A DNA stretch of 58,462 nucleotides from Prochlorococcus sp. AG-418-I21. Lineage in GTDB: Bacteria > Cyanobacteriota > Cyanobacteriia > PCC-6307 > Cyanobiaceae. Position numbers and translations under genes: made by a program. The stretch is from contig QCMA01000005.1 of NCBI GenBank assembly GCA_003214115.1, forward strand, positions 1 through 58,462, written 5' to 3'. Positions 1 to 58,462 of the stretch are shown piece after piece (positions within the stretch are counted from its first letter, which is position 1; each line of letters begins with the position of its first letter). Under the pieces are notes generated by a model. The model ran no database searches, had not been told where the DNA came from, and saw nothing but the letters and a program-made list of their open reading frames with translations.

Positions 1-86
1 TTTTTTATATTGTAATAATTTAAATTTTACTTATTGCAAATGCTTAAAAGTGATGTTTATTAAATTTGTGTATTTATTTTAAATTT

Positions 87-176
87 ATGATTATTAATCT
101 TCCAACTTTAATTTTTACATTATTATCTCCATTTATTATTATTGCAGTAATATTATCTGTTTACTTATTTCATTAG
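87..176 (+). CDS. Tiny hydrophobic peptide (29 aa), unknown
   Basis: An ATG-to-TAG frame encodes 29 residues, almost all hydrophobic (MIINLPTLIFTLLSPFIII at the start), which would form one membrane-spanning helix ending in YLFH. Its size and composition resemble small photosystem or cytochrome b6f subunits, but I cannot match it to a named one such as PsaI, PsbM or PetL. There is no clear ribosome-binding site in the AT-rich leader. It is too short to be certain it is a gene. Confidence 0.35.
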   Translation: MIINLPTLIFTLLSPFIIIAVILSVYLFH

Positions 177-203
177 GAGGTAATTATCAAAAATTTAACT
201 AAT

Positions 204-299
204 TTAAGGGTGTATTATCCCTGCTTTTTCTAATGCAAATGATAGAGCTGCAATTACCGCCATTAAAGTTAAAACCTTGTTCTTTTTTATGAAATCCAT
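204..299 (-). CDS. Small single-helix membrane peptide (31 aa), unknown
   Basis: The minus-strand frame reads MDFIKKNKVLTLMAVIAALS and continues FALEKAGIIHP. A basic N-terminus is followed by a hydrophobic helix of about 16 residues and a short polar tail. This layout is typical of the tiny membrane proteins found in large numbers in Prochlorococcus. It lies tail to tail with the peptide at 87-176. No function can be assigned. Confidence 0.5.
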   Translation of the reverse strand: MDFIKKNKVLTLMAVIAALSFALEKAGIIHP

Positions 300-361
300 A
301 ATGCATATCAATAATCTATTTATTAAATTCTTATATAAAATAATAAGTAATTAAAAATATT

Positions 362-514
362 ATGTCAATTTCGATGGTACCTATATATGTAGGAGATTTA
401 GTTCCCTCAATAGCATCTTATAAAAAGGTTATTGAAAAATATGAAAAAGGTATAAAAGAAGTCGAATTTTATGAAGAACCTCTTGGCGTAGATTTTAATT
501 ATCCTGATTGGTAA
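362..514 (+). CDS. Conserved-looking 50-aa soluble protein, unknown
   Basis: ATG start, 50 residues, acidic C-terminus ending NYPDW. The sequence begins MSISMVPIYVGDLVPSIASY and then has a charged amphipathic helix rich in K and E. The codon use and balanced composition look like a real protein. No domain was recognised. Confidence 0.5.
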   Translation: MSISMVPIYVGDLVPSIASYKKVIEKYEKGIKEVEFYEEPLGVDFNYPDW

Positions 515-1104
515 ATATGCTTACTACAAAAATAACTTTTTCCTTAGTAGATTATATTAGAGAGCGGCAAAAGTGACGAGATAACAGTTCTTCTATTAAT
601 TATTGTGTGAAGTTTGTTAAGTGGAAATTGGAAGATTATAAAATTTCTGAAAATTTTAAAAGAATAATTGGATCCTTTTTAATATTTGAATCTGAATAAC
701 TATGGGATTATAGACTTTAATTTTTATATTTATCTATAAAAAACAAAGGATCATTAAAATTCTCTTACAAATTAAGAAAAAAGTAAATCAGCATATTTAC
801 GGATTTACTGAAAATATAAAAAGGAGTAATTTATAAATGTTGAGTTCGGAGGCAATCTAAATGATTGATATTCCGCCTGAAATTTAGCAAATTCCAAAAT
901 ATAGGAAGCGTATTCCTGAGAATGGGATTATTCGAAAATTAAAGTTCAATCAATTAGTCTGATAAGACTTCGCTTTATAATTACTAGCGACAATAGGGAC
1001 TGAAATTATCGAGAGAAATCCCCGAATTCACGTATTCTAGGTTTATGAGTAAATAGACTTAAAAATATGTAATTTTATATCCTGTAAGAAGGAAAACAAA
1101 TATT
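515..1104. other. Long gap with no convincing gene
   Basis: About 590 bases with only very short open frames. A frame from 837 to 1052 has a ribosome-site-like AAGGAG just upstream (821-826) but contains several in-frame stops, close to what chance predicts at this base composition. The gap ends in a clear plus-strand terminator, so an unannotated transcript (a small RNA, or a decayed gene) may end there. Confidence 0.4.
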
Positions 1105-1134
1105 AAAAAGGACTGTACAAGCAGTCCTTTTTTT
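1105..1134 (+). terminator. Rho-independent terminator
   Basis: AAGGACTG (1108-1115) pairs perfectly with CAGTCCTT (1122-1129) around a six-base loop, followed by a run of seven T. A flanking A-run lets the stem extend further. No plus-strand gene is visible immediately upstream, so it may end a non-coding transcript. Confidence 0.8.
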
Positions 1135-1209
1135 GTTTAACAAATTTCTTCTAAACTAGACTTCTTTTTGGATAGTATGGATTAATAAAGTGACTAAAAA
1201 TATTTCAAA

Positions 1210-2160
1210 ATGAAAGATCAAGTCTTGTTTCCGAAAATTGAAGTGCGTGAGAAGGGTTTTTTACAAGTAAGTGATATTCATAATATTTATTGGGAAAGAT
1301 CTGGTAATCCAAATGGCAAAAAAATTCTTGTTATTCATGGAGGTCCAGGAGGAGGAAGTCAACCAAGATATAGAAGATACTTTGACCCAGATAAATTCGA
1401 TATTATTCAATTTGACCAAAGAGGTTGCGGTTTTTCAACGCCTTTCTCCGAATTAAAAGAAAATACGACAAATAATTTAGTTGATGATATTGAGAAATTA
1501 AGGATTCTTTTGAAAATAGATGCTTGGCATTTGTTTGGTGGATCTTGGGGCTCAACACTTTCGCTTATATATGCGATTAAAAATCCCTCAAGAGTTATCA
1601 GCTTAACTTTGCGAGGAATATTTTTATGTAGAAAGTTTGAGTTGTTATGGTTCTATCAATATGGTGCAAGTGAGATATTCCCTGATGAATTTGAAGAATA
1701 TATTTCTGTAATACCAAAAGAAGAAAGAAATGATTTAATAAGTTCTTTTTATAAATATCTAACATCTACAGATGTGCATCTTAGATCAAAAGCAGCAGCA
1801 GCTTGGACGAAATGGGAACTCTCAACAAGTCATTTAATAAATAAAAAATTTGATTTTTATAAGTCCCAAGTTAATTCTTTCTCAGATGCATTTGCAAGGA
1901 TCGAATGCCATTATTTTGTTAATAATATTTTCTTAGAAGATAATTTTATTTTGAAAAATATAAAAATAATAGAATCGATTCCAACAAAAATAATTCAAGG
2001 GAGGTACGACGTAGTATGTCCTGTTAGGAGTGCTTGGGATCTAAATAAGAAATTAAAGAATTCTGAATTAATTATTGTTAATGATGCTGGTCATTCAATG
2101 AGTGAAAAAGGTATTAGTATCGAATTAATAAAAGCTGTAAAAGTAATTCAAAATCTCTAA
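1210..2160 (+). CDS. pip: Proline iminopeptidase (S33 alpha/beta hydrolase)
   Basis: Releases N-terminal proline from peptides in the cytoplasm; recycling of peptides is the likely role. The 316 residues match the usual length of the family. HGGPGGG at residues 43-49 is the oxyanion-hole loop, GGSWG at 110-114 holds the nucleophile Ser112, and the rest of the triad is Asp267 (GRYDVV) and His295 (DAGHS). The ATG at 1210 follows the terminator at 1105-1134, so it probably has its own promoter. Substrate preference among S33 enzymes cannot be read from the sequence. Confidence 0.88.
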   Translation: MKDQVLFPKIEVREKGFLQVSDIHNIYWERSGNPNGKKILVIHGGPGGGSQPRYRRYFDPDKFDIIQFDQRGCGFSTPFSELKENTTNNLVDDIEKLRILLKIDAWHLFGGSWGSTLSLIYAIKNPSRVISLTLRGIFLCRKFELLWFYQYGASEIFPDEFEEYISVIPKEERNDLISSFYKYLTSTDVHLRSKAAAAWTKWELSTSHLINKKFDFYKSQVNSFSDAFARIECHYFVNNIFLEDNFILKNIKIIESIPTKIIQGRYDVVCPVRSAWDLNKKLKNSELIIVNDAGHSMSEKGISIELIKAVKVIQNL

Positions 2161-2183
2161 AAGAGAGAATATTCCTTTAAAAA

Positions 2184-2357
2184 TTAAAGGCCATTATCTT
2201 CAATATTTTGTGCAATACTCCTAAGAAGTTCGACGATATCAGAATCTTCGCATTTAGTATCCTCTTTGAGCAAAATGCACTCGTCTCTAATACTGACATT
2301 AGTACTCCACCATATACCTGAACTATTGGTATCGTCCCATTCAAATCTTTCAGACAT
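2184..2357 (-). CDS. Small acidic protein (57 aa), unknown
   Basis: ATG start at 2357, protein beginning MSERFEWDDTNSSGIWWSTN. It has a Trp-rich N-terminus, two cysteines, and an amphipathic helix (VELLRSIAQNIED) at the C-terminus. It lies between the convergent pip and the photolyase gene. Coding-like composition, no recognised domain. Confidence 0.55.
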   Translation of the reverse strand: MSERFEWDDTNSSGIWWSTNVSIRDECILLKEDTKCEDSDIVELLRSIAQNIEDNGL

Positions 2358-2485
2358 AATTAATAAAATCTAATAAATACATTAAAGCTTGCATTAGTTC
2401 ATCGTGGATTTACATATTTAATTTCAAAATTTTAAAAAATTTTCCTTGGCGCTAAAAGGAATCTGGAAGTTTCTGAAAATAAAAT

Positions 2486-3982
2486 TTAGAAATCTAATTT
2501 TAGTTCGTATTGTTTTTCCTTTCCCTTAGAAACAATTTTCTTATTATTCATATTTTTTCTAAGACTTTTTCTAGAGCCATGCTTTAAATAAATTTCTTTT
2601 GAGGTATCCCAATATCCATCCTTTTTAGTGATTTCCTGAATTTTCTTCTTTGCAGTTTTAGTGCTATTTGGGATGTCAATTATTGGTCTTATGTAATTAA
2701 TTTGTTCATATTCTTCTCGATTAAATCTAGATAATAGCCATGGTTCATGAATGAAATTAAGTGATATATCCTTTAATTCTGGTATCCATTTTTTTATAAA
2801 TTTTCCTTGAGGATCATGATCTTTTCCCTGCTTAATAGGATTATAAATTCTATTGGTATTTATAGACGTAGTTCCAGATTGCATTTGGCATTGGTTCCAA
2901 TGTATTCCAGGCTCATAATCTACAAATTTATTTGCTAATTCAGAACCTGAATCTTGCCATGGTAGCCATAAATTATAGCTAGCAAAAGACATTAACATCG
3001 CTCGCATCCTAAAGTTAATCCATCCATTGAAATTTAATGAACGCATACATGCATCTATAAAAGGAAAGCCGGTATTGCCTGAACTCCATGAATAAAGTAA
3101 TTCATTATTTTTTTCTCTAATATTTTTAAAAAAAGGATGGTATTCCCTAAATTCTAGTTCTGGTTCACTTTCAAGTTTCTGAATAAAATGACAATGCCAA
3201 GTTAATCTGCTTTTTAACATCCTGGAATTATTGTTTTTTGATATGTTTGCCTTTTTAAAAAATTCATTTAATGAAATGCATCCCCAACAAATATATGGGG
3301 ATAGTCTTGTACAACTATCAAATGATTTTTCTGGGCTAGATATATCTTTTGAATAAGAATCTAATTTATTACTAAAGAAGTATTGCATTCTCTCTAAACC
3401 TTTCTTTCTTCCACCTTGCATTCTTCCTGGACAAGTTTCTTTTTTAAAAGTAAAAATATCATCTGAGGGTATTTCTCCAATATTAAAGTTAATAGAATTA
3501 ATTCTTAATGGTGCTTTAAGTAAGTTTTTTTCAGAATTTTCTTGCCACTTTTTAGACCAATTATTCCTATCTAAATTTCCTCTAAAAACTGAAAATTGTA
3601 GAAATTCCCTCCAAATAATATTTTTGCTTAAAGCCCATTTTCTTACTTTTTGATCTCTTTTATAAGTAAGCCAATCTCCAGTTTCTTGATGGCTATATAT
3701 ACCTTTGATTTTAAATTTTGAACTAATTTCATCAAAAATATTAATAACATTGCCAGTCCTAATAATTAATGGTTGTCCAATCTCAGCAAGTGCATTTCTT
3801 AAATCTATTAAACTTTCTTTGCAAAATTGCCATTGTCTATTTGAATGAGTATTTTGGCTCCAAATATCTAACTCAATAATATAAATAGGTAAAATGTCAT
3901 TATCTTTTATAGCCTCACAGAGAGCTTCGTTATCAAAAATTCTTAAATCTTTCTTAAACCATAAGATATTTATTTCTTTCAT
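2486..3982 (-). CDS. phrB: Deoxyribodipyrimidine photolyase / cryptochrome family flavoprotein
   Basis: Light-driven repair of cyclobutane pyrimidine dimers using FAD is the expected role. The 498 residues have the two family domains: an N-terminal Rossmann-like antenna domain (INILWFKKDLRIFDNEAL, residues 4-21) and the C-terminal FAD domain, with the signatures TRLSPYICWGCIS, NTGFPFIDACMRSL, NFRMRAMLMSFAS and NRIYNPIKQGKDHDPQGKFI. The ATG at 3982 is divergent from tenA. A cryptochrome-like signalling role cannot be excluded. A second, unrelated-class photolyase homologue lies at 54.6 kb. Confidence 0.85.
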   Translation of the reverse strand: MKEINILWFKKDLRIFDNEALCEAIKDNDILPIYIIELDIWSQNTHSNRQWQFCKESLIDLRNALAEIGQPLIIRTGNVINIFDEISSKFKIKGIYSHQETGDWLTYKRDQKVRKWALSKNIIWREFLQFSVFRGNLDRNNWSKKWQENSEKNLLKAPLRINSINFNIGEIPSDDIFTFKKETCPGRMQGGRKKGLERMQYFFSNKLDSYSKDISSPEKSFDSCTRLSPYICWGCISLNEFFKKANISKNNNSRMLKSRLTWHCHFIQKLESEPELEFREYHPFFKNIREKNNELLYSWSSGNTGFPFIDACMRSLNFNGWINFRMRAMLMSFASYNLWLPWQDSGSELANKFVDYEPGIHWNQCQMQSGTTSINTNRIYNPIKQGKDHDPQGKFIKKWIPELKDISLNFIHEPWLLSRFNREEYEQINYIRPIIDIPNSTKTAKKKIQEITKKDGYWDTSKEIYLKHGSRKSLRKNMNNKKIVSKGKEKQYELKLDF

Positions 3983-4068
3983 AATTTTTTCTTTTAATCC
4001 TAGAAAAATAAGATTAAGTTTACAGTTAAAAAATATAAAAAATTTTAGAATAACTAAAAATCAAAAAA

Positions 4069-4692
4069 ATGAAAATAACAACAAAACTGTGGGAGGATAA
4101 TTATGAGATTGCTTTACTAAGTTTAAATACAAAATTTGTTCAAGGTTTAAAGAATGGAAGTCTCCCTAAAAATATATTTCAAGAATATTTAGCTCAAGAT
4201 TATTTCTTTTTAGAGACTTTTGCTAAGGCTTATGGTCTTGCTGTTTCCAAATCAAAAGATAAGTACTCAATAAGGAAGTTAAGTGAACTGTTAATGGGCG
4301 TTTCAGAGGAGTTAATACTTCATGAAACGTATGCAAAAAAATGGGATATTGATTTGTCTAATAACTATATAAAAAGAGCCACTAAAAATTATACAGATTT
4401 TCTTGATGATACTTCCAAAAGACTAAGCTCCATTGAAATAATGTTTGCAATGACTCCATGTATGCGACTTTATTCTTGGATAGGAAAAAGTTTGTATAAG
4501 GAGGATTTTGACATTAAATATAAAGAATGGATAATTACTTATTCTGATGAGAGCTTTGAAAAGCTAGCAGATTCACTTGAAAATCTTATTGAGACTAATA
4601 AAGAAACATATGATATTAATCACGCCAAATATTTATATAGGAGAGCTATGGAATTGGAGTTAGATTTTTTTAATGCATATTCAGATTTCTGA
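4069..4692 (+). CDS. tenA: TenA family aminopyrimidine aminohydrolase / thiaminase II
   Basis: TenA proteins hydrolyse aminopyrimidine products of thiamine breakdown so that HMP can be salvaged. The 207-residue length is typical. Asp44 (QDYFFLET) and Cys131 (TPCMRLYSWIG) correspond to the pyrimidine-binding Asp and the catalytic Cys; a C-terminal Glu is also present (ELELDFF). The gene sits 49 bp upstream of thiD on the same strand, which fits HMP salvage followed by phosphorylation. I saw no TPP riboswitch upstream. Confidence 0.85.
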   Translation: MKITTKLWEDNYEIALLSLNTKFVQGLKNGSLPKNIFQEYLAQDYFFLETFAKAYGLAVSKSKDKYSIRKLSELLMGVSEELILHETYAKKWDIDLSNNYIKRATKNYTDFLDDTSKRLSSIEIMFAMTPCMRLYSWIGKSLYKEDFDIKYKEWIITYSDESFEKLADSLENLIETNKETYDINHAKYLYRRAMELELDFFNAYSDF

Positions 4693-4741
4693 TTTAAATT
4701 AAAATTTATTTATATTACTTTCAAAAACTAGTTAATAAATT

Positions 4742-5521
4742 ATGTATTCTAAAATTGCACTTTCAATAGGCGGTAGTGACTCTGGGGGTGGAGCAGGCAT
4801 ACAGGCTGACTTGAGAACTTTTATGGCCCTTAAAGTACATGGATGTTCTGTTATTACATGTATTACCGCACAAAATAGTATAGAGGTTACATGCGTTCAA
4901 CCAGTAGAGAAGAATACTTTATTAAATCAGTTAGATACTTTATTTGCTGATTTTGGTATTAATGCCTTAAAAACTGGAATGTTATTAAATGAAAGGATAA
5001 TTAATAATACTGCTTCAAAATTAAATACATACAAAATAACCAAAATTATTGACCCTGTAATGGTTACAAGAACTGGCTCTAAATTACTTGAAGATTCTGC
5101 TATTAATGCTTATAAAAAACTCTTATTACCAATTGCTGATTTGGTAACTCCAAATATTTATGAAGCAAATCTACTTTCTGGTATAGAAATAAGGAGTAAA
5201 GAAGATATCGAAAATTCAGCAAGAAAAATTATTGGTCTTGGAGCTAAAGCAGTACTTATAAAAGGCGGCGGTTTAAAAGATATGAAAGGGAAGGATTTTT
5301 TCCTTGACTTAAATGGTAGAAAAGAGTGGCTATTTAATAATTTTATAAATACAAAAAATACCCACGGTAGCGGCTGTACTTTGAGTGCTGCTATTTGTGG
5401 TTACAAGGCTTTAGGTTTTGATCTATTTGATTCCATACAAAAAGCGAAATTATTTGTTGAGAAATCTCTAGAAAATTCTTACAAAATAGGATCTGGCCCT
5501 GGTCCCTTAGGCCATTATTAA
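4742..5521 (+). CDS. thiD: Hydroxymethylpyrimidine (phosphate) kinase
   Basis: Phosphorylates HMP and HMP-phosphate to HMP-diphosphate for thiamine synthesis. The 259-residue protein of the ribokinase fold has the N-terminal GGSDSGGGAGIQADL loop, the substrate region VMVTRTGSKLL, and the C-terminal anion-hole signature NTHGSGCTLSAAI with the catalytic-region Cys. Immediately follows tenA on the same strand, probably as one transcript. Confidence 0.92.
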   Translation: MYSKIALSIGGSDSGGGAGIQADLRTFMALKVHGCSVITCITAQNSIEVTCVQPVEKNTLLNQLDTLFADFGINALKTGMLLNERIINNTASKLNTYKITKIIDPVMVTRTGSKLLEDSAINAYKKLLLPIADLVTPNIYEANLLSGIEIRSKEDIENSARKIIGLGAKAVLIKGGGLKDMKGKDFFLDLNGRKEWLFNNFINTKNTHGSGCTLSAAICGYKALGFDLFDSIQKAKLFVEKSLENSYKIGSGPGPLGHY

Positions 5522-5539
5522 TTATTTATAGAAGCGGAG

Positions 5540-5725
5540 TTAGAACCACCATTTTCTGTAGGGCTTTTTTAAAAATAAGATTTCTTCTGTCTCCCATCCT
5601 CCCTCCAACCACTCAAGATGCTCAAGTAATAAAGACTCACTTTCCCTTTTGCTTAATTGCCCAATTCTATTAGCAATACCATCGAACCTTACTTTCATCA
5701 ATTCCTCAATCTTGATATTATTCAT
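5540..5725 (-). CDS. Conserved-looking 61-aa protein, unknown
   Basis: ATG start at 5725. The charged, helix-rich protein reads MNNIKIEELMKVRFDGIANR at its start and ends in an aromatic-basic tail (KKPYRKWWF). The pattern LLLEHLEWLEGGW suggests an amphipathic helix-turn. It converges with thiD, leaving an 18-base gap. No function is recognised. Confidence 0.6.
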   Translation of the reverse strand: MNNIKIEELMKVRFDGIANRIGQLSKRESESLLLEHLEWLEGGWETEEILFLKKPYRKWWF

Positions 5726-5907
5726 AGGTTAAATAATAAATTTTTTCTACTCTTACTTGTATACATTTTCTTGTCAACGATTTAATTTTATTTGTTTACT
5801 AGCAGTTCTTAAATATGTATTAAATACAACTTTTTAAAATAGATAGTAATTAAGACTTATTCACATCGATTTAATTAAATTCTAATTTATATAAAAATAC
5901 TCTAACT

Positions 5908-6051
5908 ATGAATAAAGAAGAAACAGCAAAGCAAAAAACTATTTTAAATGTAGGCTATTGTGAAACGACCTCTGAATGGCTTAATAGAATCATTACTGAA
6001 CTGGCAGATGAAAATAAAAATTTTGTAGATTTGTCAGTTATTTGTGCTTAA
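5908..6051 (+). CDS. Small 47-aa protein, unknown
   Basis: ATG start; starts MNKEETAKQKTILNVGYCET and ends in a hydrophobic patch (FVDLSVICA). Balanced charge and no codon oddities, so coding is plausible. It has no recognised domain and no visible operon partner. Confidence 0.45.
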   Translation: MNKEETAKQKTILNVGYCETTSEWLNRIITELADENKNFVDLSVICA

Positions 6052-6133
6052 TTTTTTAGACAATATAGTTTATTTTGATTTATTTTCAGTTATCTTTTAA
6101 GTATAAGAGAAATTTAAAAGATATCTTTGTGAT

Positions 6134-6601
6134 GTGAATCCTAATAAAAAAAAAATAGAATTAATTAAACAATTCAATTTATCTCCTCATCCTGAGGGTG
6201 GATGGTTTAGAGAGATAGTAAGGAGTGAGAATTCTCTAATAAGGGAAGATGGCCAAAGTAGAAACTTTATTACGGGAATTTATTATCTTTTGGAAAGAGA
6301 TGCAAAAAGTGCTTGGCACAGAGTAAAAAATGCTGATGAAATTTGGATTTATTTAAGGGGCGATCCTCTGAATTTATGGTGCCTAGATAATGATAATAAG
6401 TTAATAAGAAATTTAATTTTAGATGCCAATAATCCAGTAGAAATGATCCCATCTGGATATTGGCAAGCTGCAAAAAGTACAGGCGAATTTACTTTAGTGA
6501 GTTGTTGTGTTGGCCCGGGCTTTGATTTTAAGGATTTTGAATTACTCAGAAAGACAAATCATATTTCTAGATTGAATAAAGCAATTAATGATCTTATTTG
6601 A
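6134..6601 (+). CDS. Cupin-superfamily DUF985 protein
   Basis: The motif LSPHPEGGWFREIVRS near residue 16, followed by TGIYYLLERDAKSAWHRVKNADEIW and SGYWQAA, matches the DUF985 cupin family, a small beta-barrel with a putative metal or sugar-binding pocket. At 155 residues it is full length. A GTG start at 6134 is used, because the overlapping ATG is followed at once by a stop. The biochemical role of the family is not established. Confidence 0.78.
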   Translation: MNPNKKKIELIKQFNLSPHPEGGWFREIVRSENSLIREDGQSRNFITGIYYLLERDAKSAWHRVKNADEIWIYLRGDPLNLWCLDNDNKLIRNLILDANNPVEMIPSGYWQAAKSTGEFTLVSCCVGPGFDFKDFELLRKTNHISRLNKAINDLI

Positions 6602-6671
6602 GACATTTTTTTGTTTATATTGTTGAAATTATCCTCTAGATTGATAAGGCTACTCAATCAATCTATATTTA

Positions 6672-7049
6672 ATGAATCAAAATTCTGTCAAAACAATTGG
6701 TTTTAATGATAAACCAAGAAAAGATTCATGCTTAGTATATGTAAATCAGGCTGATGGATTAAAAGGCATCCTTAACAGGGATTTTGATGAATGGTCGAAT
6801 TTTGATAGTTGGGAAAGTATTTCAGTTCAGCAATGGATTTTTTCTAGAGCTTTGGAGGTTTTCAGAGGTAAGAAAATTGATATTAAATGCGACTGTTGTG
6901 AACATAATGATTTAATCCCAAATGATTTTGAGAGTATTAAAAAAGAAAAATGTTTTGGTAAAAAAAGTGCTTATATGATTGAAAAAGTTGTAGATGAAAT
7001 TGTATTAGCTAAGGCAAGAAGAGAAAGTGATGGAACATATTCTGCGTAA
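6672..7049 (+). CDS. Cyanobacterial conserved protein (125 aa), unknown
   Basis: ATG start. A central CDCCEHNDL segment (residues 75-83) contains a Cys-x-Cys-Cys cluster that could bind metal, followed by a basic helix (EIVLAKARRE). It is soluble, with no signal peptide. Follows the DUF985 gene on the same strand after 70 bases. I recognise no named family. Confidence 0.6.
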   Translation: MNQNSVKTIGFNDKPRKDSCLVYVNQADGLKGILNRDFDEWSNFDSWESISVQQWIFSRALEVFRGKKIDIKCDCCEHNDLIPNDFESIKKEKCFGKKSAYMIEKVVDEIVLAKARRESDGTYSA

Positions 7050-7085
7050 GATTCATAAATATTTATGGAGTGAAAAATCTTTTAA

Positions 7086-7274
7086 TTACCAGTGAAAATT
7101 ATCAGAAGAACCAATCGTTAAATTTCTAGTTGACATCTTATGGAACTTAAAGTGCACCGAATCACTGAACTCCTTTTCATCTGAGTAATTCACAAGATCC
7201 ACTGGGTCGATGTTTTCATCGAACCATGCATCATATTCAATATGGTTTGGTTCAGCAAAATAACTCATATCCAA
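7086..7274 (-). CDS. Small acidic protein (62 aa), unknown
   Basis: ATG start at 7274. An Asp/Glu-rich N-terminal half (NHIEYDAWFDENIDPVDLVN) is followed by a His/Phe-rich, more basic second half. It is convergent with the previous gene, 37 bases apart. No function is recognised. Confidence 0.5.
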   Translation of the reverse strand: MDMSYFAEPNHIEYDAWFDENIDPVDLVNYSDEKEFSDSVHFKFHKMSTRNLTIGSSDNFHW

Positions 7275-7408
7275 TTAATAGCTTTTAAAAAACATATAAA
7301 CGGTACATGCGATACCAAATTAACATTCTTAATTTTTAGATAATCCATATTTTTAACTTGTTCATAAAGATTAGTTGCTAAAAAGATAGGAGAAATATCT
7401 ACAAATTA

Positions 7409-7762
7409 ATGTCTCTAGATACAACCATGGTTTCTATCCATCCCCACTTCACAATCAAGGATGGCAAGATGGACCAGTGCATAGCTCTTTTAGAAGAAAT
7501 TTTGGTGCTGACAAAAGCTAATGAACCTGACTGCTTTTTTTTTAATATCACTATATGCGGATCAGATAAGGCTTATGTAAGAGAGGCATATAAAGATGGT
7601 GCCGCTGCTTTATTTCATCTCAAAAATATGGGACATATGATTCCCAAGCTTTTTGAAGTTTCAGATATTACTGTGCAGGTCCAAGGCCCATCTAAGGAGA
7701 TTGAACCCTTGAAGGCAATACTCCCAGACGCTGATTTCTATGAAGCAATATCTGGATTCTGA
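7409..7762 (+). CDS. ABM-domain (quinol monooxygenase-like) small protein
   Basis: The 117-residue protein has the pattern of antibiotic-biosynthesis-monooxygenase domains: a beta strand at the N-terminus (TMVSIHPHFTIKDGKMDQC), a helix with LLEEILVLTKANEPDC, a strand, then EAYKDGAAALFHLKN. Members of this dimeric ferredoxin-like fold act on quinones, haem or reactive aldehydes, or have no known reaction. A strong terminator follows at 7794-7817, so it is probably monocistronic. Confidence 0.65.
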   Translation: MSLDTTMVSIHPHFTIKDGKMDQCIALLEEILVLTKANEPDCFFFNITICGSDKAYVREAYKDGAAALFHLKNMGHMIPKLFEVSDITVQVQGPSKEIEPLKAILPDADFYEAISGF

Positions 7763-7793
7763 TAAAGGTTGTTTTTATTGACAGTCGATCGCT

Positions 7794-7817
7794 GGGGGCT
7801 TTTAGCCCCCTTTTTTT
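7794..7817 (+). terminator. Rho-independent terminator
   Basis: GGGGGCT (7794-7800) and AGCCCCC (7804-7810) form a perfect seven-pair GC-rich stem with a three-base loop, followed by seven T. It lies 31 bases after the stop of the ABM-domain gene at 7409-7762. Confidence 0.92.
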
Positions 7818-7893
7818 ATTTAGGAATTCAAAATAAATTAATCTTCCCTTTACTTATATCAAGTATTTTTTTAACAGAACAAAAATTATTTTT

Positions 7894-8241
7894 ATGGCAT
7901 CAACTTTTTATATTGTTCATCATGAATTTAAGGCAGGAAAAGCTGAAAAATGGTGGGAAACGGCTTATGCGGCAATGTCACCGGGTGGTGGATGGGATGA
8001 TGCGGTGGCAGCTAATAAAGAAAAAGGATTTTTTAACCATTCTGCAAATGCCGTTACTAAAACTGGTCCAGTATATTGTTTTTGGGAAGTAAAAGAGGGT
8101 ATTTCTGCTGAAGATTTTCAGGAGTTTATAGATGGACCCACTGGTCCAGGGTTCCGACAAGATGCATTGATGAATATCTGTAAACCAATTGACACATCAT
8201 TAATGAATGGAAAAACACCTTATCCACCAGTTTTTTCTTGA
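7894..8241 (+). CDS. Small dimeric-barrel-like protein (115 aa), unknown
   Basis: ATG start; begins MASTFYIVHHEFKAGKAEKW, then a conserved-looking HSANAVTKTGPVYCFWEVK strand region and a helix with FQEFIDGPTGP. This strand-helix-strand order and size resemble the ABM/ferredoxin-like folds of its neighbours, but the match is weak. It sits between two terminator-like hairpins, so it appears to be its own transcription unit. Confidence 0.6.
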   Translation: MASTFYIVHHEFKAGKAEKWWETAYAAMSPGGGWDDAVAANKEKGFFNHSANAVTKTGPVYCFWEVKEGISAEDFQEFIDGPTGPGFRQDALMNICKPIDTSLMNGKTPYPPVFS

Positions 8242-8263
8242 TTATTGAAATTCTATCTAGAAT

Positions 8264-8288
8264 AGGGAGCAATTAGCTCCTTCTTATT
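8264..8288 (+). terminator. Probable terminator or leader hairpin
   Basis: GGAGC (8266-8270) pairs with GCTCC (8276-8280), extended by weaker pairs, with a five-base loop and a T-rich tail. The hairpin ends just before the ATG at 8289. It could therefore end the upstream transcript or act as an attenuator of the downstream gene. Confidence 0.55.
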
Positions 8289-8567
8289 ATGTCTCTTGAA
8301 ACTACCGTTTTCACATTCAAAATTAGCGTCCCTTTTGAAGAATGGGCTGCGGTTTATGACAGCGAAGAAAATATACAAATGAATAAAGAGCGCGGAATTA
8401 TTTGCTTATACAAAGGTGTAAAGAAAGATGATCCAAAAAGTGTAATTCTAATTGAGCAGGGTGAAGAGGGTAAATCAATAGCTATGTTTGAAGATCCTGC
8501 AGTAAAACCATTAATTGAGAGTGCAGGGCATATTTACGATTCAACGGTTATATCCAGTTATTTTTAA
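8289..8567 (+). CDS. DUF3764 family small protein
   Basis: The 92-residue sequence MSLETTVFTFKISVPFEEWA, followed by YDSEENIQMNKERGIICLYKG and IAMFEDPAVKPLIESAGHIY, fits the DUF3764 family, common in marine picocyanobacteria and thought to have a ferredoxin-like fold. Function unknown. Its TAA is directly followed by the GTG of the next gene, suggesting co-translation. Confidence 0.7.
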   Translation: MSLETTVFTFKISVPFEEWAAVYDSEENIQMNKERGIICLYKGVKKDDPKSVILIEQGEEGKSIAMFEDPAVKPLIESAGHIYDSTVISSYF

Positions 8568-9062
8568 GTGAAAAGCTTAATTTTTACTTCAATATTATTA
8601 TTATTTCCTTTTTCTGCTCAAGCTGGTTTTCCAGAGGGTGAGAATGGATATGATCTAAAAAAAATTGAAGAGTCTTTCAGATTACCTTGTGATGAAATTG
8701 GAAAGGATGATTGTATTGCAAGAGCATTAGGAGTTGGTGCCTGTACCTGGATATTTGGAATAAACAAAGATAAAGAACCTGCGGAAGCTTTAAAAATTTC
8801 AGATACTGTTTTAATTGCTCTTTTGAAAGGAAATAATCTTGATTTAAAATCAATGCTTGAAAAAGATGGATTAATTAAAACGAATATAAAAAAAGAAGCT
8901 ACTTATAGAATTAATTTCTGCAGAGAGGAAACAAAAAAAGCTATTCCAAAGTTAATTAAGAAATTACCAGAGGGTGTTGTATTGGATGAAGAGAGAGTAG
9001 AAAATTTAACCAGAGTGTTTCCTCTGCAGTATTTAAGTATGTTTGAGCAATTTAGCAAATAA
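8568..9062 (+). CDS. Exported protein (164 aa), unknown
   Basis: A GTG start placed right after the previous stop gives an N-terminal signal peptide (MKSLIFTSILLLFPFSAQAG) with an AQA-G cleavage site near residue 19. The mature part has four to five cysteines (LPCDEIGKDDC, GACTW, NFCREE), so disulfide bonding in the periplasm or thylakoid lumen is likely. No named family was recognised. Probably in one operon with the DUF3764 gene. Confidence 0.65.
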   Translation: MKSLIFTSILLLFPFSAQAGFPEGENGYDLKKIEESFRLPCDEIGKDDCIARALGVGACTWIFGINKDKEPAEALKISDTVLIALLKGNNLDLKSMLEKDGLIKTNIKKEATYRINFCREETKKAIPKLIKKLPEGVVLDEERVENLTRVFPLQYLSMFEQFSK

Positions 9063-9067
9063 AAGCA

Positions 9068-9202
9068 ATGAAACTTTTATTATTGACTCCAATATTCAAA
9101 CGTTTTAAAAAAAGTGCTTTTTTCTCATCACTTAATCAGAATACTTGTCCTGTTTATGATGCTGAAGAAATAAAAAAAACAAGAATAACAAGAAGCTATT
9201 AG
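9068..9202 (+). CDS. Short basic peptide (44 aa), doubtful
   Basis: ATG start 5 bases after the preceding stop; begins MKLLLLTPIFKRFKKSAFFS and ends KTRITRSY. It could be the last gene of the operon, or a chance frame. The segment NTCPVYDAEEIKKTR looks protein-like, but there is little else to support it. Confidence 0.35.
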   Translation: MKLLLLTPIFKRFKKSAFFSSLNQNTCPVYDAEEIKKTRITRSY

Positions 9203-9219
9203 AAAGTTATACCTATAAA

Positions 9220-9280
9220 AAAAGGGCGATAGCTTCGCCCCAGTCAAAAAGCAGGATAATCCCCATCACCCGGCTTTTTA
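9220..9280. terminator. Composite, probably two-way terminator
   Basis: GGGCGA (9224-9229) pairs with TCGCCC (9235-9240). The A-run upstream (9216-9223 region) becomes a U-run when read on the minus strand. A second weak stem, AAAAAGC (9246-9252) with GCTTTTT (9273-9279), has a T tail on the plus strand. It could end plus-strand transcripts from 8.3-9.2 kb and minus-strand transcripts from 9.8-10.0 kb. Confidence 0.55.
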
Positions 9281-9405
9281 AAATCCTAGCACTACATATA
9301 GTGTTTGTGAGTAATCAAAATTTACTATTGGTGGAGTTGTTTGTTTCTAATTAATTTGTCATGATGGAAATCCCCATCACTCAGGCTCGCAAGAGTCTTT
9401 TTTTT

Positions 9406-9795
9406 ATGTCTAGTTTTGGATCAGACACTCCATTTATGCTTCTTGCAAAACTTAAAGTTAAGGAAGATAAGGTTGCAGAATACTTAGAAATTGCAGATAA
9501 GACAGATAAAGCTGTTGAAGCTGACGAACCAGGAATGCTCCATCATACTTTTGATCAAGACCCTGATGATCCTCTTCGTTTCGTATGGTCAGAAGTTTAT
9601 AAAAATGATGATGCTTTACTAGCTCATTTAGCTAATCCAGCATTAGGTGTTTATCTTGAGGCTCATGCTGAACTGGGAACTGATCTTTCTGTTGAATTTT
9701 ACGGAACTGTGGGAGATAAAGTTATTGAAGCCATGAACGGAACAGGAGTTCCATATAAGATCTTTAAAACAAAATTTGGTTATAGCAGAGTTTAA
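9406..9795 (+). CDS. ABM-domain monooxygenase-like protein
   Basis: A single ABM domain: LLAKLKVKEDKVAEYLEIAD, then EADEPGMLHHTFDQDPDDP, FVWSEVYKNDDALLAHLANP, and SVEFYGTVGD. This is the order of strands and helices seen in the quinol monooxygenase / haem-degrading ABM group. I place the start at the ATG at 9406 (MSSFGSDTPF) rather than at 9361, because the 15 extra residues are not domain-like and the stretch just before 9406 contains a T-run. The reaction is unknown. Confidence 0.68.
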   Translation: MSSFGSDTPFMLLAKLKVKEDKVAEYLEIADKTDKAVEADEPGMLHHTFDQDPDDPLRFVWSEVYKNDDALLAHLANPALGVYLEAHAELGTDLSVEFYGTVGDKVIEAMNGTGVPYKIFKTKFGYSRV

Positions 9796-9823
9796 GGATA
9801 AGGGTATTAACTAACTAGTTCGA

Positions 9824-9943
9824 CTAAATTATTAATAGGAATCTGAGTGCTAGAGGTAACCACAGACATAAAAGAAGCAATAGTAAAAGGGTAATAGCAT
9901 GAATATTTGGAATGTATTGCTCCTTTAAAATTTGTGTCTTCAT
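9824..9943 (-). CDS. Tiny membrane peptide (39 aa), unknown
   Basis: Minus-strand ATG at 9943; starts MKTQILKEQYIPNIHAITLL and continues as an uninterrupted Leu-rich helix to the end, with an IPNIHAI turn before it. The sequence AAGAAGG stands at a suitable distance upstream as a ribosome-binding site. It is 3 bases from the stop of the peptide gene upstream, suggesting a two-gene unit. Confidence 0.45.
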   Translation of the reverse strand: MKTQILKEQYIPNIHAITLLLLLLLCLWLPLALRFLLII

Positions 9944-9946
9944 AAT

Positions 9947-10036
9947 CTATCTAGCCTTCTTAAGTTTGATTTCTCTTCTGATAAGCAGAGCTATAACTAC
10001 AACACACATGTTCATTAGAAATACGTCTAATGGCAT
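9947..10036 (-). CDS. Tiny membrane peptide (29 aa), unknown
   Basis: Minus-strand ATG at 10036; reads MPLDVFLMNMCVVVIALLIR then REIKLKKAR. One short hydrophobic helix is followed by a strongly basic tail, the positive-inside pattern of a real membrane peptide. It is paired with the peptide gene at 9824-9943. Confidence 0.4.
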   Translation of the reverse strand: MPLDVFLMNMCVVVIALLIRREIKLKKAR

Positions 10037-10177
10037 TTGATAAAAAAGTCACTACTCAATTAATAGCAAGATTTTTGATCTACTAATCAAGAAATGATTA
10101 CTAATATTTATTGGCTTAATAAAACGAATTTAAAAATTAAATTTATGCTTAAATATCCCAGAACCTTTAACTATTAA

Positions 10178-10480
10178 ATGGCTTATTCAGAAACAAGAAT
10201 AGTAATAGGTGGTCTAGCCCATGTACCTGTTCTTATTTTTATAGCCAATTTTATAAAAGGTAAGTTTGGAATTAAAACTGAAGAGAAAAAAGATACCTTA
10301 TTTAAAGAAGAGCCTGTTAAAATTATTGAACTAAAAAATACCGTAATTAAAGAAGGAAAAGCAGAAACTTTAAAGGAATTATCAAATAAACTGGATATTA
10401 TTGAACAGAAGGCTGATGAGGTTTATGAAAAGGTAAAGAAGAAAAAAAAGGATAAGAAGAAGAAAAAAAAGAACAACTAA
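10178..10480 (+). CDS. Membrane-anchored Lys-rich protein (100 aa), unknown
   Basis: ATG start. Residues 8-27 (IVIGGLAHVPVLIFIANFIK) form a hydrophobic segment, the middle is a charged coiled-coil-like helix (AETLKELSNKLDIIEQKADE), and the tail is almost pure lysine. The lysine tail could bind nucleic acid or membranes. Its end overlaps the convergent minus-strand gene by 4 bases. No family is recognised. Confidence 0.55.
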   Translation: MAYSETRIVIGGLAHVPVLIFIANFIKGKFGIKTEEKKDTLFKEEPVKIIELKNTVIKEGKAETLKELSNKLDIIEQKADEVYEKVKKKKKDKKKKKKNN

Positions 10481-10662
10481 ATTGAGATCCTATCAAGCAT
10501 CAATATATCTTGAGCTTGGATTGTATCTCTCCTATCTTCATCTTCGGGATCTTTATAAGATTCAATTTCAGCTTGAATTTTTCTCTTGTAAACTCCTTTG
10601 ATATAGTCAATTTCTCTATTCTCTTTATCCAAGATTGAGAATGGTGATCTTTTTAAGTTCAT
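10477..10662 (-). CDS. Small charged protein (61 aa), unknown
   Basis: ATG at 10662 with an AGGAG-like ribosome site upstream (minus strand). It begins MNLKRSPFSILDKENREIDY and has alternating acidic and basic helical segments. No recognised domain. Convergent overlap with the Lys-rich protein gene. Confidence 0.55.
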   Translation of the reverse strand: MNLKRSPFSILDKENREIDYIKGVYKRKIQAEIESYKDPEDEDRRDTIQAQDILMLDRISI

Positions 10663-10689
10663 AACTTTCTCCTAATAAATAAGTTTTGA

Positions 10690-10827
10690 TCAGCTCCAGT
10701 TCTTATCAGATTCAACAAAGCTATCCAATGTTTGCTGATTCCTGATTTCTTCCTCAAGAAGTTCTTCTTCTGATCTTTCTTCAATCTCAGATTGATGATC
10801 TTCTTTTAGAGTGGATTTGGTAGACAT
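10690..10827 (-). CDS. Very acidic small protein (45 aa), unknown
   Basis: ATG at 10827; starts MSTKSTLKEDHQSEIEERSE and has a Glu-rich helix through the centre, ending DSFVESDKNWS. The composition looks like a real helical peptide. No clear ribosome-binding site is visible, which lowers confidence. Confidence 0.45.
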   Translation of the reverse strand: MSTKSTLKEDHQSEIEERSEEELLEEEIRNQQTLDSFVESDKNWS

Positions 10828-10833
10828 TTGCTC

Positions 10834-10952
10834 ATGACGACTACAATCATGTTCTAACTAGTCAGGCAAGCTATCCGACTAATAAATATGTACGGTTTGA
10901 GGAACCCCCTTATACGGATAAAGGATCAACAATTGAATTTGAATATGGTTAA
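10834..10952 (+). pseudogene. Possible frameshifted small gene (about 39 aa)
   Basis: The ATG at 10834 opens MTTTIMF and meets a stop. Shifting the frame by one missing base at about 10854 gives an uninterrupted continuation LTSQASYPTNKYVRFEEPPY and TDKGSTIEFEYG to the stop at 10952. The length is one base short of a whole number of codons, as expected for a single-base deletion. The downstream frame looks protein-like, but there is no independent evidence of homology. Confidence 0.35.
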
Positions 10953-11055
10953 AATCATGAATGATTTCGATTAGTTTTTTTCCCTTTAAAAATCATAACT
11001 AAAGGTATACCAACAATCATAAGACTCCCATCAATTAATAAAAAAGTATTTAGAT

Positions 11056-11247
11056 TCATTTACCTATTTCTTCGGGGTTATCCCAACTAAGAGATATACC
11101 TTTTTTTACTGGATCTTTTTTCATATCATCCATCTCTTTTCTGATTTTGTTGTAGTACGCCAACTCTTCTGGATCATCAGAACCAAGACCATAATTCATG
11201 GTCGCTGAAAGATATATTCTGTGCATCCTGTATGACGATAATGCCAT
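11056..11247 (-). CDS. Small protein (63 aa), unknown
   Basis: ATG at 11247; starts MALSSYRMHRIYLSATMNYG, then GSDDPEELAYYNKIRKEMDD and a Lys/Asp-rich tail. The acidic-then-basic helical region is compatible with a soluble helical protein. It is the last gene before the two tRNA genes. No recognised family. Confidence 0.55.
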   Translation of the reverse strand: MALSSYRMHRIYLSATMNYGLGSDDPEELAYYNKIRKEMDDMKKDPVKKGISLSWDNPEEIGK

Positions 11248-11321
11248 TTCTTAAAAGAATGTTTTAAATTCTAAAATATATAAATGTTATTTAATACTAA
11301 TTAGTTTTATTTGGCTATAAA

Positions 11322-11360
11322 CTCGCCTAGAACTCAACCTAGGTTCTCTCCCTTACCAAG
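11322..11360 (-). repeat. Degenerate copy of the tRNA-Thr 3' half
   Basis: Bases 11346-11360 are identical to 15 bases inside tRNA-Thr (11522-11536, covering the anticodon-loop region). The next 24 bases line up without gaps with the T-arm and acceptor of the tRNA at about half identity. The T-arm position still forms a perfect stem (CCTAG 11326-11330 with CTAGG 11339-11343). It has the same orientation as the tRNA and lies beyond its 3' end, as expected for a remnant of tRNA-targeted integration. Confidence 0.6.
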
Positions 11361-11493
11361 CTAAGTAAATTATTTTAATAAGAAATAATTATGCTCTAAA
11401 TTTCTGCTCTTATTCGTTTATATTTTGTGGTCTTAAAATTATTTTATTTTTTCAAATTCTTATAAACTCAGTTATAGAGATACTTCTTGTTCA

Positions 11494-11565
<72 letters not shown>

Positions 11566-11575
11566 AATTTTAAAG

Positions 11576-11657
11576 TGGGCCGGGTTGGATTTGAACCAAC
11601 GTAGGCAGAGCCAGCGGATTTACAGTCCGCCCCCTTTAACCACTCGGGCACCGACCC
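11576..11657 (-). tRNA. tRNA-Tyr (anticodon GTA)
   Basis: An 82-base minus-strand class II tRNA with a long variable arm. The acceptor is GGGTCGG with CCGGCCC, the anticodon loop is CTGTAAA (GTA), and the T-loop is TTCAAAT. It lies 10 bases from the tRNA-Thr on the same strand, so they are probably co-transcribed. Confidence 0.97.
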
Positions 11658-11756
11658 CCACTATTTGAACTTATCAGTTAATGGACACTTTGTGTGAAAT
11701 TGTTTTGGTTTTTTTGTTTCTTTGTAGATAGCATTTGTAAAGAAAAGACTTTATTG

Positions 11757-12200
11757 ATGATGAATATTTTATTGATAAATGGACCAAATCTAAATCTTTT
11801 GGGCACTAGAGAACCTGAAATATATGGTAAAAAAACATTGAATGATATAGAAAAAGATTTAAATAAAGTTGCAAAAGAAAAAAGTATTAACCTTGAATGT
11901 TTTCAAAGTAATCACGAAGGAGAAATAGTAGATAAAATTCAGGAGTCTGTAAAAAGTATCCAAGGTATTCTTATAAATGCTGGTGCTTTTACTCATACTT
12001 CTATTTCTATTCGTGATGCTTTAATTGGATCAAAAATTCCGTTTGTAGAGTTACATATTTCAAATATTTTTAGTAGAGAAGATTTTCGTAAAGAATCTTT
12101 TCTTACAGACAAAGCTATAGGAATTATTAGTGGATTCGGCATATCAAGTTATTCCTTAGCTCTTGAAGGCATCATTGGATATTTAAGTAGTAAAGATTAA
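11757..12200 (+). CDS. aroQ: 3-dehydroquinate dehydratase, type II
   Basis: Third step of the shikimate pathway, making 3-dehydroshikimate. The signature [16 protein letters not shown] (with the catalytic Tyr), the [11 protein letters not shown] segment, [16 protein letters not shown] and the catalytic His in [15 protein letters not shown] are all present. I start at the first of two adjacent ATG codons (11757, or 11760), because the upstream in-frame extension to 11694 is hydrophobic and not family-like. miaE follows with no gap. Confidence 0.93.
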
Positions 12201-12809
12201 ATGCTAGTCGATTTTAAAAGGCCCACTTCTCACATTAAATATTTATCGTCATGCACTTCAGATGAGTGGATCAAACTCGCATTATCTAATCCAATAGATA
12301 TTCTTATTGACCATGCTCATTGTGAAAGAAAAGCAGCAGGAGTAGCTATTCAATTGATGTTTAGATATCCATCAGAACCAAATCTGGCAGAAGTTCTAAG
12401 TCCAATAGCTAGAGAGGAATTAGAGCATTTTGAAAAAATACTTTATTTTTTAAAGGAACTTGGACATTCTCTTGAGTCCTTAAAACCACCTCCATATGGA
12501 GCTGAATTGTCAAAGAATATAAGAAAGGAAGAGCCCAATAGAATGCTTGATAGTTTCTTAATAGCAGGACTTATTGAAGCAAGAAGTCATGAAAGATTAA
12601 GCTTGCTTGCACTTAATTTTGAAGATAAATCGTTTAAATCCCTTTATGAGTCTCTGCTTGAGAGTGAGGCAAGACATTTTGGAGTTTACTGGAAACTAGC
12701 GCAAACTAAATTCTCTAAAAATCAAACTTTCAAAAGGTTAGAGGAATTGTCCGAAATTGAGTCAGCAATACTAGCTAAAACTTTTATGAAGCCAAGGGTA
12801 CATAGCTAA
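12201..12809 (+). CDS. miaE: tRNA 2-methylthio-N6-isopentenyladenosine hydroxylase
   Basis: MiaE hydroxylates the ms2i6A base at position 37 of tRNAs using a diiron centre. The 202-residue helical bundle shows the iron-ligand motifs HCERKAAG, REELEHFEKI, EARSHERL and ESEARHFGVYW. The ATG directly abuts the stop of aroQ, indicating co-translation. Confidence 0.85.
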   Translation: MLVDFKRPTSHIKYLSSCTSDEWIKLALSNPIDILIDHAHCERKAAGVAIQLMFRYPSEPNLAEVLSPIAREELEHFEKILYFLKELGHSLESLKPPPYGAELSKNIRKEEPNRMLDSFLIAGLIEARSHERLSLLALNFEDKSFKSLYESLLESEARHFGVYWKLAQTKFSKNQTFKRLEELSEIESAILAKTFMKPRVHS

Positions 12810-12825
12810 AGTTAATAAAATAAAA

Positions 12826-13581
12826 ATGATAATAAACAAGTTCTTAAGTTTACTTAATCGATATAAAACCGATTTACCAAGATTCACCATCGTTGGTGTA
12901 GGCCCTGGAGATCCATCGCTTTTAACAATTGCTGCTGTTGATGCAATAAAAAAAGCGAAAGTTATTGTTTTCCCAATATCAGATGATAATAAAAAGAGTT
13001 TCGCTGCCGAAATAGTCAAGAAATATACCAAATATAAAAAAAATATACCTATCATCTTTCCAATGGCTAGGAAGGATTTTGATCCTGATGAAATATGGTC
13101 TAACGCAGTAGAAAAAATTGTGAAATTTATAAAAAATGGTGAATCAGTTGTTTTACTTTGTCTAGGAGATACCTCAATATTTTCAAGTTCTTCAAATATC
13201 TTGCGGATAATAAAGCATAATTATCCAGAAATCATTACCAAAACCATACCTGGTATTTCTTCTCTATCAGCAACAGCAGCTTTGAATGATTTTGATTTAG
13301 TTAAAAAAGGTGAGACTTTAATAATCAAAGAGTGCCCCTCTTCCAATTCAGAATTAACATCCCTAATTAAGGAAAGTAGAGAAAACAAAACGGTCTTGGC
13401 CATTATGAAAATTGGGAAAAGATGGAATTTAGTTAGGGAAACTTTAAAAAAAGAGGATATTATCAAAAAATCATTAATTGCTTTGAGTGTTGGTACTCCT
13501 GATCAAATTATTCAATATGCATCCCAATATAATAAGGATGTTATGCCTTATTTTTCTTTGATTTTGATAAGGTTCGATTAA
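12826..13581 (+). CDS. cobI: Precorrin-2 C20-methyltransferase
   Basis: Adds a SAM methyl group at C20 of precorrin-2 in the cobalamin (pseudocobalamin) pathway. VGVGPGDPSLLTIAAVDAI at residues 22-40 is the family SAM-binding loop; LCLGDTSIFSSSS and TIPGISSLSATAA are further tetrapyrrole-methylase motifs. The length of 251 residues is normal. Its stop overlaps the following gene's ATG by one base. Confidence 0.87.
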   Translation: MIINKFLSLLNRYKTDLPRFTIVGVGPGDPSLLTIAAVDAIKKAKVIVFPISDDNKKSFAAEIVKKYTKYKKNIPIIFPMARKDFDPDEIWSNAVEKIVKFIKNGESVVLLCLGDTSIFSSSSNILRIIKHNYPEIITKTIPGISSLSATAALNDFDLVKKGETLIIKECPSSNSELTSLIKESRENKTVLAIMKIGKRWNLVRETLKKEDIIKKSLIALSVGTPDQIIQYASQYNKDVMPYFSLILIRFD

Positions 13582-14066
13582 TGCGTAAAAAAGAAAAATT
13601 CGTTGAAAATCAATTTACATGGCCAATATGTAAAAAACTATTATTTCTTATTCTTGAAGATAAGGTTAGTGATGTATTCGTTTGCGAATTAGTTTGGGAA
13701 AGACTTTTTTATACTAAAGATATATCGATAAATGATTGGGCTTTTAGCGCATTAACTCCTTCTTATTGGTCAGAAAAATTTGAAAAAGCTCCTCAAATCA
13801 TTTCAGAGCGACCAGCCTCAGTACATTTGACTCGATCAATTCCAAAAGGCTATAAACAGGGATTGAAAAATTTTCTTAATTTTAAAGGTTATAAGATTAA
13901 TGAACTTTTTCCAAGAAGAACTAGAAGAGCGACGGCAGTAAATTGGTTAATTTATTGGGCGGTTGAAAATGATTGTTTTTCAAAAGATAGTGGATTAATA
14001 CCAATTCCTAGTTCACCCCCTGTTAATCCAGTTAGAGGACATTTTGGCGATCCAGAAATTACATAA
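13581..14066 (+). CDS. Conserved cyanobacterial protein (161 aa), unknown
   Basis: The ATG overlaps the stop of cobI. The protein is aromatic and basic: FTWPICKKLLFLILEDKVSD, then WERLFYTKDISINDWAFSAL, FPRRTRRATAVNWLIYW and a Pro-rich end PIPSSPPVNPVRGHFGDPE. No membrane segment or signal peptide. Fixed neighbours cobI and der suggest a conserved place, but I recognise no function. Confidence 0.7.
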   Translation: MRKKEKFVENQFTWPICKKLLFLILEDKVSDVFVCELVWERLFYTKDISINDWAFSALTPSYWSEKFEKAPQIISERPASVHLTRSIPKGYKQGLKNFLNFKGYKINELFPRRTRRATAVNWLIYWAVENDCFSKDSGLIPIPSSPPVNPVRGHFGDPEIT

Positions 14067-14139
14067 GTTTTTTGAATAAGGTAAATGATTCTATTAAAGG
14101 TATAGTTGTAATGGATACCACTTTCTTTGGAGAGAAGAA

Positions 14140-15513
14140 TTGATTCTTCCTACAATAGCAATTATCGGAAGACCGAACGTTGGGAAATCTACCTTAGTTA
14201 ATCGTCTTTGCCAAAGTAATGATGCAATAGTATTTGATAAGCCTGGAGTTACAAGAGATAGAACTTATCAAAATGCTTCATGGGGAGGTAAGGAATTTCA
14301 AATAGTTGATACTGGAGGTTTGGTTTTTGATGATAATAGTGAATTTCTCCCAGAGATAAGGACACAAGTTTTCTTGGCTCTAGAAGAGGCTTCACTCGCT
14401 TTACTGGTGGTAGATGGGAATCAAGGCGTTACTGATGGTGATTTATCAATAGCAAAATGGTTAAGAAATTCAAGCTGTAAAACAATTGTTGCTGTTAATA
14501 AATGCGAGTCGACTACTCTTGGAATATCCCTAGCTTCAGAGTTCTGGAAATTAGGATTGGGCGAACCTAACCCTGTTTCGGCTATTCATGGTTCAGGTAC
14601 TGGAGATCTTTTAGATCTCGTTATTGGCGAACTTCCTGAAAGTAATATACAGGATGATGAAGAAAAAATAATGATGTCAATTATTGGTAGGCCAAATGTT
14701 GGTAAATCTAGTTTGTTAAATTCAATCTGCGGAGAAAAAAGAGCAATAGTTAGTGATATTAGTGGTACGACAACTGATTCAATAGATACGCTTATTAAAA
14801 AAGGTGATAATTATTGGAAAATTATTGATACTGCAGGGATTAGAAGAAAGAAAAATGTTAAATATGGTACTGAATTCTTTGGTATTAATAGGGCTTTTAA
14901 ATCTATAGATAGAAGTGATGTTTGTGTTTTAGTTATAGATGCTATAGATGGAGTAACTGATCAAGACCAGAAGCTGGCTGGGCGCATAGAAGAACAAGGC
15001 AGAGCTTGTATAATTGTTGTTAATAAATGGGATCTTGTAGAAAAAAATAGTTCAACAATTTATCAAGTAGAAAAAGAACTTAGATCTAAACTTTATTTTT
15101 TACACTGGTCAAAAATGATTTTTATATCTGCCCTAACTGGTCAAAGAGTTGATAATATTTTTGAGCATGCTCTTAATGCTGTAAATCAACATAGAAGAAG
15201 AGTTACAACATCTGTAGTTAATGAAGTACTTAAAGAATCAATCAGTTGGAAAAGTCCTCCAACGAAGAGAAGCGGCAAGCAAGGTAGGCTTTATTACGGT
15301 ACTCAAGTAAAGAATAAACCTCCCACTTTTACTCTTTTTGTAAATGATCCTAAATTATTTGGAATAACTTATAGAAGATATATTGAAAAACAAATTAGAG
15401 TAAATTTAGGCTTTGAAGGCACACCCCTCATTTTACTTTGGAGAGGAAAACAGCAAAGAGCTTTAAATAAAGAAGTCGAAAAAGAAAATATTGAGTTAAT
15501 TCAAAAAGATTAA
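14140..15513 (+). CDS. der: Ribosome biogenesis GTPase Der (EngA)
   Basis: Binds and matures the 50S ribosomal subunit. Two tandem G domains are visible, each with [10 protein letters not shown] (near residues 10 and 183) and DTGG/DTAG switch-II motifs, NKCE and NKWD specificity motifs, and a C-terminal KH-like domain with [23 protein letters not shown] start at 14140 is used, because the nearest upstream ATG frame ends at once. The stop TAATG overlaps the next gene. Confidence 0.96.
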
Positions 15514-16427
15514 TGAATTTGCTAACCAAATTTTCTGTTGGTCAATACGTTCATGGTAATAGAAGTTGGCTAAGAATTATAGATAGTAGATTAAAAATAA
15601 TTATCGTAATGATATTTTTAATCACTCCAATTTGGGCAGGTCTAATATGGAGATTGAGTTTAGTTGGTTTTTTACTATTAATTACTTTTTTAAGTTTATT
15701 GCCATCTAGAGTTTGGTGGCGATCATTATTTATTCTTTCATGTTTGTCATTATTAATTGGATGTATATCAATACTTGCCTCGTCTGATATTCAATCTCTT
15801 GATGGCTATTTAAGAAATCCCAATGAGTTGCAAGTAGTACTGGAAAGCCAAAAAGAATGGTATATTTTGCAAATTCCTTCGCAAAAGATATGGTTTATTA
15901 ATTTTGGTCCCTATAACTTATCAAGAAAAGCCTTTGAACTAGGAATAAGAACCTCTACTTTGATATTTACCGTTATTCATAGTGTGAATTTGATGCTTTT
16001 AACCACATTGCAGGAAGACATTGTATGGGGATTAAGTTGGTTTATGTATCCATTAAGAAAGATTGGATTGCCAATTAGTAAGTGGCTTTTTCAGTTGTTA
16101 ATTGCATTACGTTTTATTCCTCTAGTGCAGGAAGAACTACAAAATATCATTAAATCAGTTTCAGTTAGATCCATAAATTTTCGAAATTTAGGTTTAAAGA
16201 AATCCTTCAATGTTTTATTAATCTTAGTGGAAAGGTTATTTCAAAATATATTTCTGAGAATTGATCATGGAGCAGAGTCATTACTCTCAAAGAAAAAAAT
16301 TATCATAAAAACCAACAGATTTAGAATTCTTTATCCTTCAAAATCTCTCAATGTAATTGTTAATACATTATCGATTTGTTTTATTTGCATAGCAATTTTT
16401 CTTAGAAAACTGTATGGTGCATTATAA
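15513..16427 (+). CDS. Energy-coupling factor transporter transmembrane protein (CbiQ/EcfT)
   Basis: Integral membrane subunit of an ECF-type vitamin or metal importer. The 304 residues have several hydrophobic segments (for example IIIVMIFLITPIWAGLIW and LFILSCLSLLIGCISILA). The region SVRSINFRNLGLKKS with LALRFIPLVQEELQNIIKS carries the coupling-helix features of the family. One-base overlap with der. No ATPase or S-component is in the window, so the substrate is unknown. Confidence 0.8.
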   Translation: MNLLTKFSVGQYVHGNRSWLRIIDSRLKIIIVMIFLITPIWAGLIWRLSLVGFLLLITFLSLLPSRVWWRSLFILSCLSLLIGCISILASSDIQSLDGYLRNPNELQVVLESQKEWYILQIPSQKIWFINFGPYNLSRKAFELGIRTSTLIFTVIHSVNLMLLTTLQEDIVWGLSWFMYPLRKIGLPISKWLFQLLIALRFIPLVQEELQNIIKSVSVRSINFRNLGLKKSFNVLLILVERLFQNIFLRIDHGAESLLSKKKIIIKTNRFRILYPSKSLNVIVNTLSICFICIAIFLRKLYGAL

Positions 16428-16446
16428 ATAACACAATATTTTAGGT

Positions 16447-16713
16447 TTGAGTTCTGAGCGTTATTTAAACCATCCAACATTTGGCATGTTATACCAAGTT
16501 TCTCCTGGAAACGATGGGAGAGATATTTATGCGACTTTATACGCTCAAAAAATGTTTTTCTTGGTAGAAGTCCGACAGAGAGAAGTTTTTTTTGAAGTTA
16601 TACCTTATTTAGATGCCCGTAATCAGGCCGAGTTAAACCTTCAAAAAGCTAGAAGAAAAGGATCTGAAGAACTATCTAAATGGGAGAATTTATTTACGCA
16701 AACTTTCTTATAA
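16447..16713 (+). CDS. pipX: PipX, coactivator of NtcA
   Basis: PipX binds PII (GlnB) or the nitrogen regulator NtcA and passes on 2-oxoglutarate and ATP status. The 88-residue protein has the PipX core ERYLNHPTFGMLYQV, YATLYAQKMFFLVEV and a C-terminal helix pair ending LFTQTFL, all typical. A TTG start gives this N-terminus. pipY follows after 3 bases, as in most cyanobacteria. Confidence 0.9.
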   Translation: MSSERYLNHPTFGMLYQVSPGNDGRDIYATLYAQKMFFLVEVRQREVFFEVIPYLDARNQAELNLQKARRKGSEELSKWENLFTQTFL

Positions 16714-16716
16714 AAG

Positions 16717-17352
16717 GTGAACCCTGAAAATTATTTAAAAATAAAAAATAAAATACCATCAAATGTGAATATTCTTGCGGTAAGTAAAGGATTTAAAAGT
16801 CAAGAAATCAAGACTATTCAAAATATAGGTCAGAACGATTTTGGTGAAAGTAAGGTTCAAGAGGCGTTTGAAAAACAATTAACCTTAAAAGATCTTAAAC
16901 AAATAAATTGGCACTTTATTGGAAGAATACAAAGTAATAAAATAAGAAAAATAGTTCAAAATTTTAAATATATTCATTCAGTAGATTCATTTGAAAAATT
17001 GCAAAAGATTTCTAATATTTCACGTGAAGAGAAGAAAAATCCATTAATAATGTTGCAGGTTAAGTTAAGTGATGACCCTACTAAAGGAGGATTTAATCCT
17101 GAATTTTTAATTTTTAAATGGAGAGAAATTCAAGAGTTGAAAAATATTTCATTAACCGGTTTGATGACTATCAATCCTAAAGGACTTAGCTCTAAAGAAA
17201 ATTCAGGGTTGTTCAAAAAATGCCGTACTCTGGCTGATTCACTGCAACTTCCAGATTGTTCCATGGGGATGTCAAGTGATTGGGAGGAAGCTATTGAGGC
17301 TGGATCAACTTGGCTAAGATTAGGATCATTGATTTTTGGAGGTAGATCTTAA
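16717..17352 (+). CDS. pipY: PipY / YggS-family PLP homeostasis protein
   Basis: A fold-type III PLP-binding protein that buffers pyridoxal phosphate. ILAVSKG near residue 20 holds the PLP lysine; NDFGESKVQEA, HFIGRIQSNK, and SMGMSSDWEEAIEAGSTWLRLGS are family signatures. GTG start. At 211 residues it is slightly short, but both ends are intact. Functional link with pipX is known in cyanobacteria. Confidence 0.9.
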   Translation: MNPENYLKIKNKIPSNVNILAVSKGFKSQEIKTIQNIGQNDFGESKVQEAFEKQLTLKDLKQINWHFIGRIQSNKIRKIVQNFKYIHSVDSFEKLQKISNISREEKKNPLIMLQVKLSDDPTKGGFNPEFLIFKWREIQELKNISLTGLMTINPKGLSSKENSGLFKKCRTLADSLQLPDCSMGMSSDWEEAIEAGSTWLRLGSLIFGGRS

Positions 17353-17501
17353 TAAGTTATTTTTTATAAAAATCTTATCTATAAACTTGCAGTAAAGTTC
17401 AACTAACGTTATTTAAGTATAGGTAGTTTATTCATTTAAAAAATGAATCTATTACTTAAGGTTCTTAAACCTTAGTAATCAATTTCAAGAGGATTTAAAA
17501 G

Positions 17502-18077
17502 GTGTCACTTATTTCTAGATTAAAGGCAGTTGTTGCAGGAGATGAGTATCTCGATGATGATTTTGATGAGTTGGATTATCCTTCAGAGGATGAATTAAAT
17601 GATATTAATAATTTCAAACAAAATCCAAAGAATGCAAATGCCCTTGCAAATTCAAATCCATTCGATTTTATGAATAACAACAGATCATCAAAAGTAGTTG
17701 GTATGCCTGGGATCTCAAATTCATCCTCAGAAGTTAGCCTAATGGAACCAAGAAGTTTTGATGAGATGCCACAAGCTATACAAGCATTAAGAGAGAGAAA
17801 AACTGTAATTCTCAATTTAACTATGATGGATCCTGATCAAGCTCAAAGAGCTGTCGATTTTATTGCTGGGGGCACATATGCAATTGATGGACATCAAGAG
17901 AGAGTTGGTGAAAGTATTTTTCTTTTTGCACCAAGTTGTGTAAATGTAACTAGTTCTTCCCCAGAAGAAGCTTCTCCTTCTTCTGTGTCTACAGAAAACC
18001 CACCACAATACAGTTTGGGCAAAAATACTACTCCTGAACCAGCATGGGGTAATTCTAAATTAAGTGCTTATTCATGA
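17502..18077 (+). CDS. sepF: Cell division protein SepF
   Basis: SepF anchors FtsZ to the membrane. The N-terminal amphipathic membrane helix ([13 protein letters not shown]), an acidic Asp-rich linker, and a C-terminal SepF domain ([47 protein letters not shown]) appear in order. A Ser/Pro-rich tail follows. GTG start. Located downstream of pipY and just upstream of proC. Confidence 0.93.
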
Positions 18078-18084
18078 TTAATCT

Positions 18085-18897
18085 GTGACTGATAAAATTG
18101 CGATTATTGGTTTTGGAAATATTGCAAGAGCTATAGTAACACCTCTATTAGATAACAATTTAATTCAGCCAGAGAATGTTTTTTGTGTTGTAAATACAGA
18201 AAAAAGTTTAGAAAATATAAAAAAAAATTATAAACATAATATAAACGTTTATAGATCAGGTTCTAAAGAGTCAAAAATAATTTGGGATTGTCAATATAAA
18301 CTTCTTTCGATAAAACCCCAACAACTTAATGATATAACTGAGGCCCATCATATAAAAAACAAGGACAATTTAATAGTTTCAATTCTTGCGGGGGTTTCAA
18401 TAAATAGACTTACTCAAAAGTTTCCTAATCATAAATGTGTGAGGGTGGTTACAAATATTCCAATAACTATTGGAAAAGGTTTAACAGGGATTTCTTGGGG
18501 AAAAGAAATTACAGAAGATCAGAAAAAATTTACAAAAAAATTATTTGAAAATACTAGTAAAATTTATGAATTTACTGAAGATTACCTTGATATATTTTTA
18601 GCTTTAACTTCATCAGGTCCTGCAATTATTGCTTTAATTATAGAAGCATTAAGTGATGGAGGATTAAGCGGAGGTTTACCAAAAATAATTTCAGAGGAAC
18701 TTGTTATGGAAATGATGCTGGGGACTATTTGTCTAATAAAGAAAAACAAACTTACTACTTCTGAGCTTAAAAATTTAGTAACCTCTCCAGGTGGAACAAC
18801 TATTTCTGCTTTAAGGGTTTTAGAAAAAAAGAGTGTAAGGTCAGCATTAATTGAATCAATAGTTTCAGCTAGTAATCGAAGTAAAGAGTTTCGTTAG
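18085..18897 (+). CDS. proC: Pyrroline-5-carboxylate reductase
   Basis: Last step of proline synthesis, NAD(P)H-dependent. The N-terminal Rossmann motif IAIIGFGNIARAIVTPLL, the LIVSILAGVSI strand, the GLSGGLPK helix and VTSPGGTTISALRVLE near the C-terminus are family hallmarks. GTG start 7 bases after the stop of sepF, so co-transcription is likely. The 270-residue length is normal. Confidence 0.92.
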   Translation: MTDKIAIIGFGNIARAIVTPLLDNNLIQPENVFCVVNTEKSLENIKKNYKHNINVYRSGSKESKIIWDCQYKLLSIKPQQLNDITEAHHIKNKDNLIVSILAGVSINRLTQKFPNHKCVRVVTNIPITIGKGLTGISWGKEITEDQKKFTKKLFENTSKIYEFTEDYLDIFLALTSSGPAIIALIIEALSDGGLSGGLPKIISEELVMEMMLGTICLIKKNKLTTSELKNLVTSPGGTTISALRVLEKKSVRSALIESIVSASNRSKEFR

Positions 18898-18902
18898 GTT
18901 TT

Positions 18903-20060
18903 TCAATTTTCTTTTAAGTTCATATAAACTTTTTCAAGTGAATTTATATTTTGAGTAATTGTGTATCTCTCAAGTATACGTTCTCTAGCTTTTTCTCCAA
19001 GATCTTTTGTAAATGAAGGGTGTTCTAAAAGAATAGGGATTATAGTTTTTAATTGTGCAGCCACATTATCAGTTGAAATTACTATTCCTGCTCCGTTATC
19101 TAAAACTTCACCATCAGCTCCAGCATCTGTAGCCACACAAGCAGTACCAGCAGACATTGCCTCTAAAAGTGATAATGATAAACCTTCTACTAAGCTTGGT
19201 AAGAAAAATACTTCTGCTATTTGCATTATTGCTATCCTAGTTTCTAAATCTAATTCGGCACCCCACCAAATTAATTTCTCATTACCAAGGTTAGAAAAAC
19301 TATTTTCAAGTGTTGGCTTCATTGGTCCATCCCCAACGATAACTAATTTGCAATTGTGAGTTTTTGTTTGGCGCCAAGAACGTAAAAGTGCCTCAATATT
19401 TTTCTCATTAGCAATCCTACCCATGTATAAAAAGATTCTTTCATTTCCAAGTTTGTTTTTTACCTGAACATATTTCTTATTTTTTTCGCAAAAAGGTTTC
19501 CAGATATTCTCATCAACACCGTTTGGAATAATTATTTGTTTTTCTTTAGGTACTCCTAATTTATAAAGAACATTTTTTTGAAGTTCGGAAAAAATGATTA
19601 TTTTATCGAACTTTGATAAAGAGGGAGCATAAAGTTGATATGTTAACTGTTGAGTGCTTGCAGTTAAATTTCTATTTTTTGCATCAAATGGTGGGTGAAA
19701 TGTTCCTATGAGTGGAAGATTAATTTCATTACAAATCTCTGGAAGTCTAAAGTCTAAAGGAGATAAAGTTAAGCTTGCATGTACTAAATCAGGCTTTAAT
19801 CTTTCCAATGATAGCCTTAGCTCTTTTTCTGCTCTTGGAGAGGGTATTGTATAAACTTGAGACTTGATTAAATATGGAAGACTTACATCAGGATCATTTG
19901 CCAGAAATAGTGGCTTTGATAAATTTGCACTAGAAGGATTGTCGAAGTGAATGAAACTAATTTTATGACCTCTGGCCTTTAATTTCTCGGTAGTCGAATT
20001 ACCATAAGTTACATTTCCACAAAAAGGAGATTTCTTACCCAACCAGGCAACATGAACCAC
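18903..20060 (-). CDS. Glycosyltransferase family 4 (possible galactolipid synthase)
   Basis: A GT-B fold enzyme: an N-terminal half with HVAWLGKKSPFCGNVTYG, and a C-terminal half with IFLYMGRIANEKNIEALLRS and the nucleotide-sugar motif FLPSLVEGLSLSLLEAMSAG (the E-x7-E pair). The N-terminus resembles cyanobacterial digalactosyldiacylglycerol synthases of the DgdA type, but I cannot tell them apart from other GT4 enzymes. GTG start at 20060. Convergent with proC. Confidence 0.75.
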   Translation of the reverse strand: MVHVAWLGKKSPFCGNVTYGNSTTEKLKARGHKISFIHFDNPSSANLSKPLFLANDPDVSLPYLIKSQVYTIPSPRAEKELRLSLERLKPDLVHASLTLSPLDFRLPEICNEINLPLIGTFHPPFDAKNRNLTASTQQLTYQLYAPSLSKFDKIIIFSELQKNVLYKLGVPKEKQIIIPNGVDENIWKPFCEKNKKYVQVKNKLGNERIFLYMGRIANEKNIEALLRSWRQTKTHNCKLVIVGDGPMKPTLENSFSNLGNEKLIWWGAELDLETRIAIMQIAEVFFLPSLVEGLSLSLLEAMSAGTACVATDAGADGEVLDNGAGIVISTDNVAAQLKTIIPILLEHPSFTKDLGEKARERILERYTITQNINSLEKVYMNLKEN

Positions 20061-20145
20061 ATTAATTGAATTAACTATTTATAAAGTTAACAGGCAAAGG
20101 CGCCATCATCATATTTTTTAAATTATTTAATGCTTCATGAAAATG

Positions 20146-20931
20146 CTAACTATATATTTCTCTCAACATTTTTAGTGAAGATAGATCCTTCTCTAATTGA
20201 GTAGAGATCCATGTCTCAATAATGAATAATATTTTAAGCCAGACTTTTTTTGGACCCAACAACTCTCCATTAGATTTTATTGGTAATTCTGGGAAAAGAA
20301 GTCTCTGTAATAGAGCAACTTCAGATGCATTTATTTTTAGATTACTTTGAGGATCTTCAATTGACGAAAACCCTTCACTTGGCAAATAATAACAACTCCA
20401 TTCCCAATTTCCTAAAGGTGGAATAATAGGTTCTCCAGTTTTACAGCAATGATGAATTGGTAAATTTATACCTCCAATGGCTAATAGATGGATTAAAGAT
20501 TGAATACTCATTGAGAGCATTTTAATATCTTCTTCTTTAGATTCTTCATACAAATAAATCCTATCTAGATGTGCAAGAACACAAGATAAATAGTTTTGTT
20601 GCTTATCATTATTACCTACTAATAAAAAAGTTAATTCAGTTATTGCTTGCGCGGCTGCAAGACATTCAATATTTTTACCTAGACCAGAATAGCTTTTTAA
20701 TATTTTAATTTGGCGTACAGATTTAAGATTTCTTTTCCCAAAAATTTGCAGACTTAAATATGTTAATGGAGTAGCTGCGGCAAGACTACTTTTAGGACGT
20801 CTAGCACCAGGTACCGCTAATCGAACAATCCCCTGCTCATCAGTAAGAATAGTTATTAATCTATCATTCTCGCCTAATGGAGAAGCTTTAATACAGAGAC
20901 CCTCTAGTCTGCACTCACCAGAACCAGACAT
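20146..20931 (-). CDS. recO: DNA repair protein RecO
   Basis: Helps load RecA onto SSB-coated DNA in recombination repair. The N-terminal OB-fold shows CIKASPLGENDRLITILTDE and GIVRLAVPGARRPKSSLAAA, with the helical C-terminal region including HHCCKTGEPI, a reduced form of the usual zinc-binding cysteines. 261 residues. Its ATG abuts the stop of the DeoC-like gene, so the two are co-translated. Confidence 0.88.
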   Translation of the reverse strand: MSGSGECRLEGLCIKASPLGENDRLITILTDEQGIVRLAVPGARRPKSSLAAATPLTYLSLQIFGKRNLKSVRQIKILKSYSGLGKNIECLAAAQAITELTFLLVGNNDKQQNYLSCVLAHLDRIYLYEESKEEDIKMLSMSIQSLIHLLAIGGINLPIHHCCKTGEPIIPPLGNWEWSCYYLPSEGFSSIEDPQSNLKINASEVALLQRLLFPELPIKSNGELLGPKKVWLKILFIIETWISTQLEKDLSSLKMLREIYS

Positions 20932-21585
20932 TTAAAAATTTACTTCTTGGAAAATCTCACAAAAATTAGAAGTTCCAACGCAACTAATTCCATTATCAAA
21001 TAAATCAATTACTTGTGTCAGTTTTTTTATACCTACAACTTTTATTTGATTTTGTGAGCCTATTATTTTTAGTATTTCGGGAACATCATTAGATGTAAGA
21101 GGAGATCCAAACCCGTCCCCGAATTGAAAATTTTTTATTCCTAATTCCAAACATATTTCTATCGCATTAATAAAAACTTCTTCTTGTAGTTTTGATTTAT
21201 TTATGATTATTGAAACTGGTAATCCAGATAGCTTCACTTGCTCAATTTCAGCAGCGAAAGTTTCTAAATTTCTTTTGGATAAATTGATAAAGTTTGGGAT
21301 ATATTCAATTCCTTTCGCACCCTTATCTTTTGCAAAACAAACTAATTCTTCAATAAATGAAACTGGTAAATCTGCTAAAGGGTAAGAAATAAGTGCGTTT
21401 ATATCGGCACTGTAATTACCCAAACAGTTTTTAAGATCAGTTAAATAATTTAGTGAAGTAGAAATATTTTTGATATTGTATTTCCTTATTAAATCGCAAT
21501 TCACACAGAAATCTTCCCATGATAAATAAGGGTTAATAATAATCGCATGAATTTTCTTGTTTAATTCATATTCAATATTGGGCAT
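20932..21585 (-). CDS. DeoC/LacD-like aldolase homologue lacking the catalytic lysine
   Basis: The 217-residue TIM barrel resembles deoxyribose-phosphate aldolase: NPYLSWEDFCVNCDLIRKYN, ISYPLADLPVSFIEELVCFA, KGAKGIEYIPNFI, SIIINKSKLQEE and IKNFQFGDGFGSPLTSNDV. In true DeoC the strand ending in K-T-S-T-G carries the Schiff-base Lys; here the corresponding stretch is FQFGDGFG without a lysine. It is therefore probably not an active aldolase, or it has another reaction. Conserved next to recO and hpf. Confidence 0.7.
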   Translation of the reverse strand: MPNIEYELNKKIHAIIINPYLSWEDFCVNCDLIRKYNIKNISTSLNYLTDLKNCLGNYSADINALISYPLADLPVSFIEELVCFAKDKGAKGIEYIPNFINLSKRNLETFAAEIEQVKLSGLPVSIIINKSKLQEEVFINAIEICLELGIKNFQFGDGFGSPLTSNDVPEILKIIGSQNQIKVVGIKKLTQVIDLFDNGISCVGTSNFCEIFQEVNF

Positions 21586-21592
21586 TTAAGAT

Positions 21593-22177
21593 TTATTTAG
21601 ATTGAATCAATCCATAACCTCCATGATTCCTTTTATATATAACTTGAAGTTCATTATTTTGCTTGTTTCGAAAAACATAAAAATCATGATCAATTAGATC
21701 TAATTGTTTTCTTGCTTCGTCTGATGAAATTGGAGTCATTTCAAAGTATTTATTTTTTATAGATGGCTCAGGCAGACTTGCTTCAGTTCCTTCTTTAAAA
21801 AAAGCTTTATCTAAAAAATTTGATTCCATACTTTCAATTGGTAAAGAATCTTTATTTTTAAATTGTTTATTATGAATTGTTTTATTGTTTCTTTCTTTGT
21901 ATTTGCGTAATTTTCTACAAAGTTTATTTGAAACTAAATCAATGCTTGAGTATAGATTTTCAGTTTTTTCTTCAGCTCTAATTACGGTACCATTTGCAAA
22001 AATAGTAACTTCTGCAGTTTGGAACGAGACTCTTGGATTCTTTTCAATTGAAAGGTGTATGTCAGCTTCTTTAACGATATCCTTATAGTGATGTGTTGCT
22101 TTTTCTATCTTTGCCTCAGTATATTCTTTTAATGCTCCAGTGAGCTCAAGATTCTTTCCATGGATTAAAATTTTCAT
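21593..22177 (-). CDS. hpf: Long-form ribosome hibernation promoting factor (LrtA)
   Basis: Dimerises 70S ribosomes into inactive 100S particles in dark or stressed cells. The N-terminal HPF/RaiA domain (ILIHGKNLELTGALKEYTEA, ADIHLSIEKNPRVSFQTAEV) is joined by a linker to the C-terminal dimerisation domain (EMTPISSDEARKQLDLIDHD, FRNKQNNELQVIYKRNHGGY). 194 residues, the long form. In cyanobacteria the gene is known as lrtA, a light-repressed transcript. Confidence 0.93.
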   Translation of the reverse strand: MKILIHGKNLELTGALKEYTEAKIEKATHHYKDIVKEADIHLSIEKNPRVSFQTAEVTIFANGTVIRAEEKTENLYSSIDLVSNKLCRKLRKYKERNNKTIHNKQFKNKDSLPIESMESNFLDKAFFKEGTEASLPEPSIKNKYFEMTPISSDEARKQLDLIDHDFYVFRNKQNNELQVIYKRNHGGYGLIQSK

Positions 22178-22221
22178 AACAAATCTAAAAATATTTACTT
22201 ACTTTCTAAATCTACTTAAAT

Positions 22222-22872
22222 ATGGATAATAGAACAGCAATAATTAAACAACCTGATAATATTTCTTCTTTTAATGATGTTTATAAATTACAAAAAGAAT
22301 ATCAGGAGGCATTGATTTTAGATAATTCTAACCCTGATTTTATTTGGATAGGGGAGCATCAACTCTGTTATACATTGGGGAGAGGATCTAATTACGATAA
22401 TTTACTATTTTCGCTAAATGATGCGAAATATGATGTTTTTAAGATTGATAGAGGTGGTGAGGTGACTTGTCATATGCCAGGACAATTAGTAACGTATCTG
22501 GTTTTAGATTTGAAAAATTTTAATAAAGATTTAAATTGGTACTTAAGAAAAATTGAAGAAATTATTATAAAAATCCTTGGAGCTTTTAATATAGATTGTC
22601 ACTCTAGAAAGGGTTTTACCGGTGTTTGGATAGGAAATAAGAAAATCGCATCAATTGGTATTGGGTGTAAAAGATGGATTACGATAAATGGATTTTCAAT
22701 CAATATTGACTGCGAATTAGAAAACTTTAATAAGATTGTTCCTTGCGGAATAGAAAATTGTCTTATGGCAAATATGATTGATTACAACAAAAATTTAAAT
22801 ATTCAAGAAGTCAAGAGAATTGTTAAAAAAACCATCGAGGAAGAATTTAATTTTGATTTTATATCAAAATAG
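22222..22872 (+). CDS. lipB: Octanoyl-ACP:protein octanoyltransferase
   Basis: Transfers octanoate to lipoyl domains, the first step of lipoate synthesis, and so supplies the pyruvate dehydrogenase E2 encoded at 25.5 kb. The [20 protein letters not shown] motif (near residue 75), [10 protein letters not shown] with its catalytic Lys, and [10 protein letters not shown] with the catalytic Cys are all visible. 216 residues. Divergent from hpf with a 44-base gap. Confidence 0.94.
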
Positions 22873-22899
22873 AAATTAAAATTTCTCAATCAATTTAAT

Positions 22900-24843
22900 A
22901 TGGGTGATTTAGCGTATTGGTCTGCAGCCAAACCTCTTTCTAAAAAAAATACATTTGCCAAAAATAGAGATTTTATTAAGAACCTTGATCATATAGATCA
23001 AATTTGGGAAAAATTAAAATTTAAATGTGGTGATACTTTAGCTGTTTGCGATTTAAGAGGGAAATACAAAGAAAAATTTTCTTATTCTGAGCTGGCTGAA
23101 TTAATAACAAAAGTCTCTTTTTCTTTCGAAAATTATGGTTTAAAAAAGGGGGATGTAGTTACTGTAATATCTGAAAATTCTCCAAGATGGCTAGCAGTAG
23201 ATCAAGGCTTAATGCGTTTAGGAGCTATTAATGCAGTGAGAGGTATTAATTCTCCTTCAGTAGAATTAGACTATATTATTGAGCACTCTAATTCAGTAGG
23301 ACTAATAGTTCAATCTAAGGAAATTTGGCTTAAGTTAAACAATAAAGAAGAATTAAAAAAAAGACTGAAATTTATAATCAATTTAGAAGATGAACAATTT
23401 GAAAGTTTAATAAGTTGGAGTACATTCATAAGTTCAGTAGAAAAAGAAAATTCACAAAATAATAAACTTGAAAAATTTAATCCAGAAATTGATGACGTCG
23501 CTACTATTCTTTACACTTCTGGGACGACTGGAAAACCTAAAGGTGTGCCTTTGACTCATGCAAATTTTTTACATCAAATCATCAATTTAGCTTATATCGC
23601 TGATCCAGAACCAGGGACCTCTGTATTAAGTGTTTTGCCTATTTGGCATTCTTATGAGAGAAGTGCTGAATACTTCTTTTTTTCATGCGGTTGTTCTCAA
23701 TACTATACAATTCCAAAATTTCTTAAAGATGATATTACACAAATAAAACCTGTTGTCATGGCTACTGTACCGAGACTATGGGAAGCAATACATGATGGTT
23801 TTTTTCAGGCTTTGAAAAAAATGCCTTCCAAAAAGCAAAAACTTATTAAGTTTTTGATAAGTAATAGTTCGGTTTTCAAAAGAAGTCTTAGAAAGATAAG
23901 AAATATAGATATAAATCAAATAACTTTTAAATCAAAAATCCCCTTACTGGGTTCTGTTATTAGCCGATATCCTTTACATAAATTGTCTACTATTTTTTTA
24001 TGGCCGAATATTCTTAGACAACTATGCGGAGAAAAACTGAAATTTCCCATTAATGGTGGAGGTGCATTGCCAGAACATGTAGATCTTTTTTTTGAATCTT
24101 TAGGTGTAGATGTTTTGGTGGGATATGGACTCACAGAAACTAGTCCAGTATTAACTTGTAGGAGAAGAGAATTAAATGTTAGAGGATCATCTGGTCAGCC
24201 TCTTTCATTTACTGAAATCAAAATAGTGAATGATGATAAAAAAAAGATTCTGAAGTTCAGAGAAGTCGGGAAAATTCTTGTTAGGGGGCCGCAAGTAATG
24301 AAAGGTTATCTTAATAATGAAATAGCTACAAATGATGTTTTATCCAAGGAGGGTTGGTTTGATACAGGTGATTTAGGATTTCTAATACCAAATGGTTCTC
24401 TCTTTATAACGGGAAGAGCCAAGGATACAATAGTGCTATCAAGTGGTGAAAATATAGAACCGAATCCGCTAGAGACTGAAATTCTTAGTTCTGAATTTAT
24501 TAATCAGATTCAATTAGTAGGACAAGATAAGAAATGTTTAACAGCCCTTGTAGTTCCTAATGTCGAATTGGTTAAAAGCAAGTTTTTGGAAGAAGACCTT
24601 TCAAAATTAAACCTGAATAAGAAAATTGGTACATTTTTCAAATCACAAATTAATAATTTGCTTAAAAGTCGATTAGGAGCAAGATCAGAAGAACAAATAT
24701 TAGATTGTTATTTTGTTGATGCCTTTACTTTAGAAAATGGGTTATTAACACAAACTCTTAAACAAAAAAGAAAAGATATAGAAAAAAAGTATTCATTACA
24801 AATAGAAAATATGTATGAAAACAAATTTAGCAAGAAAATTTGA
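22900..24843 (+). CDS. Long-chain acyl-CoA (acyl-ACP) synthetase
   Basis: An AMP-forming ANL-family enzyme that activates fatty acids; in cyanobacteria such proteins act as acyl-ACP synthetases (Aas) to recycle free fatty acids. The P-loop TILYTSGTTGKPKGVPLTH, VGYGLTETSPVL, GWFDTGDLGFLI and ITGRAKDTIVLSSGENIEPN motifs are present in order. 647 residues, full length. 28 bases downstream of lipB. Confidence 0.88.
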   Translation: MGDLAYWSAAKPLSKKNTFAKNRDFIKNLDHIDQIWEKLKFKCGDTLAVCDLRGKYKEKFSYSELAELITKVSFSFENYGLKKGDVVTVISENSPRWLAVDQGLMRLGAINAVRGINSPSVELDYIIEHSNSVGLIVQSKEIWLKLNNKEELKKRLKFIINLEDEQFESLISWSTFISSVEKENSQNNKLEKFNPEIDDVATILYTSGTTGKPKGVPLTHANFLHQIINLAYIADPEPGTSVLSVLPIWHSYERSAEYFFFSCGCSQYYTIPKFLKDDITQIKPVVMATVPRLWEAIHDGFFQALKKMPSKKQKLIKFLISNSSVFKRSLRKIRNIDINQITFKSKIPLLGSVISRYPLHKLSTIFLWPNILRQLCGEKLKFPINGGGALPEHVDLFFESLGVDVLVGYGLTETSPVLTCRRRELNVRGSSGQPLSFTEIKIVNDDKKKILKFREVGKILVRGPQVMKGYLNNEIATNDVLSKEGWFDTGDLGFLIPNGSLFITGRAKDTIVLSSGENIEPNPLETEILSSEFINQIQLVGQDKKCLTALVVPNVELVKSKFLEEDLSKLNLNKKIGTFFKSQINNLLKSRLGARSEEQILDCYFVDAFTLENGLLTQTLKQKRKDIEKKYSLQIENMYENKFSKKI

Positions 24844-24881
24844 TTTGTTCTATCTATATTAAAAAGGTAATTTAATTTTTT

Positions 24882-25325
24882 ATGGAAACAAAAAACTCAA
24901 TATCTATAAAGCGCTCAATAACTATTAAAGCTGTAGTTACACCAACTTGGAAGGAAGATGCTGAAAAAGAATTAAGTAAAGCAATTTCAAACATTGATCA
25001 GCAATTATCTCAACTGGAGCAAGAGGGGCAGCAAATAGTAAATAATATTAGATCCCAATCGGTTAATCCCCTAGATCCAAGGGTTCAAGAACAGGTTAGT
25101 CAGGTGCAACAACAAGTCGCAGCAAAACGAAATGAAATTGAAGAACAAAAAAGAAATCTTCTTCAACAACAGAGTCAAGTTCGCGAATTAAAAATGGACG
25201 AAATTGTTGATCAAGGGCAAGTGGATAGTTTCTGTGATGTCACTGTGGGAGACAATCTTATTGAAAAAATGCAAGTATCGATTACGGTTAAGGATGGAGT
25301 TATTCAATCTATAGATAATAATTAA
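24882..25325 (+). CDS. YlqD-family protein with coiled coil
   Basis: The N-terminal strand ISIKRSITIKAVVTPTWKED is followed by a Gln-rich coiled coil (EQVSQVQQQVAAKRNEIEEQ) and a C-terminal beta region (VTVGDNLIEKMQVSITVKDG). This matches YlqD proteins. The function of the family is unknown. 147 residues. Confidence 0.78.
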   Translation: METKNSISIKRSITIKAVVTPTWKEDAEKELSKAISNIDQQLSQLEQEGQQIVNNIRSQSVNPLDPRVQEQVSQVQQQVAAKRNEIEEQKRNLLQQQSQVRELKMDEIVDQGQVDSFCDVTVGDNLIEKMQVSITVKDGVIQSIDNN

Positions 25326-25543
25326 ATAGAAGATTTAGTATTTTTGATAAATATTAGTAAATCTTAATTTCGAAAAGTTTTAAATTCTAATCGATCTAAA
25401 TTATTACTTTCTTAAGTTTTAAGAGTTCCCACTGTGAACATGATTTCGTATAATTAAAACAAGAGTTTAAAGGGTTCTTAACCATAAAAACTTTAGGAAG
25501 TTTGGTAGAAATCCCTTGAAACTTATGCAATAACAATTTTCTT

Positions 25544-26911
25544 ATGTCTCACGAAATATTCATGCCTGCCTTGAGTTCTACTATGACGGAGGGCAAGATT
25601 GTGGAATGGTTGAAAAATCCAGGAGATAAAGTTGAAAGAGGCGAATCTGTCTTGGTTGTTGAATCTGATAAGGCAGATATGGATGTTGAATCTTTTCAAG
25701 ATGGATATCTTGCAGCAGTTTTAATGCCTGCTGGCAGCACTGCACCTGTTGGAGAAACTATTGGTCTCATTGTAGAAAATGAGGATGAGATAGCTTCAGT
25801 TCAAGAACAAAATAAAGGAAATCAACCCGAAGTCTCTACTTCAGACCAACTTGAATTGGTAAGCAATAAAACTGAAGAAAAACCAGTAGTCCAGACTGAA
25901 AATATTAATAAAAAAGAGGAAGAAGTCGTCTTAAAGAGTGAAAAGGCAGCCTCATCTTTTAATAGTGATCAAATAAATGCTGCTACGAGTAATGTTTCTT
26001 CGAGGGTGATTGCATCTCCAAGAGCTAAAAAACTTGCCTCTCAAATGGGCGTTGATTTAGCAAAGGTTCATGGATCTGGCCCCCACGGAAGGATTCAAGC
26101 CGATGATATTTTAAAAGCTAATGGCCAACCAGTCTCAATACCATGGATAGGAGAAGGTGGTTCTCCTGCAAGTATACCTGGTGCAAATTTGGGAGTTGAA
26201 AGTAAACCAGAAACTTCAGGAAATAGTTTTGGTAATCCCGGAGAAACAGTTCAATTTAATACTCTTCAAAAAGCGGTAAATAAAAATATGGAATCTAGTT
26301 TAGATGTGCCATGTTTTAGGGTGGGTTATTCCATTAACACAGATAAATTAGATAATTTCTACAAAAAAGTGAAACAGAACGGAGTTACTATGACTGCTTT
26401 ACTAGTAAAGGCAGTTGCAAAGACACTAAAGAAACATCCTCAAGTTAACTCAAGTTTTTCAGAGAATGGAATTTCTTATCCAGAAAATATAAATATTGCT
26501 GTTGCTGTTGCGATGGAAGATGGTGGACTAATAACTCCAGTTTTAAAAGAACCATGCAATACCGATTTATTTGAATTGTCTAGGGAATGGAAAGATCTCG
26601 TAAAAAGATCAAGATCAAAACAATTAGAACCTGATGAATACTCAACGGGAACCTTCACTTTATCTAATCTTGGGATGTTTGGAGTTGATAGATTTGACGC
26701 AATTCTTCCTCCAGGTACCGGTGCTATTTTAGCCATAGCATCATCGAAACCAACCGTTGTTGCTAATAGTGATGGTTCAATATCTGTTAAAAAAATAATG
26801 CAAGTAAATCTAACAGCTGATCATAGAGTGATCTATGGAGCTGATGGAGCTTCATTCTTAAAAGACTTGGCTTCCCTAATTGAAGATGAGCCAGAGACTC
26901 TTGTCTCCTAA
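25544..26911 (+). CDS. pdhC: Pyruvate dehydrogenase E2, dihydrolipoamide acetyltransferase
   Basis: Core subunit of the pyruvate dehydrogenase complex, making acetyl-CoA. The N-terminal lipoyl domain has the modified lysine in ESDKADMDVES, a flexible Gln/Glu-rich linker follows, then the subunit-binding domain (ASPRAKKLASQMGVDLAKVH) and the catalytic domain with active-site His in NLTADHRVIYGADGASFLKD. 455 residues. The intergenic 218 bases upstream hold no other gene and probably contain the promoter. Confidence 0.95.
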   Translation: MSHEIFMPALSSTMTEGKIVEWLKNPGDKVERGESVLVVESDKADMDVESFQDGYLAAVLMPAGSTAPVGETIGLIVENEDEIASVQEQNKGNQPEVSTSDQLELVSNKTEEKPVVQTENINKKEEEVVLKSEKAASSFNSDQINAATSNVSSRVIASPRAKKLASQMGVDLAKVHGSGPHGRIQADDILKANGQPVSIPWIGEGGSPASIPGANLGVESKPETSGNSFGNPGETVQFNTLQKAVNKNMESSLDVPCFRVGYSINTDKLDNFYKKVKQNGVTMTALLVKAVAKTLKKHPQVNSSFSENGISYPENINIAVAVAMEDGGLITPVLKEPCNTDLFELSREWKDLVKRSRSKQLEPDEYSTGTFTLSNLGMFGVDRFDAILPPGTGAILAIASSKPTVVANSDGSISVKKIMQVNLTADHRVIYGADGASFLKDLASLIEDEPETLVS

Positions 26912-26917
26912 ATTTAA

Positions 26918-28048
26918 TTGATTTCTCAAATTAATAATGAAGAAAGAGATTATAAGCTTGAAGCTTATGATTATTTACTTGATCCTTCATTAATTGCTAG
27001 TAAACCTTCTGCAATTAGGCATGAATCAAGATTGATGATAGTTAGAAATAGTTTTTTAGAAGAAGACTGTTTAACTAATAAATTTACCAAGAATCTTTTA
27101 GATGAATTTAGAGAAGGGGATCTTGTAATTGTAAATAATACTAAAGTTATGAAAGCTAGGTTAAAGGTTGAATTAGAAAATAAGACATTAGTAGAATTAT
27201 TAGTTTTAGAAAGATCCCATGAATGTGTTTGGTTATGTTTGGCAAAGCCAGCAAAAAAGTTAAAAATAAATAGAAAATTAAAATTAAAATCTCCATTAGC
27301 ACAAGATATTAATTTGATTGTTGATGGAGTTGATGAAGAAACTGGAGGGAGATTTATTAAATTTCCGGAAAATATAACTTGTCTCAATTCAATGAATGAA
27401 CTTCTTGATAAATACGGGGAAATCCCTCTTCCTCCTTATATAAAAAATTCCGAAGAAGAATCTTTTCATGAGAAAAGTTATCAAACTGAGTATGCAACAA
27501 ATCCGGGGGCAGTTGCTGCACCAACAGCTGGTTTACACTTAAGCAAAAGTCTTATTTCCAATCTAAAAAAAAAAGGCGTAATAATCTTACCGATAACTTT
27601 GCACGTGGGTTATGGAACATTCAAACCAATTGATCAAGAAGATTTAAGTAACTTAAAACTTCACCAAGAATGGGTAAGTGTTAATAAGGAAGTAGTGGAG
27701 GAAATAAAAAGAATAAAGAAAACAGATAGAAAAATAATTGCTATTGGTACAACTAGCGTAAGAGCTCTTGAAAGTTGTTATTCTCACGAAATTAATGACT
27801 TTATTCCCATAGCTAAATACGTAGATTTAGTAATTAAGCCAGGTTATAAATTTAAGGTAGTTGATGGATTATTAACTAATTTTCATCTCCCTAAAAGTTC
27901 ATTATTACTTTTAGTAAGTGCAATGATTGGTAGAGAAAGATTATTAGATCTATATAAAAAAGCCATAAAAGAAAAATTTAGATTCTTCTCTTATGGCGAT
28001 GCGATGTATATTTCACCAGATTCATTACTGGAGAAAAAATTGATTTAG
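26918..28048 (+). CDS. queA: S-adenosylmethionine:tRNA ribosyltransferase-isomerase
   Basis: Makes epoxyqueuosine in tRNA wobble positions. The features [50 protein letters not shown] and [11 protein letters not shown]-like segments, and [20 protein letters not shown], define QueA. TTG start six bases after the stop of pdhC. The last 4 bases overlap the convergent cysK. Confidence 0.94.
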
Positions 28049-29031
28049 GCTTTGACTGGTTCTTGAATGATTCCGCTTGGAACTTCAGTAAACATAATTG
28101 ATGATAAATACCTCTCTGCTAAATCAGGTAGAACAACTACAATTGTCTTTCCAGCATATTCATCTTGTTCAGCTAATCTAACCGCAGCTGCTGCAGCGGC
28201 TCCACAAGATATTCCTACTAATAGACCTTCCTCTTTGGCTAATCTAAGAGCCATCTCTATTGATTCGTCATTTGTTACTTGTTCAACCTTGTCAACAATT
28301 GATAAGTCAAGGTTCTTAGGAATAAATCCTGCTCCAATTCCTTGGATTTTATGTGGTCCGGATTTAACCTCTTCTCCATTAATTGTCTGTGTAATAACAG
28401 GACTATGTGATGGTTCAACAGCTACAGAAGTGATATTCTTGCCCTTCTCTTGCTTAATGTATCTTGAAACTCCTGTAATTGTGCCGCCAGTTCCAACCCC
28501 TGCAACTAGGACATCAATTTCGCCATCACAATCATCCCAGATTTCTGGCCCAGTAGTTTTGAAATGAATTTCAGGGTTCGCTGGGTTATCAAATTGACCT
28601 GGCATGAAATATTGAGAAGGATTACTTTCTGCAATTTCTTTAGCCTTAGCTATTGCTCCAGGCATACCTTTAGATGCTTCTGTTAAAACAATTTCAGCAC
28701 CCAACACTGCCATAACCCTTCTTCTTTCAATTGACATGGATTCTGGCATGGTAAGGATGAGTTTATAACCTCTTGCTGAAGCAGTAAAAGCTAGAGCAAT
28801 TCCTGTATTACCAGAAGTTGGCTCAACAATAGTTTTGTCTTTTGTAAGTTTCCCACTTTTCTCTGCATCCCAGATCATATTTGCGCCAATCCTACATTTG
28901 ACACTATAAGCGGGGTTCCTACCTTCAATTTTTGCAAGTACAGTAGCTTTCGCGTTTTTAGTAACTGATTTTAATTTTACTAATGGAGTGTTTCCAATAG
29001 CAAAACTGTTGTCCTCATAAATTTTTGCCAT
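28045..29031 (-). CDS. cysK: Cysteine synthase A
   Basis: O-acetylserine sulfhydrylase, forming cysteine from sulfide with PLP. The PLP lysine lies in [12 protein letters not shown], followed by [20 protein letters not shown], the [14 protein letters not shown] phosphate loop and [14 protein letters not shown]. 328 residues. Stands downstream of two trans-sulfuration genes in the same direction, giving a sulfur amino-acid block. Confidence 0.94.
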
Positions 29032-29115
29032 TTATATATTGAGAAAATATACATTAATACTAACTATTATTCAGAAAAAGAGTATATAAGTTTCTATACG
29101 GTAAATACTAGGAAT

Positions 29116-30585
29116 TTAGAAATTATTTAGTGCTTCAGAAAAGCTTTTCCATAATTGATCTTGGTCTTCTAATCCAACTGATACTCTAATAAGGTGCGAG
29201 GGTATACCAAAACTTTCAGCCCAATCCAACTCGTCATAATGAGCTAGTAAAACATAAGGACAAACTAGAGTAAATTTTGTACCTAAACTAGGTCCCTTAG
29301 ATACTTGTAGAGAATCATAAAATTTCCTAGCTTTGTTTAATCCTCCATTTAATTCAAATGATAATAAGCAGCCGTATCCTCCATCAGAAGTAAGTAAAGA
29401 ATTAAAATTTGGACAATTTTCAGGATGGAAAATATTTTTAATCTCGCTATGGGTCTCTAATCTTTTTTTTAATTCTAAACATGCTTTATTTTGTTCAAAA
29501 ACTCTTTGATTTACATCTCTACTAACTTTCTCTAGATAAACTGTATCTCCATCGGAAAGTGTTGGAAGATTAATGTCGTTTAATGCATTTCTAAATTGAT
29601 CAATCCATTTGCTTTTTGGATTTAGTATTAATGATCCCGCAAGAATATCACCACTACCTGAAAAAATTTTTGTAAGTGAAGTAAAAACTATATCTGCATG
29701 TTCTAGGGAATTTATATTTAAATTTGATCCAATCGTATCGTCAACAATTAATGGAATATTTAACTTTTTAGCTATTTTTGAAATTTTTTTAATGTTTACA
29801 CATTTGAGCATTGGATTACTCGGTAGTTCAATAATTAATGCTGATGGATTTATGCTTTTGATTTCTAATTCAATATCCTCGCAATTTTCTTCTGTAATTA
29901 ACTTTGCTCCATGAAATATATTCATTGGTAATTTAAGTACATCTACATATGGGAAACCAATTTGTAGTGTTGGTTTAGCTGGAAATAATTTATATATGAT
30001 TTCTAATGATGTATTCAATGCAGACATGCCAGATGAAGTTAAGTGAATATCATTAGAGTTAATTTTTGTAGATTTAGAAATTCTATTTTTTATTCTTTGA
30101 GAACATTCATTTACGTAAGATTTTGGAGGGCAATCTTCAAGACCTAGTTCTATAGCAGCAGCCCTTGAAGATATGCCAAGACCAGTATGTTGCCAAAAAG
30201 ATTTTGCATAAATACTGCCTTCTTTTTCAGTTATTAAGAAAGCTAGATTATCTCTTCTTTCAATTAATGAGAATTGTTCAGAAGTATTTCTATCAATGTA
30301 TTTTTTAGCTTTAAAAGCTATGCTTTCATTCGGATATGGCCAGATACTTTTATTGTTGTAATAATTTTCCTTTTTTACTTTTTCACATAATCTTTTCACT
30401 ATGGGGTTTAGCCCGAATCTTGGGTAAATGGACTTCAATAAATTCATGCATGCTTGATTTTTTTCCTCGTAATTTATTACATCATTCCAAGTTGGTAATG
30501 CTACAGAAACAGCATGAATACTATCAGGAATAGAATATCCCAACTCTAAATTTTTCCATATAGGGTTTTTAAGTAAATCTCTCAA
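29116..30585 (-). CDS. Cys/Met metabolism PLP-dependent enzyme, extended form
   Basis: A trans-sulfuration-family enzyme (cystathionine gamma-synthase or lyase like). The PLP lysine sits in VFTSLTKIFSGSGDILAGSL. At 489 residues it is about 100 longer than its neighbour, because of an N-terminal extension with DSIHAVSVALPTWNDVINYE. Only 3 bases separate it from the next gene upstream, so they are one operon. Its precise substrate is not clear. Confidence 0.78.
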   Translation of the reverse strand: MRDLLKNPIWKNLELGYSIPDSIHAVSVALPTWNDVINYEEKNQACMNLLKSIYPRFGLNPIVKRLCEKVKKENYYNNKSIWPYPNESIAFKAKKYIDRNTSEQFSLIERRDNLAFLITEKEGSIYAKSFWQHTGLGISSRAAAIELGLEDCPPKSYVNECSQRIKNRISKSTKINSNDIHLTSSGMSALNTSLEIIYKLFPAKPTLQIGFPYVDVLKLPMNIFHGAKLITEENCEDIELEIKSINPSALIIELPSNPMLKCVNIKKISKIAKKLNIPLIVDDTIGSNLNINSLEHADIVFTSLTKIFSGSGDILAGSLILNPKSKWIDQFRNALNDINLPTLSDGDTVYLEKVSRDVNQRVFEQNKACLELKKRLETHSEIKNIFHPENCPNFNSLLTSDGGYGCLLSFELNGGLNKARKFYDSLQVSKGPSLGTKFTLVCPYVLLAHYDELDWAESFGIPSHLIRVSVGLEDQDQLWKSFSEALNNF

Positions 30586-30588
30586 TTT

Positions 30589-31752
30589 TCAGAATTTATT
30601 TAAAGCAAATAATATGTCTGAGATTAAATCGTTTGTTTCTTCACATCCAATCGATAATCTGATAAGAGCATCATTTATCCCTAAAAGATTTTTTGTTTCA
30701 TCATCAACAGAAGCATGAGTCATTGTTGCGGGGTGACAAATTAAACTTTCAACTCCTCCAAGGCTTTCTGCTAGCGAGAAATATTTGAGAGATTTGCAAA
30801 ATTTAAAAGTATCTTCTTTATTTAAATTTAATTTTATGGTGATCATCGAACCTCCAGATCGCATTTGCGATTTTGCTAAATTAAATTGCGGATGTTTTTG
30901 ATTAAAAGGATAAATTACTTTACTAATTATTTTATGATTGTCTAATTCTTCAGAAATTAATTTTGCACTTTGCGTTTGTTGTTCGATTCTTAAAGGAAGA
31001 GTTTTTACTCCTCTTGTAATGAGCCAACTATCAAAAGGAGATGGTTGAAGCCCTAGAGCTTTTTGAGAGAAAAGCATCTTACTATTCCATACCTCATTAT
31101 TTGTAAGTACTGCTCCACCAAGTGCATCACTATGTCCATTAATGAATTTTGTTGTGCTTACGAGTGATAGTGTTGCACCAAGGTCCAATGGTTTTTGAAT
31201 AAGTGCCGTTGAAAAGGTGTTGTCTACTACTACTGGGATTTGTAGTTTATTCGCTTCATCACAAATCGCCTTAATATCAAGTACCTTCAAAAGTGGATTA
31301 GTTGGACTTTCTAGCCATATCAAGGTTGGCTCGAAGTATGAAATCTTTTTGATATTATTTTCGTTTGTAAAATCTGTGTATAAAACTTCTAGCCCAAATT
31401 TCTTGAAAACTTTTTCGAACATCCTCACTGTACAACCATAGAGATTTGATTCGCAGAGTATCTTGTCACCTGATTTTAGTGTTGATGAAATTGCAGTTAC
31501 CGCGCTAATTCCAGATCCAAAAACTGTACAGTATTTAGAATCTTCTATTGATTTAAGGACGCTTTCTAGAATTCTAAAGTTTGGATTGCCTGATCTGGTG
31601 TAGTCGAAATTATCTTTATTTCCATGTTTAAAAGTGGATGTAGAAAAAATAGGAGGCATAACGCATCCAGTTTCTTCAGCAAATGTTTCCCCATGGTGAA
31701 TAGATAGGGTCTTAAAACCTGGCTTTTTGATATTATTTTCCTTATTTCCCAT
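30589..31752 (-). CDS. metB: Cystathionine gamma-synthase-like enzyme
   Basis: PLP enzyme of methionine or trans-sulfuration metabolism. PLP-Lys in SLVSTTKFINGHSDALGGAV, phosphate site CTVFGSGISAVTAISSTL, FDYTRSGNPNFRILE near the N-terminus and QPSPFDSWLITRGVKTLPLR are all family-typical. 387 residues. Synthase and lyase members are hard to separate by eye, so the gene symbol is provisional. Confidence 0.8.
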   Translation of the reverse strand: MGNKENNIKKPGFKTLSIHHGETFAEETGCVMPPIFSTSTFKHGNKDNFDYTRSGNPNFRILESVLKSIEDSKYCTVFGSGISAVTAISSTLKSGDKILCESNLYGCTVRMFEKVFKKFGLEVLYTDFTNENNIKKISYFEPTLIWLESPTNPLLKVLDIKAICDEANKLQIPVVVDNTFSTALIQKPLDLGATLSLVSTTKFINGHSDALGGAVLTNNEVWNSKMLFSQKALGLQPSPFDSWLITRGVKTLPLRIEQQTQSAKLISEELDNHKIISKVIYPFNQKHPQFNLAKSQMRSGGSMITIKLNLNKEDTFKFCKSLKYFSLAESLGGVESLICHPATMTHASVDDETKNLLGINDALIRLSIGCEETNDLISDILFALNKF

Positions 31753-31775
31753 TATTTTTAAAAATAAGAATTAAA

Positions 31776-31808
31776 TTAAATCTCTCATTTTTGAAAAGAG
31801 AGATTTAA
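31776..31808 (-). terminator. Probable terminator of rpsD
   Basis: A perfect 11-base inverted repeat (TTAAATCTCTC 31776-31786 and GAGAGATTTAA 31798-31808) with an 11-base loop, followed on the minus strand by a T-rich stretch. It lies 20 bases past the stop of rpsD and 23 bases before the start of metB. AT-rich stem, so it may be leaky. Confidence 0.6.
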
Positions 31809-31828
31809 TAATCCAAAGAAAAGTAGTA

Positions 31829-32437
31829 TTAAACTTTTCTTGAATAATATTCAACAACTAGTAGTTCGTTTATTTCAAGAGCCACCCACTCTCTATCGCA
31901 TTTCCCATTTATTTTTCCCGTTAATTTAGGTTTGTCTAAATCAAGATGGGGTGGAACATTTGCTAAGCCAGGGAATTCTATATTACCTTCGACAAGTTTT
32001 TTGCTTGCTTTGTTTTCTTTAATTCCGATTACATCGCCTGATTTGCATTGATAACCAGCAATATCAAGGACCTTTCCATTAACGGTTACATGGCCATGAT
32101 TTACTAATTGTCTTGAGCCTGGAATGGTACCTCCAAAACCTAATCTAAAACAAACATTATCAAGTCTGTTTTCCAAAAGTCTTAGTAGGTTAGTTCCTGT
32201 AGATCCTTCTTGAGCTCTAGCTTTTTTTACATAACGAACTAGTTGTTTTTCAGAAACTCCATAATTAAACCTAAGTTTCTGCTTTTCTTCTAGACGAATT
32301 GCATATTCTGATCGCTTGCGACGGGCTTGGCCGTGCTGACCTGGAGGATTAGACTTCTTTGAAGCTTTCCTGGTGAGACCTGGTAGTTCTCCCAAGCGAC
32401 GCGTAACCCTTAATCTGGGGCCGCGGTATCTTGACAT
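31829..32437 (-). CDS. rpsD: 30S ribosomal protein S4
   Basis: Primary 16S rRNA-binding protein. Starts [20 protein letters not shown], with the S4 RNA-binding domain [20 protein letters not shown] and [19 protein letters not shown]. 202 residues, the normal length. Confidence 0.98.
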
Positions 32438-32532
32438 AATTTTAAATTAAATAGAAATTTGCAATAAATTGGATAATTGATTAAATTCAATTAAACTAAT
32501 TACTACTGGAAATATTATTTTACATCATTAAA

Positions 32533-32769
32533 GTGTTCAAAACTATTAATAAATCAATTACTTCTATACTTCTTTTTATGATTTCGTTTTATCAAAAGTG
32601 GTTTTCTCCTTTTTTTGGACCAAGATGCAGATTTATTCCAAGTTGCAGCTCTTATGGATATGAGGCAATTACTAGACATGGTCCTTGGAAAGGAGGGTGG
32701 TTAACTTTAAAAAGATTAAGCAGATGTCATCCTTTAACACCCTGTGGATGTGACCCTGTGCCTGACTAA
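32533..32769 (+). CDS. yidD: YidD membrane protein insertion efficiency factor
   Basis: Small protein helping YidC/Sec insertion. [39 protein letters not shown] and [18 protein letters not shown] contain the conserved cysteines. GTG start. Divergent from rpsD. Confidence 0.94.
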
Positions 32770-32773
32770 ATGA

Positions 32774-33076
32774 ATGAAAATATTTATTTTTGTTAGGCAG
32801 GGATGTTGCCTTTGTGATTCATTAAAAAACAAGCTGGCAAAAATAAATCTTAATGAGTTATTCCCTAATCTAGAAGAGCTTAAAGAAATTGATATTGATA
32901 GGGTCGATTTATATAAAGATAAATATAAAAAATATGATTATGAAGTACCTGTTATTGCTATTGAAAGAATTAGGTCTGAGGACATCATAGAATTGCCTCG
33001 CATTTCTCCAAGATTAAAAGATGATCAATTAAAGAATTGGTTCAAAAAAAATATTAGTACCATTCTGGAGAAATAA
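32774..33076 (+). CDS. Glutaredoxin-like / DUF836 thiol protein
   Basis: A 100-residue thioredoxin-fold protein. RQGCCLCDSLKNKL near residue 8 holds a CxxC active site, and YEVPVIAIERI holds the cis-proline. 4 bases after the stop of yidD and 10 bases before murE, in one operon. Redox partner unknown. Confidence 0.78.
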   Translation: MKIFIFVRQGCCLCDSLKNKLAKINLNELFPNLEELKEIDIDRVDLYKDKYKKYDYEVPVIAIERIRSEDIIELPRISPRLKDDQLKNWFKKNISTILEK

Positions 33077-33086
33077 TTTTTTTTAT

Positions 33087-34622
33087 ATGAGATCTATAAA
33101 ATTACATAAACTTTTAGATTTAGTAGGAATTATTCCTTCATCAAATCTTATCGATCAAGAAATCAATAATATTTCTTTTAACTCTAAAGAAGTACAAAAA
33201 GGAACTTTATTTTTAGGAATGCCTGGTTTAAATGTTGATGGAGGAAAATTTTGTATTGAGGCAATTGAAAATGGCGCGGAGGCTGCCATTATTGGGCCTG
33301 CTGCAAAAGAGAGAATTGGATCTATTGATCGAGAAAGGATTTTGGTTATTGAGGATAATTTAGATTATATTTTTGGTCAAATTGTCGCTGAGTTTTGGAA
33401 TAGGCCTTCAAGAAAACTTAAACTTATTGGTGTTACTGGTACTAATGGAAAAACGACAATTACTTTCTTATTGGAATATCTTTTAAAAAAATTAGGGAAA
33501 AAGACTGCATTATTTGGGACCTTGTTTAATAGATGGCCTGGCTTCTCAGAAGTGGCTTCTCATACAACTGATTTCGCCGATAAACTTCAAAAGAAATTAA
33601 ATTCTGCTGTTGAGGCTGAATCTGAATTCGCGATATTAGAGGTAAGTTCTCATTCTATTGCTCAAAAGAGGATATCAGGATGTGAATTTGAGGCGGCTAT
33701 TTTTACTAATTTAACTCAAGATCATCTTGATTATCACTCAGATATGGAATCTTATTTTCAAACAAAAAGAAAATTGTTTTTCCCACCTTATTTAAGAGAA
33801 AAGGATGGAATTTCTGTATTAAATCACGATGACCATTGGATATCTAAATTATCGTCTGATCTTGAAAAAAGATCTTCATTAGTGTCTACAAAGATTACTG
33901 AAAGTGCATTTGAAAATGATGATTTTTTTTTCGTAACAGATAAAAAATTTACTGAAAGTGGTTCCACTTGTATTTTTCATACACCTAGGGAAAAAATTCA
34001 ACTGTTTGTTCCACTTGTTGGTGAATTTAATTTAATGAATGCGATTCAAGCAATAACAATTTTGTATAAACTGAATTTTTCTTTAAAAGATTTATCAAAG
34101 CTAATACAATCTTTCCCTGGTGCTCCTGGGAGAATGGAGAAAATACAGATTGATGATAGTGAAGTTTCAAGATCTCTTCCAACAGTAATTGTTGATTATG
34201 CCCATACACCTGATGGATTAAAAAAAGTTTTGCAATCAATTAAAAAACTTTGTGAAGGGAAACTAATAACTGTTTTTGGCTGTGGCGGAGATCGTGATCG
34301 TAGTAAAAGGCCTTTGATGGGATCAATAGCTGAAGAGTTGTCTGATCAACTTTTTATAACTTCAGATAATCCAAGATCAGAAGAACCCCAAAAGATAGTG
34401 AATGATATTTTGATGGGTATAAAAAAAAGAGAAAAAATAACAATTGAAATTGATAGATTTAAAGCAATAAATGAATCTATTAAATTTGCCAATAAAAAAG
34501 ATATTATTTTAATTGCAGGAAAAGGACATGAAGACTACCAAATTCTCAATGATAAAGTTATTAATTTTGATGATAGAAAAATAGCTTATAAATTATTAAA
34601 AGAAAAAAATAAATCTCAATAA
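33087..34622 (+). CDS. murE: UDP-MurNAc-L-Ala-D-Glu:meso-diaminopimelate ligase
   Basis: Adds the third peptide residue in peptidoglycan synthesis. The ATP loop GVTGTNGKTTITFLL, DHLDYHSDMESYFQTK with the carbamylated-Lys region, VIVDYAHTPDGLKKVL and the SDNPRSEEP motif (DNPR, which selects meso-diaminopimelate) are present. 511 residues. Confidence 0.95.
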   Translation: MRSIKLHKLLDLVGIIPSSNLIDQEINNISFNSKEVQKGTLFLGMPGLNVDGGKFCIEAIENGAEAAIIGPAAKERIGSIDRERILVIEDNLDYIFGQIVAEFWNRPSRKLKLIGVTGTNGKTTITFLLEYLLKKLGKKTALFGTLFNRWPGFSEVASHTTDFADKLQKKLNSAVEAESEFAILEVSSHSIAQKRISGCEFEAAIFTNLTQDHLDYHSDMESYFQTKRKLFFPPYLREKDGISVLNHDDHWISKLSSDLEKRSSLVSTKITESAFENDDFFFVTDKKFTESGSTCIFHTPREKIQLFVPLVGEFNLMNAIQAITILYKLNFSLKDLSKLIQSFPGAPGRMEKIQIDDSEVSRSLPTVIVDYAHTPDGLKKVLQSIKKLCEGKLITVFGCGGDRDRSKRPLMGSIAEELSDQLFITSDNPRSEEPQKIVNDILMGIKKREKITIEIDRFKAINESIKFANKKDIILIAGKGHEDYQILNDKVINFDDRKIAYKLLKEKNKSQ

Positions 34623-34703
34623 AATTTCCTAATTAAATAAGAAAGATTTTTACGCAAATCACAAGAAAAGTTTCTTAGAATCAATGGAGTTATTTTTAAT
34701 AAA

Positions 34704-35408
34704 ATGAAAGGCTTAGCCTTAGTTGTAGGCGCAGGTGGAATTGGAACACAACTAGCTAAAGATCTGAATGAAAGTGAAAAAGATTTAGATGTTGTTTTGT
34801 GTGGAAGAAAAAGTGAATTTAATCCTTTTTGGGAATTAGATATAGAGGATTCTCAATCCCTTTTGCAGTTGAAAAATAAAATATCAAATCATCCTTCAAA
34901 ATTAAGGCTAGTTGTTAATGCTACAGGTAGACTTCATGGTGGTTCTCTTCAACCGGAAAAAAGATTACAACATCTTGATAAAAAGAATATGATGGAAAGT
35001 TTTTCAATAAATGCCTTTTCTCCTATTTTATTAGCTAAAGCGATTGAAGAATTTATACCAAAAGATTGCGATTTTAATTTTGCAAGTATAAGTGCAAGAG
35101 TTGGTAGCATTGGAGATAATCAAACTGGAGGTTGGTATTCATATAGAGCTGCAAAATCTGCGCAAAATCAGTTTTTTAAATCTTTAAGTATTGAATGGGC
35201 TAGACGTTTCCCAAAGGCTGCTATCACATTGCTTCATCCAGGAACAGTAGATACTGATTTATCTAGACCTTTTCATAAATTTGTTCCAGAACATAAATTA
35301 TTTAGTAAAGAAAAATCCTCCCAATTCTTGATCAATATTATTAAAAATCAATCACCAGAATCTTCTGGAAAATTTGTTGCATGGGATAGTTCTGAAATCC
35401 CCTGGTAA
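34704..35408 (+). CDS. Short-chain dehydrogenase/reductase
   Basis: NAD(P)-binding Rossmann enzyme: N-terminal ALVVGAGGIGTQLAKDL, an NATG-type segment (VVNATGRLHGG), catalytic Ser in FASISARVGSI and YxxxK in WYSYRAAKSAQNQF. LHPGTVDTDLSRPF gives the C-terminal substrate region. 234 residues. Substrate not identifiable. Confidence 0.85.
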   Translation: MKGLALVVGAGGIGTQLAKDLNESEKDLDVVLCGRKSEFNPFWELDIEDSQSLLQLKNKISNHPSKLRLVVNATGRLHGGSLQPEKRLQHLDKKNMMESFSINAFSPILLAKAIEEFIPKDCDFNFASISARVGSIGDNQTGGWYSYRAAKSAQNQFFKSLSIEWARRFPKAAITLLHPGTVDTDLSRPFHKFVPEHKLFSKEKSSQFLINIIKNQSPESSGKFVAWDSSEIPW

Positions 35409-35488
35409 TTTTATAATTTCTGAAAGTTTCTAAATTTGGGGATATATTTTTTTTAAATTAATTAAATGAGGTTCTAATTTTTGTTATT

Positions 35489-36355
35489 TTAATTTTTACT
35501 TGGATAAAATTTAAGCCAATTTTCTCGTCTGTTATATCGCCAAGTTAAAGGTGATGAATTATTTTTTAGTTCCTTTTTAATAAAGGATGCATCATTCATA
35601 AAAGCTCTTATTAAATTAATACGAGTAATATAATCCGGGTGTCTTTTTGATTGACCTTTGGTATGAATTATTCCATATTGTTTGTAAAAGTATTCCATTG
35701 CCTTGAGAAAAGTATCTTTTGGGTAGTCAGCTTGAAGAAGGATCAATGCTCCACCTAAATCTGCTTCAGATTCAATTATTTGTTTTTCATTGAGAAAAAC
35801 TTCATTTATCGCTTCATCAGTTTTATTAGGATTATCTTGCCATGATTTTAAAGCTTTAAATGATGCCTCAAATGGCGCAAATTGAATTATATGGAACATT
35901 TCATGAGCAATAGCTGCAGCAATAAAATTTTCTTTACCTTCTAGAACTCTAAATGTTGATCTATTTATGAGAATTGTTCCTGTTGGATAGGCACTAGCAT
36001 TCGCATGTCCATGTAAATAAGATTGCTTAATTGCATAATTAACATCTCTAGATCTATAACCTCTATATTTTTTAAAAGGATCAAGATTTTCAAAGTAAAA
36101 GCAAATATTTTTTTTATCCTTACATATTCCCGTATCTACCATGAGATAGTGCATATCTTCTCCAGCTCTTATGATTATTGAGACAGGTCTATTACCTAAG
36201 TCATTATTTAAAGAGAATTTATCAAATATTTTTTTTACCAATTTATATTCTTTTGGCATTAGTGATAGTGAATAATTTCTGTATCTATTTATTAAGAACA
36301 AAAAAATAAATATAAATAAAAAAATTGACCCATTCTTAATTAGCTTTTGCATCAC
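35489..36355 (-). CDS. Membrane-anchored M48-like zinc metallopeptidase
   Basis: A basic N-terminus and hydrophobic helix (residues 8-21, GSIFLFIFIFLFLI) should anchor it in a membrane. The catalytic domain has AIAHEMFHIIQF with the HExxH zinc site, and downstream ESEADLGGALILLQ supplying the third ligand. The GTG start (36355) overlaps the TGA stop of the preceding repeat-protein gene by 4 bases, the classic arrangement for translational coupling, which makes it the last gene of the repeat/helicase operon. Whether it functions with that operon is inference. Confidence 0.72.
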   Translation of the reverse strand: MMQKLIKNGSIFLFIFIFLFLINRYRNYSLSLMPKEYKLVKKIFDKFSLNNDLGNRPVSIIIRAGEDMHYLMVDTGICKDKKNICFYFENLDPFKKYRGYRSRDVNYAIKQSYLHGHANASAYPTGTILINRSTFRVLEGKENFIAAAIAHEMFHIIQFAPFEASFKALKSWQDNPNKTDEAINEVFLNEKQIIESEADLGGALILLQADYPKDTFLKAMEYFYKQYGIIHTKGQSKRHPDYITRINLIRAFMNDASFIKKELKNNSSPLTWRYNRRENWLKFYPSKN

Positions 36356-37494
36356 ATTTCTTTTCCTATCTCTTTGATTAATAAACGATATGCATCAAGA
36401 GGAGAAATGTTCATAGCCACAGATAGTTTTTTAGAAATAATTTTAATTTCATTAGGAATGTCATTCCACCTATATCCCATTTTGATTGAAGCATTATTTA
36501 TTGGTTCGCCCCACTTTTCCTCAGGCCAACCTTTCTTGATTCTTAACGCTAATAAGCCCGCATCCATATTAAATAATCTTGCTAGTTGATTTATAGAGGC
36601 ATATCTAATTCCTTTGTATGTGATCTCATAACTTATTTTTTCTTCACCCCAATCTTCTTGAGGTAAACCTTTACTTATTCTTCCTATAAGAGTTGTTAAA
36701 GGGATTCCTAGATGTTCAGCCAATGCTTTTTTTGATATAAATTTTTGGCCTTTATAAATAATTTCGTAGTGGTTTGATCCTTCACTCCATCTTTCTTGTG
36801 GCCAACCTTTTTTAATTCTTCGTGAGAGTAAATTCGAAGATATTCCTATGAAATTAGCTAAATTATTTATCGATTTATATGTGTCCCCGAAATATAAAAT
36901 CTCTTTATTATTAATATTTTCTTTTTCTCCCCATTTCTCCTGGGGAATATTCTGTTTCATTCTTGATTGAAGTAACCCAACAGTTATATTTAAAAACTTT
37001 GCGAGTTTTGTTAATGATGGAAAATATTGCCCTAAATAATAAATTTCTTTATTTTGCAAATTATTTAATCCCCATTCTGATTTGGGTTTTTTAGCTTTCA
37101 TGCGGGCATAGAGTACTGCCTCATCGATATTTAAATATCTAGCTAATTCAGCTTTTGATTCAAAATATTTATCTTCAAATGTTATTCCATATAGATTTTT
37201 TTCTCCCCATTTATCTTCTGGTACACCTCTCTTAATTCTTCGATTCAGGCATTTAGTAGTTATACCAAGAAAGGAGGCTAGCTTTGATTGTGATTGATAA
37301 GATTTACCCTTATAAATGATTTCATGACTTTGTTTCTTTTCTCCCCAATTTTCTTGAGGTAATCCTTTTTTAATTCTCCGTTGTAATACAGAAATTCCAA
37401 TTCCAAGATGGTTTGCTAAAGCTTTTTTAGAAGGATAAGTTTTGCCTAAATAATCAATACTGTAAGGATTTTTCATCTTAGATTTCATTCCCAA
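36352..37494 (-). CDS. Tandem-repeat helix-turn-helix-like protein, 7 repeats
   Basis: Built from seven consecutive copies of a ~46-48-residue unit: a beta-like I-x-Y-x-G-K-x-Y, then x-S-x-x-x-LA-x-x-LGI, a short helix with T-L-x-x-RI, and KGWPQExWGE. The middle part looks like a helix-turn-helix. The C-terminal 60 residues (GYRWNDIPNEIKIISKKLSV, then AYRLLIKEIGKEM) form a separate domain shared with the two upstream genes. Start could be TTG 37494 or ATG 37488. Overlaps the genes on both sides. No known family name is certain; NUMOD-type modules are the nearest idea. Confidence 0.8.
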   Translation of the reverse strand: MGMKSKMKNPYSIDYLGKTYPSKKALANHLGIGISVLQRRIKKGLPQENWGEKKQSHEIIYKGKSYQSQSKLASFLGITTKCLNRRIKRGVPEDKWGEKNLYGITFEDKYFESKAELARYLNIDEAVLYARMKAKKPKSEWGLNNLQNKEIYYLGQYFPSLTKLAKFLNITVGLLQSRMKQNIPQEKWGEKENINNKEILYFGDTYKSINNLANFIGISSNLLSRRIKKGWPQERWSEGSNHYEIIYKGQKFISKKALAEHLGIPLTTLIGRISKGLPQEDWGEEKISYEITYKGIRYASINQLARLFNMDAGLLALRIKKGWPEEKWGEPINNASIKMGYRWNDIPNEIKIISKKLSVAMNISPLDAYRLLIKEIGKEM

Positions 37495-38323
37495 TTTCCT
37501 TTAATAAAAGTTGGTAGGCCTTTATTACGTCGATATTTAATATAGTTGCCAATTTTTTAGAGATTATTTTTAGTTTCTCTGGCACTTTATCCCATGAATA
37601 TCCAGTGGATACTCTTGCATCATTTTCAGGTTCTCCCCATTTTTCTTCAGGTAAACCTCTATCAATTCTATTTTTTAAAGTTGCTCTTCCTATTTTTAGA
37701 TATCTTGCTAGGTGACTAATCGATTCGAAAACCTGATTCTTATATGGGATGTGATTTTTATCATTACCTGTTACCCACTTTTCCTGAGGAAGACCGCTAT
37801 TTATTCTGAAGTTTAAAGTTGCTTTATCAATCTTTAAAAATTCTGCTAGCTTAGCTCTTGATGGATATATTTTGCCAAAATAAATAATTTCGTAAGGGTT
37901 ACTTTTCTCCGCCCATCTTTTTTGGGGCCATCCTTTCCTAATCCTTAATCTAAGGGTTGAGGCTTTGATGCCAATAAATAATGATAGTTTCTCTATTGAT
38001 CTAAATTGTTTTCCAAAATAAGTAATTTCATAGGAATTATTGGTTTCCTCCCATCTTCTCTCTGGTAAGCCCTCTCTGATATTTTTATTAAGAATATTCG
38101 GATCTATTCCTCTCTTTTTTGCAAGTTTAGATTTCGAATAATATTTTTCCCCTTTATAGAAAATATGCGTTGGCTTAGATCTAGTGCCCCATTCTTCTTG
38201 AGGCAATCCTTTCTTTATTCTCGAGTGCAATGTACTACGTTTCACTTTCAACAATTTGGCAAGTTTACTTATTGATGAAAATAATTGCCCTTTGTATTCA
38301 ATTGGTTTGCCTTTAAAGGGCAT
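37478..38323 (-). CDS. Tandem-repeat helix-turn-helix-like protein, 5 repeats
   Basis: Five repeats of the same unit (for example IEYKGQLFSSISKLAKLLKV and RSTLHSRIKKGLPQEEWG), then the shared C-terminal domain GYSWDKVPEKLKIISKKLAT and AYQLLLKEIGNEI. 281 residues. ATG with an AGGGAG-type ribosome site; its start lies inside the end of the 38313 gene (11-base overlap) and its stop overlaps the next gene by 17 bases. Likely a DNA- or RNA-binding array (inference from the HTH-like core). Confidence 0.8.
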   Translation of the reverse strand: MPFKGKPIEYKGQLFSSISKLAKLLKVKRSTLHSRIKKGLPQEEWGTRSKPTHIFYKGEKYYSKSKLAKKRGIDPNILNKNIREGLPERRWEETNNSYEITYFGKQFRSIEKLSLFIGIKASTLRLRIRKGWPQKRWAEKSNPYEIIYFGKIYPSRAKLAEFLKIDKATLNFRINSGLPQEKWVTGNDKNHIPYKNQVFESISHLARYLKIGRATLKNRIDRGLPEEKWGEPENDARVSTGYSWDKVPEKLKIISKKLATILNIDVIKAYQLLLKEIGNEI

Positions 38324-39734
38324 TTCCTATCTCCCTTAAAAGTAATTGGTAAGCTTCTACTTGTGTGATATTTAAAACTATAGAGAGTTTTTTAGAGAGC
38401 TCTTTTAAATCATTTGGTACGTTTTTCCAATAATATCCGGTAGATACTTTTGCGTTGTTAATTGGTTCGCCCCAATATTCTTGAGCCCAACCTAATCGAA
38501 TTCTTTTTGAGAGTGTTTCACGTCTTATACCAAGATAATCTGCAAGCTGTCTTTGAGACTCAAAATACTTTCCATCATATTCAATTTCATAAATATTTGA
38601 CTCATCCACGGCTTTATTAATTGCTTGTTCAAGAGAAAGGCCCTGCCTTCGATGCCATCTAATACTCTCAGATTTTTTAAGTATTTTTAAATGAGAAAGT
38701 AAATCGTTTATTGATTTGTAGGTTTCTCCTTTGTAATTAATTTTTGTTGATTTAGTTTTCTCTCCCCAATATTCTTGAGCCCAACCAAGTTGAATTCTTC
38801 TTCTTAATGTCCCCTGATTAACATTTAAATAAGTTGCTAGTTCTTTGAGGTTGTATAGCTTATTCTCATAATTAATAATTCTATTTCTTTCACTTGTTTT
38901 AATGATTGGTTCATTCCACCTTTCTTCAGGCCAGTTATTTCTTATTCTTTGTGAAAGAGTTCTCTCATTAATATTTAAATGTTCAGAAAGCTTTGAAATT
39001 GAATCATATTGTTTTCCTTGATATTTAACTTGATAAGAAATTTCTGGTTCACCCCACATCTCTTCTGGCAATTTTTTTTTAATTCTATTTCTTAATACAT
39101 TTACAGTAATGCCCAAATAAATAGAAAGTTCCTTTATTGAAGAAAAGGTCTTGCTTTGATATTTAATTTCATATGAGTGTTTTCTTTCGCCCCACCTTTC
39201 TTGGGGCCATCCTCTATCTCTTCGGCCTTGAATTATTTCCAAAGGAAGTTCTAGTTTTTCAGATAACTTATTTATTGATGAATATACCTTTCCTTTATAT
39301 TCAATAATGCGATTATCTCTTTCTCCCCACCTTTCTTGAGGCCATTTTTTGAAGATTCTGTCATAAAGGGTTTGCGGCTTAATCCCTAATTCATTTGCAA
39401 GAACTTTGTGATTACTGTATTTAATTCCGTTATAAAAAATTTCTGTGCTTTGTTTTTTCTTCTCTTTCCATCTTGCTTTAGGCCAATTGTTCCTTATACG
39501 TTCGCTAAGCATTTTCCCATTAATTCCTAAATGCCTTGCCAGATGATTTATGGAACTATAAATTTTCCCATCATATTCAATACTCCTGACCTTACCTGCC
39601 TTTAAACCCCAATTCTCTTCAGGCCATTTGTTCTTGATTCTATCTCTTAATGTGGCTCTATTAATTTCTAAATAAGCAGCTAAGCTTGCAATTGAATCAA
39701 ATACTTTTCCTTTATATTTTAATCTGTTATCCAT
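38313..39734 (-). CDS. Tandem-repeat helix-turn-helix-like protein, 9 repeats
   Basis: Nine repeats, of which the eighth is altered (the WPQExWGE end is replaced by RRQGLSLEQAINKAV). Each other repeat has the LA-x-x-LGI and T-L-x-x-RI helices. The end is the shared C-terminal domain GYYWKNVPNDLKELSKKLSI and AYQLLLREIGNAL. 473 residues. The ATG lies in the last 8 bases of the helicase-methyltransferase gene, so the two are coupled. The longest array in the cluster. Confidence 0.8.
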   Translation of the reverse strand: MDNRLKYKGKVFDSIASLAAYLEINRATLRDRIKNKWPEENWGLKAGKVRSIEYDGKIYSSINHLARHLGINGKMLSERIRNNWPKARWKEKKKQSTEIFYNGIKYSNHKVLANELGIKPQTLYDRIFKKWPQERWGERDNRIIEYKGKVYSSINKLSEKLELPLEIIQGRRDRGWPQERWGERKHSYEIKYQSKTFSSIKELSIYLGITVNVLRNRIKKKLPEEMWGEPEISYQVKYQGKQYDSISKLSEHLNINERTLSQRIRNNWPEERWNEPIIKTSERNRIINYENKLYNLKELATYLNVNQGTLRRRIQLGWAQEYWGEKTKSTKINYKGETYKSINDLLSHLKILKKSESIRWHRRQGLSLEQAINKAVDESNIYEIEYDGKYFESQRQLADYLGIRRETLSKRIRLGWAQEYWGEPINNAKVSTGYYWKNVPNDLKELSKKLSIVLNITQVEAYQLLLREIGNAL

Positions 39735-42732
39735 TCTTACATGCTGTGTTATTTAATCTTGGATTAACTAATGCTGAAACCTTGAAGAAAGGGCCAAGAC
39801 TATCTGAGGAATCAATTTTGATGTCTTTAAAACCAGCATTATTTACAACTTCTTCTATTTCATCTAGAGAAATTTGTTTCTTTGTGGCCCAAATTAATAT
39901 TTGTCCCGTTGGTTTAAGAACTCTTCTCGATGAATGTATCATTTGAGGCCAATCTTTTCCCATTAATGAGAGACAAAAAACACCAATATCAACTGAGTTT
40001 TTACCTAATGGAATTTGATCAGCAATATTACACTCAATTATTTTTTCATTTACTCCAATTACATCAAAACTTAAAACTTTATATTCATCACCTAATGCTT
40101 CCATTAGTCTCCCAGTACCACAACCAAAATCTGCAATTATACATCCTTCCATATCCTTCATTTGCTCAATGACTTTATCTATAGGCTTGTACGGCCAATC
40201 ATTTTCTGCTTCATGATAAAGAGTATGGTAGGTTTCAAATTCTTCTGGATTAGCTTGCACCCTCTCAAAATTTGTTTTACCTAAAGATGTATTCCATAGC
40301 CTATTCATAGAACTTAATTCTCCCCCATATTTTCCTAATCTTTTTTCCTTTTCTTTCTCATCTTTAAAAATTATTGGTATTGTAATCTGTCTTTTTTGAT
40401 AAGTTATTCCCCCTATCTCTTCAAGCCTCTCTATCCATTGTAATCTCGCTTCATTTGCTCTTGTTTCTAGGTCTACTTTATTAAGATTTTCAATTTCGCC
40501 ATCAACAACTAGGTTGGAGATATTTCTTTTTTTCTCTATGTGATTAGAAATCTCTTTATCCCAAGACCAGATTCTTTCATGTAATTTCAACTTTGGATTG
40601 TTAACTTCATAATATGCTTCCAAGGTTAGAAAAATGCAATCCGAAGTTTGCCCAGTTCTTGCTAATCTTGCTTCACATTGTTTGCGTATTTCATAAGTCC
40701 AAGGTTGAGCAAAAAATATTGCTTTAGAACAATTATCTTGAAGGCCATCAAATCCAGTACCAATAGCGCTCATTGAAGCCACAAGAATTTGTATATCATT
40801 TCTCAAAAATAAGTCTTTCCCAGATTTATCTGAGCCATAATATGCACCAATTGAAAATTCTAATTTTCTAAGTTCCTTTATAATATTCTTTACTATTCCG
40901 TCGACATGATGAACAAAAATTATAGTCTGCTTATCATCTGAGAGTATCTTTGCTAATTCTTTTATTTTACAATCTAAAGAGTGTTGTTCTTGAACTATCG
41001 CTCTAAAACTTTTGTTTTCGATTAAGTCATTAAATTTTAAAGTGTTATTAATTTTTATTGTTTCTCTTTTACATTTGTAAGGTTTATTTTCTTCTGATTG
41101 TTTCCATCTAGTGGAATGCATAACTAACTCTTGATGAATTTTTAAAGCATTAGCAATATTAGTGTCATGTTTTAAATGCGATAAATCTCTTGTGGGTTCA
41201 ATTAATGAAAGTAGAGAAATTGGCTCACTAAGATCATTGTGTGATGGTGATGCAGTCATTCCATAAATTTTTACTTTTGGATTCTTTGTTCTTAAAAAAG
41301 AAAGTAATTTTTGAGCTTCAATTCTTCTAGCACTTATATCTTCATCCTCTTTTAGTTGTTTCTTATCGGTAATGATTTCAGTTAAACCTCTTTGTTTTAA
41401 TTTGTGTACTTCATCTAAAATTACGAAATCAACTTCATTTTCTTTAGCAAAATTTATTATTTTTTTTTGAACATGAGGATCTGATCTCAAAAGGTCATAA
41501 TTATTTATTAAAACTTTTCGGCTATTCTTTGAATCCCATTCTGGACTCCAGGTACGTTTTTTAATTTCAATTTCTGGGAAGGCTTGTTCAAAGGTGTATT
41601 CCCAGACATCATCGATAACAACTAATGGACAGAAAACAAGCGTCACCCTAGAATTATTTTTTTGTGAAGCAATTGCAGCAGTCAATGATTTCCCCACTCC
41701 GGCATCTGAAGTATTTAGTCTTGATAAATTTTTAGTCATTTGCCACATTTCATACCTTTGCATTAAGAAAGGTATTCTGTGAGTTGGTATAGTAATTCCC
41801 TCTTTATTTTTCCAGATTGGGTTATAACTTTCTGGTAACTTTAAATTTTTTACGATTTTATATTCATCTATTATTTGGATTATTTGTTTCTTAGTGATTC
41901 CCTGCTTTACATTCATCTCTTTTTTGAGAAGATTAATAATCTCTTCTTCTTTCTCAAAAATTAAATTCCATATTTTTTGCCTGCTAAATTCAAATATAAA
42001 TTCAATACTTAACCTATCGTCTAAAGATAAATTACCTAAATCATTTACAAAATCTAAAATTTGGAAAACACCCTTCAAGCCAAGTTCTGGGAGTTTTATT
42101 TCTGAATTATTTTCCTTTTCAGAACTTTTTGCCTTCTTATTTTTATTATGTTTAGTTTTGGATTCTGATGAATCATCATTTAAAATTTTTGGTCCAAATT
42201 CTTTTTCAAGTTCTTCAGGATTAGAAACGATCTTTTGAAATTTTTGTATAAATTTATTTAACGATTCGTTTGTTAATTGTGGGGATTCATTAATTCCTGT
42301 CCCTTCGCTAGTGTTCGTTTTTGTTTTATTATTATTTTTATCTTTTTTTGTCTTATTCAATAATTTTCTCAACTTTAAAATTATCTCTTTACTTTTTTCC
42401 GCTTTTGATTTTAATAAAATTGCAGCAGCGATTCCATCTAATTTGCCTCTCCCAGAGTGAATTATCGACAATAAAGGGGTTGCATCTAATGTTTCTAAAT
42501 CAATATCTTTAATTAGTTTAATTAACTCTTCAATTTCCTCCTCAGAGAGTAGTTTAATTCCAGTTTCTTTTATAATTTTTTCCATGAGTCTATTGCCATT
42601 TTCTCCTAGAAAATCCTTATGAAAATTTAATAAATTTTCTAGGTCCTTTTCTTTGACCATATCGATTTGTTTTTGGACTTTTGATCCCTCAAGAAAAGTA
42701 ATCTCTTCTTTATCTGGTTTGAAAGTTGCCAT
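39727..42732 (-). CDS. SNF2-type helicase fused to Rrp8-like methyltransferase (1001 aa)
   Basis: Residues 1-310 are a charged helical region without a recognised domain. 320-700 form an SF2/SNF2-type motor: Walker A SDAGVGKSL (342-350), DEVH (440-443), TASPS (493-497), and the second lobe with SMSAIGTGFDGLQ and arginine-finger motif QCEARLARTGQ (685-695). 815-990 form a class I SAM methyltransferase: DFGCGTGRL (868-876), SFDVIG, PLGKNSVD and VFCLSLMG. The region before it (NPEEFETYHTLYHEAENDWP) and these motifs closely match eukaryotic Rrp8, an rRNA m1A methyltransferase. I know no bacterial protein with this fusion. Confidence 0.82.
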   Translation of the reverse strand: MATFKPDKEEITFLEGSKVQKQIDMVKEKDLENLLNFHKDFLGENGNRLMEKIIKETGIKLLSEEEIEELIKLIKDIDLETLDATPLLSIIHSGRGKLDGIAAAILLKSKAEKSKEIILKLRKLLNKTKKDKNNNKTKTNTSEGTGINESPQLTNESLNKFIQKFQKIVSNPEELEKEFGPKILNDDSSESKTKHNKNKKAKSSEKENNSEIKLPELGLKGVFQILDFVNDLGNLSLDDRLSIEFIFEFSRQKIWNLIFEKEEEIINLLKKEMNVKQGITKKQIIQIIDEYKIVKNLKLPESYNPIWKNKEGITIPTHRIPFLMQRYEMWQMTKNLSRLNTSDAGVGKSLTAAIASQKNNSRVTLVFCPLVVIDDVWEYTFEQAFPEIEIKKRTWSPEWDSKNSRKVLINNYDLLRSDPHVQKKIINFAKENEVDFVILDEVHKLKQRGLTEIITDKKQLKEDEDISARRIEAQKLLSFLRTKNPKVKIYGMTASPSHNDLSEPISLLSLIEPTRDLSHLKHDTNIANALKIHQELVMHSTRWKQSEENKPYKCKRETIKINNTLKFNDLIENKSFRAIVQEQHSLDCKIKELAKILSDDKQTIIFVHHVDGIVKNIIKELRKLEFSIGAYYGSDKSGKDLFLRNDIQILVASMSAIGTGFDGLQDNCSKAIFFAQPWTYEIRKQCEARLARTGQTSDCIFLTLEAYYEVNNPKLKLHERIWSWDKEISNHIEKKRNISNLVVDGEIENLNKVDLETRANEARLQWIERLEEIGGITYQKRQITIPIIFKDEKEKEKRLGKYGGELSSMNRLWNTSLGKTNFERVQANPEEFETYHTLYHEAENDWPYKPIDKVIEQMKDMEGCIIADFGCGTGRLMEALGDEYKVLSFDVIGVNEKIIECNIADQIPLGKNSVDIGVFCLSLMGKDWPQMIHSSRRVLKPTGQILIWATKKQISLDEIEEVVNNAGFKDIKIDSSDSLGPFFKVSALVNPRLNNTACKNG

Positions 42733-42755
42733 AATATTTTCAAAAATAGTTTTAT

Positions 42756-43757
42756 CTAAAAAGGAATATCCTCTGCGTTAATTTCATCATTGTTATCTGT
42801 ATTAGTATCAGATATTTTTTTCTCCTCTATATTAAATCTAATAATTGTTTCTTTGCCCCATTGACTCTGAGGCCAACCTCTTTTTATTCGACCTCTTAAA
42901 GTTTGAGGGTTGACCCCTAAAGCTTCAGCCAAAGCTGAAATAGATGGATAACTTTGCCCTTGATAAATAATTTCATGTTTTAATGTTGGTTTGCCCCATT
43001 TAGATGGAGGTAACCCTTTATTAATTTGATTTCTCAACATTGCTGGCCTGATACCTAAATAATCTGCCAAAGCTGAGATTGATTCAAAGCGCTTCCCTTT
43101 ATAAAAATAATGAGTAAGCTTATTATTTTTTTGATCCCATCTATTTTCAGGCCATCCTTTGGAGATTCGGGAACATAATATTAATGGTTTTATACCCAAA
43201 TGTTTAGCTAATTCTTTGATTGAATAAGTTACACCTCTGAATGAAACTTTTTTCAGTAAGTTAGCTTTATTGAATTCTTTATCTTGAATATTCTTCTTAA
43301 TTATATCTTGGTCTAACCCTTCATGATCATAATCTCCAAATTCAGAACTATTATAAATTCTTTCTAAAATTCCTCTCACAGAATTACCCATTAACTTATT
43401 AGGGTCAGAATCTTTCCAATCAATATGATCTAGACAGCCCTCTGATGTCATGCATAATAAACGATTCTGCAGTCTTGCTTTAAATTCATCATTTTGGTGA
43501 GACCATTCAGTAATCTCGAAAGAGCCTAAAGGATCATCTTCATTGCCAGTGCAATAGACGACTGTTATTTTTAAACCTTCGAAAAGTCCCTTCATCAAAA
43601 ATAATCCTGGGAAAAACTTTCTTCGTAGTGCAATAGCAGTGGTTGCACGGCCATTATCAACTATCTTAATTGGCACTTCAACTGCTATTTCTCCATTAAT
43701 CAAGACTTTTTCTGGAGCTTGTTCAGTTACTTCAGCTAATAAAAAACCATTAGACAT
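42756..43757 (-). CDS. SSB-like protein with three inserted HTH-like repeats
   Basis: Residues 1-105 resemble an OB-fold single-strand-binding protein (NGFLLAEVTEQAPEKVLING, then a long beta region to ITVVYCTGN and SFEITEWSH). 106-168 is a linker. Three copies of the ~47-residue repeat follow (168-207, 217-255, 263-302). The C-terminus is acidic and ends NAEDIPF, as in the DIPF tip that bacterial SSBs use to recruit partners. First gene of the operon, 23 bases before the helicase gene. ssDNA binding is inferred from the two end features together. Confidence 0.75.
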   Translation of the reverse strand: MSNGFLLAEVTEQAPEKVLINGEIAVEVPIKIVDNGRATTAIALRRKFFPGLFLMKGLFEGLKITVVYCTGNEDDPLGSFEITEWSHQNDEFKARLQNRLLCMTSEGCLDHIDWKDSDPNKLMGNSVRGILERIYNSSEFGDYDHEGLDQDIIKKNIQDKEFNKANLLKKVSFRGVTYSIKELAKHLGIKPLILCSRISKGWPENRWDQKNNKLTHYFYKGKRFESISALADYLGIRPAMLRNQINKGLPPSKWGKPTLKHEIIYQGQSYPSISALAEALGVNPQTLRGRIKRGWPQSQWGKETIIRFNIEEKKISDTNTDNNDEINAEDIPF

Positions 43758-43782
43758 TTTTTCATAAGAGATACGTAAGAAT

Positions 43783-43903
43783 AATACTACCTAGTGTACA
43801 AGGGGCTGTCAACAAAAAAATATTAAAATATATTGATTCTCCTAAACTTGTTTAAATAAACATATTGAATCCTTTTCTGCCTATAGTATACTTAGGTAGT
43901 ATT
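43783..43903. promoter_or_regulatory. Divergent promoter region with 11-bp inverted repeats
   Basis: AATACTACCTA (43783-43793) and its exact reverse complement TAGGTAGTATT (43893-43903) face each other about 99 bases apart. The identity extends in part to the next bases (GTGTAC and GTATAC, 43886-43891). Each copy lies close to the start of one of the two divergent genes, so it is well placed as an operator for a shared regulator. TATAGT at 43883-43888 is a possible -10 box for the plus gene. Confidence 0.6.
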
Positions 43904-43927
43904 TTTTATAGATTGTTTTTTAGGTGA

Positions 43928-45094
43928 ATGTCTTTTTCAAAAGAAAATTTCAATTCAAGGGTTTTAGCTGCTATTGATGAAGGAGATTCTGTTTATTTAA
44001 AAAAGCTTGTTGATGTGGCTAAATTATTAAATGCAAATAATGAGCTTAAAATGCTCCATGAAGCAATCGGCACAAGTGATGGAGGATTAACTCATATTCG
44101 ATATCAAAATAAAAGTTTTCCTACTATTAAGAGTCTTGCCAAATATTTATCAGTATCACCAAAAGTATTAGCTGAAAGATTAAAGAGAGGTTTACCAGAG
44201 GAAGAATGGGGTAAAACTTCAAAATCTTTACCTATTACTTATTTAGGAAAAGAATTTAAATCTATAGCTGATCTTGCTAAAACTTTAAATTTAAATAGAG
44301 CCGTTTTGTATAAAAGAATTAGTGATGGTTGGCCCGAAGACCGCTGGGGGGAATCAAGTCTTAAACATGATAGAGATTCTAGGATCATTACTAGATATAA
44401 AGAAGGTGACAGCATAAAACAATTAGCAATAAGTTTTGGCTTGAAAATGGATTTTATAAGAGATCTTCTTGAAAGGAGGGGTGAATTAAAACCAGTGGAT
44501 AAAATGTATGTAGTTAAATTTAATCCTCGTCGAAAAAAACAATTAAATCTTAGATTAAATATTGATTATCAAGAAAAGATTGAAAAAATCAGGAATTATT
44601 GGTCTAAGAAAGGGAAATTCAAATTTTTAGAAAGTTCACTTTCAGATTTATCAACTTTAAATTCTGATTCAACATTGGCGAAGTTTATTTTAGAAAAATC
44701 ATTAGATAATCTTTCCCTTGAATTGGAGAATGAATTAAATATAGATCGCTTTATAGAAAAAATTTGTGAATTAAGAATTGAAGATAAGAAGCTTCATAAG
44801 CAATGGCAAAAAGTGAAATTAAAAAATTATGAAAATGGCATTTTTAAAAATCTTTTAAGTAATGAATTAATTGAATATGAAAAAACAATTGAACAAATTG
44901 GTGAGAATCTAATTAAACAGGATTTAGAAAAAGAAACTCCAGAAACAGATTTAATTCTTCAAAAGAAGTTCTGGAAAATTGCGATAAAAAAATCTTATTT
45001 AATTCCGGATCGCAAATCAGAAAGGATATCTGAAAACATAATTCAACAAAAAATGTTAGATCTTTTAAAGAAAAATTATCCAGACATCATATAA
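43928..45094 (+). CDS. Divergent protein with two HTH-like repeats and a long charged tail
   Basis: Residues 1-55 are a helical N-terminus (VLAAIDEGDSVYLKKLVDVA), then two repeats (58-95 and 104-141) of the type found in the opposite operon. A further HTH-like stretch (SIKQLAISFGLKMDFIRDLL) follows, then about 200 residues of charged helices (LNLRLNIDYQEKIEKIRNYW, and FIEKICELRIEDKKLHKQWQ). ATG with AGGTG ribosome-like site. Position and shared repeats suggest it regulates or assists the cluster; this is inference. Confidence 0.7.
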   Translation: MSFSKENFNSRVLAAIDEGDSVYLKKLVDVAKLLNANNELKMLHEAIGTSDGGLTHIRYQNKSFPTIKSLAKYLSVSPKVLAERLKRGLPEEEWGKTSKSLPITYLGKEFKSIADLAKTLNLNRAVLYKRISDGWPEDRWGESSLKHDRDSRIITRYKEGDSIKQLAISFGLKMDFIRDLLERRGELKPVDKMYVVKFNPRRKKQLNLRLNIDYQEKIEKIRNYWSKKGKFKFLESSLSDLSTLNSDSTLAKFILEKSLDNLSLELENELNIDRFIEKICELRIEDKKLHKQWQKVKLKNYENGIFKNLLSNELIEYEKTIEQIGENLIKQDLEKETPETDLILQKKFWKIAIKKSYLIPDRKSERISENIIQQKMLDLLKKNYPDII

Positions 45095-45155
45095 TTCTAG
45101 GTTTTGAATAGTTATTTATTAATGATCAAAAATTTGTTTTATTAAAAGCTTAAAA

Positions 45156-45308
45156 ATGAAAAACTTCCTCATATCAGGTTTGGTAGATGAAAAATATAGA
45201 ATAAAGGTTAATCTTTTAGCGATCTCTCCTGATCATGCCATAAAGGTTTTTCAGCAAAAATATCCTAATGCAAAAGATATTTACTTGATTCAGCAATTAA
45301 GTAAGTAA
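45156..45308 (+). CDS. Small protein (50 aa), unknown
   Basis: ATG start; MKNFLISGLVDEKYRIKVNL, then AISPDHAIKVFQQKYPNAKD. It has a strand-strand-helix look, and the AISPDHAIKVFQQKYP part resembles small proteins found in marine cyanobacteria. Its end overlaps the convergent aminotransferase gene by 12 bases. Confidence 0.55.
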   Translation: MKNFLISGLVDEKYRIKVNLLAISPDHAIKVFQQKYPNAKDIYLIQQLSK

Positions 45309-46472
45309 TTTTTTAATTTCTTCAGAAAGTAAATTAATCTCAGCTTCTGTAGTCATTTGATGTACGCATGCTCTAAACCATTTTGGATCTTCTAAAACTC
45401 TAATCCAAATTTTCTTTTCTCCAAGTTTCTTTACAAATTTATCCTTATCTTTAATATTTTCGATATTAAAACTAACAATCCCATTTAAATATTTTTTTTC
45501 TAAAACTAATTCAACACCCTTTGATTGATTTAATTCATCCCAAAGTTTTCCACTTAATTTTTTGATATTTTTGTTTTTTTCTTTTTCATGGCAGTCTTTA
45601 TCCAAAAGATCTAAAGAATTCCGAAGCCCAGCAAGTAAAGGAATACAAGAGGTAGCTATTTCAAATTTCCTTGCATCATCATGAAAAAGATTATCTGAAG
45701 GCTCATAAATACCTTGTTCTTTTTTTAATGATTTCCAACCAATTATTGTTGGATCTGTTTCATGAATAAATCTATCTGAGACATAAATGGCTCCAAGTCC
45801 TTCTGGTCCACATGCCCATTTATGAGAAGTTATTGAATATAAATCGGAATAAAAAACTTCTTTTTCAATATTTATGTGACCAAAGGTTTGAGCACCATCA
45901 ACAAGTAAATAAGAGTCTTCTCGATTATTTTTTAATTTGATAGAAATTTTTTTTAAAGGGATTTTATATCCAAAGTTCCATAAGATATGAGAAATAATTA
46001 GGATCTTAGTCTTTCTATTTATATTTTTCAAAATCTCTAAAATTATATTTTCGTCGTTTAGATTTTTAATTTTTTGGATTGGCAAAATTTTGAATATTAA
46101 TTTATTTCTCCTGCAAAATTCACGACTTGCAGCCACTACTCCAGGATGTTCACAGTCACTTATTAACAACTCTTCTCCCTCTTTTACTTTTATTCCCCAG
46201 AAGGGCAAAATCATACCAGAAGAGATGTTTTCGGTAAGAGCTACATTCTTTGAATTGACACCTAATTTTTGTGCAATGATTCTTTTTGTGGTCAATATTT
46301 CTTTATAAATAAAAGGCCACATATCATTAGTAAATGGTCCTAAATCTTGGATAATTTCCCAAGTTTTAACTATTGCTTCTAGAGAAGATTTTGGTAATGG
46401 TCCTTGACCGCCGTAGTTGAAATAATACTTATTTTTTAATGCTGGTATTTGATCTCTTAGATTATTTCTCAT
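45297..46472 (-). CDS. Class V aminotransferase (CsdB/isopenicillin N epimerase-like)
   Basis: PLP enzyme of the NifS/SufS-like fold. The PLP lysine lies in YSITSHKWACGPEGLGAIYV; the Asp in LLVDGAQTFGHI stacks the cofactor. NYGGQGPLPKSSLEAI is the N-terminal substrate region. 391 residues. No nearby cysteine-desulfurase partner, so it is probably a separate aminotransferase-like enzyme of unknown substrate. Confidence 0.75.
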   Translation of the reverse strand: MRNNLRDQIPALKNKYYFNYGGQGPLPKSSLEAIVKTWEIIQDLGPFTNDMWPFIYKEILTTKRIIAQKLGVNSKNVALTENISSGMILPFWGIKVKEGEELLISDCEHPGVVAASREFCRRNKLIFKILPIQKIKNLNDENIILEILKNINRKTKILIISHILWNFGYKIPLKKISIKLKNNREDSYLLVDGAQTFGHINIEKEVFYSDLYSITSHKWACGPEGLGAIYVSDRFIHETDPTIIGWKSLKKEQGIYEPSDNLFHDDARKFEIATSCIPLLAGLRNSLDLLDKDCHEKEKNKNIKKLSGKLWDELNQSKGVELVLEKKYLNGIVSFNIENIKDKDKFVKKLGEKKIWIRVLEDPKWFRACVHQMTTEAEINLLSEEIKKLLT

Positions 46473-46508
46473 GGAAATTTAAGTTATATTATTAAACTCT
46501 TGAATTTT

Positions 46509-47303
46509 TTAAATATTGCCCACTAAAGTTACTGTTCTAAATTCTATATCCTCAATTACTTTCCAAGGTTCAGCACTCCTTTCTGCAAATTCTAAATTTT
46601 TAAATCCTAGTTCTTTAAAGTCACTTATAAAGTCTGGTTCATACCATGCTCCACTAATACATCCTGTCCATAGATCATGATCATTTTGCAATCTTAAAGG
46701 AACTTTTTTGTTAGAGACAATATCGCTTATTGCAATTCTTCCATTATCGTTTAAAACTCTTTTTATATTTCTTAGAAGGTTAATTCTAGATTCTGGACTT
46801 ACCAAGTTTAAAACGCAATTACTTAAGATAATATCAACTGATTTGTCAGCGATTAATGGACTTAAATCTTTATCTAATTCATCAAGTTTTTCAATTGAAC
46901 CTTCTAGAAATTCTGTATTGTTGAAACCTATATTTTTTGTAACTTCTTTAGAGGCTGATCTAGATAAAGAAAGCATATCAGGATTCTGATCAACTCCAAT
47001 AACTTTCCCTTCTTTCCCAACAATTTGGGCACAAATAAAAGCATTTTTGCCGCTACCACTTCCAAGATCTAAGACTATATCATTTTTTTGAACATATTTT
47101 GTTGGATCCCCACATCCATAGTCTCTTTCTATAACCTCTTGAGGAATTGCTTCAAGTAAAACAGGATTAAACCCAACTGGTGTACAAAGACAACTTTCTT
47201 TTTCTAGTGCGGCTGAACCATATCTTTCTTGAATCGCATCTTTATGATCGAATTGATTAGATGCTTTATTAGATGTGGTTGTATTACAGCAACTTTCAGA
47301 CAT
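46509..47303 (-). CDS. arsM: ArsM-like arsenite methyltransferase
   Basis: SAM methyltransferase with the ArsM layout: DLGSGSGKNAFI (79-90) binds SAM; three cysteines of the arsenic-site type are Cys64 (YGCGDP), Cys163 (SNCVLNLV) and Cys215 (WTGCISGAWY). An additional N-terminal cysteine cluster (ESCCNTTT, residues 3-10) and CLCTPVGF (38-45) are present. 264 residues. Arsenic methylation is the expected role; closely related enzymes act on other methyl acceptors. Confidence 0.75.
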   Translation of the reverse strand: MSESCCNTTTSNKASNQFDHKDAIQERYGSAALEKESCLCTPVGFNPVLLEAIPQEVIERDYGCGDPTKYVQKNDIVLDLGSGSGKNAFICAQIVGKEGKVIGVDQNPDMLSLSRSASKEVTKNIGFNNTEFLEGSIEKLDELDKDLSPLIADKSVDIILSNCVLNLVSPESRINLLRNIKRVLNDNGRIAISDIVSNKKVPLRLQNDHDLWTGCISGAWYEPDFISDFKELGFKNLEFAERSAEPWKVIEDIEFRTVTLVGNI

Positions 47304-47335
47304 ATTTTTTAAAGGACTCTCGATAAATATAGCCC

Positions 47336-47364
47336 AAAAAAAAAGCCCCTGAAATGGGGCTTTT
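47336..47364 (-). terminator. Rho-independent terminator of the DUF4278 gene
   Basis: AAAAGCCCC (47341-47349) pairs with GGGGCTTTT (47356-47364), nine perfect base pairs with a six-base loop. Read on the minus strand it is followed by nine T. It begins 16 bases after the stop of the minus-strand DUF4278 gene. Confidence 0.92.
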
Positions 47365-47380
47365 AATTTGTTTAATTAAA

Positions 47381-47554
47381 TTATTTAGTGTAATTAACAC
47401 CTCTGTAATTTAATTCTGCTTTTTCATTACTTGAAGAAGCGTCATCCATTCTATTGGTGTATACGTTTCTTCTGTAGGTAAGTTCAACAAGTTGCTTTTT
47501 AGCAGCTTCTTTGTTTTGAACGTAGTTTTTACCTCTGTAAGTTAAAGTAGTCAT
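47381..47554 (-). CDS. DUF4278 small protein (57 aa)
   Basis: Contains the YRG-x-x-Y motif of DUF4278 near both ends (LTYRGKNYVQ, LNYRGVNYTK) and a variant LTYRRNVYTNR in between. I use the ATG at 47554 (MTTLTYRGKNYVQ), since DUF4278 proteins usually begin so, and the longer frame to 47590 lies inside a structured leader. Expression is probably controlled by the riboswitch-like element immediately upstream, which suggests a role in nitrogen or glutamine response. Confidence 0.8.
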   Translation of the reverse strand: MTTLTYRGKNYVQNKEAAKKQLVELTYRRNVYTNRMDDASSSNEKAELNYRGVNYTK

Positions 47555-47571
47555 GTTTCGATGTGACAACA

Positions 47572-47648
47572 CGGCCATCCCCCGTTCCATGGTATGACTC
47601 GAACTGCGCCCTCAAAAGAGGGTGAACGAAAAAGTAGCGATTGCTACC
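47572..47648 (-). promoter_or_regulatory. Probable glutamine riboswitch (downstream-peptide / glnA type)
   Basis: Minus-strand leader of the DUF4278 gene. CGTTC (47628-47624) can pair with GAACG (47587-47583) as the closing stem, and CCCTC/GAGGG (47609-47622) forms a perfect hairpin next to it, followed by CGCAGTT. This order (CGUUCA, hairpin, CGxAGU-like, GGAACG) is that of the glnA/downstream-peptide RNAs, which sense glutamine and often precede small cyanobacterial genes. A second hairpin (GTAGC 47634-47638 with GCTAC 47643-47647) lies at the 5' end. Some consensus positions differ. Confidence 0.6.
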
Positions 47649-47653
47649 AAATT

Positions 47654-47659
47654 ATTATA
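47654..47659 (-). promoter_or_regulatory. -10 box of the DUF4278 transcript
   Basis: A perfect TATAAT (minus strand) ends 6 bases before the first base of the 5' hairpin of the leader (47648), which is the expected distance to a transcription start. No convincing -35 box was found. Confidence 0.6.
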
Positions 47660-47805
47660 AGCGTATTTTTAACTCCATGTCTAGCTTTTACAAATAGAAA
47701 CGAAGATTTAATGTTTTTTTAATTATTATCTTAGGTAAATTTTTCTATAAATAGTCTCTAAAAAGGTTTATGTTTATATTTGGTTTAATCTTCATTTAAT
47801 TATTT

Positions 47806-48063
47806 ATGACAGGTTTTTTATATTTCTTGGGAAATACTTTAAGGTGGCCAGTGTTAAAGCCAAAAGAATTTTTTTCACTACATGCTTATTTTTCAATTAT
47901 TTATTTGATAACTTTTACTTTAAGTAAATATGATGTAAGCCAATCAAATTTAGTTTTTACTTTAGGAATTCTTGCACCTCTTTTAATCGCTATTGGTCAA
48001 GGACTTCCAATTAATTGCCTTGATATGGAATCATCTTTGTTGAAGGAATTAAAAACTAAATAA
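47806..48063 (+). CDS. Small membrane protein (85 aa), unknown
   Basis: Two or three hydrophobic helices (FFSLHAYFSIIYLITFTL, and LVFTLGILAPLLIAIGQGLP) joined by short loops. ATG start; ends in a charged segment (SSLLKELKTK). Convergent with the NifU-like gene. No recognised family. Confidence 0.6.
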   Translation: MTGFLYFLGNTLRWPVLKPKEFFSLHAYFSIIYLITFTLSKYDVSQSNLVFTLGILAPLLIAIGQGLPINCLDMESSLLKELKTK

Positions 48064-48085
48064 TATATATTTCATTTAAAAATTT

Positions 48086-48331
48086 TTATAAAACCTGGAC
48101 AACTTCGCTTATTTCGGGAATCATTTCTTTTAACTTTCTTTCAATACCCATTTTGAGAGTCATAGTGCTACTTGGGCAACTACCACATGCTCCTTGAAGT
48201 CTGACTTTGACAATTGGACCATCTATTTCTGCAATCTCTACATTACCTCCATCAGAAATTAAAAAAGGTCTTAGCTCGTCAAGGACTTTTTCTACATTTT
48301 CGTTTGTCAGCGAGAGTGTTTCAGTACTCAT
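48086..48331 (-). CDS. NifU-like (Nfu) iron-sulfur scaffold protein
   Basis: 81-residue Nfu domain: [20 protein letters not shown], and [19 protein letters not shown] with the CxxC cluster-binding cysteines. Donates Fe-S clusters to photosystem I and other targets in cyanobacteria. Full length for the stand-alone form. Confidence 0.93.
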
Positions 48332-48401
48332 AATTTTGGATTAACTTTATAATAAGCCTAGAAAGAAATCTGATTAATTGCAAAAAAGATAATTTTCTGT
48401 T

Positions 48402-49898
48402 GTGACTTCATCTAAAAATCCCACTAATGACAATAGCTACTTTGATGCAGTCTTAGTAGGAGCAGGGATAATGAGTAGTACTTTAGCCCTCCTAATTTCA
48501 GAAGTTTTACCAGATATAAAATTTCTTATTATAGAAAAATTAAATGCTTCAGGAAGTGAAAGTACTGGCGCTTTTAATAATGCAGGTACAGGACATGCGG
48601 CTAATTGCGAATTAAACTATACCCCTTTAGATGAAAAAGGAAATCTAAAAATAGATAAAGCGCTCTCAATAAATCGTTCTTTTGAAACATCCATGTCATT
48701 ATGGGCCTCATTGTATGAAGCAGGGAAAATTGATATTAAGAAGTTTCTAAAATTTATTCCTCATATTAGCTTTGTGTCTGGTCAGGATAATATTTCTTTT
48801 TTAAAAAAAAGATTTCAGAAAATGACCGAAAATCCTGAATTTATCGATATGGAATTTTCTACATCTTTTGATGAAATTTCATCATGGGCTCCTTTAATAA
48901 CAAAAGATAGAAATCCATCTACTCAAATTGCTGCTACTAGAATAGGTAGAGGAACTGATATTAATTTTGAGGCTTTAACTAAAGAGTATTTGTCATTAGT
49001 TTCCTTAAACAAAAATGTTGAAATTAGATACAAAACAGAATTAGTAGATTTAAAGAAAATTGATAAAAAACAATGGGAACTAGAAATCAGTTCTGAAGGT
49101 AGAAAAACTTCAATTAGAACTGGCTACGTTTTTCTTGGTGCTGGTGGAAAAACGATTAATTATTTACAAAAATCAAAAATTCCAGAAGCAAAAAGTTATG
49201 GTGGATTTCCTGTTAGTGGGAAATGGCTTATTTGCGAGAAAAAAGATCTAACAGAAAAACATAACTCAAAAGTTTATGGTAAAGCTGATATTGGAGCGCC
49301 ACCAATGTCTGTGCCTCATTTAGACACCAGATGGATTGATAATAAAAAACTTCTTTTATATGGACCTTTTGCTGGATTTACAACTAAATTTCTAAAACAA
49401 AGTTCATACTTTGACTTATTTAGTTCAATTAAAAAGAATAATATTTTATCTATGTTAGACGTTGGTTTAAAGAACAATGATTTAATTAATTACCTAATAT
49501 CACAATCATTAAAGAACCATAACTCAAGAGTAGAAAATTTAAAGAACATGATGCCATCAGCTAATCCTTCTGACTGGTATTTAAAGAATGCTGGTCAAAG
49601 AGTCCAAATAATTAAAAAAACTGAAGGTGGTGGTTCTTTGAAATTTGGAACTGAGATTGTAAATTCATCTGATGGATCATTATCTGCTTTGTTGGGAGCC
49701 TCTCCCGGAGCAAGTACTGCGGTTTCAATTATGGTTGAGGTTCTAGAAAAATCTGTTTTATTTTTAAACGATAAGCATAATCTTCAGAAAAAAATAAATG
49801 ACTTAATTTATCCAGAACTATCAGTCTCTGCAAATTACAGTACCTTCATAAAAGAAATTAAAAAAAGAAATAATTCCATTTTTGGTTTCCATCCATAA
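48402..49898 (+). CDS. mqo: Malate:quinone oxidoreductase
   Basis: FAD enzyme that oxidises malate to oxaloacetate and feeds electrons to the quinone pool. N-terminal FAD loop [20 protein letters not shown], followed by [38 protein letters not shown], and a C-terminal [18 protein letters not shown]. 498 residues. GTG start. Divergent from the Nfu gene. Confidence 0.93.
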
Positions 49899-49953
49899 TT
49901 CTAATTAGCTAGTATTAATCAAGATGTAATAAGAGGAGAATTTTTCTTTCTAT

Positions 49954-51762
49954 ATGACTGATATATCGGTTTCAAAAATTAGAAATTTCTGCATAATCGC
50001 TCATATTGACCATGGTAAATCTACCCTTGCAGATAGGTTGCTTCAAGATACTGGTACTGTGCAGCAAAGGGATATGCAAGAACAATTTTTGGACAGTATG
50101 GATCTTGAAAGAGAGAGAGGAATTACTATTAAGTTACAGGCCGCTAGGATGAAATATAAAGCTGACGATTCCCAAGAATATGTTTTGAACTTGATAGATA
50201 CTCCAGGGCATGTTGATTTCTCTTATGAGGTTAGTAGATCTCTTCAAGCTTGTGAAGGCGCCTTACTTGTTGTTGATGCAAGTCAAGGAGTAGAAGCTCA
50301 AACCTTAGCTAATGTTTATCTTGCCTTAGAAAATAATCTTGAAATAATTCCTGTTTTAAATAAAGTTGATTTACCAGGGGCTGATGCTGAAAAAATAAAA
50401 CAAGAAATAGAGGAAATTATTGGACTTGATACATCTAATGCAATAAATTGTTCAGCAAAAACTGGAGTTGGTATAAAAGATATTTTGGAAGCAATCGTAA
50501 GAAGAGTACCTCCTCCTCAAGATGAAATTAAACTACCTACAAAGGCACTGATTTTTGATTCTTATTATGATCCGTACAGAGGAGTTATTGTTTATTTCAG
50601 GGTGATATCTGGGGCTCTAAATAAGAGAGAAAAAATATTATTAATGGCAAGTAAGAAAAATTATGAACTAGATGAGATAGGAATAATGGCGCCTGATCAG
50701 CAGCAAGTTGATGAATTACATGCAGGAGAAGTTGGTTATTTAGCTGCTTCTATAAAATCAGTTGCTGATGCGAGAGTGGGTGATACGATTACTCTTTTAA
50801 ATTCACCTGCCAATGACCCTTTGCCTGGATATAAGACAGCAAATCCTATGGTTTTTTGTGGCTTATTCCCGACTGATGCTGATCAATTCCCAGATTTAAG
50901 AGTATCACTAGAAAAATTACAATTATCTGATGCAGCTTTAAAATATGAGCCTGAAACCAGTAGCGCAATGGGCTTCGGATTTAGGTGCGGATTCCTAGGA
51001 CTTCTTCATATGGAGATTGTTCAAGAAAGATTAGAAAGAGAATATGACTTGGATCTAATCGTAACGGCACCATCAGTTATTTATAAAGTTAATTTAAATC
51101 AGCAGGAACATATCTTTATTGATAATCCTTCTACAATTCCTGAACCACAACTTAGAGAATCAATAGAAGAGCCTTATGTGAAAATGGAAATTTATGCTCC
51201 CAATGAATTTAATGGAACATTAATGGGTTTATGTCAGGAAAGAAGGGGAGTATTTATAGATATGAAATACATAACAACAGATCGAGTTACCTTGATTTAT
51301 GAAATTCCATTAGCAGAAGTTGTTACAGATTTCTTTGATCAAATGAAAAGTAGAACTCAAGGTTATGCATCAATGGAATATCATTTGATTGGCTATAGAA
51401 AAAATGACCTTGTTAGATTAGATGTTCTAATAAATTCAGAAAGAGCAGATCCATTAACTTCTATTGTTCATAAAGATAAGGCTTATGGAATTGGCAGAAG
51501 TTTAGTTGAGAAATTAAAAGAACTTATTCCAAAACAACAATTTAAAATACCTATTCAAGCATCAATCGGTAGCAGGATTATTGCAAGTGAAAGCATAAGT
51601 GCTTTGCGAAAAGATGTTTTATCTAAATGTTATGGAGGGGATATTTCTAGGAAAAAGAAACTTTTAAAGAAACAAGCCAAAGGTAAAAAGAGGATGAAGG
51701 CAATGGGTAAAGTTGAAGTCCCTCAAGAAGCTTTCATGGCAGTCTTGAAATTAAACCAGTAA
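49954..51762 (+). CDS. lepA: Elongation factor 4 (back-translocating GTPase LepA)
   Basis: Ribosome-bound GTPase acting in translation initiation or quality. G1 [21 protein letters not shown]3 [13 protein letters not shown]4 NKVDLPGAD; the C-terminal LepA-specific domain has [20 protein letters not shown], and the end [20 protein letters not shown]. 602 residues, normal. Confidence 0.97.
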
Positions 51763-51841
51763 TTTCTTTTAATTTAAAACTCATAGCTATTTATTTTTAA
51801 AAGAATTGGGTATATTTCATTTATATCTTTAAAAAAAGATT

Positions 51842-52687
51842 TTGGATATTAACTCATTTAATCGTGTCGGCGCAAATATCAGAAAAGCTGGATTTCTAAT
51901 TGTACTTTTTTACCTTCTTGTTGTTTTAATAATGAAATTTTTAGAGGCCAATAATTTTTTTGGCTATTCATTTTCAATGTTAAGCAATGATATCTTTGCC
52001 CCTCCTTCTCTTAATCATTTTTGTGGCACAGATAGATTAGGAAGAGATGTTTGCTTAAGAACTTTGCAAGGATCATCATTAGCGATAGAAGTTGTATTCT
52101 TATCTATTCTTTTTTCATTAAGTTTGGGTTTGCCATTGGGATTAATAAGTGGATATTTTGGTGGTTTTTTTGATAAATGCTTATCACTAATAATGGATAC
52201 TATTTTTTCAATACCTGTAATTTTGCTTTCAGTTGTTGTGGCTTTTGTCTTGGGTAAGGGTATCCTTAATGCGGCTTTGGCATTGTGTATTGTTTACTCT
52301 CCTCAATATTTTAGATTAATCAGAAATCAGACAATATTGGTTAAATCCGAAACTTATGTTGAGGCAGCTCAAGTTGCAGGAGCTGATGTTAAAAAAATTA
52401 TTTTTAAATATATTCTCCCAAATGTAATAACACCTTTACCTATTCTGCTCACCCTAAATGCTGCAGATGCTGTTTTGGTATTAGGAAGTTTAGGATTTTT
52501 AGGCCTTGGAGTTCCTGCAGATGTCCCAGAGTGGGGAAGTGATTTAAATCTGGCTATTGCCGCTTTACCTACAGGTATCTGGTGGACGGCTTTGTTCCCA
52601 GGATTGGCAATGTTTTTTTTAGTTTTAGGTCTTTCTTTTATAGGAGAGGACCTTGAAGAAATTTTTGATAGTCAAAATTCTGAATAA
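51842..52687 (+). CDS. ABC transporter permease, peptide/nickel type (DppC-like)
   Basis: Membrane subunit of a dipeptide/oligopeptide importer. 281 residues, several hydrophobic segments and the cytoplasmic EAA loop YVEAAQVAGADVKKIIFKYI, which contacts the ATPase. GTDRLGRDVCLRTLQGSSL is typical of DppC-type permeases. TTG start. No other transporter subunit of the system lies in the window. Confidence 0.87.
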   Translation: MDINSFNRVGANIRKAGFLIVLFYLLVVLIMKFLEANNFFGYSFSMLSNDIFAPPSLNHFCGTDRLGRDVCLRTLQGSSLAIEVVFLSILFSLSLGLPLGLISGYFGGFFDKCLSLIMDTIFSIPVILLSVVVAFVLGKGILNAALALCIVYSPQYFRLIRNQTILVKSETYVEAAQVAGADVKKIIFKYILPNVITPLPILLTLNAADAVLVLGSLGFLGLGVPADVPEWGSDLNLAIAALPTGIWWTALFPGLAMFFLVLGLSFIGEDLEEIFDSQNSE

Positions 52688-52689
52688 AT

Positions 52690-53361
52690 TTAGTTATGTG
52701 TAATAGGATCAAGTTCTCCTTGATCATTCAAATTTGGATATTCTTTAGCTGATTTTTTATACACCGCAGCTAATTCTGGGTAACACCATTCAAAAAGTGT
52801 TTTTTGATATTCATCCATATTTAACCCTTCTCCATTAGAGGGCAATATACCTTTATTTTTTCTTTGGCGAACAGCTTCAAATAATAATATAGAAGCAGCA
52901 ACTGAAACATTCAGAGATTGAACCATACCTCTCATAGGTATAAAAATTGATTGATCAACCATTGATATAAGTTCATTACTTAGTCCCCATTTTTCTGCTC
53001 CTAAAACAAAACATGTATTTTGAGAATAATCAAAATTTCTATAATCTACTGATTCACTATTGAGAGTCGTTCCGTATAATTTAAAACCCTTATTCTTTAA
53101 ATCAGATATTGCCGTGATAGTGTTTTCATGATTATTCAGCTTTACCCATTTTTGACTTCCTTGAGCAGTACTATTAAAAGTCTTAACGGCATTCGTTTTG
53201 CTAATAAAATTTGCTTCGAAAACTCCTGCCGCATCACATGTCCTTAATATTGCAGATAAATTATGTGGTTTATTGACATCCTCAACTAAAACAGTCAAGT
53301 TTTTCATTCTGCAATCTAAAACACTTTTGATTCGTTCAAATCTTCTTGGCAAAATTGACAT
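52690..53361 (-). CDS. trmH: TrmH-family tRNA (guanosine-2'-O)-methyltransferase
   Basis: SPOUT methylase that modifies G18 in tRNA. VLVEDVNKPHNLSAILRTCD, VLGAEKWGLSNELIS and FIPMRGMVQSLNVSVAASI with the knot-forming motifs are visible. 223 residues. Convergent with the permease (2-base gap). Confidence 0.88.
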   Translation of the reverse strand: MSILPRRFERIKSVLDCRMKNLTVLVEDVNKPHNLSAILRTCDAAGVFEANFISKTNAVKTFNSTAQGSQKWVKLNNHENTITAISDLKNKGFKLYGTTLNSESVDYRNFDYSQNTCFVLGAEKWGLSNELISMVDQSIFIPMRGMVQSLNVSVAASILLFEAVRQRKNKGILPSNGEGLNMDEYQKTLFEWCYPELAAVYKKSAKEYPNLNDQGELDPITHN

Positions 53362-53456
53362 TTATAATTTTTCACACTTTTAAATTATATTCAAAAAACA
53401 TTGATTTCCTATTAAATCTTTTGGTTTATAATATTTTGGTAGTTTAAATTAACTCA

Positions 53457-53660
53457 ATGGCATACATAGAATGGGACTATACAGTAATAACAAGTATGGT
53501 AGAAAAACAAGGGTGGGATTTACCTGATCGTGAATCGGAAGAATGGAATAAATTTAACGATGAATTAGGAGAAAAAATGAGAGGTGTTGGACTTATTTTT
53601 GAAAAATATTGTAAATTCACTCCTGACGTAGGAGAAGGAGTTCATCTTCTAGATGATTGA
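53457..53660 (+). CDS. Small cyanobacterial protein (67 aa), unknown
   Basis: ATG start; MAYIEWDYTVITSMVEKQGW, then helical ESEEWNKFNDELGEKMRGVG and a C-terminus FTPDVGEGVHLLDD. Acidic. No recognised family. Confidence 0.6.
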   Translation: MAYIEWDYTVITSMVEKQGWDLPDRESEEWNKFNDELGEKMRGVGLIFEKYCKFTPDVGEGVHLLDD

Positions 53661-53677
53661 TCATAAATAGTTTTAAA

Positions 53678-53719
53678 CCATTGATGTATCCCTTAATCAA
53701 TGGCTTATTAATTAATAAG
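53678..53719. repeat. Adjacent inverted repeats after the 67-aa gene
   Basis: CCATTGAT (53678-53685) and ATCAATGG (53696-53703) pair perfectly with a ten-base loop. A palindrome CTTATTAATTAATAAG (53704-53719) follows. There is no clear U-run, so it may be a terminator of low strength or simply structured AT-rich DNA. Confidence 0.4.
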
Positions 53720-53837
53720 ATAATATAATTTCACTAAATTAGAACTGGCAATTATTAAGGCTTTATAAAGCTTGTATTCTAAAAAAAATTTTTTATTCCA
53801 CAAAAAAGTTATTTAATTTCTATATTTGAATAAAAAT

Positions 53838-54230
53838 ATGAAAAATAAATTAACCTTTTTATTCGATGGTGGTTGTCCACTTTGTTTGAGAGAAACAAAT
53901 TTTCTTAAAAAAAGAGATACCTTAAACCAAATTTCATTTATAGATATTAATAGTAAGGATTATGATCAAAGTCTTTTTAATGACATCTCATATTCAGAAG
54001 CTATGTCAAACCTGCATGGGATTATTGAAAATGGTGAAATTATTAGGGGACTAGATGTACTTGCATATTCTTATGAATTAGTTGGTTTAGGTTGGGTTTA
54101 TTATCCCTTGAAGATTAAGCTCTTATCTCCATTATTGAGATTGGTTTACAGATATTGGGCAAAATATAGACTTCAAATTACAGGTAGATCAGATATTGAA
54201 AAACTTTGTACCTCACAATGTGAACAATAA
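53838..54230 (+). CDS. DCC family thiol-disulfide oxidoreductase-like protein (DUF393)
   Basis: The DCC motif DGGCPLCLRETNFL holds a CxxC near the N-terminus of a thioredoxin-like fold. SNLHGIIENGEIIRGLDVLA and SPLLRLVYRYWAKYRLQITG continue the family pattern. I place the start at ATG 53838 rather than the TTG 12 bases upstream. Precedes the TIGR03643, DUF2256 and photolyase-related genes, a grouping seen in many bacteria. Confidence 0.85.
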   Translation: MKNKLTFLFDGGCPLCLRETNFLKKRDTLNQISFIDINSKDYDQSLFNDISYSEAMSNLHGIIENGEIIRGLDVLAYSYELVGLGWVYYPLKIKLLSPLLRLVYRYWAKYRLQITGRSDIEKLCTSQCEQ

Positions 54231-54232
54231 AT

Positions 54233-54469
54233 ATGAAAAGTATCGATATAGACAGAATAATAGAAATGTGTTGGGAAGATAGAACACCCTTTGAAGCTAT
54301 CGAGTATCAATTTGGTTTAAAAGAGGAAGATGCGATAAAAATTATGCGTCAAAATCTTAAACCCAAATCTTTCAAAGTCTGGAGAAAGAGAGTTTCGGGA
54401 AGAAATACAAAACATATGGCTCTTAAAGATTCAACTAGATTTAAATCTACTCATAAAAGAAAATTATAA
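54233..54469 (+). CDS. TIGR03643 / DUF2805 family protein
   Basis: 78 residues: RIIEMCWEDRTPFEAIEYQF, GLKEEDAIKIMRQNLKPKSF, WRKRVSGRNTKHM. The basic C-terminus is typical. Starts 2 bases after the previous stop. Function of the family is unknown; it is found beside cryptochrome-like genes. Confidence 0.85.
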   Translation: MKSIDIDRIIEMCWEDRTPFEAIEYQFGLKEEDAIKIMRQNLKPKSFKVWRKRVSGRNTKHMALKDSTRFKSTHKRKL

Positions 54470-54472
54470 ATT

Positions 54473-54604
54473 TTGAAAAATCTTTCTACTAAAACTTGTC
54501 CTGTTTGCAATAGGCCGTTTGAGTGGCGTAAAAAATGGAAAAACTGTTGGGATGATGTTATCTACTGTTCAAAAAGATGCAGTAATAGGAAGTCGCAAAG
54601 ATGA
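54473..54604 (+). CDS. DUF2256 zinc-finger-like peptide (43 aa)
   Basis: TTG start 3 bases after the preceding stop; cysteines arranged CPVC (9-12), C25, C32 and C36, as in DUF2256: [20 protein letters not shown], and [14 protein letters not shown]. Probably binds zinc. The TGA stop overlaps the ATG of the photolyase-related gene by 4 bases. Confidence 0.85.
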
Positions 54605-56091
54605 AACAAGTATCAATTATTTTCCCGAATCAACTTTTTAGAGAAAGCCCAATATTAAAAATAAATTGTGAAGTTTTGATTTTGGAAGACTCATTATTTT
54701 TTGGAAATGATAAATTTCATAAATTAATTAACCATAAAAATAAGTTAGTTTTTCATAGAGCATCTATGCTTGCTTATAAAAATTATTTAGAAATATCTGG
54801 CTTTAAAGTTTTATATGTTGAAAACAAGAATAATGTTTCTACAGATGATTACTTATCGGAATTTATTAAAAATAAATATCAGAAAATAAATCTCATTGAC
54901 CCTCATGATTTTTTAATAATGAAGAGGATTAATAATTTTGTTGTAAGTAATAATTTAGCTTTAAATATTTTGCCTTCTCCTATGTTTATGAGCAGTGAAG
55001 ATTTAAAAGATTTATTTGCATCAAATCCAAAAAAACCTCTTATGGGGAGATTTTATGAGAATCAAAGAAAGAGCCAAAAGATATTAGTTAATCCTGATGA
55101 TACACCTGAAGGGGGTAAATGGAGTTTCGATGAAATGAACAGAAAAAAATTACCAAAAAAAATAACCATACCCGATACACCTAAATTACAAAAAAATAAA
55201 TTTGTAGTTAATGCAGAAAGGTCATTAGCCAATTTTGATATTGAGTTTATTGGAGAAAGTAATAACTTTTTATATCCAACTAATTTTGAAGAGGCAGATG
55301 AATGGTTAAATGATTTTTTTAAACATAGATTTTTCTTATTTGGAGATTATGAGGATGCTATTTCTAAAGAAAATTCTTTTTTATGGCACAGTTTACTTTC
55401 TCCTCTTTTAAATAGCGGCTTATTAACCCCAGATCTAGTAGTAAATAAAGCATTACTTTTTGCAAAAAATAATAATGTTCCTATTAACTCTTTAGAGGGT
55501 TTTATTCGTCAAATTATTGGATGGAGAGAATTTATTTGCCTCGTCTATAAAAAGTACGGAACAAAGATGCGAAATAGTAATTTTTGGAATTTTGAAGATA
55601 AGCCAATTCCAAAATCTTTTTATCAAGGAAATACAGGAATTGAGCCGGTAGACGTTGTTATCAAAAATATTATTAAATATGGTTATTGTCACCATATTGA
55701 GAGGTTAATGATTATTGGTAACTTTATGCTTCTATGTAGAATTCACCCCAATCAAGTTTATAAATGGTTTATGGAAATGTTTATTGATTCCTATGATTGG
55801 GTTATGGTCCCAAATGTTTACGGAATGAGTCAGTTTAGTGATGGAGGTATCTTTTCAACAAAACCATATATATCAAGCTCTAATTATGTAAAAAAAATGT
55901 CTAATTTTAAAAGTGGCCCTTGGTGTGAAATATGGGATGGCTTATTTTGGAAATTTATTAAAGATAATGAAAGCTTTTTTAGAAAGCAATATCGTCTGGC
56001 AATGTTAACGAGAAATCTCGATAAAATGTCAGAGGAAAAATTAAGTAATCACTTAAAAACAGCCGATAAATTTTTAAGAGATATTCAATAA
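54601..56091 (+). CDS. FeS-BCP-type photolyase/cryptochrome lacking the Fe-S cysteine pair
   Basis: Prokaryotic (6-4)-photolyase-like protein (496 residues): N-terminal domain [20 protein letters not shown], then the FAD domain with [60 protein letters not shown] and [11 protein letters not shown]. Characterised members bind a [4Fe-4S] cluster through four Cys, including a C-x2-C close to the last of these. Here that segment is shortened ([17 protein letters not shown]) with only Cys442. The Fe-S cluster is probably absent. Confidence 0.82.
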
Positions 56092-56195
56092 ATTAAGAGT
56101 AAAACCTGCAATTGTTCTTGAAAAATTAAAAGAATATTATGTTATGAAGAAATATTAAGTACGGATGTTAATTTAGAAAAAATTAGATTTATCTA

Positions 56196-56375
56196 ATGGA
56201 AATTGGAACACTTTTTTTAAAAAGTAATTCGACGGGAATCATCACTTTTTCTGAATTAGATTGGATAACTACCCATCAATCTAATTTCACTAGGTTGGAG
56301 GAATCCATGGCAATTAAATTAGGCAGAATGCTTGATGCAGGACATATCAATATTGGTTGCCGTTTGAAATCCTGA
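56196..56375 (+). CDS. Small protein (59 aa), unknown
   Basis: ATG start; MEIGTLFLKSNSTGIITFSE, then LDWITTHQSNFTRLEESMAI and LGRMLDAGHINIGCRLKS. It has a small mixed alpha-beta look, without a recognised domain. Between the photolyase-related gene and rsmB. Confidence 0.6.
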   Translation: MEIGTLFLKSNSTGIITFSELDWITTHQSNFTRLEESMAIKLGRMLDAGHINIGCRLKS

Positions 56376-56394
56376 ATAAGTTTTTATTTTAATA

Positions 56395-56538
56395 ATGAAG
56401 TATCAAAAAGAGAAAAAGATATTTTTTCGGGAAAGAATCCATTCTTTAAATATCTTTCTTTTTTTAGGATTTAATCTTTCACTTATTTCTATCTTAGGTT
56501 TTATTTGGTTTAATTCTGCAATTGAAAAAGTAGTTTAA
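56395..56538 (+). CDS. Small membrane protein (47 aa), unknown
   Basis: ATG 19 bases after the previous stop. Basic N-terminus (KYQKEKKIFFRERIHS) then a hydrophobic helix (IFLFLGFNLSLISILGFIWF) and a short tail. The positive-inside pattern supports a real membrane peptide. No function known. Confidence 0.55.
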   Translation: MKYQKEKKIFFRERIHSLNIFLFLGFNLSLISILGFIWFNSAIEKVV

Positions 56539-56589
56539 ATTTTTGAATTTTTTGTATATTAAAGTTATCTCTAAAAAATTAATTTTATT

Positions 56590-57906
56590 TTGAGCATAGG
56601 ATATTTACAAAGAAAGGCAGCTTGGGAAATTTTATTAAAAGTTAGTTCTGGTGATTTTTCTGATCATGCTCTTGAAAAGGTTTTAAAAAATTATCAATTT
56701 AATCCTCTTGATATAGCTTTTATTACGGAATTATCTTTTGGATGCATAAGGTATAGAAAATTTCTTGATCTTTGGACGGATCATACATCAAAAATTACTC
56801 ATAAAAAGCAGCCTCCAAAGTTAAGGTGGCTTCTACATATAGGTTTGTATCAACTATTAAAAATGGATAAAATCCCCTTCCCTGCTGCTATTTCAACCAC
56901 TGTAGAGGTAGCTAAAAAAACAGATTTAAGTGGTTTAGCGGGAACTGTAAATGCGATATTGAGAAATGCATCAAGAAAATTAGAACAAAAAATTTTTCCG
57001 GAATTATCTTCTGATAGAAAAGAAACAATTTCATATCTTGAATCATTCCCATTATGGCTTGTGAAGGATATTTATAAATGGGTTGGCAATAGTGAGGGTG
57101 AAAATATCATTAAGGCATTTAATAAAAAACCATCAATTGATTTGAGAATTAACCAATTAAAAACTAATTTAGATAAATTTTTGAAAGTACTTCATGAAAA
57201 TAAAATTGATGCTGAAATTATTAAAGATTTAGATAATGGAATTACTTTAAAATCTAATCCAAGATCTATAAAAAATTTACCAGGATATAGTGATGGACTT
57301 TGGACAATTCAAGATAGATCTTCTCAGTGGATAGCACCTCTCTTAAATCCAAAAGAAGGTGAAAAGATTTTAGATGCTTGTGCAGCTCCAGGAAGTAAGT
57401 CTACCCACCTAGCAGAATTAACAAATGATAGTGTTGAAATCATTGCCGTAGATAGATCAGCAAAAAGATTGAAAATACTGCAATCAAATTTAGAAAGGTT
57501 AAATTTGAAATCTGTTAATACCCTTAAGGCTGATGCAACAAATTTGATTGAATTAAATCCAAGGTTTATATCTTATTTTGATAAGATTTTATTAGATGCT
57601 CCATGCTCAGGCATTGGAACTCTTTCCAGGAATCCAGATTCTAGATGGTCTTTAAGTAAAGAAAAAATAAAATCTTTAACTTTATTACAGGAAAAACTTT
57701 TGGAGAGTGTTTTCCCTCTTTTGAAAAAAGAGGGCACTTTAGTTTATTCAACTTGTACTATTTGTCCCGATGAAAATAATCTATTAATTGAACGATTTAT
57801 TGAAAAAAACAAAACTTTAAAATTGGTTAGCCAAAAGCAAATTTTACCTAGCTTAGATTATCCCGGTGATGGATTTTATTCTGCCATAATTTCTTATGAA
57901 TCTTAA
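56590..57906 (+). CDS. rsmB: 16S rRNA (cytosine-967-C5)-methyltransferase
   Basis: N-terminal NusB-like domain (residues 1-130; KAAWEILLKVSSGDFSDHAL) and C-terminal Rossmann methylase. SAM motif DACAAPGSKSTHLAEL, catalytic Cys in LLDAPCSGIGTLSRNPD and YSTCTICPDENN. TTG start. 438 residues. Confidence 0.94.
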   Translation: MSIGYLQRKAAWEILLKVSSGDFSDHALEKVLKNYQFNPLDIAFITELSFGCIRYRKFLDLWTDHTSKITHKKQPPKLRWLLHIGLYQLLKMDKIPFPAAISTTVEVAKKTDLSGLAGTVNAILRNASRKLEQKIFPELSSDRKETISYLESFPLWLVKDIYKWVGNSEGENIIKAFNKKPSIDLRINQLKTNLDKFLKVLHENKIDAEIIKDLDNGITLKSNPRSIKNLPGYSDGLWTIQDRSSQWIAPLLNPKEGEKILDACAAPGSKSTHLAELTNDSVEIIAVDRSAKRLKILQSNLERLNLKSVNTLKADATNLIELNPRFISYFDKILLDAPCSGIGTLSRNPDSRWSLSKEKIKSLTLLQEKLLESVFPLLKKEGTLVYSTCTICPDENNLLIERFIEKNKTLKLVSQKQILPSLDYPGDGFYSAIISYES

Positions 57907-57915
57907 AAATATAAT

Positions 57916-58462
57916 TTATTTTTTAATTGGAATTTTATAAATATCAGATATGAAATTCTTCCATAAATAAGCTGCATTCCCACTAGATAATTCAGATTCC
58001 TTGTTATCGTCGTAACCTATCCAGATCCCTGTTGTAAGGTTATCTATGGAACCAATAAACCAGAGATCTTTATTTCCATCAGATGTTCCTGTTTTCCCAT
58101 AAATTTTCTTTCCTTCTATAGAGGCTGCTTTTGAAGTGCCTTCTTTTACAGATTTTTCAAGAAGTTTATTTATTTTCTTGTTTATTTTTAAATCTAATAT
58201 TTTCTTGGAAATAGATTTGTTTTCCCAAATAGGTTGTTTTTTAAATGATTCTATTTTTTCTATGATTTCAGGGCTTTGAATCTTCCCATTATTGTTTATT
58301 GCAGAATATGCATTTGTGATATTTAAAAGATTATCTCCGTAAGCGCCAATAGCTAATGATGGGAATTCCTCAAACTCTTGCTCGTAACCTAGTCCAAATG
58401 AATTCGCTAAATTAATAATGTTTTTTAAGCCAATTTTTTTTGTTATTGATATTGGAACGATA
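57916..58462 (-). CDS. Class A penicillin-binding protein, C-terminal part (runs off the window)
   Basis: The minus-strand frame ends at 57916 and has no start within the window. It includes EGKKIYGKTGTSDGNKDLWF, the KTGT active-site motif of the transpeptidase, with YGDNLLNITNAYSAINNNGK upstream of it. Convergent with rsmB, 9 bases apart. The N-terminal glycosyltransferase region, if any, lies outside the window. Confidence 0.88.
   Translation of the reverse strand, partial: IVPISITKKIGLKNIINLANSFGLGYEQEFEEFPSLAIGAYGDNLLNITNAYSAINNNGKIQSPEIIEKIESFKKQPIWENKSISKKILDLKINKKINKLLEKSVKEGTSKAASIEGKKIYGKTGTSDGNKDLWFIGSIDNLTTGIWIGYDDNKESELSSGNAAYLWKNFISDIYKIPIKK

What the first reader, a model, noticed from the sequence alone, without database searches (positions are those of the whole stretch)
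35489..45094. Undescribed cluster: repeat-array proteins with an SSB-like protein and a helicase-methyltransferase
Six minus-strand genes overlap or are nearly contiguous (an SSB-like protein, an SNF2-Rrp8 fusion, three helix-turn-helix repeat arrays and a metallopeptidase), and a seventh, divergent gene also carries the repeats. In total about 26 copies of one ~47-residue unit are encoded (3+9+5+7 plus 2). Overlaps of 8, 11, 17 and 4 bases show coupled translation. The cluster sits among normal chromosomal genes, with no integrase or tRNA at its edges. Seen: gene order and repeats. Inference: a nucleic-acid-processing or defence-like module. A motor, a nucleic-acid methylase, an ssDNA-binding protein and modular binding proteins would be a coherent set.
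Basis: partly seen in the sequence, partly recalled or inferred. Interest (0 to 1): 0.95.

Follow-up and report, generated by a model that had tools for sequence, protein, structure and literature searches.

The report
DNA-address arrays with a motor-methylase
A 10-kilobase gene block inserted cleanly into an ocean cyanobacterium pairs a DNA-motor/methylase fusion with long arrays of DNA-binding modules, and relatives of that fusion elsewhere carry other kinds of array, which suggests a DNA-modifying system whose address-reading part can be swapped.

Summary
In detail: seven genes, 26 copies of one ~46-residue unit (7+5+9+3+2) and overlaps of 4, 17, 11 and 8 bases. The unit is a NUMOD1-type helix-turn-helix, a named family known from homing endonucleases; no nuclease domain was recognised by Pfam here. 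The cluster is one 9.9-kb insertion: 12 of 12 fetched relatives have the empty site, and a direct repeat lies at both junctions. P5 is an SNF2 motor fused to an Rrp8-type methyltransferase. Ten further intact SNF2-Rrp8 loci were found (one Prochlorococcus, three plasmids, four cyanobacterial genomes, two IMG/VR contigs) and one decayed copy. All 11 intact loci have a tandem array, of four kinds: NUMOD1 in adjacent genes (2), DUF4379 treble-clef fused (5), INT_rpt fused (3), a fourth kind fused (1). The one P7 relative found carries a DUF4379-like unit beside a DUF4379 array. P1 and a small ORF bound different cargo in another genome. Best reading: a mobile conflict module whose arrays place a translocating methyltransferase on chosen DNA, akin to the SNF2-methylase dyad (DarB) but with another methylase and with arrays. 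Protection or attack is open; every functional step is inferred. 'SSB-like' rests only on P6's C-terminal tip.

The parts
35413..45304 (.). the inserted block (about 9.9 kb)
   Evidence: SDR and class-V aminotransferase genes are direct convergent neighbours in 12 of 12 fetched relatives
35405..35412 (.). left copy of junction direct repeat GTAATTTT, inside an imperfect ~30-nt repeat
   Evidence: score 39; 2 of 2980 random pairs reach it
45305..45312 (.). right copy of junction direct repeat GTAATTTT
35489..36355 (-). P1, membrane-anchored M48-like metallopeptidase (HEMFH); an island gene, mostly without the cluster elsewhere
   Evidence: Pfam 21 bits vs cut-off 20.3; relatives in 27 of 265 genomes
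36352..37494 (-). P2, array of 7 NUMOD1-type units + ~50-aa C-terminal domain
37478..38323 (-). P3, array of 5 units + C-terminal domain
38313..39734 (-). P4, array of 9 units (one degenerate) + C-terminal domain
39727..42732 (-). P5, SNF2 motor fused to Rrp8-type methyltransferase, 1001 aa
40633..41772 (-). SNF2 motor region of P5 (approximate; SDAGVGKS, LDEVH, TASP, GTGFDGLQ)
39763..40326 (-). Rrp8-type methyltransferase region of P5 (approximate; DFGCG, VDIGVFCLSLMG)
42756..43757 (-). P6, unknown N-terminus + 3 units + SSB-type C-terminal tip (AEDIPF)
43928..45094 (+). P7, divergent; 2 units, a further HTH, and a C-terminal domain shared with one G201 protein
45156..45308 (+). 50-aa ORF at the right end of the insert; its relatives lie at the loci of close P1 relatives

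Best explanation
A mobile conflict module that modifies chosen DNA. The NUMOD1-type arrays (P2-P4, and shorter ones in P6 and P7) bind extended DNA sequences and act as the address. P5 is the effector: its SNF2 part moves along DNA and its Rrp8-type part methylates a base, probably adenine (Rrp8 is known, from recall, as an N1-adenine rRNA methylase). P6 may tie the bound site to replication or repair proteins through its SSB-type tip, P7 may regulate, P1 and the small ORF belong to the carrying island. Shown: gene set, domain matches, intact motifs, clean insertion, an array in all 11 intact loci found, different kinds of array on one core. Inferred: DNA as substrate, sequence-specific binding, addressing, and every step of action. 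Direction (marking own DNA for protection, or hitting rival DNA) is open; I lean slightly to marking or counter-restriction because no nuclease domain was recognised.
For: P5 domains and motifs. Array in all 11 intact fusions found: NUMOD1 in adjacent genes in the window and AG-418-C09, DUF4379 fused in 5, INT_rpt fused in 3, a fourth repeat fused in 1. Unit variability is high at positions 21-23 and 26-27, at and in the second HTH helix, with a conserved scaffold (helix limits). Fold kin: a viral NUMOD1-named model E 4.2e-8. P7 relative carries a DUF4379-like unit beside a DUF4379 array. Mobile: clean insertion, same island ends with other cargo in G403, relatives on plasmids and IMG/VR contigs. 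Precedent for motor-methylase pairs in element conflict: PMC5512222 (passages).
Against: No activity is shown for any part. Rrp8 proteins are known as rRNA methylases, so RNA may be the substrate. Hairpin positions 2, 7 and 9 and a linker position vary as much as the helix positions. The I-TevI match is weak (E 2.2 over 37 columns). PHROG, PADLOC and NCBIfam nuclease families (phrog_3377 'HNH endonuclease', HEase, TIGR01453 below cut-off) do match the arrays, probably by their DNA-binding ends, which I did not verify. The 11 loci were found by homology to each other and are few. The N-terminus of P6 and C-terminus of P7 are unknown and could hide other activities.
Confidence: 0.5

Rival explanations
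1. Defence of the cell: arrays recognise phage or plasmid sequences and the motor-methylase disables them, for example by placing adenine lesions that block pairing in incoming DNA. (A branch of the best explanation, not added to it.)
For: P1's nearest relatives lie beside restriction-like cargo in 2 of 4 genomes by Pfam (HNH-ResIII helicase in G438; weak N6_Mtase/Methylase_S in G351) and beside DUF2130 and array proteins in a third. SNF2-only kin lie by Vsr and DUF6339 in G191 and by a type-I-like methylase read by eye in G056.
Against: No nuclease domain recognised by Pfam in the cluster (lists for P4 and P6 cut at 25); core also found on plasmids and viral contigs; P5 has no PADLOC match beyond Csm2 at E 0.016.
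Confidence: 0.25
2. Upkeep of the element itself: arrays bind sites on the island or its former replicon and P5 acts in its stability, segregation or movement.
For: Clean insertion with junction direct repeat; relatives on plasmids; an array protein on an Alteromonas plasmid.
Against: No recombinase, primase or relaxase among the Pfam matches shown; a methylase with intact motifs is not explained.
Confidence: 0.13
3. RNA modification: the Rrp8-type domain methylates rRNA or tRNA, and the arrays only regulate or bind the island's own promoters.
For: The methylase is closest to RRP8; P7 and the arrays could be repressors.
Against: In 9 of the 11 loci the array is in the same protein as the methylase; SNF2 motors act on duplex DNA (recalled; also passage in PMC5512222).
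Confidence: 0.1
4. Chance neighbours: homing-type array genes and a motor-methylase that merely share an island.
For: P1 is such a co-traveller; arrays are common mobile domains.
Against: 8-base and 1-base gene overlaps of fusion and array gene in two Prochlorococcus, and fusion of array and core in 9 further loci.
Confidence: 0.07

Closest known systems
[quoted passage not shown]
   Same: SNF2 motor joined to a methylase, carried by mobile elements
   Different: Rrp8-type methylase without [DN]PP[YFW] motif; joined to tandem DNA-binding arrays
Rrp8 rRNA methyltransferase family (PF05148; human RRP8, 2zfu)
   Same: methyltransferase domain with DFGCG and FCLSLMG motifs
   Different: bacterial and mobile, fused to an SNF2 motor, with arrays
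NUMOD1 DNA-binding modules of homing endonucleases (I-TevI and kin), PMC1564403 (passages seen)
   Same: the repeat unit
   Different: 5-9 units in a row, no nuclease domain recognised by Pfam, beside a motor-methylase
DISARM (SNF2 helicase DrmD, methylase)
   Same: SNF2 motor with a methylase; short DrmD matches in relatives of P5
   Different: no PADLOC match of P5 to DISARM models

Membership tests
SNF2-methylase dyad (DarB kind) | SNF2/SWI2 motor joined to a methylase | tested here: met
   P5
SNF2-methylase dyad (DarB kind) | DNA adenine methylase of the [DN]PP[YFW] kind | tested here: not met
   motif absent, Rrp8-type domain instead
SNF2-methylase dyad (DarB kind) | protects DNA from restriction | not testable with these tools
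   needs an experiment
Rrp8 methyltransferase family (PF05148) | profile match over cut-off with intact SAM motifs | tested here: met
   125.2 bits vs 27; motifs
Rrp8 methyltransferase family (PF05148) | N1-adenine methylation of rRNA (recalled) | not testable with these tools
   needs an assay
NUMOD1 (PF07453) | profile match over cut-off | tested here: met
   P2, P3, P4, P6 over 22.8 bits; P7 21.0, under it
Homing endonuclease | nuclease domain | tested here: not met
   no nuclease family among the Pfam matches shown (lists for P4 and P6 cut at 25). PHROG/PADLOC/NCBIfam nuclease families match the array parts only
DISARM | DrmA, DrmB, DrmC and DrmD/methylase set | tested here: not met
   no such match for the seven proteins; relatives of P5 show short DrmD matches, best E 1.2e-8 over 59 residues
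MADS (methylation-associated defence system) | MAD1 over its cut-off with the other mad genes | tested here: not met
   PADLOC mad1 matches the arrays (best E 6.9e-17), but NCBIfam MAD1 gives 18.4 bits vs 80 and P5 matches no mad gene
Single-stranded DNA-binding protein (P6) | SSB/OB domain | tested here: inconclusive
   no sequence match; model with strands but mean pLDDT 40.9
Single-stranded DNA-binding protein (P6) | acidic C-terminal tip ending in IPF | tested here: met
   AEDIPF against SNEIPF and VDEIPF in the host's SSBs

The most novel reading that the evidence does not exclude
A categorically new conflict system in which one replaceable kind of DNA-reading array is fitted to several proteins of a locus, giving them a common address, while the effector is exchanged: SNF2-Rrp8 methylase in one set of loci, nuclease-like proteins (DUF2130, HNH-like and GIY-YIG-like ends read by eye) in others such as G201 and G403. 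It would be a protein-encoded counterpart of guide-based targeting.
Probability: 0.22. Interest if true: 0.95.

Novelty: new variant of a known kind. Interest (0 to 1): 0.76.

Why it matters
If the arrays read DNA unit by unit, with residues 21-23 and 26-27 as a readout, this is a natural modular DNA-recognition scaffold besides zinc fingers and TALEs, tied to a motor and a methylase rather than a nuclease. It would put an Rrp8-type enzyme, known as an rRNA methylase, into DNA modification, and give a testable idea of how mobile elements of Prochlorococcus mark or attack DNA. One core with four kinds of array makes the address idea testable by swapping arrays.

Tried and rejected
Rejected: DISARM and MADS membership. 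Rejected: homing endonuclease, no nuclease domain recognised by Pfam. Rejected: an assembly accident, since the insertion is exact against 12 relatives and another genome has a 49% identical P5 followed by an array gene.

Led nowhere: scans of viral contigs with P5, P6 and the two-sequence alignment A1 (no relative); phage records with P5, P4, P6 and the Crinalium core (no match). The five-sequence alignment A4 then found two viral contigs. The P6 model was too poor to search. P1 has no match in solved structures at E 0.1. Promoter-like sites are no more than chance in the region (47 found, 47.7 expected). Nine paper searches, of which I saw listings of at most 20 papers each and passages of four papers, showed no description of this fusion with arrays or of nuclease-free NUMOD1 arrays; the library lacks most subscription papers, so this is no proof of absence from print.

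Dropped before counts: G705 (decayed copy) is left out of the 11 intact loci. G370 and G265 were not fetched for the empty-site count (12 fetched of 14 same-genus relatives with the aminotransferase, which searched 30 genomes). G213's P1 match has no fetched flank. Tree of 15 cores: array kinds mostly follow clades, with the fourth kind inside the INT_rpt group; DUF4379 carriers fall in two groups; the program warns of long branches, so it is only a hint.
Full report
What is there. I call them P1 (35489-36355), P2 (36352-37494), P3 (37478-38323), P4 (38313-39734), P5 (39727-42732), P6 (42756-43757), all minus, and P7 (43928-45094, plus). Overlaps are 4, 17, 11 and 8 bases; 23 bases part P5 from P6. 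A profile made from the units finds 7, 5, 9, 3 and 2 units in P2, P3, P4, P6 and P7, 26 in all. An eighth, 50-aa ORF lies at 45156-45308.

The repeat. The unit matches NUMOD1 over its cut-off in P2, P3, P4 and P6 and just under it in P7 (21.0 vs 22.8 bits). The predicted structure of P3, from an alignment of four array proteins, shows a hairpin and a helix-turn-helix in each unit (mean pLDDT 73.0, pTM 0.29). The best match among viral models is named nuclease-associated modular DNA-binding 1 (E 4.2e-8); the I-TevI DNA-binding domain appears in the PDB at probability 0.84 but E 2.2 over 37 columns, where no match reaches E 0.001. Over the 27 of 30 units that align without a gap (26 of the window and 4 of AG-418-C09 examined), mean identity is 42%; Leu14 and Trp38 are fixed, Tyr3, Ser10, Leu25, Arg28 and Pro34 nearly so, and positions 21-23 and 26-27, at and in the second HTH helix, are among the most variable. 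Hairpin positions 2, 7 and 9 vary as much, so this is compatible with base reading and no proof of it. P2, P3 and P4 share a ~50-aa C-terminal domain (P4's is 62% and 53% identical to the other two) with no Pfam match. PHROG 'HNH endonuclease' phrog_3377 matches all five array proteins (best E 4.9e-34), in its positions 92-181 of 196; I take this as the DNA-binding end but did not check where its nuclease part lies.

The motor-methylase. P5 has SNF2 motifs and an Rrp8-type methyltransferase (Methyltransf_8 E 4.7e-36; human RRP8 structure 2zfu E 3.5e-27 with a two-sequence profile). DFGCG and FCLSLMG are intact and the [DN]PP[YFW] motif of common DNA adenine methylases is absent.

An insertion. 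The gene left of the cluster (SDR) and the one right of it (class-V aminotransferase) are direct convergent neighbours in 12 of 12 fetched relatives, out of 14 same-genus relatives in which one search found the aminotransferase. GTAATTTT stands at both junctions inside an imperfect 30-nt direct repeat (score 39; reached by 2 of 2980 random pairs and 11 of 3000 inner stretches). G+C of the insert is 30.3%, of the rest 31.0%.

How rare it is in the genus. Array proteins: 2 of 266 genomes. Core family: 8 of 265, of which 2 with methylase and 6 without. P6: 2 of 264, in the second only by its repeats. P7 C-terminal part: 2 of 265. P1: 27 of 265. Many of these genomes are incomplete (the window's own is given as 68% complete), so these are lower bounds.

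Relatives of the core. The second Prochlorococcus is AG-418-C09 (named): a 994-aa fusion 49% identical to P5, sharing one base with an array gene that runs off the contig end. Plasmids of Crinalium and of two Rhodococcus carry full fusions with 4, 7 and 6 DUF4379 stretches. Of 386 genomes of the phylum, 8 match the core, 6 with methylase (the window's own among them) and 2 without. G555 and G747 carry 4 DUF4379 stretches each; G637 and G755 match INT_rpt (39.9 and 28.3 bits, cut-off 26.5), with 6 and 3 copies by a simple pattern; G705 is decayed. Two IMG/VR contigs, of 362 and 58 kb, carry fusions: one with INT_rpt (42.3 bits; 6 copies by pattern), one with a fourth repeat ending GW-C-HM that no Pfam model matched and that matches phrog_20046, of unknown function; 3 copies fit a strict pattern, 5 by eye. 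I did not verify that these contigs are phage. So all 11 intact fusions found have an array, of four kinds, in the same protein in 9 and in adjacent genes in 2. The set is small and found by homology to its own members: it shows recurrence, not a frequency. Core relatives without methylase (G191, G056, G023, G449 and others) carry other N-terminal parts, such as sigma-70 region 4 and RNA polymerase alpha C-terminal matches in G449.

The array kind may be shared across a locus. The one P7 relative found (G201, L148 8182-9399; 37% identity over 164 residues) has a DUF4379-like unit (24.0 bits, just under the 24.5 cut-off) where P7 has NUMOD1 units, and stands by a 606-aa protein with 4 DUF4379 stretches; its unit resembles four stretches of that protein (best E 1.4e-5). 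The locus also holds a DUF2130 protein and a 500-aa protein with treble-clef-like repeats and, by eye, a GIY-YIG-like end, which Pfam did not recognise (it gave DUF723 only). This single case is the main basis of the boldest reading.

The carrying island. In G403 the P1 end (92% DNA identity) and the small-ORF end (86%) of the insert recur with wholly different cargo between them: DUF2130 and two proteins that by eye join zinc-type or HTH repeats to an HNH-like end; Pfam found HTH matches in one and nothing in the other. Of P1's four nearest relatives, G403 has that cargo, G438 an overlapping HNH-ResIII helicase, G351 a convergent N6-methylase/specificity protein (both matches under cut-off), and G322 no cargo that I recognised by eye. 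Farther P1 relatives lie by assorted island genes, so P1 is an island gene and no firm part of the array system.

What it does. The parts suggest addressing (arrays), translocation (SNF2) and methylation (Rrp8-type). SNF2-methylase pairs in phages and conjugative elements are known, and DarB protects phage P1 DNA from type I restriction (PMC5512222, passages seen). DNA methylases of jumbo phages in PMC7824862 are of adenine and cytosine classes in the passages seen, and the listing gives no use of 'Rrp8' in that paper. NUMOD domains are treated as parts of homing endonucleases in PMC1564403 (passages seen). PMC12839542 (passages seen) holds no 'treble clef', 'zinc ribbon' or 'NUMOD'. I file the find as a new variant of the motor-methylase dyad, with confidence 0.5 in array-addressed DNA modification, and leave protection against attack open. 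The feature is real, unusual and testable; the functional story is inference.

Noticed in passing
L148 4158-10907 (G201): A treble-clef array system with DUF2130, a P7 relative and a 500-aa array protein with a GIY-YIG-like end by eye.
   Followed up: partly
L082 2597-10395 (G403): An island with the same two ends as the window's insert but with DUF2130 and two repeat proteins with HNH-like ends (by eye) as cargo.
   Followed up: partly
L034, L035, L036, L057-L061: Large SNF2 proteins (936-1603 aa where read) kin to P5 but without methylase; T5orf172 or like genes beside some (Pfam in L060, by eye in L034 and L058), Vsr and DUF6339 in L034.
   Followed up: partly
L034 7342-8124, L082 10961-11746, L083 4454-5236: Three different conflict-type cargoes lie beside the same host gene (SIMPL-like, name recalled), which may be an insertion hotspot.
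   Followed up: no
L144 230-1768: A GHKL-type ATPase (HATPase_c_3 E 3.3e-21) about 3 kb upstream of the viral-contig SNF2-Rrp8 fusion.
   Followed up: no
L031 7161-9443: A 760-aa protein with strong I-TevI_DNA-bd and NUMOD1 matches on an Alteromonas mediterranea plasmid; five further plasmid records match P4 weakly, and the Shewanella one shows no NUMOD1.
   Followed up: partly
window 43780-43793 and 43893-43906: Inverted repeat of 14 nt (93% complementary) in the P6-P7 intergenic region, one arm over a promoter-like -10 site; possible operator, not tested against chance.
   Followed up: no
L056 7219-10581 (G705): A decayed SNF2-Rrp8 copy with a broken frame and unrelated ORFs upstream.
   Followed up: partly
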